From Nanobdellota archaeon (GTDB lineage: Archaea > Nanobdellota > Nanobdellia > Pacearchaeales > GW2011-AR1), in contig JANLHN010000013.1 of the NCBI GenBank assembly GCA_024654505.1, positions 1 to 60,224 of the forward strand: 60,224 nucleotides of DNA, read 5' to 3'. Positions 1 through 60,224 of this stretch are shown here, piece by piece (the stretch's first letter is position 1; every line of letters begins with the position of its first letter). The position numbers were made by a program, and so were the translations under genes. The notes under the pieces are model-generated. The model was not told where the DNA came from. It made no database searches and saw nothing but the letters and a program-made list of their open reading frames with translations.

Positions 1-760
1 GACTAGTATTAATCCCTGATGTCGCATCACTAACACTACAAGTACAAGTAAGTGTAGAACCTTGAACAACTGGCTCGGGAGTACAAGCATGTGTAACCAA
101 TGGTCCAGTAGTATCAACCTGGACAACAAAAGAATTGTTAAGCCCAAGAATATTGACAGTATCATTAACATACACTTTGATGGTTTGGTTTCCATCAGCC
201 AACCCAGTCAGATTGCCTACAGTCATATTACACCAATTTGTGTCAACCGCAATAGACTGATTAGTTCCATTAATATCAAAGATACAAACACTGCCCGTCT
301 CTCCAGAAAGAGCATCAATAACGGAAACATTAAGTGTTAGGGTGGCCGTATTCTTCTTAGCAGTCCCATTAGTATATTCTGGCAGACTTATTACTGGCGC
401 AGTCCTATCAACATATATAGACAGATTTGAGGAGTTTGTTCCTTCAGAAGCATTCGCAATATAAACTTCTGAAACAATAAAGGTATAGTTTGCCTCAGTC
501 CAATTATTAAAAGTATATCCTGTCGCACTATCATTCCAATCATGTTTGTACAAAAGACCATCTGCGAATATATTAACTGAGAAATTTGTTAAATCTCCAC
601 CACTCCAATTAAAACTAAAATTTCCCTCATCATAAAGAGTTGTAGTGTTTAATCTAAAAATTAAACTAGATGGAATGGAAGTAGGTGCAGCAATCACAAA
701 CACAATTACTAATAGGAGAACCACCCCAAAAATATAACTTAGCTTATTATTGTTCACCAT
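1..760 (-). CDS. Secreted surface protein with Ig-like repeats (partial, C-terminus outside window)
   Basis: The reading frame is open from an ATG at 758-760 to the left edge (253 codons seen, no stop). It begins with a basic stretch and a strongly hydrophobic segment (about residues 7-25, YIFGVVLLLVIVFVIAA), a signal peptide or N-terminal anchor. The rest is rich in Asn-X-Ser/Thr sequons and beta-type sequence typical of archaeal Ig-like or cadherin-like adhesins, with paired cysteines near the visible end. The exact family cannot be named. A TATA box shared with the divergent gene lies at 790-797. It probably sits in the envelope with the other surface proteins of this window. Confidence 0.8.
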   Translation of the reverse strand, partial: MVNNNKLSYIFGVVLLLVIVFVIAAPTSIPSSLIFRLNTTTLYDEGNFSFNWSGGDLTNFSVNIFADGLLYKHDWNDSATGYTFNNWTEANYTFIVSEVYIANASEGTNSSNLSIYVDRTAPVISLPEYTNGTAKKNTATLTLNVSVIDALSGETGSVCIFDINGTNQSIAVDTNWCNMTVGNLTGLADGNQTIKVYVNDTVNILGLNNSFVVQVDTTGPLVTHACTPEPVVQGSTLTCTCSVSDATSGINTS

Positions 761-789
761 TTCTTCTTAGAATGTATAGATAATTAATC

Positions 790-797
790 TTTATAAA
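790..797. promoter_or_regulatory. Symmetric TATA box between divergent genes
   Basis: TTTATAAA is self-complementary and lies 30 nt upstream of the minus-strand start at 760, a normal distance for a leaderless or near-leaderless archaeal transcript. It could also drive the plus-strand gene at 854, with a leader of about 30 nt. A second AT-rich candidate (ATTTAAATG, about 828-836) is closer to that gene. Confidence 0.5.
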
Positions 798-853
798 CTT
801 AACCCAAAAAGACCCATAGAAAACAATTTAAATGAAATTTCGTTCTAATCAAG

Positions 854-1411
854 ATGTTAAGAAGGATAAAAACAAAAGAAGAAGTTGAAAAGGCAAGAAA
901 GAAAAATCAGTTTATCATCGGAGGAATCCTAGTATTCCTATTGATAGTTTCAACACTCGGATATTCCTTAACAAGTGGAAATAATGACTCAGAAAACACT
1001 GTAAAACAGAAGGGAATAACTTTCCTAAGAGACGGAGGTCTATGGAAGGCAAACTTTGGAGGAACTACTTTTGGTTTTCAATACCTTCCATCTGAATTAG
1101 AAAATGTCTCTATACAGGGTTACTTCGGCCTAGAACAATATTCAAACAAGCCATTATATATTGTTAACCCAAATGATGCAATTGGAGAAATCCTAAATAA
1201 TTTAAACCCTTATTTATTAAGATATCAAGAGGCCTGTCTTGAGGGAACCCCATGTGGAGGAGATATTCCAATAAAAAATTGTGAAGAAAACCTTATTATC
1301 TTCCTTGAAGGGGATGAAACAAAAGTTTATCAAGACAGAAATTGTGTTTATTTAGAGGGAGATTCAGTAATGGGGGCCGACGCATTTTTATATAAAATGC
1401 TAATAAAATAA
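854..1411 (+). CDS. Single-span membrane protein of unknown function, paralogue A
   Basis: This 185-residue protein has a basic cytoplasmic start (MLRRIKTKEEVEKARKK), one membrane segment at about residues 20-40 and an outside domain of about 145 residues. The outside domain has cysteines in CLEGTPC and in two later positions, so disulfides are plausible. No catalytic motif was recognised. The next gene starts one base after the stop and encodes a protein of the same plan and similar C-terminal spacing, so the two are probably co-transcribed and may form a complex. Function unknown. Confidence 0.75.
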   Translation: MLRRIKTKEEVEKARKKNQFIIGGILVFLLIVSTLGYSLTSGNNDSENTVKQKGITFLRDGGLWKANFGGTTFGFQYLPSELENVSIQGYFGLEQYSNKPLYIVNPNDAIGEILNNLNPYLLRYQEACLEGTPCGGDIPIKNCEENLIIFLEGDETKVYQDRNCVYLEGDSVMGADAFLYKMLIK

Positions 1412-1412
1412 G

Positions 1413-2114
1413 ATGGCAAAAAAGAAAAGAACAAAAAAGAACGTGGTTGTAAAAGAAGAAGTTGTAAATGAAATACTCCCAAAAAAGGTAGAAGAAAAAG
1501 AGAATAGACAACTAATTTGGTTTTTCGCAATAATTATTATAATTTTTCTCTCATTTATGGGACCCTATTGGTATATACAATCCTCAAAATCATTTACTTA
1601 CGGAGGAGTTGATTGGTTTGTTGAAGAATATGCTAATTTAGAAGTATTTCATGGACGATTTGCGGCTCTTGATGGAAACCAAGTTAATTATAATGTCTAT
1701 CTAAGAAATGATCCAAGAGAAAATAATGTATACACCGAGGGTAAATTCTCAAAATTTAACCTGAGAAACGGAGGCTATGTTTCTTTTAGCCCGGAAGTAG
1801 ATTCTTGTCGTGGAGAAGTAGCCCGTATAATGACTGACCTTGGTAGCTTTCTTAAAGCAGGAGTGGGAATGAAGATTATTGATTCTGCAACAAATGATAT
1901 TAACATATCGAAGAGTACAGGAACGACTTATGCAGATTGTTCTGTGACAAATGGAAAAACAGTAGTGGTGGTTCAAATTGGAGAACCATCTGTAGTTCAA
2001 CCAGTTGAAGGAAAAGACTGTTATGTAATAACAGTAAAGAATTGTGAGGACGGACTTCCAGTAGAAAAGTTTATGATAAAAGCAATAGCAGACGTCCAGG
2101 AGAAAACGTTTTAA
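1413..2114 (+). CDS. Single-span membrane protein of unknown function, paralogue B
   Basis: This 233-residue protein starts with a very basic tail (MAKKKRTKKN), then one membrane segment (about 36-53, WFFAIIIIIFLSFMGPYW) and an outside domain. The C-terminal part (DCSVTNGK ... KDCYVITVKNC) has cysteine spacing like the end of the preceding gene, suggesting an old tandem duplication. The stop overlaps the next start by one base (TAATG), so the three plus-strand genes here form one transcription unit. No enzymatic motif is visible. Confidence 0.75.
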   Translation: MAKKKRTKKNVVVKEEVVNEILPKKVEEKENRQLIWFFAIIIIIFLSFMGPYWYIQSSKSFTYGGVDWFVEEYANLEVFHGRFAALDGNQVNYNVYLRNDPRENNVYTEGKFSKFNLRNGGYVSFSPEVDSCRGEVARIMTDLGSFLKAGVGMKIIDSATNDINISKSTGTTYADCSVTNGKTVVVVQIGEPSVVQPVEGKDCYVITVKNCEDGLPVEKFMIKAIADVQEKTF

Positions 2115-2596
2115 TGAATCCAAGCCTATTCTTGGGACTTCTTTTCTCAGTCCTTCCAGTTATAGAAATAAGAGGGGGAATCCCTTTGATAGTCAATTAT
2201 GGAATACGACATGGCATCCATATCTGGCCTTATATTATCCTAGCCCTAATCCTAAATATCCTCATAGTCCCAATCATATTTATCCTCCTAGATTTTTTTC
2301 ATAAACTATTAGTAGACTCAAGATTTTACAAACATCTTAAGGGAAGAGCATCATTAAGAAGAGTTATAGGGAAAGCAAGGAAGATAGGTCCCCTCGAAGG
2401 ATTCAAGAAATACGTTGCATTATTTTTACTAGTAGCAATACCTCTTCCCGGAACGGGGGTCTGGACTGGAGCCCTCATAGCCTGGATTATAGACGCGGAT
2501 AGGAAGAAAAGTCTTATAGCAATTGCCTTCGGAGTAATTGTATCTGGGATGATAGTCCTCGCAGCTTCAACAGGGCTACTTCGCTTTATTTACTAA
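2114..2596 (+). CDS. Small multidrug-export-like membrane protein (COG2426 type)
   Basis: The 160-residue product has about four hydrophobic helices and the family-typical N-terminal stretch LPVIEIRGGIPL, followed by PLPGTGVWTGAL. These match the Sm_multidrug_ex/COG2426 proteins, whose substrate is not established despite the name. It is translationally coupled to the gene before it (TAATG). Its 3' end overlaps the convergent archaeosortase gene by 21 bases. The family call rests on the two Gly/Pro motifs and length, which agrees with the family. Confidence 0.75.
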   Translation: MNPSLFLGLLFSVLPVIEIRGGIPLIVNYGIRHGIHIWPYIILALILNILIVPIIFILLDFFHKLLVDSRFYKHLKGRASLRRVIGKARKIGPLEGFKKYVALFLLVAIPLPGTGVWTGALIAWIIDADRKKSLIAIAFGVIVSGMIVLAASTGLLRFIY

Positions 2597-3103
2597 TTCC
2601 CAAACATACTTCAAATCAGAATAAACGGGGATGGATTTTATCTTATACAAATAGACCATCCCAACCCAAATTCCTACAACAAATAATGTAGATATTAAAT
2701 TCCAAAAAATCCAATGTACTTCATTGAAGTAAGGCTTATCAATGAGAACAATCAAAATAAGAATTCTTCCAACATTAAGTAAGAAGAATACAACAAAAGA
2801 AATTACAAGCATCAAAACCCTCTTCTTAGGATCTATCTTAGCTGTAGAAAACACTAAGATAAACATTAGATAAAAAGCAGCACCGGCAACGCACGCAGGG
2901 ACTACTACAATAGTGAGCCTGTTAATCACAATAAATGTCCCACTCACAGTAACATCTTTAAAAAAAGAAAGCACAAATGCCACAGTATTCACAGTTAAGG
3001 GAGTCAAAAGTTTATAGAAAATATAAAGATTCCCCAACCCCATCAAAAGAATAAAAACATATCTTGCAAACACACTTATAATCTTTTTAGACTGTTCAAC
3101 CAT
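2576..3103 (-). CDS. Probable archaeosortase/exosortase-family transpeptidase
   Basis: The 175-residue protein is almost entirely membrane-embedded. It has the order of residues expected for the exosortase/archaeosortase family: a cysteine in PACVAGAAFY (Cys71), an arginine in NVGRI (Arg113) and a histidine in EVHW (His130). In this family the Cys-Arg-His set cleaves a C-terminal sorting signal of surface proteins and can pass the product to a lipid. The neighbouring minus-strand gene (3149-4828) encodes an S-layer-like protein with a C-terminal membrane segment and basic tail, a candidate substrate. The family name is inferred from the triad and topology; the recognition motif is unknown. 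Confidence 0.7.
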   Translation of the reverse strand: MVEQSKKIISVFARYVFILLMGLGNLYIFYKLLTPLTVNTVAFVLSFFKDVTVSGTFIVINRLTIVVVPACVAGAAFYLMFILVFSTAKIDPKKRVLMLVISFVVFFLLNVGRILILIVLIDKPYFNEVHWIFWNLISTLFVVGIWVGMVYLYKIKSIPVYSDLKYVWELVNKAK

Positions 3104-3148
3104 ATAATAATCTATAGAAAGAATCTTTAAAAAAGTATTGAGGGAAGA

Positions 3149-4828
3149 TTAAAATTGAGCTGCACGAGGGGCTCTTGAAACCTTAACAATTATAATTATA
3201 AGAACTATAATTAATAATACTAAAACAGCTAGGGCGTAGTAAACTAATTTTGAATTAGAGAAAAAATCTCCAAAGCCATTTGAGGATTCTCCTGCCAGAA
3301 TATTCACTGAAACTGGTTGACTATAACTTTCTCCACCAACAGTTGTTTCTAAATTGAATGATTGAAATCCTTCTTTTGAAGGAGATAATTTAATAACAAC
3401 GTTACCAGTTTCTCCATTATCAAGATTCATAGTTGTTGGTGTAACACTAACTAATTCTGCCCAACCTTCAAACCCTGAAACAGAAACCACAAAATTTTCT
3501 GAGTCTCCATTGTTCAAGATTGTAGCTTCAATAACTAGTTCTTGCCCAACCTTCGCATCCGAGCTTAACTTAGCTCCAACAGATGGCTCTACAGCATTAT
3601 TACATCCAACAACCTCTAACTTTATTCTATAATCTTTATCTAAATCATCAACAGAATTTGAATCGTATGAAGACTCAGATAATTCATCCCCATCCCCATC
3701 ATAATCAAAGTAAGTAGTAATCTTTAGGTCATTAACAGCCCTTGAAATTTTATTAGGAATATTAATTGAGAAATCAACATCTTTTCTTTTACCTTCCCTT
3801 AAATCATTAACTATAGCTGTTTCATAAATTTTAAGTTCATTGTTATAAACAACAACTAAAACCTTTTTTTCCTTATCAGTACCAATATTATATATAGGGA
3901 AGTTAACAGGAACCTCAGTAGCTCCACAAGATGTAACAATCTTATCAGAAGAGTCTACTTTAGCAATCACAGCAACATCTTCAGCTCTAACAAAGTCTAC
4001 TTCATGATAGTAACCTTTACTAAAATCATTAGAATTATCAACACATTGTAAATCTTCATCACCATCAGAATATGATTTTATAAGAATTTTGTATGTTCCT
4101 TCCCCTAAATCTGCAGGAAGTTCCTTTATTTCAAAAGTGGCAATTTTAGAATCACTATGTCTAATTGTTCCTAAATCAATTTTTTCATCAACAATATCAA
4201 AATCGTTAGTTACATCATTGTTGTTATCATCTAATATTTTTATCTCAACTATAACACTTCTAACAGAATCATCACTATTAGTATTCTCAACTTCCACTTC
4301 TGTCTCAATTCTATCTAATGCTTCCCATTCCTCATCACTTCCACTTCCAAAATTAGTAACCTGAAAATCAACAATCTTTAAAGACCCTACAACACTAGGG
4401 CAAAATCTTGTTGGAGGAACATCATTAATTGCTACACTAAAAATATTAGAATCATCTCGCTCACCAGTTGTATCCGTAGCATTAATAACAATATTAACTG
4501 TACTTCCACCCTTTCCTGCAAAGTTGGTGATTATTCCATTTATAATCCGAGATTCATTGGCAGTCCCATTCATCCCTGTTTGGGTTGGAATTGAAATAGT
4601 GCCTATGGATGTATTAGAATTCACAAAAGAAATGGACATATCCTCTGATGTCCCATTATAGGTAAGATTAAATGAAAAATTATACACACCTGCATCCTCA
4701 TTAACGCTTGCGGGATGAGATATAAGAGCAATTGCGAAATCAGAACTTGTAATTGCAGATGCAAAACCAAAGCTAAGAACTAAAAAAGCGAATAATCCAA
4801 CAAATGTTAACAATTTCTTGTTTATCAT
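3149..4828 (-). CDS. Putative S-layer or large surface protein with C-terminal anchor
   Basis: 559 residues. A classical signal peptide (MINKKLLTFVGLFAFLVLSFGFASA) is followed by several beta-rich repeats, then a region near residues 410-510 resembling NEW3/CARDB-like modules (GQELVIEATILNNGD). A glycine/serine stretch leads to a C-terminal membrane helix (about 533-551) and a short basic tail ending RAPRAAQF. The plan is that of archaeal envelope proteins processed or held at the C-terminus. It lies next to a probable archaeosortase. A near-perfect palindrome directly before the ATG (4829-4850) suggests specific regulation. S-layer identity is inferred, not shown. Confidence 0.75.
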   Translation of the reverse strand: MINKKLLTFVGLFAFLVLSFGFASAITSSDFAIALISHPASVNEDAGVYNFSFNLTYNGTSEDMSISFVNSNTSIGTISIPTQTGMNGTANESRIINGIITNFAGKGGSTVNIVINATDTTGERDDSNIFSVAINDVPPTRFCPSVVGSLKIVDFQVTNFGSGSDEEWEALDRIETEVEVENTNSDDSVRSVIVEIKILDDNNNDVTNDFDIVDEKIDLGTIRHSDSKIATFEIKELPADLGEGTYKILIKSYSDGDEDLQCVDNSNDFSKGYYHEVDFVRAEDVAVIAKVDSSDKIVTSCGATEVPVNFPIYNIGTDKEKKVLVVVYNNELKIYETAIVNDLREGKRKDVDFSINIPNKISRAVNDLKITTYFDYDGDGDELSESSYDSNSVDDLDKDYRIKLEVVGCNNAVEPSVGAKLSSDAKVGQELVIEATILNNGDSENFVVSVSGFEGWAELVSVTPTTMNLDNGETGNVVIKLSPSKEGFQSFNLETTVGGESYSQPVSVNILAGESSNGFGDFFSNSKLVYYALAVLVLLIIVLIIIIVKVSRAPRAAQF

Positions 4829-4861
4829 GTTGTAATTCTTTAATTACAACACTTTATAAAC
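4829..4861 (-). promoter_or_regulatory. Perfect 9-bp palindrome between TATA box and start of the S-layer-like gene
   Basis: Arms GTTGTAATT (4829-4837) and AATTACAAC (4842-4850) are perfectly complementary around a 4-base centre and end exactly at the start codon. A TATA box (TTTATAAA) lies just upstream at about 4853-4860. The palindrome covers the expected transcription start, so it is placed like an operator for a dimeric repressor. If transcribed it could also be a hairpin touching the ATG. Confidence 0.6.
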
Positions 4862-4927
4862 TTTTCGATTTCGCTATAATTATTACCCCAAAGAAAACTT
4901 TAAATATATGCCAATCGTCGATATAAC

Positions 4928-5296
4928 ATGGTTGTAGCAAAAGAGAATTTGGCCGGAGCTTATGCTTTCCTGATGGGTGTTGTTCTAGCCGTTGCAATGG
5001 GAATATTTAATAATTCCTTAGAAGGTGCAAGCGGGATTTTTTATTCTCTCTTAGTTCTGATTGGATTAGTAGTTGGTTATGTAAGTGTCAGTGATAAAAA
5101 TTCTATAAACTTCTTACTTGCAAGCCTCTCTTTAGTTATCGTCGCAGGAATGGGAATCCAACCACTACTTTATGTAGCAAAACAAAATGTAGTAGTCGAC
5201 ACCCTTAGAAATGTTCTGGGAACCCTAATGGTCCTCTTCGTCCCGGCAACAATTGTTGTAGCATTAAAGACCGTATTCGCAATGGCAAAGGTTTAG
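4928..5296 (+). CDS. Four-helix membrane protein of unknown function
   Basis: The 122-residue product is hydrophobic with about four membrane helices separated by short loops (for example AYAFLMGVVLAVAMGIF and LVLIGLVVGYVSVS). No conserved charged residues suggest transport or catalysis. A TATA box (TTTAAATA, 4899-4906) precedes the ATG by 22-29 bases, so a leaderless transcript is likely and supports this start. It is divergent from the S-layer-like gene. Function not recognised. Confidence 0.75.
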   Translation: MVVAKENLAGAYAFLMGVVLAVAMGIFNNSLEGASGIFYSLLVLIGLVVGYVSVSDKNSINFLLASLSLVIVAGMGIQPLLYVAKQNVVVDTLRNVLGTLMVLFVPATIVVALKTVFAMAKV

Positions 5297-5321
5297 TCTT
5301 CTCTTATATATGTATATACGT

Positions 5322-5744
5322 CTAAGAAGAATCATTAGGGTCTAAAACCTCTAATTCATGGGGAATATCATCTCTAAATCCCCAGAGAACTACATCTATA
5401 TCTAATGGTCTTTTAGACACTCCATATACTTCTAAAACTTTTTGAAAAGAATTTTTATATTTTGTCCTAAAAATAGATAATATAGCCTCTCTTCTCTCTC
5501 CCAACCCTAATGAGGGACTCCCTTCCATACCAACAAAATCTTCCTCAGAACTAACTTGAAAATTGATATAATAATCTAATGCAGAAAATTCCCCAGTTTT
5601 TAACCTTTCTTCACAAACGCTATCTAAATCCCTTTCCAACCCCCCTAACAAACTCCTAAGCTCCTCTTCATCAAAGACAGTACCCATCTTCCGAAATTCA
5701 TATAATTTAATATTATTAATTGGTTCTAGAAAGTCTATTCCCAT
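5322..5744 (-). CDS. Soluble protein with HPPK-like RxLDIDxxLxG motif
   Basis: This 140-residue soluble protein was not recognised with confidence. Near the C-terminus it has RPLDIDVVLWG, close to the metal-binding signature of 6-hydroxymethyl-7,8-dihydropterin pyrophosphokinase (R-x-x-D-x-D-x-x-L-x-G). An upstream DYYINFQVSS could match the family's DFLN-type strand. The usual N-terminal GSN motif is missing, so it may be a divergent relative with altered activity, or the similarity may be chance. It lies just downstream of sepF on the same strand, with a 21-base gap. Confidence 0.6.
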   Translation of the reverse strand: MGIDFLEPINNIKLYEFRKMGTVFDEEELRSLLGGLERDLDSVCEERLKTGEFSALDYYINFQVSSEEDFVGMEGSPSLGLGERREAILSIFRTKYKNSFQKVLEVYGVSKRPLDIDVVLWGFRDDIPHELEVLDPNDSS

Positions 5745-5765
5745 AAAACACCTTTTTTAGATAAT

Positions 5766-6155
5766 TTAATACCTACCTAAATCATCTTTTTTTGGAACTT
5801 CTCGTTCCTCAGAAAAGCCCTTCTCAATATCAAAAACATTTGAGGGGGTTGCAATAACTGTATTGTCTCCAAATCCTGCAATCTTCCCTTCAAGAGCCTC
5901 AACAGTCTTTTTTATCTTAGAAATTGCCCTTTTAAGTTCAACAACATCTTTAGATTTCAATGCCCTAATATCAATCACTGCAATAGTATATCCACCCCGA
6001 AGAGCATTCAAAATTGGATTGATATCTTCATAAACTTTTAATGTAAATGTCTTAACAATAATCTTCGACGCTGATTTTTCACTTGCTAAATCAATCTCGA
6101 TAAAATCAGAAGTTTCTTCTCCGCCCTTTCCACCGACTTTACTAAACCATCCCAT
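5766..6155 (-). CDS. sepF: Cell division protein SepF
   Basis: 129 residues from the ATG at 6155. The N-terminus MGWFSKVGG resembles the membrane-binding start of SepF. The core (KIIVKTFTLKVYEDINPIL ... RGGYTIAVIDIRAL) is the SepF/DUF552 fold that binds the FtsZ C-terminus. In archaea lacking FtsA, SepF is the membrane anchor of the Z ring. A longer frame to 6221 exists, but a TATA-like TTTAAATA at about 6179-6186 sits at promoter distance from 6155, supporting the short start. ftsZ lies 3 kb away on the same strand. Confidence 0.88.
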   Translation of the reverse strand: MGWFSKVGGKGGEETSDFIEIDLASEKSASKIIVKTFTLKVYEDINPILNALRGGYTIAVIDIRALKSKDVVELKRAISKIKKTVEALEGKIAGFGDNTVIATPSNVFDIEKGFSEEREVPKKDDLGRY

Positions 6156-6217
6156 GTTATATATTCTCAACCTATCAGTATTTAAATATTTATGTGATAA
6201 ATTAGGTGTTTCAAAAA

Positions 6218-6643
6218 TCAACCTTGAATCTTCTTCATTACTTCATCCCTTATTTCTTCAATCTTCCTAGAGAACACTTTTTCCTGCTCATCAATAGATT
6301 TCATCCTGAGCTCAATCAATTTTTTCTTATCTTTCATATCTTTTAAAACCTCTTCCTTCGTTGCCTTAATAACTACTTGGTTTCCAACAATTCTAGAAAC
6401 TTCTCCAGAAGTCTTTTCTACTTCTTTAATCACAAAGTCTGTCTCATTAGATTCCATAGAAAAAGCGTTCTTCTGCATTAATAATTGTTGGAAGTTTTGT
6501 TCAAGCATTTGAAGTTCTTGTATTTGCATTCTAGTCTCCTCATCTAAATTTGCAAAAGGATTTCCCGGATTAACAGAGGCGTGATCGTGGTCGTCGTGGT
6601 CATCACAGCTTCCATCCCCACAGCATCCTTTATTTTTTCCCAT
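6218..6643 (-). CDS. pfdB: Prefoldin beta subunit with Cys/His/Asp-rich N-terminal extension
   Basis: Residues about 35-141 have the two-coiled-coil plan of prefoldin beta: LQMLEQNFQQLLMQKNAF, a hairpin with VYK-type spacing replaced by VSRIVGNQVVI, then EVLKDMKDKKKLIELRMKSI. Prefoldin captures unfolded proteins and passes them to the thermosome. The first 25 residues are unusual, with CCGDGSCDDHDDHDHA, which looks like a metal-binding tail absent from standard prefoldins. rpoP starts just upstream with a one-base gap to this ATG, and rpl37ae precedes it. This is the normal order at the end of the archaeal exosome superoperon, here moved elsewhere. Confidence 0.85.
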   Translation of the reverse strand: MGKNKGCCGDGSCDDHDDHDHASVNPGNPFANLDEETRMQIQELQMLEQNFQQLLMQKNAFSMESNETDFVIKEVEKTSGEVSRIVGNQVVIKATKEEVLKDMKDKKKLIELRMKSIDEQEKVFSRKIEEIRDEVMKKIQG

Positions 6644-6644
6644 A

Positions 6645-6782
6645 TTAATCGGAACTAACAGTCTTCATTTTAGTTCTTGGCTTGTAAAAAATCCTCGAAC
6701 CACAACTAGGACAAACAAACCGTTTATCTAAATCTGCCGACTTTATTTTTTCTCCGCACGTGAAACATTTGTATATTGCCAT
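6645..6782 (-). CDS. rpoP: RNA polymerase subunit P (Rpb12-like)
   Basis: A 45-residue protein reads MAIYKCFTCGEKIK at the start and continues with CPSCG, then RIFYKPR. The two CxxC pairs form the zinc ribbon of archaeal RpoP/Rpb12, and the RIFYKxR ending is typical. Length agrees with the family. The ATG follows the end of rpl37ae by 30 bases and the stop lies one base before the pfdB start, so the three are surely co-transcribed. Confidence 0.92.
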   Translation of the reverse strand: MAIYKCFTCGEKIKSADLDKRFVCPSCGSRIFYKPRTKMKTVSSD

Positions 6783-6812
6783 ATTAATTTTTTAAAAAAG
6801 GACTATTTAAGT

Positions 6813-7028
6813 TTAGTCCTTTAAGTAAAATGTCCCTCCAGCGAATTTTTTTCCACACTTATTACATTCCCATATTCCCTTCGCCTTCCTTTTCGCTCTC
6901 CCCTTACAAAATGGACATTCTTGACGAATTCTCTGCTTTTCTTCGACAGCGACAAGTCTCTCCTTAATCTTTCCATATCCTGCACCGAATCTCCCGGCTG
7001 CTCCGATTTTTTTTAGTTTTACTGCCAT
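6813..7028 (-). CDS. rpl37ae: Large-subunit ribosomal protein eL43 (L37Ae)
   Basis: 71 residues, with the typical start of eL43 (KKIGAAGRFGAGYGKIKE) and a zinc ribbon made by CPFCKG and CNKCGKKFAGG. It binds 23S rRNA in the large subunit. The gene heads an rpl37ae-rpoP-pfdB unit. The 60 bases before its ATG hold a duplicated copy of its own start region plus a hairpin (described separately). tRNA-Pro lies just upstream on the same strand. Confidence 0.93.
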   Translation of the reverse strand: MAVKLKKIGAAGRFGAGYGKIKERLVAVEEKQRIRQECPFCKGRAKRKAKGIWECNKCGKKFAGGTFYLKD

Positions 7029-7083
7029 TTTTTCCTTGAATAAAATGATATCGAACGATTTTTAATCGTACTTTGCCATTTTT
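7023..7083 (-). repeat. Start-codon duplication with hairpin before rpl37ae
   Basis: The 10 bases AAAAATGGCA (gene sense) occur twice, at 7023-7032 (the true start) and 7074-7083, 51 bases apart. Between them is a perfect 6-bp inverted repeat, ACGATT/AATCGT (7055-7060 and 7064-7069), with an AT core that could serve as TATA. The interval aligns closely with the 53-base unit before the RNase J gene. The upstream ATG opens only a 5-codon frame. Confidence 0.65.
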
Positions 7084-7103
7084 ATTTTCCGTTTCTATTG
7101 TGA

Positions 7104-7176
7104 TGGGACCACCCGGATTTGAACCGGGGTCGCGAAGTCCCAAACCTCGAATCATACCAGGCTAGACCATGGCCCC
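7104..7176 (-). tRNA. tRNA-Pro (anticodon TGG)
   Basis: The reverse strand folds as a complete cloverleaf: acceptor GGGGCCA/TGGTCCC, anticodon stem CGAGG/CTTCG with loop TTTGGGA, T stem CCCGG/CCGGG with loop TTCAAAT, and discriminator A at 7104. The anticodon is TGG, proline. There is no intron and no encoded CCA. It lies between rpl11 and rpl37ae on the same strand. Confidence 0.93.
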
Positions 7177-7221
7177 ATGATTTTTATTGCGTTTGTCAAT
7201 TAATAAAGTTATTCTTTATTA

Positions 7222-7944
7222 TTATTTCTTCTTTGCTTCTTTCTTTACTTCCTTCTTTGCTTCTTTCTTTGCTTCTTTCTTTACTTCCTTCTTTGCTTCT
7301 TTCTTCTCGGGAGTTGCTCCTGGAGTTGCAACAGCTTCACCCACCTTCTTTTCTTCTTCAGCAGCCTTCTCAGCTTCTTCAACCTTCTTTATTGCTTCCT
7401 GTTGATCTATAATTCCCTTAAAAAATTCATCAATAGCCTTTTTCTTTTCTGGACTAACATCTGTCCTCTGAGATTTAATCTCGGAGGCATATTTCCCTTC
7501 CTTAATCTCTTCCAAAACTTCCTTGACTTCCTTGTTTTCAACCATAACACCTAATGATTGACACGTTCCAAGAATAGATTTTACCGTCGAGATAAATTCA
7601 TTAGATAACATACTATTATGTTTAATTTTAGAAATCGCAATTACTTGTTCAATAGCTAAATTTCCTACTCTCATTTTCATTCGAGCAGCAGAACCGGATT
7701 CCAATCCAAGTTCTTTCTTAATTAATTCAGAAGTTGGAGGTGATAAAACTTTTATAGAAACTTTTTTTGTCTTTGCATCAACATTTAGGTGAACTGGAAC
7801 TGTAACGCCTTTAAACGCTGCAGTTGCTACATTAATATCAGAAATAACTTTCCCTATGTTAATTCCCATAGGACCTAATTGTTGAGCAACAGCTGGACCA
7901 GGAGTCATGTTTCCCCCTTCAACCAAAAGTTTGATTATTGCCAT
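7222..7944 (-). CDS. rpl11: Large-subunit ribosomal protein uL11 with Lys/Glu/Ala tail
   Basis: 240 residues. The first 150 are canonical uL11 (IKLLVEGGNMTPGPAVAQQLGP at the N-terminus and the C-terminal rRNA-binding domain), which forms the GTPase-associated stalk base. The remainder is a low-complexity tail with repeated AKKE/VKKE blocks, longer than in most archaea, encoded by a visible purine repeat at 7222-7310. It sits downstream of spt5, as in most archaea, but uL1 and uL10 do not follow; tRNA-Pro does. Confidence 0.92.
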   Translation of the reverse strand: MAIIKLLVEGGNMTPGPAVAQQLGPMGINIGKVISDINVATAAFKGVTVPVHLNVDAKTKKVSIKVLSPPTSELIKKELGLESGSAARMKMRVGNLAIEQVIAISKIKHNSMLSNEFISTVKSILGTCQSLGVMVENKEVKEVLEEIKEGKYASEIKSQRTDVSPEKKKAIDEFFKGIIDQQEAIKKVEEAEKAAEEEKKVGEAVATPGATPEKKEAKKEVKKEAKKEAKKEVKKEAKKK

Positions 7945-7995
7945 TTTATTTCTGTGAAAGTATTGTTTTTAACCCTTTAGGTAGTTCTACTAAAC

Positions 7996-8667
7996 CTACT
8001 CTTCTTCCAACTCCTCCCTTCTAATTACTCTTATATTATCTAACTTGACTGTGACTGGTATAGGAACAGCTGCACCAAGAAGAGAAACAACACAGTCTCC
8101 CTTCGCTTTATCAACTCTAACAACCTTTGCCTTTTCTTTCTTAAATGGCTCACTAATTATTTCAATAATATCTCCTTTCTCAATCTTAATATCTGCAGCG
8201 ACGGGTTCAAGCATCTGTTTTATTTCTTCATAGGTAACAGTCTTCCCGATTATCCCTTTAACATAGGGTAAATTAAAAACAGCCTCTTCGGCATGCTCTC
8301 TATCAGGGGCTTCTAAAAAGATATAACCTCTCAAACCATGCGGTCGAGCAACGGCATAAATATCCACCTTCTTCTTATTAACTTTATCAGCAACCATCTC
8401 AAGGGCTTTATCCTCTTTATTTGTAGTAACTTTGACAACATAAATTACGGACTCAAAATTTCGAGAAGGTTTTTTTGCTTCTTCAATTGCTTTTTCCTCT
8501 TCCTCTACTCTCTCTTCTTCTTTTATCTCTTCTACACTCTTCTCAACTTCAGGTAACAATGATTTTCTTTTTGAACCCTTAATCTTTGGTGCAAATTCAT
8601 CACCAGAGACAGAGCTATCGTTATCATCATCCAAATAATCAAATTCTTCGTCATATCCTATTCCCAT
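7996..8667 (-). CDS. spt5: Transcription elongation factor Spt5 (NusG-like)
   Basis: 223 residues. An acidic N-terminal extension (about 1-70) precedes the NGN domain (IYVVKVTTNKEDKALEMVADK ... LRGYIFLEA) and a C-terminal KOW domain (KGDIIEIISEPFKKEKAKVVRVD). Spt5 with Spt4 clamps RNA polymerase and couples it to ribosomes. The ftsZ-secE-spt5-rpl11 order is the conserved archaeal arrangement. A long leader with several hairpins and its own TATA separates it from secE. Confidence 0.92.
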   Translation of the reverse strand: MGIGYDEEFDYLDDDNDSSVSGDEFAPKIKGSKRKSLLPEVEKSVEEIKEEERVEEEEKAIEEAKKPSRNFESVIYVVKVTTNKEDKALEMVADKVNKKKVDIYAVARPHGLRGYIFLEAPDREHAEEAVFNLPYVKGIIGKTVTYEEIKQMLEPVAADIKIEKGDIIEIISEPFKKEKAKVVRVDKAKGDCVVSLLGAAVPIPVTVKLDNIRVIRREELEEE

Positions 8668-8820
8668 GATTTCTTTCTTTTTAGAAAAAAGAAATTTCTC
8701 GCAAGTAGAAAAACTTCATTTCCAAAACTTTGTTTTGATTTAATTTCATTATTGCTCCAGCTAGTTCCTAAGTATCTAAGAACTAGATGATAATAATAGA
8801 AAATACCCTTTTTTAAAGTT
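8668..8820 (-). promoter_or_regulatory. Promoter and structured leader of spt5
   Basis: A TATA-like CTTTAAAA (about 8811-8818) would start transcription near 8787-8790, just before a hairpin with 7-bp arms CTAGTTC/GAACTAG (8761-8767, 8780-8786). A second perfect hairpin has CAAAAC/GTTTTG arms (8723-8728, 8732-8737). A third, purine/pyrimidine-rich, lies at about 8674-8695 against the start codon. The long-leader layout differs from the leaderless style of most genes here. Confidence 0.5.
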
Positions 8821-8864
8821 TTCCTTGGGATGCTTTGACTCAAAATGTCTCAAATACTAAAGTA

Positions 8865-9050
8865 TTAGTAAAAAGCCATAGTCATCAAAATAGAAATAGC
8901 AAAACCCAAGACACCAATAACTAAAAGACCCACAGCAGTAACCTTTGAAATCATTATAAATTCAGACATTGTTGGCTTCTTCATAAGTCTCCAAACCCGT
9001 TGATATTTCAAATACTGTGAAGATAATTTGCCAACCCATTTGTTTACCAT
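8865..9050 (-). CDS. secE: Protein translocase subunit SecE (Sec61 gamma)
   Basis: The 61-residue protein has an amphipathic N-terminal half (QYLKYQRVWRLMKKPTMSEF) and one C-terminal membrane helix (TAVGLLVIGVLGFAISILM), the standard plan of archaeal SecE/Sec61 gamma. It clamps SecY in the translocon. The PTxxEF stretch is the family signature. It lies 35 bases after the ftsZ stop, in the conserved ftsZ-secE-spt5 order. Confidence 0.9.
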   Translation of the reverse strand: MVNKWVGKLSSQYLKYQRVWRLMKKPTMSEFIMISKVTAVGLLVIGVLGFAISILMTMAFY

Positions 9051-9085
9051 GACTATAGAATATATTTTACCTTTTTAAGATTATC

Positions 9086-10192
9086 TTAATCCTCTTCAAT
9101 GAACTCAATTCCCAACTCTCCTTCCATATCTCTTCTTCGAGCTTCCTCAACAGTAACTTTATCTCCAGAAATCTGTTGAGACCTAACACCTGTGATGATT
9201 AACATAACTTTGATATGTTTCTCCATATCTGCAGATATCTGGGCACCTGAAATTAATTTGGCTTCTGGAGAAAGCTGCTCACCAACTCTTTGAATAATCT
9301 TTTTGTATTCATCTAAAGATAAATCTGGTCCCCCAATAACATTCACCAAAGCTCCTTGAGCATTCTTAATATCTACATCTAATAGAGGGTTATTTATTGC
9401 CTTGTCTACGGCCTCCATTGCCCTATCACTTGAATCAGATTCTCCAACACCAATTAGAGAAACTCCTCCGTTTGCCATCACTGCCCTTACATCTGCAAAA
9501 TCAAGATTAACTAGTCCAGAGCTTGTAACCAATTCAGTAATTCCTTTAACAGCATTTGTCAAAATCTCATCAGACAATTTGAATGCAGTTGGAAGGGGTA
9601 AATCTGGAGCAATGTCTAGTAGTTTATCGTTTGGAATAACAATTAGTGTGTCTACAATTCCTTCTAATCTTTCAAGACCTTCCATCGCATTCTCAATTCT
9701 TTTTGCTCCCTCGACAGTAAATGGCAAAGTCACAACTCCAATTACTAAAGCTCCTTGCTTTTTCGCAATTTCTGCAACAATTGGTGCTGCACCAGTCCCA
9801 GTTCCACCACCAAGACCACAAGTAATAAAAACTAAATCAGAATTAGACAACCTTTTTTTTATTTCCTGCTGCTGTTCTCTCGCCGCCTCAGCACCAATCT
9901 TAGGATTTGAACCAGCTCCAAGGCCTTTAGAAATTTCTCTACCAATTAATATTTTAACATCTGCATTTGAATAAAGAAGATCTTGGGCGTCGGTATTTAT
10001 TGCAATAATTTCTCCACCCTTTATTCCAATTTCTCTCATCCTAGAAACAGTATTTCCCCCACCACCACCAATACCAATAACTTTTATTCTCGCAGCCTGC
10101 TTCTTTAAAATCTCTTCAAGCTCACGATCAATATCTGCATTAGACTCATAAGACGTATAAGAATCACCCTCCTTATTCATAATATCCTCCAT
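9086..10192 (-). CDS. ftsZ: Cell division GTPase FtsZ
   Basis: 368 residues with the tubulin-like core: IKVIGIGGGGGNTVSRM near residue 38, the GTP-binding signature GLGGGTGTGAAP, and the T7 catalytic region NLDFADVRAVM. It polymerises into the division ring. The C-terminal tail ends in an acidic ELGIEFIEED, a plausible SepF-binding peptide; sepF is in the same strand cluster. Length agrees with archaeal FtsZ. Confidence 0.95.
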   Translation of the reverse strand: MEDIMNKEGDSYTSYESNADIDRELEEILKKQAARIKVIGIGGGGGNTVSRMREIGIKGGEIIAINTDAQDLLYSNADVKILIGREISKGLGAGSNPKIGAEAAREQQQEIKKRLSNSDLVFITCGLGGGTGTGAAPIVAEIAKKQGALVIGVVTLPFTVEGAKRIENAMEGLERLEGIVDTLIVIPNDKLLDIAPDLPLPTAFKLSDEILTNAVKGITELVTSSGLVNLDFADVRAVMANGGVSLIGVGESDSSDRAMEAVDKAINNPLLDVDIKNAQGALVNVIGGPDLSLDEYKKIIQRVGEQLSPEAKLISGAQISADMEKHIKVMLIITGVRSQQISGDKVTVEEARRRDMEGELGIEFIEED

Positions 10193-10243
10193 GTTTAAAC
10201 AGATACAAATGAGTTTTTAAGGATTTATGGACTTTACTATCCA

Positions 10244-10963
10244 TTAATCTTTCTTCGCCCCGTCCTCTCCTTTTTCAGCCTTCTTTTCTTCCTTCTTGGC
10301 CCCGGATACTTTGGGGTCCACCGGGTGGTGCTTCTCAACAACCTTTGTCTCAACCTTCATTCCAAGAATTTCTTCAAATTTCTGCGCAAACATCTTAATG
10401 AATGGTTCAAACCCTTTTTCAACATTGAAAATTACTAACTTGTCGTTTATATTAAATTCAAACTTCCTTCCAAACAAAAAAGACTGTAAGGCATCAATTT
10501 TTTCTTTTATATCTTCCACAACCTTATTGATAGTATAATTATAAGTTATATCCTTCCCAGCTAGAGGATTATTGAAATCCACAAGTGTCCTTCCCCCAGA
10601 ACTAGATAAAATCCTAACCAGTTGACCATCCAAAGCCAATTGCATCCCTCTTTGAGGTTCAATCTTCTGTTCATGAAACATCTTTGTTGGAATCATTTTA
10701 ACCATCTGAGGGTTTCTCTTACCAAAGGCCTTGTCCGCCTTAACATGAACAACATAACTTTTCCCACTCTCCTTTCCTTCTAAATCTTCATCAAAACCAA
10801 CAGGCAACATCTTACTTCCAACAGAAAGAACAAAAGGCTTTAGGTTTTTTAAATCAAGATTTGCCTTCTTTGCCTCTTCCTTGAGTGTTGTATCAAAAAT
10901 CTCATCGGTCCCCACAATCTTCCCAGTAAAATCAATTTCAATGAAATCATTCTTCTTTACCAT
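10244..10963 (-). CDS. FKBP-type peptidyl-prolyl isomerase with insert domain and charged tail
   Basis: 239 residues. The N-terminal FKBP fold (IEIDFTGKIVGTDEIFDTT) is split by an insert-in-flap segment with the GKRNP region, as in archaeal long FKBPs of the SlyD class. An extra domain (about 150-215) and a low-complexity Lys/Glu tail follow. It assists folding of newly made proteins in the cytoplasm. The promoter region just upstream is duplicated in tandem. A SlyD-type metal-binding His tail is not evident. Confidence 0.87.
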   Translation of the reverse strand: MVKKNDFIEIDFTGKIVGTDEIFDTTLKEEAKKANLDLKNLKPFVLSVGSKMLPVGFDEDLEGKESGKSYVVHVKADKAFGKRNPQMVKMIPTKMFHEQKIEPQRGMQLALDGQLVRILSSSGGRTLVDFNNPLAGKDITYNYTINKVVEDIKEKIDALQSFLFGRKFEFNINDKLVIFNVEKGFEPFIKMFAQKFEEILGMKVETKVVEKHHPVDPKVSGAKKEEKKAEKGEDGAKKD

Positions 10964-10985
10964 AAGAATAATTGAAAAAGTGAGT

Positions 10986-11071
10986 TTTTAAGTTTTCGCA
11001 AGAAAAATTAAACATGAAACTTTTGTTAAAAAGTTACTTTTAAGTTTTCGCAAGAAAAATTAAACATGAAA
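10986..11071 (-). repeat. Tandemly duplicated core promoter before the FKBP gene
   Basis: A 34-base sequence occurs at 10986-11019 and again at 11038-11071, perfect and with a 52-base period. Each copy holds, in gene sense, TTTTCTTGCGAAAAC followed by TTAAAA, a BRE/TATA-like pair, and a small inverted repeat (TTTTC/GAAAA). The copy nearest the gene puts the TATA about 30 bases before the ATG; the other would give a longer leader. Confidence 0.7.
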
Positions 11072-11101
11072 TATCTTAATATTCCCTTAAAAAATTAAGG
11101 A

Positions 11102-11431
11102 TTAACAACCACCATCTGGAAATTCTCCAGAAACTCTTCCTTTAAGGTCCATAGGATTATAGGGAATTCCTAATCGTTCAGCTTCTTTTCTCCTTTCTTC
11201 TTCCCCATCCATATCTTTTAAGAACCTATAAACCACATTCTTATATCCCAATGTCCTAACAAACACTGCATGACGCTCATCTCCCTTAATCTTTGCGTCA
11301 ACATCTCCATCAGCCCTAAATGGTTCTTTGGTGGTTTCCCATCCACTACTTTCACCAAGTCTCCTAATTTCAAAAGTAGCCTCATATCTACGCCCCTGTA
11401 ACTCTTTATCTACATCTAAATCAATTGACAT
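11102..11431 (-). CDS. Small soluble protein of unknown function ending in Gly-Gly-Cys
   Basis: 109 residues, highly charged, no membrane segment and no known motif. The N-terminal half (YEATFEIRRLGESSGW) looks like a small beta-rich fold; the C-terminal half is helical, rich in Glu and Arg. It ends DGGC, its only cysteine. It lies upstream of the FKBP gene on the same strand but is separated by a duplicated promoter. A real gene is likely from its normal composition and a start adjoining AT-rich promoter sequence. Confidence 0.6.
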   Translation of the reverse strand: MSIDLDVDKELQGRRYEATFEIRRLGESSGWETTKEPFRADGDVDAKIKGDERHAVFVRTLGYKNVVYRFLKDMDGEEERRKEAERLGIPYNPMDLKGRVSGEFPDGGC

Positions 11432-11517
11432 AGATATTATTTCTCAAATATTTATTTAAATATATGTGTGCTCCCCAACATAGGAACTTTTATAAACCAA
11501 ATTCTGAATATCCTATT

Positions 11518-11907
11518 ATGGTTTCAAAAGTAATTGATGCGACGGAAATGAGGGCAGGAACATACCTAATAATTGAAGGCTCTGTTTATCAAGTGAAAAA
11601 GATGGACATTTCCAAGACGGGGAAACATGGCCATGCAAAAGTAAGATTTGAAGCATCTTCTGCAATGACTGGAAAGAAAAAGGTCATGGTAGTACCAGGT
11701 CATGATAAGTTTGAAGTTCCTATGGTAACTAAGCGACAAGGACAAGTTCTTTCGATTCATGGAGAAAATGCAAACATTATGGACAGTGAAAGTTTTGAAA
11801 ATTTAGATTTACCAATTCCAGAGGAACTAATAGGAACCCTAGTAGGTGGCGTAACTGTGGAATATTGGGACCTTGAAGGAGAAAAAATAATCAAAAAAAT
11901 TATGTAA
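11518..11907 (+). CDS. eif5a: Translation initiation factor IF5A
   Basis: 129 residues from the ATG at 11518. The N-terminal SH3-like domain holds SKTGKHGHAK, with Lys36 the site of deoxyhypusine/hypusine modification; an OB fold follows. It helps ribosomes past difficult peptide bonds. A TATA (TTTATAAA around 11489-11496) at leaderless distance supports this start over an in-frame codon at 11464. eL40 begins three bases after the stop. Confidence 0.93.
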   Translation: MVSKVIDATEMRAGTYLIIEGSVYQVKKMDISKTGKHGHAKVRFEASSAMTGKKKVMVVPGHDKFEVPMVTKRQGQVLSIHGENANIMDSESFENLDLPIPEELIGTLVGGVTVEYWDLEGEKIIKKIM

Positions 11908-11910
11908 ATA

Positions 11911-12075
11911 ATGGCAACAAAATTACCCGCAGCACAAAACAGGCTCTATAAAAGTGCATTTGTTTGTAAGAATTGTAAACACAAGATGAAACTTGACCCC
12001 CAAAAGATTCTAAGAGGAAAAGTAAGTTGTAGAAAATGTAGCGGAAAGAATTTCCGACCTGTAAGAAAAAAATAA
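11911..12075 (+). CDS. rpl40e: Ribosomal protein eL40-like zinc-ribbon protein
   Basis: This 54-residue protein reads MATKLPAAQNRLYK, then a four-cysteine zinc ribbon CKNC ... CRKC, and ends KNFRPVRKK. Archaeal eL40 has the same size, start pattern and R-P-K-type ending. The spacing between the cysteine pairs is larger than in many archaeal eL40 proteins, so assignment is good but not certain. It is co-transcribed with IF5A and converges on prs with a one-base gap. Confidence 0.8.
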   Translation: MATKLPAAQNRLYKSAFVCKNCKHKMKLDPQKILRGKVSCRKCSGKNFRPVRKK

Positions 12076-12076
12076 T

Positions 12077-13099
12077 CTAGCTTAAAAGAGCCGACAAAGA
12101 CATACAGTTGTTTATACTATAAATCACTTTGGCAAAATATTTTGCAACTGAAATTTCTTGATACCAAATATTTTGTGCCTTAAAAATATCACTATGGGAA
12201 ACTGCATCTGTCCCAAGAACCTGCCTTATAACTCCATTAGAAAATAACTCTTTAAATCGCTCGATTGACGGAGGATTAAAAAGAGGGAGAGAACAAGCCA
12301 AATAAATATCACATGCATCAAACTTTTCCTTAAGCATTTTAGAAATGTTATAGAAAGTACCTCCTGTAGAAATCATATCATCTATAATAAAAACATCCTT
12401 TCCAGAAACATCTCCTAAGAGTGTTGTGTTCTCAATTTTAGAAGTTGTACTATAATCTCTCTCCTTGTAAATAATAGCAAGTTTGACACCAAGTTTTTGA
12501 GCATAATAGCTAGCCCTTTTTGTCCCACCTTCGTCAGGTGCAACAACAATAAGGTTATCCAGGCAAATATTTTGTTTAACATAATCTAAGATATTTTTAG
12601 ACGCACGTAAATTCTCAAATTTTGCCTCCCTAAAAAATCCGGCAATTGCAGTATTATGAACATCTAAAGTAATTACTCTATCTGCACCCGCATCTTCTAT
12701 CTCCCTAGCAACCTGAGCAGCAGTAATACATTCCCTTCCAACTTGTTTATCCTGTCTAGCATAGGGAAAAACAGGTATAACTGCAGTGATATAGTGTGCA
12801 TCAGCCCTCCGCGCAGAATCTATAGCTGTTTTCAAAGCACGAAGATTTTCATCAACAGACAAATTATTAGTAGAATTTTCTACATCCTGGATAATATACA
12901 AATCAGAGCCCCTAATAGAACAATCAATGGTTGTTTTAATCTCGGAATTGGCAAACGAAACTTCTTGGGAAGGAATAAGACTAATGGGAGAAATTCCCTC
13001 CGAGGAGAGATAATTATTTAATTCTTTAATAATTTTTTGAGCAAAGGGAAAACCAGATTTACAAGCCATAACTGCAAGGGGACCCCTCTTACCTTCCAT
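12077..13099 (-). CDS. prs: Ribose-phosphate pyrophosphokinase (PRPP synthetase)
   Basis: 340 residues. The paired phosphoribosyltransferase domains are clear: ATP-loop region PVFPYARQDKQVG, metal site TLDVHN, and the PRPP loop VFIIDDMISTGG. It makes PRPP from ribose 5-phosphate and ATP for nucleotide, histidine and tryptophan synthesis or salvage. It is one of very few metabolic enzymes in the window. The start is divergent from the site-2 protease gene. Confidence 0.93.
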   Translation of the reverse strand: MEGKRGPLAVMACKSGFPFAQKIIKELNNYLSSEGISPISLIPSQEVSFANSEIKTTIDCSIRGSDLYIIQDVENSTNNLSVDENLRALKTAIDSARRADAHYITAVIPVFPYARQDKQVGRECITAAQVAREIEDAGADRVITLDVHNTAIAGFFREAKFENLRASKNILDYVKQNICLDNLIVVAPDEGGTKRASYYAQKLGVKLAIIYKERDYSTTSKIENTTLLGDVSGKDVFIIDDMISTGGTFYNISKMLKEKFDACDIYLACSLPLFNPPSIERFKELFSNGVIRQVLGTDAVSHSDIFKAQNIWYQEISVAKYFAKVIYSINNCMSLSALLS

Positions 13100-13188
13100 A
13101 TAGCCTATTGGATAAACCCAATTTAAAAAGATTTATATGATCCAACCGAACACCTAGTTTTTTAAACTGATTTTCCCTCAAAAAACCA

Positions 13189-14565
13189 ATGGTGAGTTTT
13201 TTAGTATATGATTTAAGCTTCCTGATTATATTTAGTATATTTGTAACATGGTTTCTAGTAAAAACAAAGAGTGGACTATCTAGGGAAGGAATTATTTTTA
13301 TGTACAGGACACAGTGGGGAGTCAAGGCAATAAACTGGGTAGGAGACCACTACAAAAAGACCTTACACTTCTTAAAATATATAATCATTGCCGTCGGACT
13401 TTTCTTAATGGGGATTATGTTATGGATGCTTGGTCAAACACTTTCAATCTATATGTTTCATCCAGAAATAACAAAAATAATCAAGGCTCCCCCAATTGCA
13501 CCACTAATCCCTTACTTCCCAAAACTATTTGGGATGGAATCTTTCTTCCCCCCATTTTATTTTACATACTTTATAATTGCACTTGCAATTGTAGCTATAG
13601 TCCATGAATTTAGTCATGGAATATTTATGAGACTATTTAAAATTAAAATTAAGTCTACGGGGTTAGTCTTTTTAGGTCCAATTTTGGGAGCATTTGTAGA
13701 GGAAGACAGAAAGGAATTTGAAAAGAAAAAGAAAACAGAACAAATGGCAGTTTTGGGAGCAGGAGTTTTTGCAAACTTAATATTTGCATTAATCTTTTAC
13801 ATATTATATGTAGGGTTTTTCTTCTCCTCATTCACAGCAAGTGGATATATATTCAATAGTTACGGAGTAGAAGAAGTTCAAATAGCAGATATCAGTGGGG
13901 TTAGAGACCTTGGAAATCTTACAAGACTTTTCACAACCAATGGGACCTACTACTTAGACGAAGGATTAGAGTTTCAGTTAACTGAAAATAATGGAGTATT
14001 TATTATTGCATACCCTGAAGCTCCAGCAGTCTTAGCTCAAATGAAAGGTACAATCATCCAAGCAAATGATGTCAAAATATTAAACCAAGAGGGACTAGTA
14101 GAATTCCTTCAAAATAAAAACCCTGGAGATGAAGTTAAGTTTATAACACAAACAGAAGAAGGACAAAACGAATATGTCCTAAACCTAGGCGAACATCCAA
14201 AAGACAAAACAAAAGCCTACCTTGGGGTAGGATATGCCACGAGTAATTCTGGAATCATAAAAAGTCTCCTTTCAAAATTCATGTCATTTAAAGAAGACTC
14301 AACATACTACACTCCTAAATGGGATGGAGAGTTTGTTTATTTTATATACCATCTTTTATGGTGGATTATGGTAATCAATCTTCTTGTAGCCCTTTTTAAT
14401 ATGATGCCCTTAGGAATCCTCGACGGTGGAAGATTCTTTTACCTCACAGTTCTCTCAATAACTCGCTCAGAAAGGTTTGCTAAAGCTGCATTCAAATTTG
14501 TAACTTGGGCAATCCTTGCAGTCTTCTTACTCCTAATGTTTTTCTGGTTTATGGGAATAATGTAA
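13189..14565 (+). CDS. Site-2 protease family membrane metalloprotease
   Basis: 458 residues. Several hydrophobic segments carry the HExxH motif (HEFSH, His139, Glu140, His143), and the third metal ligand region appears near the C-terminus as MMPLGILDGGRFFY. A PDZ-like region lies between them (about 275-340, ending in an LGVGYA-type strand). Such proteases cut transmembrane substrates, often anti-sigma or regulator proteins; here the substrate is unknown. Family call is firm. Confidence 0.9.
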   Translation: MVSFLVYDLSFLIIFSIFVTWFLVKTKSGLSREGIIFMYRTQWGVKAINWVGDHYKKTLHFLKYIIIAVGLFLMGIMLWMLGQTLSIYMFHPEITKIIKAPPIAPLIPYFPKLFGMESFFPPFYFTYFIIALAIVAIVHEFSHGIFMRLFKIKIKSTGLVFLGPILGAFVEEDRKEFEKKKKTEQMAVLGAGVFANLIFALIFYILYVGFFFSSFTASGYIFNSYGVEEVQIADISGVRDLGNLTRLFTTNGTYYLDEGLEFQLTENNGVFIIAYPEAPAVLAQMKGTIIQANDVKILNQEGLVEFLQNKNPGDEVKFITQTEEGQNEYVLNLGEHPKDKTKAYLGVGYATSNSGIIKSLLSKFMSFKEDSTYYTPKWDGEFVYFIYHLLWWIMVINLLVALFNMMPLGILDGGRFFYLTVLSITRSERFAKAAFKFVTWAILAVFLLLMFFWFMGIM

Positions 14566-14621
14566 TATCTACCCAACATAACATCTATATTATTTTAAAT
14601 AAGGAATCCTATAATTTGTTT

Positions 14622-15116
14622 ATGGTAGAAGTCTATAGTACTTTAGATTTGCAAAAAATTGAAGATGTTCTAAAAGACGGCCTGAAGTCTAAAAGAAGAC
14701 TTATCCTTGAAGGGGTGGTGAAAGATGAGCCAACCCTCCACACTTTTGAAGAATGGAGAAGAGAACTTATTTATTTTGGTTTGGAAGAGCCACCAAGAGA
14801 AACGGCTTGGGTTTCTATAGAAGTTAATCCAAAAACGGTGATGGAAGGGAATAAAAGTCTAAAGTTTTCTTATTATTCTTATCAGGATTCTATAATGACT
14901 CTTGACGCATATCTTAGAAGACAAAAAGACCGGGGAAAACATAATAATCCTCTAACTGCAAAAAGACTTAGAAAGCCAGTAATTATAAAATTTCAGAACA
15001 CATACGAACTACTTAGAGGAAACCGAGAAGACTTGGTAGTTAGCACCTACGAACCAGAAGTATTTATTAGAACAAATAGAATTGCAAGATTCCAGAGGAC
15101 TAATATTCCAAGGTAG
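14622..15116 (+). CDS. Soluble protein of unknown function, near cbf5
   Basis: 164 residues from the ATG at 14622, which has a TATA-like TTTTAAAT (about 14593-14600) at leaderless distance; an in-frame upstream codon overlapping the protease gene is unlikely. The sequence is charged, with a WxxxLxYFGLEEPP segment and a basic C-terminal half ending RFQRTNIPR. No known domain was recognised. Proximity to cbf5 (35 bases) hints at an RNA-related role, but that is only context. Confidence 0.65.
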   Translation: MVEVYSTLDLQKIEDVLKDGLKSKRRLILEGVVKDEPTLHTFEEWRRELIYFGLEEPPRETAWVSIEVNPKTVMEGNKSLKFSYYSYQDSIMTLDAYLRRQKDRGKHNNPLTAKRLRKPVIIKFQNTYELLRGNREDLVVSTYEPEVFIRTNRIARFQRTNIPR

Positions 15117-15150
15117 AATAATTAATAAACAACCGGTTTGTTTATTTTTA

Positions 15151-15978
15151 ATGAAACAACTCAAAGAATTAATTACTTTCAGCCTGATAAATATAGACAA
15201 ACCTTCTGGTCCAACCTCTCACACAATTTCAGAAGCTGTGGAAAAGATTCTCAAATTAAACAAAACATCTCATATGGGAACTCTCGACCCAAAAGTAACG
15301 GGAGTTTTACCCATCACTCTTGGAAGAGCTTGTAAACTTGCAGGATATTTTATCAAACATGATAAGAGTTACAAGGGTATACTTCATACCCATAAAGAAC
15401 AAAACATAAGAGAACTTCAAGAGCTAATTGATAAAAATTTCATGGGGAAAATAAAACAAACCCCTCCAAGAAAATCGGCAGTCAAAAGAGCAGAAAGAGA
15501 AAGAACCATTTACCATTTCAAGTTCACAAAAGAATTCCCCAACAAAAAAGACTTTGAGTTTGAATGCAAGGTTGAGGGTGGAACGTATATTCGGAAAATC
15601 TGTTCAGATTTAGGAGATATGATTGGAGGAGCCCACATGGGGGACTTAAGAAGAACTGCAGCAGGAATCTTTGATGAATCCACTGCAATCACAATGGAAG
15701 AATTTGAAAAAGCAGTAAAAGACAACAAACTAGAAAAACACCTGGTCCCCGCAGAAGAAGCAATAAAGAAGGTCTTACCCTCTCTTCATGTAGAAAAGAG
15801 AGTCATAAAGGCTCTAATGCATGGAAAACCTCTATTCAAGAAAGACCTCCTAGAAAAATCCCCAAAAATAGAAATTAACCACTCCTTCGCCCTCTTCCAA
15901 GAAGAAGATTTCATTGGAGTCTACAAAAAAACAAATGAAAAGGGCATCTTCGCACGCCCAGAATTTGTTTATACATAA
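15151..15978 (+). CDS. cbf5: tRNA/rRNA pseudouridine synthase Cbf5 (TruB family)
   Basis: 275 residues. The TruB core has GTLDPKVTGVLPI with catalytic Asp46, and downstream YIRKICSDLG; a PUA domain follows (LVPAEEAIKKVLPSLHVEKR onward). Cbf5 acts with Nop10, Gar1, L7Ae and H/ACA guide RNAs on rRNA, and alone at tRNA U55. Start at 15151 is chosen because the N-terminus then matches the family; upstream residues have no counterpart. The protein is short for Cbf5, lacking much of the usual N-terminal extension. Confidence 0.9.
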   Translation: MKQLKELITFSLINIDKPSGPTSHTISEAVEKILKLNKTSHMGTLDPKVTGVLPITLGRACKLAGYFIKHDKSYKGILHTHKEQNIRELQELIDKNFMGKIKQTPPRKSAVKRAERERTIYHFKFTKEFPNKKDFEFECKVEGGTYIRKICSDLGDMIGGAHMGDLRRTAAGIFDESTAITMEEFEKAVKDNKLEKHLVPAEEAIKKVLPSLHVEKRVIKALMHGKPLFKKDLLEKSPKIEINHSFALFQEEDFIGVYKKTNEKGIFARPEFVYT

Positions 15979-16022
15979 TAAACCTCAACAATGCTTAAAT
16001 AAGACCAATCTGTTTTTATTTG

Positions 16023-18071
16023 ATGGCAGAAGGTGGACAAGACAAACGAGAGAGTGAGGCAATAAAACAAGATGATTTTATAGCAGAGGCAAAGTCTTTT
16101 TTTGAATCAAACCGTAAAATTGTCGGAGAGGTAAGAAAAAGAGGAGACAATATAGTCCATATAGACTTTGATGATTTTTCTTCCCATTCCCCAACACTTG
16201 GAGAAAACCTAATTGACCGACCAGAAGAAACGATACAACTTTTAGAAGTCTCTTTAGAAGAATTAGAGTGGGCACCCAATAATGCAAGAGCAAGATTCAC
16301 CAGTATCTCTCACCTCCAAGAAATTTTAATCAGAGATATTAGATCAAAACATCTAGGAAAAATGATTCAAATAGATGGGATTGTTAGACAGGCTTCAGAA
16401 GTTAGACCCCAAGTAACAAATGCTAAGTTTGAATGTCCTTCTTGTGGAACTATAATTTCTGTTCTGCAAATTGATAAAAAATTCAAAGAGCCCTCACGTT
16501 GTTCCTGTGGAAGAAGAGGGGGATTCAAAGAGATTTCAAAAGAGATGGTTGACGCCCAAGCATTAGTTATAGAAGAGGCTGCAGAAAATTTAAGTGGGGG
16601 AGAACAACCAAAAAGAATGACTGTGTTTTTGAAAGAGGACCTGGTAGACCCAAAAATGGAAAAAAGAACAACCCCTGGAAGTAGAGTAAGAGTCATAGGG
16701 GTTCTAAAAGAAATTGCAATTTCTTCATCTGCCGGAGCAATGTTAACGAGGTTTGATTTGGCAATAGAAGCAAATAATACCATCCCTCTAGAGGAAAGTT
16801 ATGAGGACATCAATATCTCTGAAGAGGATGAGAGAGCAATAAAAGAATTTGCTGCAGACCCGGAAATAATGCAAAAGATGATTAGAAGCATAGCACCATC
16901 TATTTGGGGAAACGATAATGTAAAAAAAGCTCTCGCATTACAATTATTTAGTGGAGTAAAAAAAGTTCGAAGTGATGGAACACATATGAGAGGAGATATT
17001 CATATCTTACTTGTAGGGGACCCAGGTGTTGCAAAATCTGTTATGTTAAGTTTTATTGCTAGTGTCGCCCCAAAAGCAAGATATGTCGCGGGAAAATCTG
17101 CCACTGGTGCCGGTTTAACAGCAACAGTAGTAAAAGATGAGTTCCTAAAGGGATGGAGTCTTGAAGCAGGAGCAATAGTTCTTGCAAACAAAGGGATTAT
17201 CTGTATTGATGAATTTGATAAAATGGATGAAGAAGACAGAAGCACCATGCATGAAGCGATGGAACAACAAACAGTTACGATTTCTAAAGCAACAGTTCAA
17301 GCAACCCTCCGTGCACAAACATCTGTCCTTGCAGCAGCCAACCCAAAATTCGGAAGATTCGACCCAACACAGTCTATTCCTCGACAAGTTAACCTTCAAC
17401 CAAGCCTCCTCTCTCGTTTTGATGCGATATTTATAATGAGGGATATCCCAAGTAAAGATAGAGATAATTCAATCGCCGCCCATGTTTTAATGGAACACAA
17501 ACAAGATATTGTAACAAAACAAGATATAATAGATAAAGAGCTTCTTAGAAAATATATCTCTTATTCAAAACAAAAATTCAATCCAGTTTTAACAGATGAG
17601 GCAATTAAAGAAATGAAAGAGTTTTATGTAGCCCTTCGAAACCAACCACAAATTGGAGAAAGTGCAAATAGACCAATCCAAATTGGTGCAAGACAATTAG
17701 AAGCGATAGTTCGATTAGCAGAAGCTCATGCAAGAATGAGGTTGAGTAAAAAAGTCCAGAAAAAAGACGCTAAGGAAGCAATCGATTTAGTAAAGGGATA
17801 TCTAATGCAAGTTGGCTATGATGAAGAAACAAAAACAATTGATATTGATAGAATTGGTGGTCAACCAGCTTCTGCCAGAAATAAAATAGCAGAGATTCTA
17901 GTGACGATGGAAACTTTGGAAAAGCGTCTTGGAAAATTAGTCCCCTATGAAGAATTAGCAAAAGCATTAGAGGGAAAAATGACTGAGATGGAAATAGATG
18001 AAGCAGTCGGAAAGCTTCTAAAAACCGGCGACCTTTTCAGACCAAGACGGGGATTTATTCAGAAGATGTGA
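16023..18071 (+). CDS. mcm: Replicative helicase MCM
   Basis: 682 residues. N-terminal DNA-binding part with a zinc site (CPSCG ... CSCG), then the AAA+ motor: Walker A GDPGVAKS, Walker B CIDEFDKM, arginine finger region LSRFDAIF, and a C-terminal winged helix. It unwinds DNA as a hexamer. The first ATG (16023) is taken; a TTG directly before it is less likely. It is followed by an OB-fold/winged-helix protein on the same strand, suggesting a replication unit. Confidence 0.95.
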   Translation: MAEGGQDKRESEAIKQDDFIAEAKSFFESNRKIVGEVRKRGDNIVHIDFDDFSSHSPTLGENLIDRPEETIQLLEVSLEELEWAPNNARARFTSISHLQEILIRDIRSKHLGKMIQIDGIVRQASEVRPQVTNAKFECPSCGTIISVLQIDKKFKEPSRCSCGRRGGFKEISKEMVDAQALVIEEAAENLSGGEQPKRMTVFLKEDLVDPKMEKRTTPGSRVRVIGVLKEIAISSSAGAMLTRFDLAIEANNTIPLEESYEDINISEEDERAIKEFAADPEIMQKMIRSIAPSIWGNDNVKKALALQLFSGVKKVRSDGTHMRGDIHILLVGDPGVAKSVMLSFIASVAPKARYVAGKSATGAGLTATVVKDEFLKGWSLEAGAIVLANKGIICIDEFDKMDEEDRSTMHEAMEQQTVTISKATVQATLRAQTSVLAAANPKFGRFDPTQSIPRQVNLQPSLLSRFDAIFIMRDIPSKDRDNSIAAHVLMEHKQDIVTKQDIIDKELLRKYISYSKQKFNPVLTDEAIKEMKEFYVALRNQPQIGESANRPIQIGARQLEAIVRLAEAHARMRLSKKVQKKDAKEAIDLVKGYLMQVGYDEETKTIDIDRIGGQPASARNKIAEILVTMETLEKRLGKLVPYEELAKALEGKMTEMEIDEAVGKLLKTGDLFRPRRGFIQKM

Positions 18072-18119
18072 TAACTCCAGTACAATTAATATTATAAATC
18101 AAAACAAACACCCAAAAAC

Positions 18120-18737
18120 ATGGAACCATCAACAGAAATAAAAAAGAGGAATATTGCTTACAAGATGAGAATTGGCGATGTCTTAAAAGGAAAACCAATT
18201 CTAGATGAGGGGAAGTTTATTTGTTTAGAATTAGGAGACAAAAAACTTGTAAGAATCAACATCCTTGCAAACTGTGTAGATAAATTCATCCAAGATGGAG
18301 AGAAAAAATACGCCTCTTTAACTGTTGATGATGCATCAGGACAATTAAGACTTAAGGCCTTTGGAGATGAAATTGAGGGATTCAAGACAATTTCTCAAGG
18401 AGACACGGTCCAAATAATTGGAAACATGCGAGAATGGAATGGAGAATTATACATGATTCCAGAAGTCTTAAAAAAAGTCGACCCAAGATGGTTATTAGTA
18501 AGAAAACTTGAAATTCAAAACTCAAGAAAGGACATTCCTGCAGATAGGAACTCTCCCCTAAAAGACAAAGTCCTTCAACAAATCAAGAATGCGGAGGAAG
18601 ATGGAGGTATTGATGTGGAAAGAATAATCATGGACACGGAAGCCAATCCAACGTTAATTAACGGCGAAATAAAGAAACTTCTCGAAGAAGGTTTGATTTA
18701 TGAACCAAGACCAGGCAGATTAAGATATTTGGGATAA
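18120..18737 (+). CDS. OB-fold and winged-helix protein, RPA-like
   Basis: 205 residues. An OB fold at about 15-125 (RIGDVLKGKPILDEG, SLTVDDASGQLRLKAFGDE, ISQGDTVQIIGNMREWNGELY) is followed by a C-terminal winged-helix (VERIIMDTEANPTLINGEIKKLLEEGLIYEPRPGRL). This is the architecture of RPA32 and archaeal single-strand-binding partners (COG3390-like). It probably binds single-stranded DNA, consistent with the MCM gene before it. Whether it is the main SSB or an accessory subunit cannot be told. Confidence 0.8.
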   Translation: MEPSTEIKKRNIAYKMRIGDVLKGKPILDEGKFICLELGDKKLVRINILANCVDKFIQDGEKKYASLTVDDASGQLRLKAFGDEIEGFKTISQGDTVQIIGNMREWNGELYMIPEVLKKVDPRWLLVRKLEIQNSRKDIPADRNSPLKDKVLQQIKNAEEDGGIDVERIIMDTEANPTLINGEIKKLLEEGLIYEPRPGRLRYLG

Positions 18738-18739
18738 AA

Positions 18740-18810
18740 TGGACCAATCGAGAATTGAACTCGAGTCACATCGTTGCGAACGATGTATTCTACCACTAAA
18801 CTATTGGCCC
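18740..18810 (-). tRNA. tRNA-Ala (anticodon CGC)
   Basis: The reverse strand folds with acceptor GGGCCAA/TTGGTCC, which carries the alanine identity pair G3-U70. The anticodon stem is CATCG/CGATG with loop TTCGCAA (anticodon CGC), and the T stem CTCGA/TCTCG-type pairing has loop TTCAATT. Discriminator A, no intron. It lies two bases after the end of the OB-fold gene on the opposite strand. Confidence 0.92.
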
Positions 18811-18887
18811 TTCGACACCTCTGAGTTTATAATTATTTTATAGACTATTAAAAAACTTGTATTGGTCCCCCAATACCCTCAGACTAA

Positions 18888-19685
18888 TCACACTCCTTCA
18901 ATATCCAAATCTAAATCCTCTCCAACCATCGACTCTTTCTTCGCCCTCTTTTTCATCTCGGCTTCCTTTTTCTCCTTCCTTCTTTTTATCTCCACTAAAT
19001 CATTCAAAGTCACATTTTGTAAATCGGCCCTTTTTGAAAAATCCATTTCCCCCCTAGAAAGCCTTTCTAACTTCTCTTTCTTCTCAGAGTCAGTTTCTTT
19101 CTCAATTGTTGACCCACTCATCCTTTCCTTAACAGAACGTAAAATTTCTTCTTCATTATCTTGTGAACTATTCCTACTAAAATCAATTCTCTTCACATGA
19201 TATTTTAGAAGTTTTATTCCTAAAGAAGATTCTAATTGAAAAAAGACTTCTTTAAAATTTTCTGGAATCTGCCCTTTTTCAATAGACTCCAAAACATCTT
19301 CACCAATACCCGCCATCTGTGAGAACTGTTTTAGGCTCATCTTCTTTCGCCTACGTGCCATATTCAGAGTCCAATAATAATCATCAAGAACTTCTTCATT
19401 AAATTGTTTCTTCTCTGGCATCCTAAGTTTAGCAAGATTTCTATGAACAACCGACTGGTCCGCACTTATCTCAGTAATCTCTCTTCTTCCAGAAAGCTTC
19501 TCCATCCTTTCACGAACAGAGTAATTCTTGTCCGCTTTGTCTAATTGTTTCTCGGAAGGTTTCTTAATTAGTGGCACGCCATCTGTATTAGCACAATTAG
19601 AGCAAATCATAATCATACCAGACTTGGAAACCCCCTCAAACAACTCAACCTCATCCCCAGGAACCTTACAAACAGCGCATCTCAT
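18888..19685 (-). CDS. MBF1-like zinc-ribbon and helix-turn-helix regulator, extended
   Basis: 265 residues. An N-terminal zinc ribbon (CAVC ... CSNC) precedes a helix-turn-helix (residues about 109-170, ARRRKKMSLKQFSQMAGIGEDVLESIEKG), the plan of archaeal multiprotein bridging factor 1. MBF1 joins transcription factors to TBP and also binds stalled ribosomes. A long charged C-terminal extension (about 180-265) goes beyond the usual MBF1 length. Neighbours give no further clue. Confidence 0.85.
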   Translation of the reverse strand: MRCAVCKVPGDEVELFEGVSKSGMIMICSNCANTDGVPLIKKPSEKQLDKADKNYSVRERMEKLSGRREITEISADQSVVHRNLAKLRMPEKKQFNEEVLDDYYWTLNMARRRKKMSLKQFSQMAGIGEDVLESIEKGQIPENFKEVFFQLESSLGIKLLKYHVKRIDFSRNSSQDNEEEILRSVKERMSGSTIEKETDSEKKEKLERLSRGEMDFSKRADLQNVTLNDLVEIKRRKEKKEAEMKKRAKKESMVGEDLDLDIEGV

Positions 19686-19738
19686 GATTTAAGAAGAAAG
19701 AAGTTATTTTTAAAGAATGTTGTGGTTGGATGTATATA

Positions 19739-20386
19739 TTAATTAAGAAGAGGTTCAATTTCATCAAGACCATTAAGACTATCGAACACATACTTCCCAT
19801 TTAGGATTATCTTCATCGGAGCAGAAACTGAATACCTTTCGTTCAAAGAATCTATTAGAGTACTATTTAAATTCATATCAAGAGAATAAATAAATAAATT
19901 ATCCTTATGTCTTTCATGCAGAACACCCAATATCCCTCCAACGTCTTCTGAGAGCTTAAGGTCTTCCTTCTCATTGGAGTAAAAGAAAAGGATTGTATTA
20001 ATCTTCTTCCCACACTCTTTATTAATAGTATTCACAAGCTCCAAATGTTCAAGCAAAACAAGAGTATAGAACTGCTTCCTAAACAAAACGTTCTCGTTAT
20101 TCTTCCCCATCTTCTCTTCCAATTCCCCTATAATACTTCCTTGAAAAGCCAAATCATTTGAAACTTCACTATAAGTAGTTCCATCACAAATATCTTGATT
20201 AAACAAAGAAAATTGGAGTTTATCCTCAAAAATTTTATATGAAAGGGGTCCCTGTAAACTAGATACCCTTTGGAACTCTAAATAAGCAACAGAATAAGTT
20301 ATTGCAAACCCTAAAAGAAAAATCGCAGTCCCAATTATAAATGACCACAAATACCTCTTTTTGCTCTGAACTTTTCTTGGTTCCAT
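19739..20386 (-). CDS. Membrane-anchored thioredoxin-like protein lacking CxxC
   Basis: 215 residues with one N-terminal membrane helix (about 13-34) and an outside domain. The last 85 residues look like a thioredoxin fold: strand NTILFFYSNE, helix, strand NLFIYSLDMN, a cis-Pro-like APMKIILNGKYVF, and a final helix. The position of the CxxC motif holds SNEK instead. Two cysteines lie earlier in the domain. It may be a structural or binding relative of thioredoxin. The fold call is by eye and moderate. Confidence 0.65.
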   Translation of the reverse strand: MEPRKVQSKKRYLWSFIIGTAIFLLGFAITYSVAYLEFQRVSSLQGPLSYKIFEDKLQFSLFNQDICDGTTYSEVSNDLAFQGSIIGELEEKMGKNNENVLFRKQFYTLVLLEHLELVNTINKECGKKINTILFFYSNEKEDLKLSEDVGGILGVLHERHKDNLFIYSLDMNLNSTLIDSLNERYSVSAPMKIILNGKYVFDSLNGLDEIEPLLN

Positions 20387-20417
20387 ATTCTATTTTATTG
20401 AAGTTTACTTATATATG

Positions 20418-21659
20418 TTATCTCCAGCTAACCTTTTTATTTAAAACAATATAAATTATTGAAACAGTCCACCAGAACCCAAAAAGAATTGCAAAAAAGA
20501 GAAAATAAAGAGCAATAGTCAAGGGAATTCCTTTAACCTTCCCAACCTTCTTTGTAGCAAATTTCATATAAATCCCCAAGAGCACTACAAAAAATAAAAA
20601 GAATATAATTATTGGATTTGAAAATATGTGGAAGAGAACTCTTTCAACGGCATAACTTCCAACACTAAATAAACTAGCAAAATCAAAATTAACTTTATTT
20701 AAAAATAACAGTTCAGATTTTAAATTAAGTAAGGTATCAATAACAAGATAATTAATTACAAAAACAGAAAAGAAAATGCTAATCCAAGCAATTGGGAGAA
20801 CAAAAAGACCCAAGTCTCCATACTTTGGAGAAAAAATCCCTTTGTATTTCCAAGTATTTCTCATAAGCCCTGCATACCATCGTCTTCGTTGAATAGTCAG
20901 AGCCTTAATCTTATTTGGTGCGATAGTATATGCTGGAGATTCGGGAGAATATTCTATAGTATATCCATGATATTGTATCCTTAAGGACATTTCTAAATCT
21001 TCAGTGATATTGCCCTCATCATACCCCCCATATTTATCAAAGAATGTCTTCCTATATGCAGAAAAAGCTCCGGGAGTAACATGAACTGCATTAACTGAAG
21101 CAAAGGCCTTTCGGATAAATAATCCAAACAAATACTCTGCCTGTTGAATTCTTTGGAGAACACCTCTAGGTTGATAGATAAGCATCGAAGGTGAAACAGA
21201 CATTACTTCTGGATTCTTAAAGTATCTAACCATTTCTCTAACACTATGTGGTGCAACAAAGGTATCAGCATCCATAGAAAAGATTATTTCTCCTTTACAT
21301 TTTTTTAAAGCAAAATTTAGGGTCGTTCCCTTTCCACCATTCGGTTTTGTATAAACTTTAACCAGCTTAGATTTACATTTCCTGGCAAGTTCCAATGTTC
21401 TGTCTTTACTACCATCATCAACAACAAGAATCTCAAGTTTTCCCTTCGGATAATCTGAAGCCACAATAGAATTTATAGTTTTAACAATAGACTTTTCTTC
21501 ATTATATGCAGGGATTATTATACTCACTAGAGGAAGCTCGTCATCAGTAAACAGCATCTTCTCCTTTTTCTTCTCAGAATGATACCCTAAAACATAAAAT
21601 GTAGTAGCAACTAAACCAATATATACAGAAATATAAAGCATAATTAGAACAAAGCTCAT
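20418..21659 (-). CDS. Processive family-2 glycosyltransferase, membrane-bound
   Basis: 413 residues. One N-terminal helix, a cytoplasmic GT2 domain with DDGSKDRT, DADT, the acceptor ED (NITEDLEMSLRIQ) and QRRRW, then three or four C-terminal helices. The QxxRW motif marks processive enzymes such as cellulose, hyaluronan or poly-GlcNAc synthases. It probably makes a cell-surface polysaccharide; the sugar is unknown. Translation is coupled to scpB (TAATG), with a strong GGGGAGG ribosome-binding sequence inside the end of scpB. Confidence 0.88.
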   Translation of the reverse strand: MSFVLIMLYISVYIGLVATTFYVLGYHSEKKKEKMLFTDDELPLVSIIIPAYNEEKSIVKTINSIVASDYPKGKLEILVVDDGSKDRTLELARKCKSKLVKVYTKPNGGKGTTLNFALKKCKGEIIFSMDADTFVAPHSVREMVRYFKNPEVMSVSPSMLIYQPRGVLQRIQQAEYLFGLFIRKAFASVNAVHVTPGAFSAYRKTFFDKYGGYDEGNITEDLEMSLRIQYHGYTIEYSPESPAYTIAPNKIKALTIQRRRWYAGLMRNTWKYKGIFSPKYGDLGLFVLPIAWISIFFSVFVINYLVIDTLLNLKSELLFLNKVNFDFASLFSVGSYAVERVLFHIFSNPIIIFFLFFVVLLGIYMKFATKKVGKVKGIPLTIALYFLFFAILFGFWWTVSIIYIVLNKKVSWR

Positions 21660-22255
21660 TATTCCTCCCCTTCAACCTTTTTTTTTAAAGGGTCTCTTTC
21701 ATTGCGCTGTTTCTCAGCAGACTTCTCCACATACTCTGGAGAAGCCACATTAAAATAATCATAAAACTCATCAGATAAAGACAAATCGAAAGTCCTACCA
21801 GCTTTCTTCGCAACAACAAGCCGAAGTTCTCTAAATTTCCTTATATGGTCATAAGATTTATTCCCTCGAATTCTAATAAGAACTGACTGTTTGATTGGTT
21901 GTTTTTTAGCAATGATTGCCAAAGTTTCCTGTTCAGATTTAGTAAATTCAACACTACCTGTTGCAAGTTTGTTAATCAAGTAATTATACTTCTCTGCAAC
22001 ATCCATTTTCCAAGAACTACCACGATTAACAAGCCGAAGAACCCCTGAAGAATATTTTTTCTCAAGCCGACTCAAAACCTCCCGAAGCATGATAGGATTA
22101 ACATCGGTTAACATAATCAACTCTTGTAATTCCAAAAATCTTCCAGAAATGAATAGCGCAGCCTCTACCTTCTCAAGAGATTCTTTTTCCTTTTCCTCAA
22201 ATTCTGTCTCTATCTCTTCCGCAGTCGCCCCAGTAATAATCTTCTCCTCTTCCAT
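21659..22255 (-). CDS. scpB: Chromosome segregation protein ScpB
   Basis: 198 residues from the ATG at 22255. Tandem winged-helix domains: VEAALFISGRFLELQELIMLTDVNP and TKSEQETLAIIAKKQPIKQSVLIRIRG are typical of ScpB, which with ScpA closes the SMC ring for chromosome compaction. An in-frame codon at 22327 would add a residue run unlike the family, so the short start is preferred. smc and scpA are not in this window. It is coupled to the glycosyltransferase, an unexpected pairing. Confidence 0.87.
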   Translation of the reverse strand: MEEEKIITGATAEEIETEFEEKEKESLEKVEAALFISGRFLELQELIMLTDVNPIMLREVLSRLEKKYSSGVLRLVNRGSSWKMDVAEKYNYLINKLATGSVEFTKSEQETLAIIAKKQPIKQSVLIRIRGNKSYDHIRKFRELRLVVAKKAGRTFDLSLSDEFYDYFNVASPEYVEKSAEKQRNERDPLKKKVEGEE

Positions 22256-22512
22256 GTTTAGAAGAAGATTAAGGAGTTTTAAAAGTTTGTTAACACTCAA
22301 AAAGTTAAAAAGAAGTGTAAAATACACGAACTAACTTTCGCCAATACAAAAGTCAATTAGCACTTCCCGACAATTAAGTAAATTCAAAACAACCCTATTA
22401 GATTAAATATTCCAAAATAAAAACATCTCTCTAAACATCGAAAAGTTTTGGGAATTACTTAATTTCCTATGTGTGGAAAATCTGAGCGAAGCCAGATTTG
22501 AAACCTCAACTT

Positions 22513-22565
22513 TTATTCACTTATAGCAAACCTCAATATCCCTCAGACACTATAAATTCTATCAA
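22513..22565 (-). repeat. Displaced copy of the aRF1 gene 3' end
   Basis: 22513-22539 is identical to 23394-23420, the last 27 bases of the aRF1 gene including its stop. The match continues in the same register to 22565/23446 with mismatches, so the final 17 codons of aRF1 are recognisable here, one now a stop. It starts at the radical SAM stop codon. The two copies bracket the radical SAM gene as direct repeats. Confidence 0.85.
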
Positions 22566-23392
22566 GGACTAATAAATGTTCTTCGAAGATTCCTATCATT
22601 CTTTTCCTTATTTACTTTACTCAACCATTTTTTTAATATATCTTTATCTAAAAGGCTACCCAAACTAATTCTTCCAGTTGAACTTTCTTGAGAGGGTATA
22701 AAAACAGAAAGGTCTGAATCAATAAAAAAATAGGCTTTATTCCTAGAAGATTTTGGAGATACCAAGATATTTATGTCTCTAGAATATTTTTTAACAACAT
22801 CCCTACTTCCTTCTTTAAATTCCTTATTTGTAACAGCCAACCCCTTTTTATTTTTTTCAGAATTTGTTGTAGAAATCTTAAAAAATTGATAAATCTTCCA
22901 TTGATCTACTTTATTCCTTTTCAGAATCTTTCCAATTTTTTCGAGTTTGTCTATATTATCTTTTGTTACAACAGTTCCAACCCTTATTTTTGGCCCATTA
23001 TTCTCTTTATAATATTGAAGTATATTTAGTACATTTTTTTTATTATTTTTACCTCTATAACTTTGATTATTAGCAAAATCAAAAGGCAAGCCCAAAATAC
23101 TTACATCTTTACTTATAATCTCTTTATACTTTGGGAAAAGGTCTCCATTTGTATCTAAATATACTTTCATTTTTTGTTTCTTTATAGATTGGATAATTTT
23201 GGGAAAGTCTTTTCTTAGAAGAGGTTCTCCACCAGTAATCACAATCCCTTCAACATCTTTTGAAGAAAGAAATTTAATGGCTTTTATGAGATCTTTTGTG
23301 CTAGATTCTTTTGAAGATTTTCTATCATAACAATACTTACAATTATAATTACATTGTGAGGTAATCTTGATAAAAACTATTTTGGGCCACAT
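22562..23392 (-). CDS. Radical SAM enzyme, viperin-like, inserted in the aRF1 3' end
   Basis: 276 residues from the ATG at 23392, one base after the aRF1 stop; a GTG at 23401 is possible. CNYNCKYC (Cys14, 18, 21) is the radical SAM cluster and ITGGEPLL binds SAM. There are no further cysteines, so no SPASM or auxiliary cluster. The C-terminal half has WKIYQF, TNKEF, SPKSSRNKAYFFIDSD, which resemble conserved blocks of viperin (WKxFQ, GDEEF, PESN...M..SY). Viperins make 3'-deoxy-3',4'-didehydro nucleotides against viruses. A generic small radical SAM role is also possible. The gene is A-rich and Lys/Asn-heavy and is bounded by direct repeats, suggesting acquisition. Confidence 0.8.
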   Translation of the reverse strand: MWPKIVFIKITSQCNYNCKYCYDRKSSKESSTKDLIKAIKFLSSKDVEGIVITGGEPLLRKDFPKIIQSIKKQKMKVYLDTNGDLFPKYKEIISKDVSILGLPFDFANNQSYRGKNNKKNVLNILQYYKENNGPKIRVGTVVTKDNIDKLEKIGKILKRNKVDQWKIYQFFKISTTNSEKNKKGLAVTNKEFKEGSRDVVKKYSRDINILVSPKSSRNKAYFFIDSDLSVFIPSQESSTGRISLGSLLDKDILKKWLSKVNKEKNDRNLRRTFISP

Positions 23393-23393
23393 C

Positions 23394-24488
23394 TTATTCA
23401 CTTATAGCAAACCTCAATATTCCACCGACACCACCAAGACTATCAAACTGAACCCCTTGAGCAGTTTCATTCGTAACAATAAAAACTTCTGCAGAAGACT
23501 CACTAGCCAATTTTTCCAATCTCTTAATCTCTTTTCTATCTAAGGACTTAGATATAATTAATTTACCTACAGCACCACGACTCAATCGGTTCTCCACCTC
23601 TGGCACACCATATGTTGCCTTATCAGGATCTCTTCCAAGTTTTTCAAAAAATTCGTCTAAAATCTTCTTCTGTTTTGTAATCTCTTGCTCGGCCAACAAA
23701 TCTTGAGATAATTCCACCAACTCTTGCAAACCATGCATCCCTGTTCCCCCCAGGTCTTTTACCCCAATAACCTTCTCTTTTAAAGCAGTGACCAATTGTC
23801 CCTGTTCTAAAAATTCATCTTTACTTGGAATAGGCCCACCAACCAAGATTCCCTTAAGCTTTTTATTTCCCCAAAAAATTTCTTTTACCGCATCAGCAAC
23901 TCTCTTAAAAAATTCCTTAGTCATAGACTCCCTTATTCTTGCAAAACGCTGACTCGATTGTCCTCCTGCTCTTGTCTTACCTGGAATTCCCGAAGTCATA
24001 TTTCTTAACAATTTAATATGTTTCCCATCAAGAACTCCAATTGAAGCCTCATTCCTCTCGATTATAATCAGTCCATAAACCTCCTCAGTTTCAAGCATTT
24101 CCTTCAAAGGCTCCAAAACAAATGTTTGGTCACAACGATAAATTTTAACTTTCATTTTCTTTGGAGGTTCAAAGGCCCAAATTCTCAAATCTTCTTGTCC
24201 TTCTACGCCAGAAACATTACCAGAAAAAACAGCCAACCCGTTTGGAGGCGTTCGACCAAGTTCCTTCAATTTTCTTATGGCTTTCTCAAGGGCATTGGTA
24301 ACATTCTTTCTAGTTCCCGTAGACTTGATGTTCGTCGCTGTCCCCTTCTCTTCTTCAAGTTGTTTAGTAGTCTGAGTCAAAGTCGCTCCTGCTGGAACAA
24401 AAACAGTAATCAACTCGGTGTGTCTACCACGATAACTTTCAAGTTCCTCAACCAATTCCTCAAGCTCAAGTTTTTCCTTTTCTTCCAT
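23394..24488 (-). CDS. prf1: Peptide chain release factor aRF1
   Basis: 364 residues from the ATG at 24488. The stop-codon recognition motif is NIKS (TATNIKSTGTRKNV), and GGQSSQRFARIRE carries the catalytic GGQ that enters the peptidyl transferase centre; its Gln is the target of HemK2/Mtq2 methylation. The protein is shorter than typical aRF1 (about 410), mainly in the last domain, which ends QGVQFDSLGGVGGILRFAISE-like. The final 27 bases are repeated 881 bases downstream, across the radical SAM gene. The start overlaps the valS end region by short spacing. Confidence 0.93.
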   Translation of the reverse strand: MEEKEKLELEELVEELESYRGRHTELITVFVPAGATLTQTTKQLEEEKGTATNIKSTGTRKNVTNALEKAIRKLKELGRTPPNGLAVFSGNVSGVEGQEDLRIWAFEPPKKMKVKIYRCDQTFVLEPLKEMLETEEVYGLIIIERNEASIGVLDGKHIKLLRNMTSGIPGKTRAGGQSSQRFARIRESMTKEFFKRVADAVKEIFWGNKKLKGILVGGPIPSKDEFLEQGQLVTALKEKVIGVKDLGGTGMHGLQELVELSQDLLAEQEITKQKKILDEFFEKLGRDPDKATYGVPEVENRLSRGAVGKLIISKSLDRKEIKRLEKLASESSAEVFIVTNETAQGVQFDSLGGVGGILRFAISE

Positions 24489-24489
24489 T

Positions 24490-26874
24490 TTAAATCCTAT
24501 GACAAGCCCCCAAATCCCCTTCAAATAATTTCAATCCAGAAGGAATCTTAATTCCCTTCATTTCATCCTTTAGAGAAATGCCTTTTTCTTTCTTTGCTTT
24601 CCAAACCATTTGATTAAATTCCATCAGACCCATAACAATTTTTCCATCCCCTTTAAAATTTGTTTTCTTAGAGGCAGGCCAATCAACTCCCAATAAATCA
24701 ATTCCTTTTTCTTCAGCAATAACAGAGGTTATTTGTGGAATCACTGGATAAATTAACGTTAAGAATCTTTCCAGGATAAAATGTAATGTCCACTTTGCAG
24801 AAGCAGACTCAGCAACACTAAACTTACTCTCTTCGTTATAAGCTCTTGCCTTAACCATCTCAACATAATGTGAAGCAAAAGTATCCCAAAGAAACTTTCT
24901 TAATTCCTGAGCAGGATTATTAAAGTCATATTTAGAATAGGAATCATCACAAAGATTAGTTATTCCCTCTGTATAATTAACAAATAAAATATCTAAGTCT
25001 GTCAACTTTGGTCTATTCTTCGGCTTCTCAAACATCATAACAAATCGTGAAACGTTAAGCAGTTTATTCAGAGTCTTTCTCTCAGCCCTAATCTTCTCTC
25101 TAGAACAAATAAAATCTCCCTTAGATAAATCTCCCTCAGTCGCAGACCACATTCTAAGCGCCTCTGCTCCATCTTCATTTAAAATATCTCGGGGGTCAAT
25201 AACATTCCCAAGAGACTTGGACATCTTTCTACCTTTCTCATCAAGAATATGTTGATGAATCCAAACATCTTCAAAACAAGCCTTTCCAGTCTCTAAGAAA
25301 CCCCTAAGAATTGTATAATAAAGCCAAGTCCTAACAATTTCTTTTCCCTGTGGTCTAAGCGTCGCCGGATATGCTCTTTTAAAAAACTCTTTATTAATTC
25401 CATACTTAAGCATATTCAATTCAGAAATCGAAGAATCAAACCATGTATCAAGTACCCTTTCCTCCCCCTTCCACTTTTTGTCTGGAAAATCTCTAACTTT
25501 TCCAACAACTTTTTTCTTTTTAGAATCAAAAACTTCAGCTTCATTTGGCGGGCTTGATTTCCATGGTTCAACATAAACTTCCTTAGGGGCTAGAGCAACA
25601 AAATCTCCAGAATACCAGAGGGGAACTGGAGTCGCATAATATCTCCGACGACTAATTGGCCAATCAATTGAAACAGAATCAATCCAAGCATCGAGTATTT
25701 TTTTAGAATTCTCTGGATAAAAATTAATCTTTTTGCTTATCTTTCTTAAATCATCCTTAAACTTCAACTGTTCCAAATAAAATTCTGGCATTTCAATAAA
25801 TTCAATCTCTGCCTTAGACCTTTCAGAAATAGGGGTTCGATGAACAATCTTTTCTTGTTTAACAAGAAGACCTTTCTCCTTAAGAAGTTCAATCATTTTT
25901 TTCCTAGCTTCCTTAACAGCCAACCCTTCCAAAACACCCGCCTCCTCATTCATACGACCATCTTGATTAATTGCAATTCTAGGAACCAACCCCATTTCCC
26001 TAAAAAATTGAATATCTGATAAATCTCCTGCAGAACACATCATTGCAATCCCAGTCCCCTTATCAATTTGCGCAAGAGGATGGGCCTTAATTGGAACCTC
26101 ACTATTAAATATAGGAGAAATCGCAGTCTTTCCATCAAGTTTTTTATAGCGTTTGTCTTCGGGATTAAAGATGACCATTCCACAAGTTGCAATTAATTCT
26201 GGTCTAGTCGTTCCAATAATAATCTCTTCGCCAGTTTCCTTAACCTTCCACTTTATATCATTAAAATCAGATGAAATTTCTAAATAATCAATCTCCGAAT
26301 CTGCAATAGTTGTTCGAAGTTTTGTATCCCAATTATTAATCCTTAAATCTTCATAAATCAAACCCTTTTTATATAACTCTACAAAAGTCTGTTGAGTAAT
26401 TTTCCTATATTCCGGAGAATCAGTGTTATAAATTTCCCCAACCCCCTCACCCTCTTTGTAAGAAGAAAAAGAAATACCAAGCCGAGCAAAAGAATCCACA
26501 GACTCTACAGAACACTCACTCAATAACTTTTCACAATATTCTACAAACTTCTCTCTTCCAACCTTGAATGGAGAAACATTATACTTCTTCTCTGCAGCCA
26601 TTTCTATAGGCAAGCCATTCCTATCCAATCCTAAGGGAAATAAAACCTCTTTACCCTTCATCCTTTGATACCTAGCAAAAAAATCCATAAAACAATAAGT
26701 CACGGCATGGCCCATGTGGATTGGAGAATTAATATATGGTGGAGGAGTATCTATAGAATATATCTTCTTCTTTGTCCCCACGTTAAATTTGAACAATTCT
26801 GCCTTTTGCCAATTACTCGTAATTTCCTTTTCTATCTCAATATTCCAATTCTTTATCTCTGAAAACTTCACCAT
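24490..26874 (-). CDS. valS: Valyl-tRNA synthetase
   Basis: 794 residues. Class I signatures: PPPYINSPIHMGHA (HIGH region) and KMSKSLGN (KMSKS). The editing domain (GTTRPELIATCGMV) and DWPISRRRYYATPVPLWY plus DTWFDSSISELNMLKY fit the ValRS subgroup rather than IleRS or LeuRS. It lacks the long C-terminal coiled coil of bacterial ValRS, as in many archaea. Its stop lies two bases before the aRF1 start, so the two are one unit. topA is divergent. Confidence 0.92.
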   Translation of the reverse strand: MVKFSEIKNWNIEIEKEITSNWQKAELFKFNVGTKKKIYSIDTPPPYINSPIHMGHAVTYCFMDFFARYQRMKGKEVLFPLGLDRNGLPIEMAAEKKYNVSPFKVGREKFVEYCEKLLSECSVESVDSFARLGISFSSYKEGEGVGEIYNTDSPEYRKITQQTFVELYKKGLIYEDLRINNWDTKLRTTIADSEIDYLEISSDFNDIKWKVKETGEEIIIGTTRPELIATCGMVIFNPEDKRYKKLDGKTAISPIFNSEVPIKAHPLAQIDKGTGIAMMCSAGDLSDIQFFREMGLVPRIAINQDGRMNEEAGVLEGLAVKEARKKMIELLKEKGLLVKQEKIVHRTPISERSKAEIEFIEMPEFYLEQLKFKDDLRKISKKINFYPENSKKILDAWIDSVSIDWPISRRRYYATPVPLWYSGDFVALAPKEVYVEPWKSSPPNEAEVFDSKKKKVVGKVRDFPDKKWKGEERVLDTWFDSSISELNMLKYGINKEFFKRAYPATLRPQGKEIVRTWLYYTILRGFLETGKACFEDVWIHQHILDEKGRKMSKSLGNVIDPRDILNEDGAEALRMWSATEGDLSKGDFICSREKIRAERKTLNKLLNVSRFVMMFEKPKNRPKLTDLDILFVNYTEGITNLCDDSYSKYDFNNPAQELRKFLWDTFASHYVEMVKARAYNEESKFSVAESASAKWTLHFILERFLTLIYPVIPQITSVIAEEKGIDLLGVDWPASKKTNFKGDGKIVMGLMEFNQMVWKAKKEKGISLKDEMKGIKIPSGLKLFEGDLGACHRI

Positions 26875-26964
26875 ACCCCATCAAAACCACCCATCTTTAA
26901 AAGATTGTTGATTGGAGGGTTTTCCAAAACATTTTAAAAACAAGTCATTCCTAGTTATAATATA

Positions 26965-29148
26965 ATGGGAGAAAACAACACTACCCTAATCATTACTGAA
27001 AAGCCTCAGGCGGCAGAAAAGATAGCTGCAGCATTAAGCGGAGCCACTGACGAGAAAATCACAACAAAAGATAAGGTTTCTTATTATGAATTCTTTAAAG
27101 GAGACAAAAGATACCTCGTTGGTTGCGCCGTAGGTCACCTTTTCGGGATTCAGCAAAAATCCGCAAGAGGACCCTTCCCAAACTTTGAGATAGGATGGCA
27201 ACCCTCTCATCAGAAAAAATCTGGTTCCTTCACTAAAAAATATTTAGATGTTTTGAAAAAGCTTGCAAAAGAGTCCGATGAGTTTATTGTTGCAACGGAC
27301 TTTGATGTGGAAGGAGAGGTCATTGGATGGAATGTTATAAGATTTATTTGTAAAAAGAAAGATGCAAAAAGAATGAAGTTCTCCTCCCTTACAAAAGACT
27401 CTTTGGATGAAAGTTTCAAAAATCTAATGCCCTCTTTAAACTGGGGCGCAGCATTCGCGGGAGAAACCAGACATTTTGTAGACTGGTATTATGGAGTAAA
27501 CCTCTCTAGAGGTCTAATGAAAGCCTTGTCCTCCGCAGGAACCTTTAGAATACTCTCTATTGGAAGAATTCAAGGCCCTGCACTAAAAATGCTAAATGAT
27601 AGAGAAACAGAAATTGAGAAGTTTAAACCAGAACCCTATTGGCAAATCTTCCTTCAAATTAAGGATATCAAAAATCAAAAATTAGAAGTTAAACATCCAA
27701 AAGATATTTTTAATGAATCAGAACTTTTAAAATTCAAACACCTCCAGGGAAAAGATGGAGAAGCAACAACCACAATAAAAGAAAATGTTGTAGAACCTCC
27801 AGCCCCTTTTGATTTAACTACTCTCCAAACAGAAGCCTACAAGAATCATGGATTCACTCCTTCTCAAACCCTGAAGATTGCTCAAAAACTATATCTCTCT
27901 GGAGTAATCTCCTATCCTAGAACCTCTAGCCAAAAATATCCAAAAGATATTGATTATAAAAAAATTCTCAAAAATCTAAACAAGTTCACAACCCTTGTAA
28001 AGTATGCCGTAAGAGATGTTCCAATTGAAGGAATTAAAACTGACCCTGCACATCCTGCAATTTATCCCACTGGAGAAGGAGGAAAAATTCCAGAAACCGA
28101 TAAGAAAATTTATGACCTAATTGTCAAGAGGTTTATTTCTTGTTTTTGCGAATCAGCAATTTTAGAAAATAAAAATGTTAAGGTTGATGTAAATGATTTA
28201 AATTTCACAGCAAATGGAACCAAAATAGAAAAATTGGGGTGGATGCAAGTATACCCTCATTCAACAAAAGAAAGCTCCGTTCCAACAATAAACGGAAAAG
28301 TTGAAGTCACAGAAATTAGAACAGAGGAAAAACAAACAACTCCTCCAAGAAGATATTCTGCAGCCTCATTAGTAAAAGAACTAGAAAAAAGAAACCTTGG
28401 AACAAAGGCTACAAGGGCAGAAATTGTAGAGACTCTTTATTCTAGAGGATATGTTAAGGAAAAAAGTATCGAAGTAACAGAACTGGGAAAAAGGATGATA
28501 GAAACCCTAGATGAATATGCCCCTATAATTCTCGATGAAGAATTAACAAAACAAATGGATGGTGAATTAGAAAAGATAGAAATGTCTGATAAAGACCTTG
28601 AAAGTAAAGAGAAAAAAGTTTTAGAAGAGGCTAAGAAAATAATAAGAAAAATAGCCCAGGGAATGACAAAGAACTTAGAAGAAATGGGGAAAAAATTAGC
28701 CGACGCCAATGCAGTAGTTTGGGAACAAGAAAAAGAAGCAAACACTATGTCTCAATGCCCCATCTGTCACGAAGGAAATCTTAGAGTAATGTATGGAAAA
28801 AGATTTTCAAGATATTTCGTCAGCTGCGATGCCTACCCCAAATGTAAAACAATCTTCTCCCTCCCTCCAAGAGGAATGATGAAACCGGCAAGAGATAAGG
28901 AGGGCACCATAGAAACATGTCCTGAATGTAACTTCCCCCAAATTATCTCCTTACAAAAAGGAAGAGCTCCCTGGAAACTTTGTTTCAACCCTCAATGTTC
29001 AACAAATGAAGAATCTCAAAGAAAGAAAGAAGAATTCAAAGCAAAGCTAAAAACCGGTGAAATCGAAATCGCCGAAGATGGTAAGGTCATCGACCACGGC
29101 AAAGAAGACGAGAAGAAGGTTAAGAAAAAGGTAAAGAAGAAGTCTTAA
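26965..29148 (+). CDS. topA: DNA topoisomerase I (type IA)
   Basis: 727 residues. TOPRIM domain (LIITEKPQAAEKIAAAL; DFDVEGEVIGWN), catalytic tyrosine in GVISYPRTSSQ (Tyr317), and C-terminal zinc ribbons (CPICHEGNL ... C; CPECNFPQ ... C). It relaxes negative supercoils. A Lys-rich tail follows. The 3' end overlaps the convergent dph2 stop by four bases. Confidence 0.94.
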   Translation: MGENNTTLIITEKPQAAEKIAAALSGATDEKITTKDKVSYYEFFKGDKRYLVGCAVGHLFGIQQKSARGPFPNFEIGWQPSHQKKSGSFTKKYLDVLKKLAKESDEFIVATDFDVEGEVIGWNVIRFICKKKDAKRMKFSSLTKDSLDESFKNLMPSLNWGAAFAGETRHFVDWYYGVNLSRGLMKALSSAGTFRILSIGRIQGPALKMLNDRETEIEKFKPEPYWQIFLQIKDIKNQKLEVKHPKDIFNESELLKFKHLQGKDGEATTTIKENVVEPPAPFDLTTLQTEAYKNHGFTPSQTLKIAQKLYLSGVISYPRTSSQKYPKDIDYKKILKNLNKFTTLVKYAVRDVPIEGIKTDPAHPAIYPTGEGGKIPETDKKIYDLIVKRFISCFCESAILENKNVKVDVNDLNFTANGTKIEKLGWMQVYPHSTKESSVPTINGKVEVTEIRTEEKQTTPPRRYSAASLVKELEKRNLGTKATRAEIVETLYSRGYVKEKSIEVTELGKRMIETLDEYAPIILDEELTKQMDGELEKIEMSDKDLESKEKKVLEEAKKIIRKIAQGMTKNLEEMGKKLADANAVVWEQEKEANTMSQCPICHEGNLRVMYGKRFSRYFVSCDAYPKCKTIFSLPPRGMMKPARDKEGTIETCPECNFPQIISLQKGRAPWKLCFNPQCSTNEESQRKKEEFKAKLKTGEIEIAEDGKVIDHGKEDEKKVKKKVKKKS

Positions 29149-30113
29149 ACAACCCCTTCCTTCAAAAAATCATCCATAGACTTCTCACCAATTGCAACCA
29201 ATGCTTCCTTCATAGTGATTAAAGGCTTTGAATATCTAGCAAAATCATCAATGGCAATTCTGGGACAAGCAAGCTCAACAAAAGCATCAACATCATAAAA
29301 ATTCATTAACTTATCTGGAGACAATTCATTCATAGTAATTAAAATAACTTCCTTCCCCTCTTTCTTCAATTTATCAACAACAAAACTTGGTGAGCCAAAC
29401 TTCTGCCCAGGTTTAGCTTCAATAATCACTCCAACCTTAGAAGCGGTCTTAAACTTATCAATTGCAACAATCCTTTGCCGAATAATTTTATCACGAACCC
29501 CCTCCATCGACCTAACTTTATCATTGTAAACATCAAGCAAGATAACTGGCTTTTCAACAGCTAGACAAGCCCCCATTGAATGGAAATTGTTTCCCAAAAT
29601 AACAAATGCATCAACTTTATCCGCAATTGATTTTAATCCCCCAAACTCACAACCAATAACATGTCCTGAATAGGCAGCGTAACCTTTCTTCACACTAATA
29701 ATTATCTTTTTTCCAGCATTTTCATAAAACTTAACAACACTATCAATATCATGCTTATGTTGTACAGAATGGGACAACCCAATAGTATCATATTTTTTAA
29801 TAAAAGATAATGATTTTTTTAATATTTTCTTCAAATCAAGCTCATCCTTAACTTCAATATAAAGAATTGGAAAATCAGATTTAATAAATTGGGCATGGCC
29901 AAAATGAACAAGTAAATCTGCTCCAACATCTTTAGCCTCTTGTGTGGAAATTGAACATCCCCCCCAACAAGTTTCACCAGAAAAAACTGCTTCAATTCCC
30001 ATTCCTTCAATCTTCCTTTTTATCTCAAAAGCATTCTGTTTTATTCCTTCAGGTAGTTGAACCAAAACCCGTTTGGGTTTAAGTCGTTTCAACTCACTTT
30101 CAAGCTTTTCCAT
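29145..30113 (-). CDS. dph2: Diphthamide synthase Dph2, archaeal homodimer type
   Basis: 322 residues from the ATG at 30113; in-frame starts at 30131 and 30206 exist but the chosen one fits the family. The three cluster cysteines are in ETCWGGCS, VIGCEFGG and ELACPRIAIDD. The enzyme uses a non-classical radical SAM cluster to transfer 3-amino-3-carboxypropyl to the histidine of elongation factor 2. Archaea have one such protein. Convergent with topA. Confidence 0.88.
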   Translation of the reverse strand: MEKLESELKRLKPKRVLVQLPEGIKQNAFEIKRKIEGMGIEAVFSGETCWGGCSISTQEAKDVGADLLVHFGHAQFIKSDFPILYIEVKDELDLKKILKKSLSFIKKYDTIGLSHSVQHKHDIDSVVKFYENAGKKIIISVKKGYAAYSGHVIGCEFGGLKSIADKVDAFVILGNNFHSMGACLAVEKPVILLDVYNDKVRSMEGVRDKIIRQRIVAIDKFKTASKVGVIIEAKPGQKFGSPSFVVDKLKKEGKEVILITMNELSPDKLMNFYDVDAFVELACPRIAIDDFARYSKPLITMKEALVAIGEKSMDDFLKEGVV

Positions 30114-30206
30114 CTCAAAGTTTAATACCATGTTTGAAAAGGGAGTAATGGGTTTTTGAAGTTTTGGGTAATCGCTCAATTCACTCACGAAAGACGGTTG
30201 CTTCAC

Positions 30207-30407
30207 AATTATCTAGAACGTAATTTCGCGCTTCGCATGATTTGTAAATAAATCGCTCGGAATTGACTTGACCAAGCATGTTAAGAAGATTAGATATTAC
30301 TAAATTATCCTTAAGTGGAACACCTTGTCTGGAGGCAGGTGTGGAGTGATTGTTTTATAAATCCCCTTCTCCTTAATAGAATATAGACGAAGACACGCAT
30401 TAACGAT
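30207..30407. other. Gap between dph2 and radB with one strong hairpin
   Basis: No convincing gene is visible. A hairpin with ACACC/GGTGT outer arms and a TGTC/GGCA inner stem (plus-strand sense) lies at about 30329-30350. A TATA-like TTTTATAAAT at about 30353-30362 lies beside it; on the minus strand it could start a transcript that begins with this hairpin and runs into dph2 as a long leader. No RNA family was recognised. Confidence 0.35.
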
Positions 30408-31148
30408 TCAAAAAAACCCCTTCTTCCGAATCCCAGAATTAACAATCTCAAAATAGAATTCTTTATCTGGTAAACTCCTATGTTTCTTCAAAACGACCTT
30501 CCTCTTCCCTCCAAAATTCTTTAATTCAATTAAACATTTACTCCAATATTTTAACAAATCTCCTCCGACCATTGAAACTTCCCTCTCCAACCTCTGGGCC
30601 TCATCATCTCCCCTAACAAAAGAAGCATAAACTTGATTAGTTACAACAACAGGAATATTTTGCTTCCGCGCAATTTCATTCAAACTCCGAAGCTGATTTG
30701 CAAGTTTCCTATTAACCTCTCCGATTTTTTTAGTATCGTTCGCCGTAATTGCTGCACCAAGCTCAAGCCGATAAAGCATAGCAATAGAATCAACAATAAT
30801 CAATGTAACGTCTCCTTTTCTCACATGTTTCAAAAGGTCTTCAAAGGCCTTTTCCTGTTCTTCAAAAGAGGTTGGTTTCAAAAGAAGAACATTTTGTAAA
30901 GAAGCCTCAATCTCTTCGCGAGTCCCTCCATGAATCTGTTTAAATCTCTCAGTAGAAAATCCTCCCTCCGTATCAATAAAGATAACTTTGTTCCCCTTCT
31001 TTGCTTGAGAAACCGCAACAATAATACAAAAATTAGATTTCCCAGAACCTCCAGGACCATAAAGTGTTGTGATTATATCTGTTTCATAACCCCCAAAAAG
31101 AAACTTATTCAAATCATAAGACCCTGCAGAAATTCTTGCCCTATCCAT
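30408..31148 (-). CDS. radB: DNA repair and recombination protein RadB
   Basis: 246 residues. RecA-fold ATPase core only: Walker A GPGGSGKSN, Walker B LIIVDSIAML, and VVVTNQVYAS; the N-terminal helix-hairpin-helix domain of RadA is absent, which is the mark of RadB. RadB helps load RadA in homologous recombination. Length agrees with the family. Upstream on the same strand are rpoL, rad50 and mre11, so repair genes cluster here. Confidence 0.92.
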   Translation of the reverse strand: MDRARISAGSYDLNKFLFGGYETDIITTLYGPGGSGKSNFCIIVAVSQAKKGNKVIFIDTEGGFSTERFKQIHGGTREEIEASLQNVLLLKPTSFEEQEKAFEDLLKHVRKGDVTLIIVDSIAMLYRLELGAAITANDTKKIGEVNRKLANQLRSLNEIARKQNIPVVVTNQVYASFVRGDDEAQRLEREVSMVGGDLLKYWSKCLIELKNFGGKRKVVLKKHRSLPDKEFYFEIVNSGIRKKGFF

Positions 31149-31203
31149 AAAAAAACAAGAATCAAGAAGATTAAAAGGATTTATGTGATTAAGATAACTA
31201 AAT

Positions 31204-31458
31204 TCACTTCATCTTATTAAATTCAACAACTACAGAATCAATTTCTTTTTCAAGAGCCTTAATTGCGTCTCTCAAAAGTTTTTTTGGATTTGGCCCTTCA
31301 ATATGCAAAACAGGTGATCTTGTTGGGTGGTCTCTTTTCCAAGCAGCCACTTTAGCCCCTTCTTTATTTAAATAAACTCTCAAAATTTCAACAATTGTCA
31401 AGCTATCAATCTCCACATCTAGAGAATCTTTGATTTCATTAAGAATCTTAACTTCCAT
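31204..31458 (-). CDS. rpoL: RNA polymerase subunit L (Rpb11-like)
   Basis: 84 residues from the ATG at 31458. The pattern VAAWKRDHPTRSPVLHIEGPNPKKLLRDAIKAL follows RpoL/Rpb11, where the HP motif and following strand form the RpoD-RpoL dimer that nucleates polymerase assembly. Length agrees. An in-frame upstream codon at 31524 would add residues with no match and is rejected. Confidence 0.88.
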   Translation of the reverse strand: MEVKILNEIKDSLDVEIDSLTIVEILRVYLNKEGAKVAAWKRDHPTRSPVLHIEGPNPKKLLRDAIKALEKEIDSVVVEFNKMK

Positions 31459-31544
31459 GATTATATGGACTTTAGAGGATTTAAAAGCGTTTTGGTGTAT
31501 GCTTTCAGCATGTTTGTCGAACAAGTTCGCTAATAATCTTAACT

Positions 31545-31690
31545 AAAAAAGAGCTTCGCGCATAAGTAATCCCAAAACGAAGCTATTCTAACAACCTCAA
31601 CAAAAATAATACAATCTAGTCAAAGAGTTCAACACATTACCTAATTCCCCTTGGAGCAAGCGTCTTGGACTTATCCAGACGCGAGCTATT
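31545..31690 (-). terminator. Structured gap after rad50 with terminator-like hairpin
   Basis: Reading from the rad50 stop, a hairpin with GCGTC/GACGC arms and an inner TGGA/TCCA stem comes within about 15 bases. Further on, AGCTTCG/CGAAGCT arms (31552-31558, 31578-31584) are followed by a run of six T on the minus strand (31545-31550), the look of a terminator. The 145 bases between could be a 3' UTR or a small RNA; no family was recognised. Confidence 0.45.
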
Positions 31691-31694
31691 TCAT

Positions 31695-33740
31695 TTATCC
31701 TTCAACCCTGCTAATCCCTTCCTTCTTCACCCTAATAACATGGTCCACAAAACCCTCAATTTTCTCTTCATGACTTACAAGAATAATTTGCTCAGCCCTT
31801 AATTGGTCAAAAATATCCCTCATTTTATCAATCTGTTCTGTAGCAAAACCATCAGTAGGTTCATCAAGAATCACAACGTTCTTCGTTTTAATGCTAGACA
31901 ACATCGAATTTAAAACCTGATTCAAAGACAATCGATAAGCCAACGCAGTAGCTGTTCTTTCTCCACCAGACAAGAATTCATAATCTATTTCATAATCCTG
32001 ATTAGAGATAATGGGGGTAAAATCTTCATCGAGTCGAACAGAGAGTAAATCGGAAACAAGCATTGAAAACCATTCAGAAAAAATTGTGGAGAATTCATTT
32101 CGAAGCTTTGCCAAAACATTCTTTTCAGTAAGGTTAATCATAGTCATAAATTTCTCCCCAAGCCAATCTTGTAATCCTCTAAGATAATTTATCTGTTCAC
32201 GAATTACTTCTTTTTCCCCAATCTCTTTCTGTAACTCAACCAACCGCTCTTTTAAGATTTCCAACTCTTTGTTTCTAGTTGCAAGAGAAATTTCTTTAAC
32301 CCTCGCCAAATCATTTGCCCTATCAAAATCAGCTTCAGCCTTATCAAAGGCCTCTTGGGAATTCTCAAAAGATTTCAACTTAATTTCTAACTCTTCAATC
32401 TGCGCCCTCAATTGTGCAACCTCATTTAAGGTTCTATCAAGAACAAAGGAGTCACTTTTTATTTTTGTCTCAATACCCCTCTGATGCTCTAACTTTATCT
32501 TATTTTGTTGCAAAAGAGTCTTATCAGTCTCATAACCTTTAACCAATTCCTTCTCAACCTCAATCTCTTTAACAATTTGTCTCTTCTCAACAAACTTAAT
32601 TTCAAGCTCACGATTAATTTCTTCTATATCAAATTGGGTCCTCTTGGAAATTTTATCTTTATGCTCTTCTCCCACCTTCTGGAAACATGTTGGACAGTTT
32701 TCAATAGAAATAATTTTCTCGCGGAGTTTCAATGGCGTCTCCTTTTGGGATTCTAAAACAGAAATTCTAGAAGTCAAATTTAAAAATTGTTCATTTCGTT
32801 CATCTAACAAATTGCGATGCTTCTCTAAGAGTCTCAAAACTTCTTTTAACCGACTCTCTGAAAAATCAACAGTTTCTCCCAATTGATTCTGCATCAAAAC
32901 AATCTCTTTTTTCATTCTTACCTCTAAATCTTTTTTACCTTGAAAGATTGCCCTTAATCTTCCCAAATCAGAGTCTATTTTCCGCTTTTCTTCTAAAGTT
33001 TTTTGTAAAAAGGACACCCTTTCTTCTTTCTCTGTTTTTTCCTTCAAAGAAGTCTGATATTCTATCTTCAGATTATTTGCCTCCCTTGCTAAAAGAATTT
33101 TTCGTTCATTCTCTAGGTTAAACTTCTCCTTAAGAAGATTTAATTCAAGAACTAAAACTTCTTTAATTTTAATAGAATCTCTGATATTCTGTAAAAAAAT
33201 CTGAACATTCTCTTTAATTCGTTTATACCTGTCTATTCCAAAAATATGTCTCAAGGTATCTAACCTAACCTCTGGCCTTTCCTGGATGATTTCTTTCATT
33301 TCCTCTTGAGGAGTATAAACAGTGAATTTGTATAAAAGATTGGACTTCTTGATAAACTCTTTAGGATAGTTTAGCAAACGAATTACCCTATCCTTCATCT
33401 CAGATGTTGAGAGCTCTTCTTGACGAGACCCAATAGTGATAATATTTGAATCCTGACTAATACTCCCATTTTTACTTTTTTTAATTGTCCTCTCAAGAAC
33501 AACCAACTCTCCATCAATTTCTAATTCCAATCCCGCATAAGCTTCATCTTCCCCCTGCCTCAATATGGAAGCCCCTTTTTGTCCCGGCTGAAGACCAAAC
33601 AAAGCAAATTGTAATCCTAAAAGAATCGAAGTTTTTCCAGAACCAATATCTCCTGCCAAGAGAACAGACCCTTTTGGAAAGACAATCTCAAGATTTTCAT
33701 AACTCCGAATGTTCCTCAATTTTAATTTTTTAAACAACAT
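31695..33740 (-). CDS. rad50: DNA double-strand break repair ATPase Rad50
   Basis: 681 residues from the ATG at 33740, overlapping the mre11 stop (TGATG). Walker A GDIGSGKTS, a long coiled coil with the zinc hook CPTC in the middle, signature LSGGERTATALAYRLSL, and Walker B VVILDEPTDGF. With Mre11 it binds and processes broken ends. It is clearly shorter than typical archaeal Rad50 (about 850-900), the loss being in the coiled coil. Confidence 0.93.
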   Translation of the reverse strand: MLFKKLKLRNIRSYENLEIVFPKGSVLLAGDIGSGKTSILLGLQFALFGLQPGQKGASILRQGEDEAYAGLELEIDGELVVLERTIKKSKNGSISQDSNIITIGSRQEELSTSEMKDRVIRLLNYPKEFIKKSNLLYKFTVYTPQEEMKEIIQERPEVRLDTLRHIFGIDRYKRIKENVQIFLQNIRDSIKIKEVLVLELNLLKEKFNLENERKILLAREANNLKIEYQTSLKEKTEKEERVSFLQKTLEEKRKIDSDLGRLRAIFQGKKDLEVRMKKEIVLMQNQLGETVDFSESRLKEVLRLLEKHRNLLDERNEQFLNLTSRISVLESQKETPLKLREKIISIENCPTCFQKVGEEHKDKISKRTQFDIEEINRELEIKFVEKRQIVKEIEVEKELVKGYETDKTLLQQNKIKLEHQRGIETKIKSDSFVLDRTLNEVAQLRAQIEELEIKLKSFENSQEAFDKAEADFDRANDLARVKEISLATRNKELEILKERLVELQKEIGEKEVIREQINYLRGLQDWLGEKFMTMINLTEKNVLAKLRNEFSTIFSEWFSMLVSDLLSVRLDEDFTPIISNQDYEIDYEFLSGGERTATALAYRLSLNQVLNSMLSSIKTKNVVILDEPTDGFATEQIDKMRDIFDQLRAEQIILVSHEEKIEGFVDHVIRVKKEGISRVEG

Positions 33741-34936
33741 CAAAAACCCCTCCCCATTTCCAAAACAGTCTTCAATTCAGAAACCAGCCTCTCTTCAAAA
33801 ACAGCACTCCTTTCATCCTCATTTTTTTCTAAAGATAGTACATTCATCAAACGAGGAAGATATTTATTAAATTCGGCAGGATTACTCAAAGAATATTCTT
33901 CTTGAATGATTTTCTCCATATTTTCCATGCTATCTTCTGCAGAAATTTCTGTAGTAAATTCTTCTTCATTTACCTTCAAAGAAGAGATACTTCTCAGAGT
34001 CACATATGCACCTTTTTTTATAATAAAATCTTCAATTTCAGCAAAACGGATATCTCCCGTCTTCCCTTGAATCAACGTCCCAAAAAGCTTTAACAAAACA
34101 ATCTTATCCTTGAGATTTATTCTATCTAACTCAGTGATTATTTGTTGTGTTGCTGTAAATCCATTATCAATCGAAACCTTCACATAGATTACCTCTTTTG
34201 AAGGAACCTTGAGATTTATAGTTTCAATACCACCTCTATCAACCTGAACAATCTGAAAACTCCCACAACCCAAATCAACCAATTCTTGAAAGTTGTTGGG
34301 ATATGTTGGTCCTGGATAAACCCAACAAGAATTTCTTGAACGAGCCTCAAACCTTTTATGGATATGACCTAAGGCATAATAGTTCGCAAGAGGAAGTTTT
34401 TCTTTTTCAATTGAGTCCATAGGGATTGTGCCAACAACATCTTTAATAGTTGAATGAACCATAAAGATTGTGAATGCATAAATGGAATCAAAATAAACTT
34501 TTCTTAAATCTTCCACCTCCATACCCGATTTTCTACCTGGATAACCATAAATTGCAATATCTCCGTGCATAGTTGGTTTTAGTTTTATTCTACCTTCTCC
34601 ATCAATCTCCCAGTTTTCAACATTTTTACAAAATCCCGCCTTCTCAAGAACATCTAAAAATGTTTTTCCAGAAGCGGAAAAATCATGACTTCCCGCAATA
34701 ATATAAACTGGAATTCTAGCATCTTTAACTTTTTTAAATTCTGCAAAAGAGTCCTTTAAAATTTCAATAGAAGGATAGGCAGAATCAAATAAATCTCCAG
34801 AAATTAAAATGAAGTCTACCTTTTCAGAGATACAACTATCAATCACTTTTGTAAAGCTCTCAAGGTTTAATTTTCTAAGTTCTTCTTGCCTCCATCCTCC
34901 AAGATGACAATCAGCCAAATGCGCAAATCTCACCAT
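33740..34936 (-). CDS. mre11: DNA double-strand break repair nuclease Mre11
   Basis: 398 residues from the ATG at 34936; a GTG directly before it is an alternative. Calcineurin-like phosphoesterase motifs are in order: FAHLADCHLGG, SGDLFDSA, AGSHDFS, and GHIHKRF. It has a GGAGGAG ribosome-binding sequence upstream. It is coupled to rad50 by a 1-base overlap. herA and nurA, which often complete this operon, are not here. Confidence 0.93.
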   Translation of the reverse strand: MVRFAHLADCHLGGWRQEELRKLNLESFTKVIDSCISEKVDFILISGDLFDSAYPSIEILKDSFAEFKKVKDARIPVYIIAGSHDFSASGKTFLDVLEKAGFCKNVENWEIDGEGRIKLKPTMHGDIAIYGYPGRKSGMEVEDLRKVYFDSIYAFTIFMVHSTIKDVVGTIPMDSIEKEKLPLANYYALGHIHKRFEARSRNSCWVYPGPTYPNNFQELVDLGCGSFQIVQVDRGGIETINLKVPSKEVIYVKVSIDNGFTATQQIITELDRINLKDKIVLLKLFGTLIQGKTGDIRFAEIEDFIIKKGAYVTLRSISSLKVNEEEFTTEISAEDSMENMEKIIQEEYSLSNPAEFNKYLPRLMNVLSLEKNEDERSAVFEERLVSELKTVLEMGRGF

Positions 34937-35039
34937 CACAAAACTCCTCCATTTTTACCATATTCTCAGAAAATAACGTCTTTATATAAATATAGTTGTA
35001 GTCAAGTTATTAATATATTTTAGGGAGCAGTGTTAACTA

Positions 35040-35564
35040 TTAACCAAACTCTAAAATCACCAATTCTTCCATAAAAATCTTCTTTCTGGCAACTTCTTTA
35101 GGTCCAAACTTTTCCAATTGATTCATAGGAGTCAAACTAGAAACCAACAACAAAATCTTCCCACCCTCATTCAAATGTTTCTTTGCGCCCTCCAAAAACC
35201 TAACGGCAACCTCATCTCCCTTCTCCCCCCCAGTGGTCGCTACTTGCGAATCTTCTGGCTCACGAGAATCTTTGGGTAAGTAAGGAGCATTAAAAGTAAT
35301 CAAGTCAAAATTGCCCTCAATCTCAGAAAATAAATCAGTTTTAATCGCCTTAAACCCCTTTCCCCTAACAAATTCTATTGACTCAGAATCAATATCTGCC
35401 GCAGTAATTGCTTCCTTAGGTAAAAATTCTAATGCTGTCTCTGCCAAAATTCCTGAGCCAGTTCCCATATCTAAATATTCAATTTCTCCCTCAAAATCCC
35501 GGAGATACCCTTTCAAATAATCGGCAAAAAAAATCGAATCATCTGAAGGTTGATAAATTGCCAT
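35040..35564 (-). CDS. HemK2/Mtq2-like protein glutamine methyltransferase
   Basis: 174 residues from the ATG at 35564. IYQPSDDS near the start, the SAM loop DMGTGSGILAETAL, and NAPYLP in place of the usual NPPY mark the HemK2/Mtq2 class. With Trm112 these methylate the Gln of the GGQ motif in aRF1, and aRF1 is in this window. The first residue of the NPPY motif's pair is Ala instead of Pro, a common variant. It lies one base after the small gene upstream. Confidence 0.85.
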   Translation of the reverse strand: MAIYQPSDDSIFFADYLKGYLRDFEGEIEYLDMGTGSGILAETALEFLPKEAITAADIDSESIEFVRGKGFKAIKTDLFSEIEGNFDLITFNAPYLPKDSREPEDSQVATTGGEKGDEVAVRFLEGAKKHLNEGGKILLLVSSLTPMNQLEKFGPKEVARKKIFMEELVILEFG

Positions 35565-35565
35565 A

Positions 35566-35892
35566 TTAAAATAATTGGTCCCAAAAAAGACCGAGGATAC
35601 CTGCAGCAACAAATACTAATGCTCCGCTGATAATTATAATCCAAATGGTTTTCTTGAGAGTATGTTTTGTTTCAGATTGCTCAAATGATGACTCTCCCCC
35701 ATATTGAGTACTAAATGAAGACGGTGTTTGGTAATATTGCCCTGGAGATTGTTTGGGAGCAAAATTTCCTCCAGAAACTTTCTGTGCTGCTGCCATAACT
35801 TCCTGTGAAGAATACCCTGCATTAATAAAACTCCTTTGGGCATTAGAAATACTTTCTCCCCTTTCAATAGCATTTTTCAATCCTCCAATCAA
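35566..35892 (-). CDS. Small tail-anchored protein with helical repeat, unknown
   Basis: About 108 residues. The N-terminal part (LKNAIERGESISNAQRSFINAGYSSQEVMAAAQ) is a short helical module often seen in uncharacterised DPANN proteins; a Gln/Ser-rich linker and one C-terminal membrane helix follow. No ATG is available: a TTG at 35892 or an ATT nearer the RNase J stop (translating IVEENRESGLIGG) would be the start. Tail-anchored, cytoplasmic N-terminus inferred. Function not known. Confidence 0.6.
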   Translation of the reverse strand: MIGGLKNAIERGESISNAQRSFINAGYSSQEVMAAAQKVSGGNFAPKQSPGQYYQTPSSFSTQYGGESSFEQSETKHTLKKTIWIIIISGALVFVAAGILGLFWDQLF

Positions 35893-35912
35893 TCCAGACT
35901 CACGATTTTCTT

Positions 35913-37244
35913 CTACAATTCTAAAACCTTCCCATCACCCATCAGATGACATTGTTTACCCAAATTATAACCTAGCTCCTTAACTAAGTCTGCCATAGGA
36001 CGTGTTTTATCAAGCCCTCCATGAGATGGAATCACATGTTGGGGATGTAGGATAGACATTATATCTCTCAAATCCTCACGACCACCATGACCGGAAACAT
36101 GAGCATCTCTAAATATTCGAGGTTTACTCTTTTTCAAATTAGCTTCCAATTTTGCAAATTGTAATTTATTCACTTCTGTGGGAATAACACTTGAAGAAAA
36201 AACAATATTATCGTCAGAGGTTATCTTAAATGGAAGTTGGTGTCTGGAAATTCTCTCAAGAATAGAACCTGGTTCTCCTTGATGCCCAGTACAAACAATA
36301 AGGTATTTCTTTCTATTCTTTTCTACATCCTGAAGCGTCTTCTCAACATGTCTGCGATACTTGGAGATTTTAACATTATTTAAAAATGGGGCAATCCCTA
36401 CATTTTTTGCCGCATTAGAATATTTGTCTAAACTTCTCCCAAGAAAAACAACCTCTCGATTTAGCTTAGCCCCAAACTCTACAATAGATTTCAGACGAGC
36501 AATGTGAGAAGAAAAAGTAGTCACAATCATCCCAGCATTCCTATTTTGGATAGTCATAAGAACCTCTTCCAATAAAACCCTTGCGACCTTCTCCGAAGGG
36601 GTTTTTCTCTCGCTACTAGAATAAAGAGAATCTACAACCAGGGCCAATATCCCCTCCTTAGCAAGTTCCCTAAGTCTTTTGTAATTAGGTTTTAATCCAA
36701 GAACAGGAGTATCATCTAATTTAAAATCATTAGCATAGACTACCACCCCCTTAGGAGTATGAATAGCAATCATCAAACATTGGGCTGTAGAATGAGTAAT
36801 GTTAATAAAATCAACCTGATATTTTTGATTTTTACCATTAACATAAAAAGTAGTGTTGGGCTTAATCTCAAATACTTTATTATTCAGTGATAAGTTATTA
36901 TCTAACAACAATGAGTTAAGAACTTGTATGGTAAATGGAGTTCCATAAATAGGCGCATTGTACCTATCAGATAAAAAGGGAATTGCCCCTACATGGTCTA
37001 AATGCGCATGGCTAACAAACTGTGCCCTCACCTTGTGTCTAATGTTCTCAATAACAGAATCCTCTGGAATAGCACTAATTGACTTAAGTTTTTTCTCAGT
37101 CATAACCTTATCCCTCTCTTCCATAGATATAATTGCCGGTAAGAAAAACCCTTCATCAAAGATAAACGCATCATCTTCTAACTCAACAACAACCATATTT
37201 TTCCCAACTTCAGAAAAACCCCCAACTGTGTGTATTTTTACCAT
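35913..37244 (-). CDS. rnj: Ribonuclease J (beta-CASP metallo-beta-lactamase)
   Basis: 443 residues. The metal site HAHLDH, a second histidine region (NITHSTAQ), ANDFK, and beta-CASP motifs near SGHGGRED and SHGG identify RNase J, a 5'-3' exonuclease of archaeal RNA turnover. Its start region is duplicated in a 53-base tandem repeat, and a 19-codon upstream frame ends overlapping the start ATG. Exosome genes for 3'-5' decay lie downstream in the window. Confidence 0.93.
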   Translation of the reverse strand: MVKIHTVGGFSEVGKNMVVVELEDDAFIFDEGFFLPAIISMEERDKVMTEKKLKSISAIPEDSVIENIRHKVRAQFVSHAHLDHVGAIPFLSDRYNAPIYGTPFTIQVLNSLLLDNNLSLNNKVFEIKPNTTFYVNGKNQKYQVDFINITHSTAQCLMIAIHTPKGVVVYANDFKLDDTPVLGLKPNYKRLRELAKEGILALVVDSLYSSSERKTPSEKVARVLLEEVLMTIQNRNAGMIVTTFSSHIARLKSIVEFGAKLNREVVFLGRSLDKYSNAAKNVGIAPFLNNVKISKYRRHVEKTLQDVEKNRKKYLIVCTGHQGEPGSILERISRHQLPFKITSDDNIVFSSSVIPTEVNKLQFAKLEANLKKSKPRIFRDAHVSGHGGREDLRDIMSILHPQHVIPSHGGLDKTRPMADLVKELGYNLGKQCHLMGDGKVLEL

Positions 37245-37342
37245 TTTTTGTTTTGAATAAAATAGTCTATGAATGATTTATAATCATACTTTACCATTTT
37301 TTGTTTTGAATAAAAGGGTCCATGTATGATAGACAATCATAC
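37237..37342 (-). repeat. 53-base tandem repeat covering the RNase J start
   Basis: Two copies (37237-37289, 37290-37342) match at 46 of 53 positions, the first 26 perfectly. Each copy has, in gene sense, a short inverted repeat (ATGATT/AATCAT in one, GTATGAT/ATCATAC in the other) and ends with the RNase J start (AAAAAATGGTAAA). The upstream ATG opens a 19-codon frame whose stop TAA overlaps the real start. Confidence 0.85.
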
Positions 37343-37425
37343 TTCCCAATATTATATTGACAAGCCCCTATATGTATTTAAAGATTTGTAGTAATGTTTT
37401 TAATTGGGGTTAAACTAACTATTAA

Positions 37426-37719
37426 ATGAATAAAAAAGGGCTTTTAGGAACAATTATTACTATTTTAGTTTTAATAGTAATAGGATTCTTTTGGTTTGTT
37501 AGAGAAATGAATTCTGAGGAAGAAATTACTTGCGTTAAGGTTCAGACCACTTGCTGTGGTTGTAACATGGGGGGTTCAGAAAAATGTGTGTTAGGGGATG
37601 AGGTAGAAAAATATGAAAAAAACTTATCTGAATGTTCGCCAACAATAATTTGTGGTGCAGTTTTCAATTGTGAAATAGAATCTTGTGAATATATTAAAGG
37701 AGAGTGTATTCCAAAATGA
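37426..37719 (+). CDS. Cysteine-rich membrane-anchored mini-protein
   Basis: 97 residues: one N-terminal membrane helix (about 5-25) and an outside domain with ten cysteines, including TTCCGCNMGG. The spacing suggests five disulfides or a metal site, in an oxidising space outside the membrane. The ATG of the subtilase overlaps its stop (ATGA), so they are co-translated. It might be a substrate, inhibitor or partner of that protease. No known family was recognised. Confidence 0.75.
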   Translation: MNKKGLLGTIITILVLIVIGFFWFVREMNSEEEITCVKVQTTCCGCNMGGSEKCVLGDEVEKYEKNLSECSPTIICGAVFNCEIESCEYIKGECIPK

Positions 37720-40439
37720 GGAGGGTTTTTATGTTGTTAATATTTTTATTAATCTTAAGTGGATTTGTCTTTGGAATGTCTGGAGAGAAAAATTTAGATA
37801 AGGTTTTCTCAGAGAGTATTCTAGATGATTTTAGTAAGGGGAATGAAAAAGTTACTGTAGTCTTAAAAATAAAAGATAACCAAAACTTAAGAATCAAAAA
37901 CTTTGAAATAGAATCTAAAAAAATCTCTTCAGAATATGTTACTAGAGAAGTTTCCTTAAAAGAACTCCAAGAACTACAATTAGACCCTAGTGTTGAAAAG
38001 ATTTTCTCAGAGAACCATTTGCATGCATTCATGGGAGAAGCTACGGGAGTTGTAAAATCTAATTTCACAAACAATCTAAAAATTGATGGAACAAATCTTA
38101 CAGGTACTGGACAAACGGTTTGTATTATTGATACTGGAATAGATTTTTCACATCCAGATCTTTCCGGAAAAAATAATAGCTGTATTATAGATTGTTTTGA
38201 TAAATCTTGCATTGAAAATTGTTCTATTGGAGATGATGAGGGCCATGGAACTCATGTTGCGGGAATTGTTACAGCCTATGGAGGAATAACCGGAATTGCT
38301 CCAAATGTTAGTCTAATTGGTGTAAAGATTCTTGATTCTAATGGAGATGCAAGTGGGAATAGTGCTGATTTGAATAATGCCATTGATTGGTGTGTTAATG
38401 AAAATGTTACAGTTATTACTATGAGTCTTGGGACAGTAGGATTATACAGTTCTTCTTGTGAGGGGATTTTCCCCACATGGAGCAACTCAATAAATGCGGC
38501 TGTTGCTAAAAATATTTCTGTTGTGGCTGCCTCTGGAAATGATGCTAATAAGACCCACATATCCTCTCCCGCATGCATATCCAATACTATTGCGGTTGGA
38601 GATACCTATGATACCAATGTGGGAAGTGTTAATTGGACAGGAACCTGCTTTGATGAAACAACTATTACAGACCAAATTGTTTGTCATGCTAATAGAAATT
38701 CTCTTGTAAAATTATTTGCTCCAGGAGCCATGATTAATTCTACTTTAAGTGGAGGAGGATATCAAAGGTTTGGAGGAACCTCTATGGCAACCCCAATGGT
38801 TGCTGGAGCTATTGCCTTGATAAATCAATATCTAAACTTGATTAACCAAACAAAATCTCCTTCAGAAATAGTATCAATCTTAAACAACACCGGACAAAGA
38901 CTCGATGACATGGCAGGAAGCGGAACAAATTTCACAAGAATAAACGTGTATAATGCCGTCCTGTCTTTAGATGAAATAAATCCAAACGTGACTCTCGTTT
39001 CTCCAGAAAATAATTTAATAAATCTAATAAAAAACAAAACATTTACATGTAACACCACAGACTGGCAACTCGCAAACATCACTTTCCAAATTTGGAATTC
39101 TACAGGACTTTATAACTCTTCAACAGCAAATATAACTGGAACATCTAATGAATCTTCTTTTAATCTAACAAATATGTCGGAAGGAACATACAATTGGACT
39201 TGTTTATCTATAGACAATCAAAGCAATCCAAATTATGCAACAGAAAACTTCACATTAACAATAGGGGGAATATTAGTAGAATCTTCAACACCGATAAATA
39301 ATAATGAAACAAGAAATAATGCAACAAATTTTACTTGTAATTCTACATCTGAAGCAAATTATTCTTTATTAAATATCACCTTCTACTTATGGAACGCAAC
39401 AGGGCTTTATAATTCTTCAACAAAAAATATAACGGGAACCCAAAACACCACAACATTCAGTCACACCTTCATAAAAGATGGAAATTATTCTTGGAGTTGT
39501 AAAGGATTTAACAACGCAGGTAAGTTTTCTTGGTCAGAAAGTAATTTCACAATTATGTATGATGGAACAGCCCCAACAATCTCCAGCGTAAGTGCCTCTG
39601 TAACTAGTTCCAGCGCAACTATAACCTGGACAACAAACGAATCATCAAATTCATCAATAACTGGGGAAATTGGAAATTCCTCCTCGACACCTAGGACAAG
39701 CCACTCATTATCAATTTCGAGTCTCACAGCCTCAACAACTTACAACTATAATGTAACCTCATGTGACCGACTAGGAAATTGTAATACTACCACCGGACAA
39801 ACCCTCACAACATCTGCCGCACCAGCAGAAGATGATGATAGTGATTCGGATAGCGGGAGTGGAGGAGGAAGCACCAGCACAACGACAACGACAACAAGGT
39901 TAATAAGTACACTAAGAGAAGTTTCAACAACAGAACTCTCTACAGGTTTTACTAAGAATTTTTCAAAAAATGAAAAAATCGCTTTTAATGTTTCAAACGT
40001 TGCTGGAGGAAGACACACATTAACCGTAACAGAAATTGGGGCAAATTATGTAGACCTTCTGATAGAGAGTAATCCAATAAGCTTGACCGTTGAAACCGGT
40101 CAGTCAAAAAGTCTAAACCTTACATCAGAGACCAATTATGATATTTCAATTACTTTAGACAGCATCACATCGGGAAAAGCACAAATAACATTAAAATCAA
40201 CCAATGAAATAATAGAAAAAGAAGAAGTTAGAGAATCTCCTATTACAGGACAGGCTACAGGGGAGAGCGGTGTAACGGGCCAAATAAAAGATAACACTCC
40301 TTGGATTGTAGGGATGGTTATAGTTCTTGGAGGAGTAATTTACATGACTATTTTTAGGAATAGAAAGCAATTAAAAACTACAGAGATTCTTAATGTTAAA
40401 GATGACTATGAAAAGATTGAAGTTAAAGACCTCAGCTAG
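37716..40439 (+). CDS. Subtilisin-like serine protease, surface-anchored
   Basis: 907 residues from the ATG at 37716. Signal peptide, a propeptide (about 25-110), then an S8 domain with Asp139 (IDTGIDFSHPD), His177 (GHGTHVAG) and Ser356 (GGTSMATPM). Three Ig/FnIII-like domains, very rich in N-glycosylation sequons, follow; then an Asp/Ser and Thr linker, another beta domain, ITGQ and VTGQ motifs, a membrane helix (about 860-880) and a short cytoplasmic tail. It probably matures or degrades surface proteins. The C-terminus could be recognised by the archaeosortase, but that is a guess. Confidence 0.92.
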   Translation: MRRVFMLLIFLLILSGFVFGMSGEKNLDKVFSESILDDFSKGNEKVTVVLKIKDNQNLRIKNFEIESKKISSEYVTREVSLKELQELQLDPSVEKIFSENHLHAFMGEATGVVKSNFTNNLKIDGTNLTGTGQTVCIIDTGIDFSHPDLSGKNNSCIIDCFDKSCIENCSIGDDEGHGTHVAGIVTAYGGITGIAPNVSLIGVKILDSNGDASGNSADLNNAIDWCVNENVTVITMSLGTVGLYSSSCEGIFPTWSNSINAAVAKNISVVAASGNDANKTHISSPACISNTIAVGDTYDTNVGSVNWTGTCFDETTITDQIVCHANRNSLVKLFAPGAMINSTLSGGGYQRFGGTSMATPMVAGAIALINQYLNLINQTKSPSEIVSILNNTGQRLDDMAGSGTNFTRINVYNAVLSLDEINPNVTLVSPENNLINLIKNKTFTCNTTDWQLANITFQIWNSTGLYNSSTANITGTSNESSFNLTNMSEGTYNWTCLSIDNQSNPNYATENFTLTIGGILVESSTPINNNETRNNATNFTCNSTSEANYSLLNITFYLWNATGLYNSSTKNITGTQNTTTFSHTFIKDGNYSWSCKGFNNAGKFSWSESNFTIMYDGTAPTISSVSASVTSSSATITWTTNESSNSSITGEIGNSSSTPRTSHSLSISSLTASTTYNYNVTSCDRLGNCNTTTGQTLTTSAAPAEDDDSDSDSGSGGGSTSTTTTTTRLISTLREVSTTELSTGFTKNFSKNEKIAFNVSNVAGGRHTLTVTEIGANYVDLLIESNPISLTVETGQSKSLNLTSETNYDISITLDSITSGKAQITLKSTNEIIEKEEVRESPITGQATGESGVTGQIKDNTPWIVGMVIVLGGVIYMTIFRNRKQLKTTEILNVKDDYEKIEVKDLS

Positions 40440-40686
40440 AGATAAAAGAAGATACTTCTTAACTAGAAGTTCAAACGAATCTATTGAGAAAGCAATCCTT
40501 GAATACTTAGGGGTCCTTGGCTTCGCAAAAGCCACCTATAAAAAAATCGTAGATAAAGAACTTCCCCAAGACAAAACAATAGGCAGCTGCCTTACAAAAT
40601 CCCTCAATGATGTCCGAACAGCCCTCTCAATGGCCGGTATAAATATAGAGAGGGTAAGTGGGACAATTAAAGGGTTAATGAGATAA
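40408..40686 (+). CDS. rnp2: RNase P protein subunit Pop5 (Rnp2)
   Basis: 92 residues from an ATG at 40408, overlapping the subtilase end by 32 bases; an ATG at 40402 or 40393 is also possible. ARDKRRYFLTR near the start and RTALSMAGINIERVSGTIKGL at the end are Pop5 signatures. Pop5 with Rpp30 activates RNase P RNA. Position directly before psmA is the usual order in the archaeal exosome superoperon and supports the call. Confidence 0.85.
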   Translation: MKRLKLKTSARDKRRYFLTRSSNESIEKAILEYLGVLGFAKATYKKIVDKELPQDKTIGSCLTKSLNDVRTALSMAGINIERVSGTIKGLMR

Positions 40687-40739
40687 AAACCTTTAAAAAC
40701 ACCACAACAATAAACTTTATTAAGAGATATTCTCCCCAG

Positions 40740-40805
40740 TTATATTATATAAAATGGAAGTGGGTTCAAAAAAACCCATGTCATTTTCGTAAACAAAAAT
40801 GGAAG
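40740..40805 (+). promoter_or_regulatory. psmA leader with duplicated start and hairpin
   Basis: A TATA-like stretch (TTATATTATATAAAA, about 40739-40753) is followed by AAAATGGAAG (40751-40760), repeated at 40796-40805 where it is the true start. Between lies a hairpin with TGGGTT/AACCCA arms (40761-40766, 40773-40778). The first ATG opens a 12-codon frame ending with TAA shortly before the real ATG. Confidence 0.6.
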
Positions 40806-41500
40806 ACGTACAACACCAACAAATGGGCTATGATCGTGCCGCAACGATGTTCGCACCGGATGGTCACATTCTCCAAGTGGAATATGCAGAAAAAACAATC
40901 CGTTTAGGTTCAGCCTCAATAGGATTAGTTTGTGACAAAGCGGTAATTGTAGTCTCTGATAGAAGAAAGAAAGACAATTTGATAGTTGAAGAATCTGCAA
41001 ACAAAATTATTGAAATAGACGAACATATAATCGCAGTTTCTGCAGGAATTACTTCTGATGCTCGAGTCTTAATTGAAAAAGCAAGAATACTAGCACAACA
41101 ACACCGAGTGAATTATGATTCGGCACCAAACACAGAATCAATAGTCAGAGAAATAGCTGATATCAAACAACAGTTCACCCAATATGGAGGGGCTAGACCT
41201 TTTGGAGTTTCTATGATGTTTGCAGGATTCAACGAGGAACCGTTATTATACACTACAGATATCACTGGAAATTATCTTCGATACAACGCAAACGCAATCG
41301 GAGAAGATGATGAAAAGGTGAAAAATATTTTAAGAAAGAAATATCAAAAAGGATTAAGTGCCCAAGAAGGAATGAAACTAGTTATAGAAGTTTTCAAAGA
41401 AGCCCAAGGAGATAAATTCGACATCGAACGGCTAGATGCAGGAATCCTTGAGAAAGGAAAAGTCACAAGATTAAGTGGCGCTGAAATAGAAAGATACTAG
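40799..41500 (+). CDS. psmA: Proteasome subunit alpha
   Basis: 233 residues. The alpha signature (YDRAATMFAPDGHILQVEYAEKTI) and the family length are clear; the N-terminal helix gates the 20S core, which degrades proteins unfolded by PAN or Cdc48. The beta subunit is not here. It follows Pop5, as in the exosome superoperon, but SBDS is separated by four inserted genes. Confidence 0.95.
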   Translation: MEDVQHQQMGYDRAATMFAPDGHILQVEYAEKTIRLGSASIGLVCDKAVIVVSDRRKKDNLIVEESANKIIEIDEHIIAVSAGITSDARVLIEKARILAQQHRVNYDSAPNTESIVREIADIKQQFTQYGGARPFGVSMMFAGFNEEPLLYTTDITGNYLRYNANAIGEDDEKVKNILRKKYQKGLSAQEGMKLVIEVFKEAQGDKFDIERLDAGILEKGKVTRLSGAEIERY

Positions 41501-41510
41501 GGGTGAATAA

Positions 41511-42119
41511 ATGATTTTAGAAACAGAGAGACTAATTTTAAGAAAAGCAAGAAAAGGGGATTGGAAAGATATTTTAGAAGCCTGTAAAGATTTAGATTTA
41601 ACAAGATATCTTGCAGTAGTCCCACACCCCTACACAAAGAAAGATGCGGAATGGTTTGTAAATGATTGTTTGAAGAAATGGAGAAAAAAGGAAATGGATA
41701 AATTTCCCTTTCTCATTGAATTGAAATCTGAAAAAAAGGTAATTGGAGTAATCTCTTTAGATTTAAAGAAATCTGATGGAATAGGAACAACCGGTTCTTG
41801 GATAAATAAAAATTATTGGAAAAGGGGATATATCACCGAGGCGAAGATAGCAGTTAATGAATTTGCATTTAATGAACAAAAAATGAGAAAATTGGAGACC
41901 TCTGTGGCAAAAGTAAACGAAGCTTCAAAAGCGACACAAGAGGCAGTGGGATACAAATATGAAGGAACTAGAATAAAGGGAGTAAAGACTAAATCTACAG
42001 GGAAGATTTATGATTTAATTCTTTATGGTCTAATGAAAGAAGATTGGAAGAAACAACTACCAAAGCTAAAAAAGAAGTTAAAAGAAAAGATTAAGAAATT
42101 AGAAATAGAGAAGTATTAA
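41511..42119 (+). CDS. GNAT-family N-acetyltransferase (RimJ/RimL-like)
   Basis: 202 residues. LETERLILRKARKGDWKDILEA at the start and the acetyl-CoA region NEFAFNEQKMRKLETSVAKVNEASKATQEAVGYKYEGT are typical of RimJ/RimL-type enzymes. A GGTG ribosome-binding sequence precedes the ATG, 10 bases after psmA. The C-terminal Lys-rich helix is an addition. Substrate unknown. Confidence 0.88.
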   Translation: MILETERLILRKARKGDWKDILEACKDLDLTRYLAVVPHPYTKKDAEWFVNDCLKKWRKKEMDKFPFLIELKSEKKVIGVISLDLKKSDGIGTTGSWINKNYWKRGYITEAKIAVNEFAFNEQKMRKLETSVAKVNEASKATQEAVGYKYEGTRIKGVKTKSTGKIYDLILYGLMKEDWKKQLPKLKKKLKEKIKKLEIEKY

Positions 42120-42143
42120 AAATCCTAATTGTTTATATAACGT

Positions 42144-42665
42144 ATGCCATTTCAAACATCAAGCTTCGCACAGTCAAACCCCATACTCTTTAATTTTATA
42201 GCCCCTCTTATTTTAATAACCGCCCTTATTTATGCTATACTCATAAAAATAAAATTATTTTCTAACAAACACACAATAATTATTTCTGTAGTCATTGGTC
42301 TTCTCGCAACAATTGGAGGATATTATTCCACATGTATTCAAACCCTTATTGTTGCAATGATTATTTCGCTAACAATCTCTTTAGTAATTATAATCTTTAA
42401 GGGAAGTTCAAAAGAGTCCACCTTTGCAAAAATTATGTATGCCCTAATATCTTTGATAGTCATTTTGTTCACCCTTTCAATAGAAGGTTCTTGTACCCCT
42501 TGGTTAACACCTCCTTTAGTCTTCAAGATAGTAGTGGGTGTTGTATTACTTGCCTTAGTTCTGTATGGTGCCTCCAACCAAAAAGAGAAAAAGAAAGATG
42601 ATGATGACAATGACGATGAAGATGTCTATGGAAGAGACGTTTATGGAAGAAATGTTCTCTTTTAA
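42144..42665 (+). CDS. Membrane protein with acidic, Tyr-Gly-Arg tail, unknown
   Basis: 173 residues with four or five hydrophobic helices and a cytoplasmic tail holding an Asp run (KKDDDDNDDEDVYGRD) and a short VYGR repeat. No motif for transport or catalysis was recognised. It is one of the genes inserted between psmA and SBDS. Only cytoplasmic location of the tail is inferred. Confidence 0.65.
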   Translation: MPFQTSSFAQSNPILFNFIAPLILITALIYAILIKIKLFSNKHTIIISVVIGLLATIGGYYSTCIQTLIVAMIISLTISLVIIIFKGSSKESTFAKIMYALISLIVILFTLSIEGSCTPWLTPPLVFKIVVGVVLLALVLYGASNQKEKKKDDDDNDDEDVYGRDVYGRNVLF

Positions 42666-42740
42666 AGGAAAATTAAAAAATCTCTTTGAAAATTAAACCA
42701 ACATAGGTAATTATTTAAAGTTGTCAGGATATCAACTATT

Positions 42741-43154
42741 ATGAATTCATATAAAGTATACTTAACTCCAAAAGTCTTGGTTGTTGAGGGAGATGATCCC
42801 CAAAACCTCGGAGAGTTTGAGATTATTAATAAATTAGAAATAACAAAAGAAAAAGAATTTTATGAAATTTTAGCCATTTTCAAACGAGGGGAACATTACT
42901 CTGTTAAAATATTTTACCCTAAAATAAAAATAGAAAAATCATTCAAATTTGTTGAAGGAGAAAAAATTATCGAAAAAAAGAAGGTCTCCGTAAAAGAAAG
43001 TAATGACATAAAAAAAGTTAGGGGATGGATATTAGATATTCTAATTGATATTTCTAATTCTCATTACAAAAAATCTGAAAAAAGAGGTCCTGGAATGGAG
43101 CTTATCAAAAAAGATATGGTCTCTCTACGCGACAGAATATTAAAATGGACCTAA
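42741..43154 (+). CDS. Soluble protein of unknown function preceding a glycosyltransferase
   Basis: 137 residues, charged, beta-rich first half (KVYLTPKVLVVEGDDPQNLGEF) and helical second half. A TATA-like TTATTTAAAG (about 42711-42720) at leaderless distance supports the ATG at 42741. Its end overlaps the glycosyltransferase start by 10 bases, so they are co-expressed. No homologous family was recognised. Confidence 0.65.
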   Translation: MNSYKVYLTPKVLVVEGDDPQNLGEFEIINKLEITKEKEFYEILAIFKRGEHYSVKIFYPKIKIEKSFKFVEGEKIIEKKKVSVKESNDIKKVRGWILDILIDISNSHYKKSEKRGPGMELIKKDMVSLRDRILKWT

Positions 43155-45769
43155 ACAAGAGAATAAGAGGTATATTGTTTAGTCACAAAGATGAGCTTGT
43201 AGAGGCGGGATTAAAAGATGTACTTCAAACTACCTATGAAGGGCCTCTAGAGTTTAGTGACTGTCTAAACATTTCTAATAAGCTACGTGAAGCGGGTCTC
43301 CACAAGATAGATACCCTCTTCTTACAGGAAATTGTTTCTCAAGATGCATTTAATTATCATGATGTAGCTGAAAAGGGACGCCTTCCGCAAGACGATTTGT
43401 ATAAAGTAAATATGGGTCTAGAAAAATTTGGAGATCCAGACACACTTAAGTTCTTTGGAGGCGGGGGAGATCCTTCTCATAATTATTCATCTGCCTGGGG
43501 GAGACTAGCCGAGTCGTTATCTGCCGAAAAGAGATACGTAGAGGCAATGGGGGCATTGTCGGTTTCAAAAAAAGAATCTAGGGGAGAAAAGAAAGAGGCA
43601 GGTGGTCCCCATATCCCTAAGGATCTTTCCCAATTATTGGGTCCTAATAATCTTCACGGAGACGGTTCCCCGGAAACATCATACATAGTTTTTCACAACA
43701 ATGACCCAGATAGTTTAAGGAGAACAATACAATCTATTGATTCAAATTCTGTAGGACTACAAAAAGAAGTGGTGGTATTGGTAGATAATACTAGGGAAAT
43801 GGACCGATTAAGGAAGGACGCAAAATTAAGAAAGAGAATAATTTCTTTTGAGGATGAATCAAGTATACAAAGGGTAGGAAAAACAGACCATAATGTAAAA
43901 ATTAGGTTGGTCAGAGTAAATGGGGGAGCAAACGAATACTCTGCGTTTAATATAGGGGCAATTAAAGCAGTCTCTTCCAGACCAGAACATGTTTCATTTA
44001 TACGGGGGGGAGATGTTTTGAGAGAAGGAGCATATGCTGAACTAAAAAAAGGATTGGGAGAGGGGAAAGGGATAAGCCTAGGAGAAATAGGTTATGTTGG
44101 AAAAGACCAGCAACAAGTTGTAGATGTTCAAAAAAAATGGAAAGATTATCTAATCGGAAGATTTGGAGGAGATTTATCTGGACAGGGGAGAGGACAAAGT
44201 ATATTTGATATTTCTGGCCACTTAATTAAAAGAAAAAACCTCGAAGAACTATTATCTGATGATCCTTTTGTTTTTAATCCTAGATTAAATAAACACTCTG
44301 CAGAACAAGAATTTTTCCATAGATTCTTAGATAAATACTCGGAGGGAGCCGTTTCATACACCTCAAAAACGGTAGCCGATAGACAAAGAGATATTGATTT
44401 AACATTAGATAAGTCTAAGAAAAATGTCATATTCGTTTCAACAACTCTAGAGAATACCCACGGCGTGCCAGTGGTAATGAATAATGTGGCTAGAAATTTA
44501 GATACAAACGAATTTGGGGTTTTTTATTTAGTGAATGATTTTGACACAAAAAAATGGAGGTTATATGATTCCTCAAGGAAATCTTTTATTGAGGCAGCAA
44601 ATCGGGAAGAACTATTTGAAACAATAAAGTCTCATAACCCTGACTTTTTGAAAGGAATAGATGTTTTGAACACTCATACATGGCATATTTCTGATGAGTT
44701 TAAGCACTTCCATACTCTTGACAGAGAAACAGAGGAACATGATGAAGATCCTATGAAACTAGGAGATTTTTTAGGGAGGTTTTATAATGCAAAAGTTGTT
44801 TTCACAGATCATTCAAACCCTACAGAAGATTTACTGAACATCGACGAGAATTATCGCCTCCCTCGGGGCTTCGAGGCTTTAACTCCTGCTGAAAAAGAAA
44901 GATTCATACAAGGAAATAAAATAAAGGCTATCAAAGGAGACTGGGCAAAAAGATGGGCTTTAACCTCTATGGCAGGTAAAAGACAATTAAGCGAACTAGC
45001 AGACGTTACAGTCAATGTTTCTAACTCTCAATTTAATGAGGGAAAAGAATTAATTCCAGGATATCATGTTCAATCCCAGAAGACAATTTATAACGGGATA
45101 GATTTATTAGATTTTTCAAAAAATAAGGCCGTACGAGAGGCAGTTGATAGAGGTGCAGAAGAAGTTAGAACACGTTATGGTATTGGAAAAGATGATAATG
45201 TAATATTATACGCTGGAAGACTTTCAAGAAGGAAGGGAATCTTTGATCTTGCAAGAGCTTTTGGAGGTATGAAAAGAGGTAATAAAGACAAACTACTTAT
45301 TGTTGGTGATGCTAAAGACGCTGTTAAAGAAAAAATAAAAGGCCTAGCTGGGTCAAATGTAATTTACACTGGGCGAATTGAAGACCGGGGTGAGCTTGCA
45401 ACAATATACCGCGCTGCAGACCTCACTGTACAGCCCACACATGGAGAATGTTTTAATCAAGTAATAGGAGAGTCGATTTCTCAAGGAACCCCCGTAATTG
45501 CTACTGACATCTCAGGTCCTAAAGAAGTATATATCGACAGGGGCTGGGCATATGGAGTTCAAAGAACTTCAGATAACGAAGGGAATGTTAGGAGATTAGC
45601 AGAGAAAATAGGTCAAGTTTTAGAATCAAAATATGCAGAAAGAGAAAAAGTAGAGAAAGTGATAAGACCAAAAATGAGGGAGACATTATCTCTAGATAGG
45701 ATGGTAAACCAATACGCAGATACTTATCGACAGCTTTCGGAACGCACACCTCTTAAAATGGCAGCATAA
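43145..45769 (+). CDS. Two-domain glycosyltransferase (GT2-like plus GT4)
   Basis: 874 residues. Residues about 170-320 have a GT2/GT-A-like pattern (SYIVFHNNDPDSLRRTIQSI, VVVLVDNT). Residues about 430-870 are a GT-B enzyme of family 4: TIYNGIDLLDFSK, ILYAGRLSRRKGIFDLARAF, and HGECFNQVIGESISQGTPVIATDISGPKE with the E-x7-E motif. The first 170 residues are unrecognised. It could add two different sugars to one glycan. Base use is somewhat more G-rich than neighbours. Confidence 0.8.
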   Translation: MDLNKRIRGILFSHKDELVEAGLKDVLQTTYEGPLEFSDCLNISNKLREAGLHKIDTLFLQEIVSQDAFNYHDVAEKGRLPQDDLYKVNMGLEKFGDPDTLKFFGGGGDPSHNYSSAWGRLAESLSAEKRYVEAMGALSVSKKESRGEKKEAGGPHIPKDLSQLLGPNNLHGDGSPETSYIVFHNNDPDSLRRTIQSIDSNSVGLQKEVVVLVDNTREMDRLRKDAKLRKRIISFEDESSIQRVGKTDHNVKIRLVRVNGGANEYSAFNIGAIKAVSSRPEHVSFIRGGDVLREGAYAELKKGLGEGKGISLGEIGYVGKDQQQVVDVQKKWKDYLIGRFGGDLSGQGRGQSIFDISGHLIKRKNLEELLSDDPFVFNPRLNKHSAEQEFFHRFLDKYSEGAVSYTSKTVADRQRDIDLTLDKSKKNVIFVSTTLENTHGVPVVMNNVARNLDTNEFGVFYLVNDFDTKKWRLYDSSRKSFIEAANREELFETIKSHNPDFLKGIDVLNTHTWHISDEFKHFHTLDRETEEHDEDPMKLGDFLGRFYNAKVVFTDHSNPTEDLLNIDENYRLPRGFEALTPAEKERFIQGNKIKAIKGDWAKRWALTSMAGKRQLSELADVTVNVSNSQFNEGKELIPGYHVQSQKTIYNGIDLLDFSKNKAVREAVDRGAEEVRTRYGIGKDDNVILYAGRLSRRKGIFDLARAFGGMKRGNKDKLLIVGDAKDAVKEKIKGLAGSNVIYTGRIEDRGELATIYRAADLTVQPTHGECFNQVIGESISQGTPVIATDISGPKEVYIDRGWAYGVQRTSDNEGNVRRLAEKIGQVLESKYAEREKVEKVIRPKMRETLSLDRMVNQYADTYRQLSERTPLKMAA

Positions 45770-45804
45770 GCAATCTTTTAAAACCCTCTTACCCTATTTT
45801 AACC

Positions 45805-46482
45805 ATGACCCAAACAACGGCCCGAATAAAAAGGGGAAGCAAAAATTATGAAATATTAGTTGACTTAGAAGAAGCTCTCAAATTCAGGAAGGACCCAGAG
45901 AGAGGGAACATTAACACTGTGGTTGTAACAAATGCTATTTTCTATAACTTAAAATCAGGTGAACATGCATCTCAAGAAGATTTAGAATCTGCATTCGGAA
46001 CTAGAGATATTACAGAAGTCGCAGCAAAAATAATTAAGAGTGGAGAAATAGAAAGGACTGTAGAATCGATTAGGGCCGACCAGAATAAGAGATACAAACA
46101 AGTTGTGGAATTCTTATCCAGAAACGCAGTTTCACCAGAGGGAAGACCCTACACGCCGGACAGGATAATGAAAGCCCTTTCAGAAGCCAATGTTAATGTA
46201 AAAAACAAACCAATTGAGTTTCAGGTTGGAGAAATCCTTGACCAGCTATCCAAAATCCTTCCAATAAGAATAGAAAAAAAGAAAGTAAAACTGACAATCC
46301 CTGCCATCCACACCGGCAAAGCATATGGAATAATCAAAGAATTTATGACCGAAGAAAAATGGAAGGAAAACGGCAATCTCGAAGCAATAGTTGAGATGCC
46401 TTCTGGCCTAATCTTCGATTTCTACGACCGCCTCAATAGTGCCACACAAGGTAGTGTAATGAGTGAAGAACTGAAAAAGTGA
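45805..46482 (+). CDS. sbds: Ribosome maturation factor SBDS (Sdo1)
   Basis: 225 residues with three domains: N-terminal FYSH (ARIKRGSKNYEILVDLEEALKFRKD), central helical domain, and C-terminal ferredoxin-like domain (IPAIHTGKAYGIIKEFM). It helps release IF6 from the large subunit. It belongs to the archaeal exosome superoperon and is followed here by a nudix gene and then rrp4-rrp41-rrp42. Confidence 0.94.
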   Translation: MTQTTARIKRGSKNYEILVDLEEALKFRKDPERGNINTVVVTNAIFYNLKSGEHASQEDLESAFGTRDITEVAAKIIKSGEIERTVESIRADQNKRYKQVVEFLSRNAVSPEGRPYTPDRIMKALSEANVNVKNKPIEFQVGEILDQLSKILPIRIEKKKVKLTIPAIHTGKAYGIIKEFMTEEKWKENGNLEAIVEMPSGLIFDFYDRLNSATQGSVMSEELKK

Positions 46483-46524
46483 TTAAAAAGAGAATGTCAT
46501 AAAATTCTCTAATTTATGTAAAAT

Positions 46525-47040
46525 ATGGGCTACAAATTTGAAATTGAACATGAAGACGATATTCTAGACGCCGAATGGATTAATTCTAATAAGGTCCCCA
46601 AACTAATTGGGAGAGTCCATATCCATGCATTCGTTTTTAATAATAAAGGAGAAATTTTACTAGTCCATTTTCCAAATAAAAATATTTGGCAACTACCTGG
46701 AGGAAAATTAGAAGAGGGTGAAACAATAGAAGAGTGTTTGAGGAGGGAAGTCGACGAAGAAGCAGACATAGATATTAAAGAACTAAAATTTTATGGCTAC
46801 CTAAAAGCAAAGGGTAGAAAATCAGGAATTATAGACTATGGATTAAGATATATCACAAAAGTTAAGAAAATAAAAGAACAAACACCAGACCCTTGCGAAA
46901 AGATAATGTTAACGAGAAAATTCGTCAAACCAAACGAATTTATAAAATACACTAAATGGGGAGAAAATGGGGAACTGCAACTAAAAAAGGCCCTTAAGGT
47001 CTTTAAGGATTCTTCCAAAACTCCCCCAAAAACTTTATAA
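46525..47040 (+). CDS. Nudix hydrolase
   Basis: 171 residues. The nudix box reads GGKLEEGETIEECLRREVDEEAD, with the last Gly replaced by Ala or Asp, otherwise intact (REVDEE metal ligands). Substrate is unknown; it may be a nucleotide or RNA cap-like pyrophosphate. Position between SBDS and rrp4 is unusual for this superoperon and suggests insertion. Confidence 0.87.
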   Translation: MGYKFEIEHEDDILDAEWINSNKVPKLIGRVHIHAFVFNNKGEILLVHFPNKNIWQLPGGKLEEGETIEECLRREVDEEADIDIKELKFYGYLKAKGRKSGIIDYGLRYITKVKKIKEQTPDPCEKIMLTRKFVKPNEFIKYTKWGENGELQLKKALKVFKDSSKTPPKTL

Positions 47041-47126
47041 ACCCTTTTTTTGTATCTCCTTTGTACGAGAAGAAAATTGGGCATCAATGGATGTTAAAAG
47101 ATTATAGATTTTCTCGAAAAGAAACA

Positions 47127-47849
47127 ATGAGTAAAGATACAAGACAAATGGTAATTCCTGGAGAAGTAATTATCAAAGGCAATGAATATTTACCTGGCGA
47201 AGGCGCCTATAGGGATGGTGAAGAAGTGGTCGCAGGAAGATACGGAATCGCAAACATCGTTGAGAAACATGTTAGAGTAATTCCTGTTTCTGGAGCATAT
47301 TATCCTAGAAGAGGAAACACTATAATTGGAACAATTGCAGACATCACATTTAATGGATGGCTAATTGACTTTGGTGGAGCACAAAACGCATTCTTACCAG
47401 TAGCAGAAGTTCCAAGATATATTAACCGAAATGAATTAAGAGAATTCTTAGATTTTGGAGAAGCGGTTGTTGTAAAAGTTTGGGATGTAAAATCTAGAGG
47501 GATTGATGCTTCTATGAAAATGAGAGGATTTGGAAAGATTGAGGGTGGAATGATAATAAATGTCAACCCTTACAAAGTTCCAAGAATAATTGGAAAAGAA
47601 GGAAGCATGGTAAAGATGATAAAGGATGCAACTGGTTGTGACATAACTGTTGGACAAAATGGAAAAGTTTGGATTTCTGGAAAATCAATTGATAAAGAAG
47701 TTGCAACAAAAGAAATAGTAGAATTTATAGTAGACAATTCTACAATTGCTGGATTAACTGAAGAAGTAGAAAAGTTCATCAAAAAGAAAGGACTTAGTTT
47801 TAACAAAGTAGAAATAATTGAAGAAAATACTGATGAGGACAAAGAATAA
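47127..47849 (+). CDS. rrp4: Exosome RNA-binding subunit Rrp4
   Basis: 240 residues from the ATG at 47127, where the N-terminus fits the family (MVIPGEVI); in-frame codons at 47091 or 47061 would extend it. S1 domain (IIGTIADITFNGWLIDFG) and KH domain (VPRIIGKEGSMVKMIKDATGC). It caps the Rrp41/42 ring and selects poly(A) RNA. A TATA-like CTTTATAAACC at 47033-47043 starts the unit. The stop overlaps rrp41 by one base. Confidence 0.93.
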   Translation: MSKDTRQMVIPGEVIIKGNEYLPGEGAYRDGEEVVAGRYGIANIVEKHVRVIPVSGAYYPRRGNTIIGTIADITFNGWLIDFGGAQNAFLPVAEVPRYINRNELREFLDFGEAVVVKVWDVKSRGIDASMKMRGFGKIEGGMIINVNPYKVPRIIGKEGSMVKMIKDATGCDITVGQNGKVWISGKSIDKEVATKEIVEFIVDNSTIAGLTEEVEKFIKKKGLSFNKVEIIEENTDEDKE

Positions 47850-48583
47850 TGGCAAAAGAAAAAAGTTTATACCTTAAAAGAAATGATGGAAGAAAATTCG
47901 ATGAAGTTAGACCAATAACCGCGAAAGTTGGAATAGTCCCCTCCGCAGACGGTTCCGCAAGTTTTGAAACTGGAGGAACAAAGGCAATTGCAGTTGTCAG
48001 AGGACCTAGAACTCTTCATCCCCAACACAAACAAGACCCTCGAACAGGAATTCTTAGAGTAAGTTATGGGATGATGCCCTTCTCGGTTACGGATAGAATT
48101 AGGCCAGGACCAAATAGGAGAAGTGAAGAAATCTCAAAGGTGAGCGAATGGGCTTTAAATTCAGTGGTTGACTTATCTGAATTTCCAAACACCGTCGTTG
48201 ATGTTTTTATTCAAATTCCCCAAGCAGACGCTGGAACAAGAGTAGCAGGAATAAATGCTGCAGCAATAGCTTTGGCACATGCAGGAATTCCAATGAAAGA
48301 AATGGTTTCTGCAATTGGCGTCGGAAAGATAGATAAAACGTTGGTTGTAGACCTAGACAAATATGAAGATTCCGATTTCCATGATGGAGAAGGATCAACA
48401 GATATCCCCGTAGTAATCACTTCAAGAACAAAAAAGATTGCACTATTACAATTAGACGGAAAAATTTCAGTTCCAGAACTTAAAGAAGCTATTGAGTTAG
48501 CAAAAAAAACTTGTGAAGAAATATTAAAGGTCCAAATGAAGGCTTTAAAAGAAGCAAACAGATCAGAAGGAAAGAAAAAATGA
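47849..48583 (+). CDS. rrp41: Exosome catalytic subunit Rrp41
   Basis: 244 residues. RNase PH fold with RNDGRKFDEVRPI, the phosphate-binding RxSxGM-type region and the catalytic Asp region near VVDLDKYEDSDF. Rrp41 is the active phosphorolytic subunit of the hexameric ring. Translation is coupled on both sides (TAATG before, ATGA after). Confidence 0.95.
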   Translation: MAKEKSLYLKRNDGRKFDEVRPITAKVGIVPSADGSASFETGGTKAIAVVRGPRTLHPQHKQDPRTGILRVSYGMMPFSVTDRIRPGPNRRSEEISKVSEWALNSVVDLSEFPNTVVDVFIQIPQADAGTRVAGINAAAIALAHAGIPMKEMVSAIGVGKIDKTLVVDLDKYEDSDFHDGEGSTDIPVVITSRTKKIALLQLDGKISVPELKEAIELAKKTCEEILKVQMKALKEANRSEGKKK

Positions 48584-49407
48584 GCGAAACATTAATACCC
48601 AACCTACAGAAAGAAAAGATAATTGAATATTTATCTGAAGGAAAAAGACTAGATGGAAGAAGGGTTGAAGACTATAGGGATATTGAAGTTGAAATGGGAA
48701 TCAGTAAAAATGCTGAGTCTTCAGTAAGAGTAAAAATAGGTAAAACAGAGGTTTTAGCTGGAGTGAAACTAGGAATTGCCGTTCCTTACCCAGACTCACC
48801 AGACGAGGGAACTTTAATGACTTCTGCAGAACTACATCCATTATCTTCTCAAGAATTTGAGATTGGAAAACCAGGAATAGATTCTATAGAAATAGCGAGA
48901 GTAATTGACAGAGGGATAAGAGAAAGTGGATTAATTGATGTTAAAAAATTATGTATTAAAGAAGGAGAAAAAGTATGGCAAGTTTTCTTAGACATTTTCA
49001 CAATAAATGATGATGGAAATCTCTTAGATGTTGCTGGTTTAGCTGGATTAATTGCTATTGGAAACGCAAAAATACCTATTTATAATGAAAAGGAAGGTAA
49101 GATTGATTACGAAACCCCTGCAAAAGACCACCTTCCAATCAACGAAGATGTTGCCTCTTTCAATATGACTTTCCACAAAATAGGTAATTCCATAGTCGCA
49201 GATGTTAGCAAAGAAGAAGAAGCAATTTCAGATTATAGGTTAAGTATTGCCATGGGAGACAATAAAGGAGAACCAAGAATCACTGCAATGCAGAAAGGAA
49301 AATCTGGAGCAATTTCTGCAGAGGATATGGAAAATATCTTAAAGCTCGCTGAAGATAAATGGAAAGAACTATTCCCAAAAATAAAAAAATATGCTTTTGG
49401 AAAATAA
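48580..49407 (+). CDS. rrp42: Exosome subunit Rrp42
   Basis: 275 residues. RNase PH fold with LSEGKRLDGRRVEDYRDIEVE; it lacks the active-site Asp of Rrp41 and serves structurally, binding RNA in the ring. The start overlaps the rrp41 stop; the stop overlaps rpoK by one base (TAATG), fusing the exosome unit to the rpoK-eno-rps2 unit. Confidence 0.94.
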   Translation: MSETLIPNLQKEKIIEYLSEGKRLDGRRVEDYRDIEVEMGISKNAESSVRVKIGKTEVLAGVKLGIAVPYPDSPDEGTLMTSAELHPLSSQEFEIGKPGIDSIEIARVIDRGIRESGLIDVKKLCIKEGEKVWQVFLDIFTINDDGNLLDVAGLAGLIAIGNAKIPIYNEKEGKIDYETPAKDHLPINEDVASFNMTFHKIGNSIVADVSKEEEAISDYRLSIAMGDNKGEPRITAMQKGKSGAISAEDMENILKLAEDKWKELFPKIKKYAFGK

Positions 49408-49808
49408 TGGTTGGAAAAGAAACATTCTCAAAATATGAAAGAGCCAGGATTATTGGAGCCAGAGGACTTCAAATTTCTATGGATGCCCCAATTTTATTAA
49501 AGCTCAAAACCGGTGAACTAGAGGGAGTTAATTATGACCCTTTAAAGATAGCAGAACTTGAATTAGACAGTGGAGTTTTACCCATCTCAGTAAAAAAACC
49601 AATGCCACAAAGAGGTGGAGAAAACCTAAAGAAGATAAAAGTAGAAACAAGCCACGTATCTGATGAAGAAAAAATAAAGGCAGAACAAGAAGGAACAAAA
49701 GAAATCTCAGAGAGTGATATGATGATTGAGCCAGACGAATCCAAAGAGGAAAATGAAGAGATAGAAGAACCGGCTCTAGGTGCTGGTGAAGACGATGGCG
49801 GTGAGTAA
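49407..49808 (+). CDS. rpoK: RNA polymerase subunit K (Rpb6-like) with acidic tail
   Basis: 133 residues from the ATG at 49407. The core (KYERARIIGARGLQISMDAP ... IAELELDSGVLPISVKK) is RpoK/Rpb6, which bridges the clamp of RNA polymerase. Residues about 75-133 are an acidic extension not found in most RpoK proteins. It precedes enolase, the conserved archaeal order. Confidence 0.9.
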   Translation: MVGKETFSKYERARIIGARGLQISMDAPILLKLKTGELEGVNYDPLKIAELELDSGVLPISVKKPMPQRGGENLKKIKVETSHVSDEEKIKAEQEGTKEISESDMMIEPDESKEENEEIEEPALGAGEDDGGE

Positions 49809-49839
49809 GTTTTATTAAGGCGGTTCTATTTCTATAAAT

Positions 49840-51057
49840 ATGTTCATTCAAGAGGTGAATTCTAAGATAATATCTGATTCCCGTAGAGAGAAGACTATCC
49901 AAGTAGAATTAAAGACCTATGAAGGAAAGTTTATTTCTTCCGCACCCTCTGGAAAGTCACGAGGAGAAAACGAAGTAGACCCCTATAATGAAAGAGGGAT
50001 TGAAATAAGTCTAAAAATGTTTCAGTTCTTTTGCAAAAAAATAATTCATAAAAATTTTATAGTAAAAAAAGTAGATGACCTTAAGGAATTGGTCGAAGAA
50101 GTTAAAAGATTTGAAACAGAGTATGGGAGACTTGGGGGGAATGTTACCTATGCTCTAGAAACAGTTTTTTTAAAGGCTGGAGCAGCAGAGAATAATAAGC
50201 AACTCTGGGAACTTATTAATGATGATGCCAACAAAGGACTAAAGCCTCGATTACCCATGCCAATAGGAAATTGTATTGGAGGGGGGCTTCATTCAAAATT
50301 AGTAAAGGGTAAAAGACCTGATTTTCAAGAGTTTTTGTTGATACCTCGAGAAAAAACATTTTCAAGAGCAGTAACTTTGAATATCCGGGCCTATGACCAA
50401 GCCAAAAGATTACTAAAAACCTCAAAAAGAAATGATGAAGGAGCTTGGAGGACAAACAAAACCAATGAAGAAGTTTTAGATATTCTTAGGAAAGTTGCCA
50501 CACAATATAATCTAGAAATTGGGATTGACGTCGCAGCCTCCACCTTTTATGAAAAGGGGTATTATAATTATAAGAATAAAGAACTCATCAGAGATAAAGT
50601 AGACCAGGCAGATTATATGGAAAGACTTGCCAAAAAATTTAATATATTCTATGTTGAAGACCCAATGCAAGAAGAGGATTTTGGGGGATTCAAAGAAGTC
50701 CTAAACGCCATTTCTAAAAACAAAATGAAAACCTTAATCGTTGGAGATGATTTAACAACTACAAATATAAAATATTTAAGGAGAGCCCTAGAATCAAAAG
50801 CAATTAATGCAATCATAATCAAACCAAACCAAATTGGTTCAATGATAGAAGTAAAAAGGGTAGTTGAATTTTGCAAGAAAAATAATCTCCAAATGATATT
50901 CTCCCATCGCTCTGGAGAAACAATGGATGATGCAATCGCAGATTATTGCGTTGGTTTCGGAGGCCATTTTATAAAAACCGGCATCTTCGGCCGTGAGCGA
51001 TTAATCAAACTCAAAAGAGTAATGGATATTGAAAAAAATTTGCTCGGTCGCAAATAA
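49840..51057 (+). CDS. eno: Enolase
   Basis: 405 residues. Metal and catalytic motifs: IGIDVAAS, YVEDPMQEED, GDDLTTTN, KPNQIGSM (catalytic Lys), SHRSGETMDD and IKTGIFGRERLIK. It interconverts 2-phosphoglycerate and phosphoenolpyruvate. The protein is more divergent than typical enolases, but all key residues seen are present. rpoK-eno-rps2 is a conserved archaeal order; two genes are inserted before rps2. Confidence 0.92.
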   Translation: MFIQEVNSKIISDSRREKTIQVELKTYEGKFISSAPSGKSRGENEVDPYNERGIEISLKMFQFFCKKIIHKNFIVKKVDDLKELVEEVKRFETEYGRLGGNVTYALETVFLKAGAAENNKQLWELINDDANKGLKPRLPMPIGNCIGGGLHSKLVKGKRPDFQEFLLIPREKTFSRAVTLNIRAYDQAKRLLKTSKRNDEGAWRTNKTNEEVLDILRKVATQYNLEIGIDVAASTFYEKGYYNYKNKELIRDKVDQADYMERLAKKFNIFYVEDPMQEEDFGGFKEVLNAISKNKMKTLIVGDDLTTTNIKYLRRALESKAINAIIIKPNQIGSMIEVKRVVEFCKKNNLQMIFSHRSGETMDDAIADYCVGFGGHFIKTGIFGRERLIKLKRVMDIEKNLLGRK

Positions 51058-51100
51058 GAAAGTATAACGAACGAGTGAATTTTTTTGAGAAAAGTTTAAA

Positions 51101-51346
51101 ATGAATTTAGAAAAAGAAATTAAAGCAATAAAAGAGAGAAACCAACGTGTTGAGGTAGACAAGGCTTGGGAAACCAGTTGGACTAGAAAAATAATAATTA
51201 CTCTCTTAACATATATTGTAATTGTGATATTCTTCTATTTCGCAGACCTCCCAAAACCATTTACAAGTTCTATAGTCCCTTCAGTAGCATTTTTGTTGTC
51301 TACAATGACACTCTCCTTAATTAAGAATATCTGGTTAAAAAAATGA
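51101..51346 (+). CDS. Small two-helix membrane protein
   Basis: 81 residues: a charged N-terminus (ERNQRVEVDKAWETSWTRK) and two membrane helices with YFADLPKPF between. Similar proteins are common in DPANN archaea and in Patescibacteria but have no known role. Its stop overlaps the start of the flavoprotein gene (ATGA), so the two are expressed together; it might anchor it to the membrane. Confidence 0.75.
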   Translation: MNLEKEIKAIKERNQRVEVDKAWETSWTRKIIITLLTYIVIVIFFYFADLPKPFTSSIVPSVAFLLSTMTLSLIKNIWLKK

Positions 51347-52020
51347 TAAAAGAAATAAAAGTCTCAATATTAGAAAAGAACAAAATTGCTGAAAATACTT
51401 ATGAAGTTAGATTTGCAAGACCTAAGGGCTTCAAATATATTGCAGGGCAATACCTAACCATCAGAGTAGACACGACAATCACCGACGGCAGAGGACCATC
51501 AAGAGCTTTCTCACTTTCTTCATCCCCGACCAACAAAAAATTTATTTCTACCTGTCTAAGACTTCCAAAAAAGGCAAGTGAATTCAAAGAATATCTTTTT
51601 GGAATTCCCCCACAAACAGAAGTTTTTATCAAAGGACCATTTGGAAAATTTAATCTCCCAAGAAAAACTAAAAAAACAATAGTAATGATTGCGGGAGGAG
51701 TAGGAGTTGTTCCATTTATTGGAATGCTTAGATATGCAACTGAAAAGAAAAGTAAACAAAAAATCAAACTTCTCTACACAGATAAAAGCGAAGAAAGAAT
51801 GGCTTACTATGATGTATTAGTAGAATTAGAAGAGGAAAACAAAAACTTTAGTTTTGTAAACAGATTTAAAAGAGTGGACCCAGAATTCATCAAAGAAAAT
51901 TGTGATATCCCCAACTCTTTATTCTATGTTTGTGGCAAGAAAGAATTGGTTGAAAACATCACAAAAATGTTAACGGCCCTCGGAGTGAATGAAGAAGATA
52001 TTGTAATGGAAAAATACTAA
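51343..52020 (+). CDS. FNR-like FAD/NAD(P)H oxidoreductase
   Basis: 225 residues. FAD domain with RAFSLSSSP (RxxS motif) and NAD domain with GGVGVVPFIGML and a C-terminal FYVCGKKELVENI. This is the ferredoxin-NADP reductase-type fold without an attached ferredoxin or heme domain. Electron partner unknown; the tiny membrane protein before it is a candidate. Confidence 0.87.
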   Translation: MIKEIKVSILEKNKIAENTYEVRFARPKGFKYIAGQYLTIRVDTTITDGRGPSRAFSLSSSPTNKKFISTCLRLPKKASEFKEYLFGIPPQTEVFIKGPFGKFNLPRKTKKTIVMIAGGVGVVPFIGMLRYATEKKSKQKIKLLYTDKSEERMAYYDVLVELEEENKNFSFVNRFKRVDPEFIKENCDIPNSLFYVCGKKELVENITKMLTALGVNEEDIVMEKY

Positions 52021-52124
52021 AAGTTTTTTATTCATAATCTCTACACCATATTAATTCCTAGTGGGAGATGCTAGTCGACCCTTACATCAACGAGCAAAGC
52101 TCGACAAGATATCAAACCCTAATC

Positions 52125-52265
52125 TTTAAATACCCTAAATCCTCTCCACTTTTACATATCAGGTGCGGAAGGTCCAAACGACCCGGTAGCAAAAGTAACA
52201 TCAGAGATGTTTCATTGAGAAAATTTCCTCGGAAATTCTCTAAACTCCTGAACCTAAATTATAAT
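52125..52265 (+). promoter_or_regulatory. Promoter and folded leader of rps2
   Basis: A TATA box TTTAAATA (52125-52132) puts the start near 52154-52158. From there to the rps2 ATG the RNA can fold into a closed junction: outer helix TCAGG/CCTGA (52159-52163, 52247-52251), hairpin GGTC/GACC (52171-52174, 52180-52183), hairpin AACATC/GATGTT (52197-52202, 52206-52211), and a long hairpin GAGAA-TTTCC/GGAAA-TTCTC (52217-52240). It could be a binding site for uS2 or a ligand. Confidence 0.55.
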
Positions 52266-53132
52266 ATGGAAACTAAAGAAAAAAAGCCAGCACTCGCTAG
52301 TGTACCTCAAGGTACTGAAGGTAAAGAAAATACTATTAGTGAAACAAAAAAGGAAGATCAAACAATTTTAACACCTCTCGAAGATTATATTAAAACTGCC
52401 TCTTATCTTGGAACAAAAGTGATTACCCCCACTATGAGGAAGTATGTTTACCGAAGAAGATTAGATGGTCTAGCAATTTTGAACACACTATTAGTAGACA
52501 AAAAGTTAGCCGATGGAATTGATTTTATTAAACAATATAAACCAGAAGAATGGACCCTAGTTTGTAAAAGGGAGGCTGGTTGGAGACCTGCAAAGATGTT
52601 CAGTGAATTAACAGGTGTTAGAATCTTCACAAAAAAATACCCTTCCGGAGTATTAACTAATACTGTTTTAGAAGATTTTATCGAAACAAAGATGATTGTA
52701 ATCTGTGACCCATGGTTAGATAAAAATGCCCTGGCAGATGCAAAGAATATTAGAATCCCAGTTGCAGGAATTTGTGACACAAATAATCACACTACTAATC
52801 TTGACATTGTGATGATTGGGAATAATAAATCTAACAAATCTCTTGGGCTTTTCTTTTGGTTAATGGCAAGAGAGTATATGAAAACCCATAAAATTGACAA
52901 GCCACTTCCAACACTAGAAGATTTCGTTGGAGAAGATTTGATTTTAGAAGAACCAAAAAAGAAGAGATTAGCAAGAGAAAAGAAAGAAAGAGAATTAAAA
53001 ACAGGGGAAAGCGCAATTGAGGAAAAAATGCGTTCTCTTGCAGAAAAGGCCGACGAAGAAGCAAAAGAAGTAATGAAAAAATCACAAGAAGAATCAATCA
53101 GGGTTGGCGAAGAGGTTGAAGAGGGCGTTTAG
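52266..53132 (+). CDS. rps2: Small-subunit ribosomal protein uS2 with charged C-terminal tail
   Basis: 288 residues from the ATG at 52266; in-frame codons upstream lie within the folded leader and give no family match. The core (YIKTASYLGTKVITPTMRKYVYRRRLDGLAI ... AGICDTNNHTTNLDIVMIGNNKS) is uS2. The N-terminal 30 and C-terminal 60 residues are low-complexity, charged extensions. It ends the rpoK-eno unit. The rRNA promoter follows about 90 bases downstream. Confidence 0.92.
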   Translation: METKEKKPALASVPQGTEGKENTISETKKEDQTILTPLEDYIKTASYLGTKVITPTMRKYVYRRRLDGLAILNTLLVDKKLADGIDFIKQYKPEEWTLVCKREAGWRPAKMFSELTGVRIFTKKYPSGVLTNTVLEDFIETKMIVICDPWLDKNALADAKNIRIPVAGICDTNNHTTNLDIVMIGNNKSNKSLGLFFWLMAREYMKTHKIDKPLPTLEDFVGEDLILEEPKKKRLAREKKERELKTGESAIEEKMRSLAEKADEEAKEVMKKSQEESIRVGEEVEEGV

Positions 53133-53224
53133 TCGTCTTCACAAACTTCTTTTTTAATCTTTTAAAAAACTTTATTATTACCAAATTAATTTCTTAGGGA
53201 ATATAAATCTTTTAAACTTCTCTC

Positions 53225-53523
53225 GGAAACATTTATAAACCGATTTTTGCCAGTAGTACTATAAAATGAAAACTTTGGAGATAATATCCAAAGCTTCAAT
53301 TAACAATTTTGAAGCTAGAATGAGCGCCCGACCCCTGTGTCGAGTGTGAGGATGATCAATTCTAGTTATGTCTTAAAGCAATGGAGCGATCTTTTTATCT
53401 AATTTATTTTAGATAAATATCAATCTATATTTTGATAGCAAATTTCAAGAGGTTACCTTTAATCTTTTGAAAGCAAAAGGATTTGTACATCGATTCGTCG
53501 GTGATTACATAAATTTGTTTAAA
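53225..53523 (+). promoter_or_regulatory. rRNA promoter and 5' leader with stem-loops
   Basis: GGAAAC (BRE-like) and TTTATAAAC (53232-53240) form a strong promoter; the start should be near 53258-53262. The leader then has consecutive stems: CTTTGGA/TCCAAAG (53273-53293), GCTTCAA/TTGAAGC (53293-53315), and a larger stem closed by CTAGAAT/ATTCTAG (53315-53321, 53359-53365). An AT-rich stem TTTATCTAA/TTAGATAAA and CTTTTG/CAAAAG follow. No gene is visible. A long helix pairing with the region after 16S was not found by eye. Confidence 0.65.
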
Positions 53524-54975
53524 TCCAGTTTATCCTGCTGGAGGATGCGGCTATTTGGTTTGGGCTTATGCATGCAAGTTTTTTCTTTGAATTTATTTGA
53601 AGGAAGGCGAACTGCTCAGTAACACGTAGTTAATCTGCCCTTAGGTCAAGGATACCCTCGGGAAACTGAGGTTAATACTTGATAAGAGTAAAATGCTGGA
53701 ACGCATTTACTCCAAAACTCGGGCCTAAGGATGAGACTGCGGCTGATTAGCTTGTTGGTGGGGTAACTGCCTACCAAGGCGATGATCAGTACGGGCTCTT
53801 AGCGGAGTTGCCCGGAGAAGGAATCTGAGACACTATTCCTAGCTCTACGGAGTGCAGCAGCAGCGAATCATTTACAATGCACGAAAGTGTGATAATGCGA
53901 GCCAAAGTGTATTTCTTTTTGAAATACTTTTCTTCACTGTAAAAAGGTGGAGGAATAAGGACTGGGAAAGATCGGTGCCAGCCGCCGCGGTAATACCGAC
54001 AGTTCAAGTCGCATCCAATTTTATTGGGTCTAAAACATCCGTAGCTTGCTAATTAAGTCCCTTGTGAAATCCTACGTCTCAAGCGTGGGGCTTGCGGGGG
54101 ATACTGGTTAGCTAGAGATCGGTAGACGTAAGGAGTACACCGGAGGTAGTGGTAAAATACGTTAATCTTCGGTGGACTAACAATGAGCGAAGGCACCTTA
54201 CGAGGACGAATCTGACAGTCAGGGATGAAGGCCAGGGGCGCAAAACGGATTAGATACCCGTGTAGTCCTGGCAGTAAACACTGCTCACTAAACATCGGGC
54301 CCTCTTCGGGAGGATTCGGTGCTGAAGCGAAGGCGAAGAGTGAGCTACCTGGGAAGTATAGTCGCAAGATCGAAACTTAAAGGAATTGGCGGGGAGACAT
54401 ACAACGAGTGACGCGTGCGGTTCAATTAGATTCTACACCGTGAACCTCACCAGGAGCGACAGCAGGATGAAGGTCAGTCTGAAGGGCTTACCTGACACGC
54501 TGAGCGGAGATGCATGGCCGACGTCAGCCTGTGCTGTGAAGTGACCTGTTAAATCAGGTAACAGGCGAGACCCGTGTCTATAATTACTACAGAAATGAGT
54601 ACATTATAGAGACTGCCTTGGTAACAAGGAGGAAGGTGCGGGCTACGTTAGGTGAGTACGTCCCTAATCCCCTGGGCTACACGCGCGCGGCAATGGTATG
54701 TTCAATGAGATGCAACTCCGAAAGGAGAAGCTAATCCCTTAACGCATATCTCAGTCCAGATTGAGGGTTGCAACCCACCCTCATGACGTTGGAATTCGTA
54801 GTAATCGGATGTTAGCACCGTCCGGTGAATAAGTCCCTGTCTCTTGCACACACCGCCCGTCAAACCAACCGAGTTATGGAGGGATGAAGCCCTTTTGGGA
54901 AAAATCTTTTCATGATGAGGTAGGTTAAGTCGTCACAAGGTATCTGTAGGGGAACCTGCAGATGGATCACCTCCT
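53524..54975 (+). rRNA. 16S ribosomal RNA
   Basis: Begins TCCAGTTTATCCTGCTGGA and ends GGATCACCTCCT with the anti-Shine-Dalgarno sequence. The universal blocks CAGCCGCCGCGGTAATACC, AAACTTAAAGGAATTGG and CACACCGCCCGTC are present. About 1452 bases; no intron or insertion was seen. The 5' end is set by analogy. Several positions within classical archaeal primer sites differ. Confidence 0.95.
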
Positions 54976-55273
54976 ATAAATTATTGCTAAAGCAAACTAG
55001 TTGCTCTTAACAGAGCAAAGATATTTCTTAGATTAATTAATGAACAACTCAATCTTTGAGGACTTCACAAACTTTTCTGATTTATATCTGTGAACTTCAG
55101 TTCGCCTAAATTGCCGACGGCAAGTAAATTTATTAAATTATATTAAGCAACAAAAATTGATCATCCAGCTTCATTTTGTCGTCGGTGCAAGAGACTCTTG
55201 CACCGTAAAACATACGGGCCTGTAGTCTAAAGTTGCGAACGAGTCGCATCGATGAGACAACATGCCCAAACAA
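54976..55273 (+). other. 16S-tRNA spacer with stem-loops
   Basis: No gene is visible. Stem-loops include TTGCTCT/AGAGCAA (55001-55007, 55012-55018), TTGCC/GGCAA (55111-55115, 55119-55123), and a perfect 9-bp stem GGTGCAAGA/TCTTGCACC (55184-55192, 55196-55204). The last is followed by a copy of the tRNA-Ala 5' end (55216-55229). Confidence 0.6.
55216..55229 (+). repeat. Copy of the first 14 bases of tRNA-Ala
   Basis: GGGCCTGTAGTCTA here is identical to 55274-55287, the acceptor strand and D-arm start of the tRNA-Ala. No tRNA body follows; instead 55216-55267 can close as an imperfect hairpin (GGGC...GCCC, TGT/ACA, GTCT/AGAC). Confidence 0.75.
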
Positions 55274-55344
55274 GGGCCTGTAGTCTAGTGGTATAATACC
55301 TCGCTTGCACCGAGGATACCCGCGTTCGATTCGCGGCAGGTCCA
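55274..55344 (+). tRNA. tRNA-Ala (anticodon TGC)
   Basis: Acceptor GGGCCTG/CAGGTCC with G3-U70, anticodon stem CCTCG/CGAGG with loop CTTGCAC (anticodon TGC), T stem CCGCG/CGCGG with loop TTCGATT, discriminator A. tRNA-Ala(TGC) between 16S and 23S is the usual archaeal location. No CCA is encoded. Confidence 0.95.
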
Positions 55345-55596
55345 TTTAGCAGTACAGCGAAGCTGTATTGCAATTCACATTCACCCACACATTGTGGAAT
55401 GAAGAAGCAGAGTAGCTTCTAAAAAAACTAACGATGAAGTTCGTAAGACGAATGAGCTTATGAATGGAGTTTGAGAATACGCCCTCGACAGGCGAAGACC
55501 CTTAGGGGTTTTAAATTCAATGAGAACAGCATAAAAGAATTCACTAAAGACATTCCCCCATTTATGGGGGAGTAAATGTGAAGGAAGACAGATTCC
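55345..55596 (+). other. tRNA-23S spacer and left half of 23S processing stem
   Basis: Stem-loops follow the tRNA (about 55349-55371, TACAGC/GCTGTA core with GAA loop; GAAGC/GCTTC at about 55400). 55523-55542 (AGAACAGCATAAAAGAATTC) is perfectly complementary to 58407-58426, after the 23S. A second pairing block is GGAAGACA near 55583-55590 with TGTCTTCC at 58393-58400. Between these, on the left strand only, is a hairpin with CCCCCAT/ATGGGGG arms. This is the 23S processing helix. Confidence 0.8.
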
Positions 55597-58385
55597 TATG
55601 AAACTATTAGACGGATAGCTTGGCTTAAATTTTGATGAAGGACGTGGCAAGCTGCGATATGCTCGGGTTAGGTGCATGCGACCTTTGACCCCGAGATCTC
55701 CGAATGCGAAACGCATACATCCCGAGAGGGAGAGCAACGCCGGGAATTGAAGCATCTTAGTACCGGCAGGAAAAGAAAATAATAATGATTCCCCTATTAG
55801 CAGAGAGCGAAAAGGGAACAGGGCAAGCTGAATCTCTCACGAAAGTGAGTAAGAGATGTGGTGTGATATAATGGCTAAGTCGTTGAGTTGAAGTTCCCTG
55901 GAAAGGGACGCTTTAGAGGGTGATAGCCCCGTAGATTAAAACGATATGTCAGTTCATAAAAGATTAGGGCGACTCGGATTAGTCGTCTGAATATGGGAGA
56001 ATTAACTCCTAACCCTAAATAGTAATTTAAGTCCGATAGCGAACGAGTACCGCGAGGGAAAGCTGAAAAGTACTCTCACAAGAGAGTTAAAAGACTTGAA
56101 ATCTAATAGTTACAAATCAGTTACGGCTCTATGGAGTTGTAACGTACGTTTTGAAGAACGGGCCAGGGAGTTTACCTTTGTGGCGAGGTTAATAAATGAA
56201 GCCGAAGCGAAAGCGAGTATGAAAATGCGTTAGTCACGGGGGTAAGACCTGAAGCCAGATGATCTAGTCCTGAGCAGGCTGAAGTTTTTCGAAAGAGAAA
56301 TGGAGGGCCGAACCAGTGTTACGTGCATGTACTTGGATGACTTGGGACTAGGGGTGAAAAGCCACTCTAATCTGGCGATAGCTGGTTCCTGCTGAAATAT
56401 GCCTTGGTATAGTTTGGTATAGTTTGTTTATGGGGTAAAGTCACAGATAAGTTTTGCAGAGCCTTATGGCTACGGAAACTTTTCTAACTCAGAACCTGTA
56501 AACTGCGTAATACCAGAGACAGCGGTGGTATGTAAGATACTACTACGAAACCCGAACAAGGGAGCCCGAAGTTAAGGTCCCAAAATATTTGCTAAGTGTA
56601 ACGAAAGGAGTCTTCATTCTGAGACAGTTGGGATGTAGGCACAGAAGCCGCCACCATTTAAAGAAAGCGTAACAGCTCACCAATTGAGAATGGAGGCCCT
56701 GAAAATGGACGGGGCTCAAGCAAATTACCGATACTTCGGATACATCCAGTTGGATGTCATAGTAAGCAGGCGTATTAGTTGCGTCGAAGCTTCCACGTAA
56801 GTGGGAGTGGAGCGACTAGTAATGATAATCCTGGTGGGAGTAGGATCTGATCTTTCTGAGAACCGAAAGACGTCGAAAGGATACGGTTTCCTTGGCACTA
56901 TCAATTAGCCAAGGGTTAGTCTGCGCCTAAGTCATATCTTAACTGAGTATGACGACGGGTAACAGGTTAATATTCCTGTACTTATTATTTTCGTTACGTT
57001 TTCAGACCGCTTTCGGATAAGTGGAATGCCGAAAGGTATAAGGAACAAGAATCTTATGGATTGTAATGAAGAGAAGTTTGAGAATTGTCCTGAATCTACT
57101 GAGTCCAAGAGTCAGTGAAAAATTTGAAAAATAGAGAATATTAAGCAGTACCAAGAACTGGCACTGGTATCCTAGCTGAGAAGGCTAAGACGTGAAGGGT
57201 TAACTAAGTTAAGGGAACTCGGCAGAAATAGTCCCGTATCTTCGGTAGAAGGGATGTCTATCTCTTTCCATGATTCATTGTGGGGAGAAGTAGATCACAG
57301 TAACAAGGATGGCACGACTGTTTACCAAAAACGTAGCTAAGCGCAATTCCGAAAGGATGAATATGCTTGGTGAAGTCTGCCCAGTGGTGGTGCCTAAAAG
57401 CTCCTTTCAAGGAGTGGAAAGCCCATCAAACGGCGGGCCTAACTATGAGGCTCTTAAGGTAGCGTAATGCCTTGTCATCTGAATGGTGACGTGCATGAAC
57501 GGCTTAACGATGTTGTCACTGTCCCTAACTTAAACCCTCCGAAAGCATTTACCGGTGAACAGGCCGGTGTCGTCTAGTGGGAAGCGAAGACCTTATAAAC
57601 CTTTACTGCAACCTGTTGTTGTGGTTTTACTATGAATGCTTAGAGTAGGTGGGAGCGTCGATGTTTGAGTTTTGGCTCAAGCGGAGCAAAAGTGTAACAC
57701 CACCCATTTTTAATAGAATCACTAATCTTTCTGAGACAGCAATTGGCGGGCAGTTTGGCTGGGGCGGCACCCCGCAGAAAAGATATCTGTGGGGCCCAAA
57801 GACAAACTCATCCAGGTCGGAAATCTGGAGTAGAGTGTAAAGGCAAAAGTTTGTCTGACTGTATTTCGAAAAGCAAGAAATGCAGGAATGAAAGTTGGGC
57901 TTAACGAACCTTCGATGATTTTTAATGGATCACGAAGACGGCAGAAAAGGTACTTTAAGGATAACAGGCTTGTCGCCCCCGATAGTTCACATTGACGGGG
58001 CGGTTTGGTACATCGCTGTCGGCTCTTCCTATCCTGGGCGTGCATAAGCGCCCAAGGGTGTCGGAGTTCACGCATTAAAAGGGATCGTTAGCTGGGTTAA
58101 GAACGTCGTGAGACAGTTTGTATGATATCTACTAGATGTGTCGTTGATTGAGTGGAAGGACCCTCTAGTACGAGAGGAACGTGGGTTCGCAGCCTCTGGT
58201 CTACCAGTTGTTATGAGCAGGCTGGGCAGCTACGCTGTAACCGATAAGTGCTGAAGGCATCTAAGCACGAAGCGGTCCGCAAAACGAATCAACATATGCC
58301 GCAGTAAAAGACTGCGTTGATAGAGACGGAGTGTAAGCATTGAGCTTTTGCGATTTGTTCAGCTCGCGTCTACTAAAAGCTATAC
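55597..58385 (+). rRNA. 23S ribosomal RNA
   Basis: The 5' region (GATGAAGGACGTGGCAAGCTGCGATA), the GTPase-centre, CTAACTATGAGGCTCTTAAGGTAGC-type blocks and the sarcin-ricin loop AGTACGAGAGGAAC are visible. Ends are estimated from the flanking processing stem and terminal helix, so are accurate to perhaps 20 bases. About 2.79 kb. No 5S gene follows. Confidence 0.93.
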
Positions 58386-58790
58386 AAAAATATGTCTTCC
58401 TTTACAGAATTCTTTTATGCTGTTCTTATTTTGATTTTTAATCAAAAACATGAATCATTTTCAATGATACTTATTTTGATTTTTTTAAAAATATAAAGTA
58501 TGAATTATCTTTCGTTTATCTCTGATTAATGAATGACAATCTTTGATTGACTTTGATGATACTTATTTTGATTTTTTTTAAAATAAATTACGAGTCCCTT
58601 ATTTGTGAATAAAACATTAAAAGTATATTTCAACAATAAACAGAATTATTATTAAGATTTTTTATTTTCATCATACCATTTAAAAAATTATAAATTATTT
58701 AAATTTATCATCCACCCTCAAAACCCCACACACATTCACTAATTTTCCCTGAAGCGTAAAACTTTGGCGAAGCAAAGGTTGAAGCCCAGA
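58386..58790 (+). other. AT-rich region after 23S with right processing arm and T-rich repeats
   Basis: 58407-58426 is the right arm of the 23S processing stem. Then CTTATTTTGATTTTT occurs three times (near 58429, 58469, 58562), two inside a 22-base direct repeat (58464-58485, 58556-58577). A hairpin TTTTGATT/AATCAAAA overlaps the first. Repeated T-runs are likely stacked terminators. No gene or 5S RNA was seen. Confidence 0.6.
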
Positions 58791-59717
58791 TCATCTCTCC
58801 AAAACTAATTCAATTTTATCCATATCTTCTAAGATATGTGAAATACCAACTTGTTGATTATCAAATTTAGTACTAGTTCCACTAACAATAGCATGTCTGA
58901 ACTTTTTTATTAAATCTTTGTGAACCTTTTCTGCAAAATCTTTTACCGTCGAAGATTTGTCTAGAATCATTGGTTCATTTTCATTATTTGGGAAAATTCT
59001 AATTAAACCACTTAAATTCCAGATTTCTTTTTTTAATTCTTCAAATCCTTCTTCTGTAATTGTTGAAATTCCAATTACTTTGAGTTTGGGAAATTTCTTT
59101 TTTAGAATTTGTAAACCCTTCCGAGCTTTTTCTAAATCAATTTTATTCCCAATAATAATTGTTGGCTTATTTATTTCTGATTTATTTAGTTCTCCAATAA
59201 GTTCATCCAATTCATCAATTGGTTTTGATAAATCACTCATCAATAAAATTCCGTCAGTTTGTTTTACAATTCCAATTAATCTTTTTCCTCCACCAACATC
59301 TTCTGTTGCTCCTTTAATAAGGCCGGGCAAATCAACAATCTGAAAAGTTGCTCCATTAATTTTAATTGCTGCAGGAATTGGTTCAAGAGTGGTGAATTCA
59401 TAACTTGCAATTTTTGTTTGAACTCCAGAAAGTTTTTGAATTAAAGAACTTTTTCCGACGCTGGGCTTTCCAACTAAAACAAGTTGTCTGTCACCTTGTT
59501 TTTTAACCCCAAGCCAATCTTGATGTTTTATTTCTGATTTTGTTTTCGTTTTTGTTGCCTGGTCTCTAACCCATTTTCTAATTTCTCCATAAGGACCAGT
59601 ATTATATTTTGGCATTTCATCTAAAACTTTCTTAATTTCCTTAAGTTTTGCCCGACCATCAAGATTTTTTAATCGTTGCTTGATAAGACGCATTTGTATA
59701 ATATGTGGTATTGCCAT
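58791..59717 (-). CDS. OBG-family GTPase with TGS domain (DRG-like)
   Basis: 308 residues. GTPase motifs: GKPSVGKSSL (G1), EFTTLEPIP (G2), DLPGLIKGA (G3), GNKIDLEK (G4), and a C-terminal TGS domain (about 235-308). The N-terminal helical region is shorter than in human DRG. DRG proteins associate with ribosomes. It is convergent to the rRNA unit; a 26-codon frame lies upstream in its leader. Confidence 0.9.
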   Translation of the reverse strand: MAIPHIIQMRLIKQRLKNLDGRAKLKEIKKVLDEMPKYNTGPYGEIRKWVRDQATKTKTKSEIKHQDWLGVKKQGDRQLVLVGKPSVGKSSLIQKLSGVQTKIASYEFTTLEPIPAAIKINGATFQIVDLPGLIKGATEDVGGGKRLIGIVKQTDGILLMSDLSKPIDELDELIGELNKSEINKPTIIIGNKIDLEKARKGLQILKKKFPKLKVIGISTITEEGFEELKKEIWNLSGLIRIFPNNENEPMILDKSSTVKDFAEKVHKDLIKKFRHAIVSGTSTKFDNQQVGISHILEDMDKIELVLER

Positions 59718-59759
59718 GTTAGTTAAATTGACATAGATCTCCCCAGAAAGGAGGAAACT

Positions 59760-59840
59760 TTATGCTAAATTTAGAATTTTTCGAATAAAGATTCCTCTAC
59801 AAAGGCCGCTTTCTAATTCCTTTAATAGTTCTTTATCCAT
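59760..59840 (-). CDS. Possible 26-residue small protein or leader peptide
   Basis: An ATG at 59840 opens MDKELLKELESGLCRGIFIRK and stops at 59760, 43 bases before the OBG start. A TATA box (TTTATAAG in gene sense, about 59864-59871) lies at leaderless distance from this ATG, better placed than for the OBG start. It would be the first frame of the OBG transcript. The peptide is amphipathic and basic near its end. Reality unproven. Confidence 0.4.
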   Translation of the reverse strand: MDKELLKELESGLCRGIFIRKILNLA

Positions 59841-59920
59841 ATTGTTAACACAAAAAGAGAACTTATAAATTTAACTAAAAATCTCCTTTTTTGCAAAATT
59901 TTTATCTAAAAGACCCACCA

Positions 59921-60060
59921 TCCCTTATGTTACCCTAAATTGAACCCTATACTACTGGAAACCGAACCTTATACTTCTCTGATTAAACCCCATATAAACC
60001 AAAAAATACCCTACCTAATCGCCAAAATTACCCTATCATCCACCCATTTTACACTATACA
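59921..60060 (+). other. C-rich, G-poor tract with four ACCCTA motifs
   Basis: About 140 bases have roughly eight G on this strand but abundant C. ACCCTA occurs at 59932, 59944, 60008 and 60030. No gene is visible in any frame of useful length. It lies between the OBG leader and a plus-strand gene. Confidence 0.55.
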
Positions 60061-60126
60061 TCAATAATAAGTATCATTTACATCATTTCTAAACATTTAT
60101 AAGGTAAAATACATCTATAGTAAGTA

Positions 60127-60224
60127 ATGATAAAGTCCAGTGTAGCCATTGCTTTAATTGAAAAACTAACTGCCAAAATAAGCCTTGCAGAGCAAAGAAA
60201 AAGAGACTTAATTCAATATTCTAA
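60127..60224 (+). CDS. Start of an unrecognised protein (partial, cut by window end)
   Basis: An ATG at 60127 opens MIKSSVAIALIEKLTAKISL and stays open to the right edge (32 codons). A TATA box (TTTATAAGG, about 60097-60105) at leaderless distance supports it. The visible part is helical and soluble; no family is recognised. Confidence 0.55.
   Translation, partial: MIKSSVAIALIEKLTAKISLAEQRKRDLIQYS

Follow-up and report, generated by a model that had tools for sequence, protein, structure and literature searches.

A one-gene radical SAM segment between direct repeats of the prf1 3′ end in a Nanobdellota archaeon

Integron cassettes usually consist of one gene and one recombination site, with tight boundaries and toxin–antitoxin or defence-like cargo, and the recombinase which moves them is encoded elsewhere. 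CIMEs are att-flanked, integrase-less derivatives of ICEs and IMEs; they are larger, and recognisable parent elements occupy the same site. The p-dif (Xer) modules of Acinetobacter plasmids contain one or two genes, often a toxin–antitoxin pair, and their recombinase is also encoded elsewhere (PMC13141974). Among 68 thaumarchaeal integrated elements, 14 use the 3′-distal part of protein-coding genes and in at least one described element the gene end is rebuilt, while archaeal att sites have a median length near 45 bp (PMC6563490). In the literature searched, no release-factor gene has been reported as an integration site. How defence genes come and go in archaea with very small genomes is poorly known.

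Here, we describe a radical SAM gene located at the 3′ end of prf1, which encodes the archaeal peptide chain release factor 1 (aRF1), in a 60,224-nucleotide contig of a Nanobdellota archaeon (GCA_024654505.1, JANLHN010000013.1, positions 1 to 60,224), hereafter the window. Its genome is designated G000, and coordinates between 21659 and 24488 are window positions (Table 1). The preliminary description of this DNA had claimed that the last 27 bases of the aRF1 gene recur perfectly and that the match extends in register. Both statements were confirmed: the two copies, 881 nt apart, align over 53 nt with 85% identity and share a perfect 27-base core (22513-22539 and 23394-23420), the right half of the pair being identical and the left half decayed, unlike the pairs of relatives described below. 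The claim that the insert is almost exactly the radical SAM gene was equally borne out. On the minus strand, the prf1 stop (23394-23396) is followed by a single base (23393) and then by the radical SAM ATG (23390-23392), while the TGA stop of this gene (22562-22564) falls inside the distal repeat; the gene thus exactly fills the space between the repeats.

Table 1. Features of the prf1 locus and of a second target gene in the window genome
Feature	Position	Strand	Basis or remark
prf1 (aRF1), target gene	23394..24488	-	intact 364-aa ORF; Pfam eRF1_1, eRF1_2, eRF1_3
Proximal direct-repeat copy, final 53 nt of prf1	23394..23446	-	sequence comparison
Cargo gene, 276-aa viperin-like radical SAM protein	22562..23392	-	Pfam Radical_SAM 7.8e-19; PADLOC pVip 2.3e-31
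Distal direct-repeat copy, prf1 3′ end	22513..22565	-	perfect over the 27 nt that end at the stop codon; the 25 nt on the left diverged and with an in-frame stop
scpB, conserved right-hand neighbour of prf1, marks the empty site in relatives	21659..22255	-	Pfam SMC_ScpB 4.4e-28
Second target gene, 160-aa conserved protein	C2:120854-121336		end repeated 57/64, 1671 nt on

When the 3′ ends of all 651 ORFs of G000, assembled from stretches (620 kb), were tested for nearby copies, the prf1 tail scored 29/30 and control 30-mers internal to the same genes at most 22/30, a match far above chance. No further copy of the distal repeat was found elsewhere in G000. A dispersed palindromic repeat of about 45 nt, AAATCTGGCTTCGCTCAGATTTTCCACA..AATTAAGTAA, starts 12 nt past the distal prf1 tail (22455-22500) and has other G000 copies at C2:57200, C6:4074 and C1:9458. 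Another stretch of this genome, C2:31954-38796, is GC-rich, holds several long direct repeats and is unlike the rest of the genome.

The prf1 gene has orthologues in 167 of the 181 genomes of the family (E ≤ 1e-50) and scpB follows it on the same strand in 76 of 110 relatives, at 150 bp or less in 16 of these 76. Empty prf1 sites, which the preliminary description had proposed to look for, were found in the genus and in the family, for example in G005 (gap of 4 bp), G021 (gap of 2 bp) and G002. Since prf1 adjoins scpB in relatives with a gap down to 2 bp, the radical SAM segment is an insertion. In other congeners this junction is occupied by different genes, in G012, for instance, by an OMP-decarboxylase-like gene and in G003 by phosphotransferase-like and GtrA-like genes (all named by eye); it is therefore a hotspot. 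In prf1 of G014 (C18), G022, G030, G040 and G041, which lies in a longer open frame (479-877 aa), homology is broken at about residues 178-181, probably by an intein near the GGQ region.

The inserted interval encodes a single gene, the radical SAM gene, and no recombinase. With a GC content of 27.6%, as against a G000 mean of 35.6%, this gene ranks in the bottom 0.5% of 591 genes, which indicates that it is foreign. Its product shares with prokaryotic viperins (pVip) 1) a match to the PADLOC pVip models over nearly its full length, 2) a CxxxCxxC radical SAM motif, with C14, C18 and C21 invariant among relatives, and 3) viperin (5vsl) as top fold match of its predicted structure (pLDDT 70; E 3.3e-8). 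It differs from them in the low identity of this fold match (21%), in its NCBIfam score, viperin_w_prok being the best of 88 models but at 99.8 bits under its cut-off of 180, and in the segment LGLPFD which stands where the viperin-type SCDSF segment would be. The protein is hence viperin-like and not a viperin. Only two relatives were found at E ≤ 1e-25 among 378 genomes of the class, in G005 (41% identity) and G418 (30%), both with the same model-match behaviour, and none in genome_contigs or viral_contigs. The G005 relative (L062, 6714-7556) lies at a junction other than prf1, and no repeats were found around it; it adjoins a nucleoside 2-deoxyribosyltransferase-like gene (by eye). The cargo gene is probably co-transcribed with prf1 and its function is probably antiviral.

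Copies of their own tails were sought downstream of 110 prf1 genes, and 6 of the 110, that of G000 included, have a distal copy with one or two genes enclosed; other cargo between prf1-tail repeats, a further expectation of the preliminary description, thus exists in relatives. Besides the viperin-like gene of G000, the enclosed genes are an unknown ORF and a DUF2283 gene in G073, an ABC_trans_CmpB-family membrane protein and a DUF2283 gene in G164, an orphan 139-aa ORF in G015, and HEPN-like and nucleotidyltransferase (MNT) genes in G034, on the opposite strand, and in G137, on the same strand. The name HEPN was given by eye, the two proteins having no Pfam family and weak PADLOC matches to a HEPN-containing model. 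Although G034 and G137 belong to different families, their HEPN and MNT proteins are homologous (39% and 34% identity), and the opposite orientations of the two pairs imply that at least the orientation events differ. In two of the six cases the repeat is short (17-19 nt; 18/19 in G015, 16/17 in G137); these cases are weaker and G137 alone is unconvincing. A profile (PSSM) of the tail peptide matched the plus strand of six genomes and the reverse strand of none. That the arrangement is an assembly artefact is hardly credible: the assemblies are of metagenome type and the G015 and G034 loci lie near contig ends, but the copies are diverged, the cargoes differ, the same pattern is present in several independent genomes, and the G000 locus lies inside a 60-kb contig.

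Since G000 has a comparable cassette at another of its genes, prf1 is not the sole target. The 64-bp repeat of the end of the 160-aa conserved gene encloses a VTT-domain gene and a pair of PRC-barrel genes on the opposite strand; in the congeners examined, orthologues of this gene have neither the adjoining cargo genes nor the tail repeat. Similarly, the end of a thioredoxin gene of the congener G015 is repeated (67/72) around a single NUDIX gene, and all five differences between the tails fall at third codon positions. After removal of paralogues and shared tails, these two genes are the only non-prf1 cases in these genomes. Several repeated ends proved ordinary: tandem paralogues at C2:40.9-42.8 kb and permease-like paralogues on C9 of G000, where further cases were intergenic repeats, and the ribosomal stalk proteins L10/L12 of G015 (named by eye). 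In G017, 320 kb were scanned and the only repeated end is that of an HsdS-like gene (named by eye), also ordinary.

Collectively, these data make it somewhat more probable than an even chance that small non-autonomous cassettes insert site-specifically into gene 3′ ends, the gene being rebuilt and the recombinase supplied from elsewhere. According to this mechanism, the segment described here would be an 881-bp cassette made of one gene and one copy of the target-gene end, which may pass through a circular form and would enter the chromosome by recombination in the final ~50 nt of prf1. This would join the body of prf1 to the cassette-borne tail and keep the gene intact, while the native tail would remain past the cargo and form the distal repeat. 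The recombinase would act in trans; candidates in these genomes are XerA-type tyrosine recombinases and integrases belonging to other elements. The preliminary description had likewise proposed an element that enters a gene 3′ end and rebuilds the gene: the empty junctions, the other cargoes and the intact prf1 agree with it, while its suggestion of a novel route does not stand as such, 3′-end integration being documented (PMC6563490). What is unusual is the one-gene size, the missing recombinase, the several targets per genome and the defence-type nature of some cargo. No smaller unit of gene gain of this type was seen here than such a one-gene insertion, which spares an essential gene; the repeated gene end that it leaves as a scar offers a search target in any genome.

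The divergence of the tails bears on the direction of exchange. Codon positions were compared in the prf1 tail pairs of G034, G073, G164, G090, G151 and G015, of which those of G090 and G151 are cargo-free. Out of 52 mismatches, 30 are at codon position 3 (P = 3e-4 against one third), and 30 codon changes are synonymous as against 10 nonsynonymous. Judged from these sequences, both tails look selected, as ends of working genes would be. The distal copy had been described as decayed, which holds for G000, where it translates as IYSV*GILRFAISE* with an in-frame stop, but not for the relatives, whose mostly synonymous differences do not reflect simple decay. This pattern is what the import of a gene end from a second lineage would leave if the native end stayed in place; the distal copy is probably native and the proximal copy the incoming one. 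The G000 tails are identical over 27 nt and the native one is thus indistinguishable there. The same synonymous bias would be expected of orthologous ends from two lineages brought together by homologous recombination with a relative's DNA, with one crossover in the target gene and an illegitimate join of the other end immediately ahead of the native tail; this would also require no fixed site, in keeping with the several genes affected. We regard this course of events as distinctly improbable. The repeats of the six clear cargo cases, whose cassettes of 0.9-1.7 kb are in different genera, measure 46-72 nt and thus all begin within this range before the stop, whereas random joining along the gene would give a wide spread in which longer repeats are common; longer ones are uncommon, the exception being G031, in which a cargo-free duplicated prf1 stretch starts ~112 nt before the stop, outside the usual range. 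Furthermore, no donor neighbourhood was found, the two cargo relatives among the 378 class genomes and the absence of any in genome_contigs and viral_contigs offering none. The observed repeat lengths are close to the median of archaeal att sites, 45 bp (PMC6563490), which supports cassette insertion.

The absence of an integrase, noted from the window, holds downstream of prf1 in the relatives. No tyrosine-recombinase (PF00589-type) ORF was found downstream of the 110 prf1 genes with a profile derived from these genomes' own recombinases, and no larger integrase-bearing element was found at prf1 in the 110 genomes, 6 kb being inspected in most. Elsewhere in these incomplete genomes, PF00589 matches number three in G000, one (Xer-like) in G137 and none in G034. 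Two degenerate patterns of the prf1 tail, used to search viral_contigs for a free or viral copy, gave no match. The segment could alternatively be what is left of a conventional integrative element (a provirus, an IME or a plasmid) after loss of its integrase and backbone, in a CIME-like attL-cargo-attR arrangement. Integrase-bearing archaeal elements do target the 3′ ends of protein-coding genes (PMC6563490) and most of these genomes, G000 with its three matches included, have integrase genes elsewhere. We nevertheless consider such a remnant unlikely, as neither whole nor partial integrases follow the 110 prf1 genes, the ATG and stop of the G000 cargo touch the repeats with no leftover sequence, and repeated decay would not obviously yield clear cases that all span 0.9-1.7 kb across genera. 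Cassette insertion with a recombinase acting in trans has difficulties of its own: several target genes per genome would call for several site specificities, and no recombinase was found in the cassettes, nor any PF00589 match in G034. A Xer-type enzyme is an economical guess for G137 and would not alone explain several unrelated target ends. More tentatively, a trans-acting system might use the last ~50-70 coding bases of many host genes as sites and insert free single-gene or toxin–antitoxin circles carrying a functional gene end, in an integron-like manner without attI or attC; we hold this to be possible but doubtful. A recombinase, if found, could explain how single defence genes and toxin–antitoxin pairs spread without visible mobile-element machinery.

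The locus has features in common with several known systems. Like the thaumarchaeal 3′-end elements, the cassettes are inserted at a gene end which element sequence would restore, with direct repeats of similar length and empty sites; unlike them, they measure 0.9-1.7 kb, hold one to a few genes without a recombinase, and target prf1, thioredoxin and the 160-aa conserved gene. Integrase-bearing proviruses, IMEs and ICEs also have flanking repeats, a rebuilt gene and empty sites, but the internal recombinase gene is missing here. CIMEs share the att-like flanking repeats, the lack of an integrase and a content limited to cargo; they are larger, and no parent element was seen at prf1 (110 genomes, 6 kb in most). 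With integron cassettes, the common features are a single gene with its site, tight gene limits, similar cargo and a recombinase which would be encoded elsewhere, whereas the site is here the end of a host protein gene and not attC, with no arrays and no attI or integron integrase identified; at the G000 prf1 end, no strong dyad with the sequence past the stop was found. The p-dif modules also comprise one or two genes, often toxin–antitoxin, with the recombinase encoded elsewhere, but have Xer-site flanks on plasmids in place of chromosomal gene-end direct repeats. No dif-like site was established in the junctions compared: that of G000 is without a long inverted match and a near-palindrome occurs only at the G073 proximal end. 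Casposons contain cas1 and terminal inverted repeats, while the G000 insert is a single gene without cas1. The likeness to integron cassettes, p-dif modules and CIMEs is one of working principle, while for each class at least one defining feature was not established.

Tail duplication and cargo gain may be separable, which counts against cassette insertion. The prf1 tail is duplicated without cargo in G014, G090, G151 and G169, and the repeats alone are consequently weaker proof of it. Immediately after prf1, G169 (L121) has an exact tandem duplication of 112 bp, each unit of which joins the prf1 tail to a 67-bp spacer. These cargo-free cases would accord with a hairpin-linked duplication of the gene end (tail, inverted copy, tail) having come first, the cargo entering the spacer later or independently, as would the inverted part-tail copy which starts exactly at the first base past the stop in G090, G169, G151 and G073, and the end duplications of similar layout at G000 tRNA genes. 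This order of events nonetheless appears very improbable, given that the G000 cargo fills the inter-repeat space with zero spacer, that no inverted copy follows the stop at the prf1 genes of G000, G164, G137 and G015, and that synonymous divergence of the copies is not expected from local duplication.

The tRNA-flanking units are treated as a feature separate from the cassettes, and they keep this duplication-first alternative alive. Of the 42 tRNA genes of G000, 33 lie within 500 bp of a copy (at least 13 nt) of their own 3′ or 5′ end, as against 5/583 control ORF ends per side; the corresponding counts are 21/37 in G015 and 2/23 in G017. No Rfam family was found for these units in the stretches tested. 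On the 3′ side, the order is tRNA end, inverted T-arm, hairpin GAGCAATTCGCTT...GCAAATTGCGA and copy of the tRNA end, and in G014 the same hairpin also separates prf1 from its tail copy. Units on the 5′ side fold into hairpins of ~59 nt that combine the 5′ strand of the tRNA with its complementary sequence around AAAGTAAC...GTTTC; tRNA-Ala(TGC) of the window (55274-55344) has its 5′ unit at ~55216-55273. The core of the 5′ hairpin, AAAGTAACNNCNNAGNNGTTTC, is also present at sites not adjoining tRNA genes, in several cases immediately upstream of a protein gene, at 52192-52213 of the window and at C8:23089 and C2:210700, 274418, 318212 and 272796(-) of G000.
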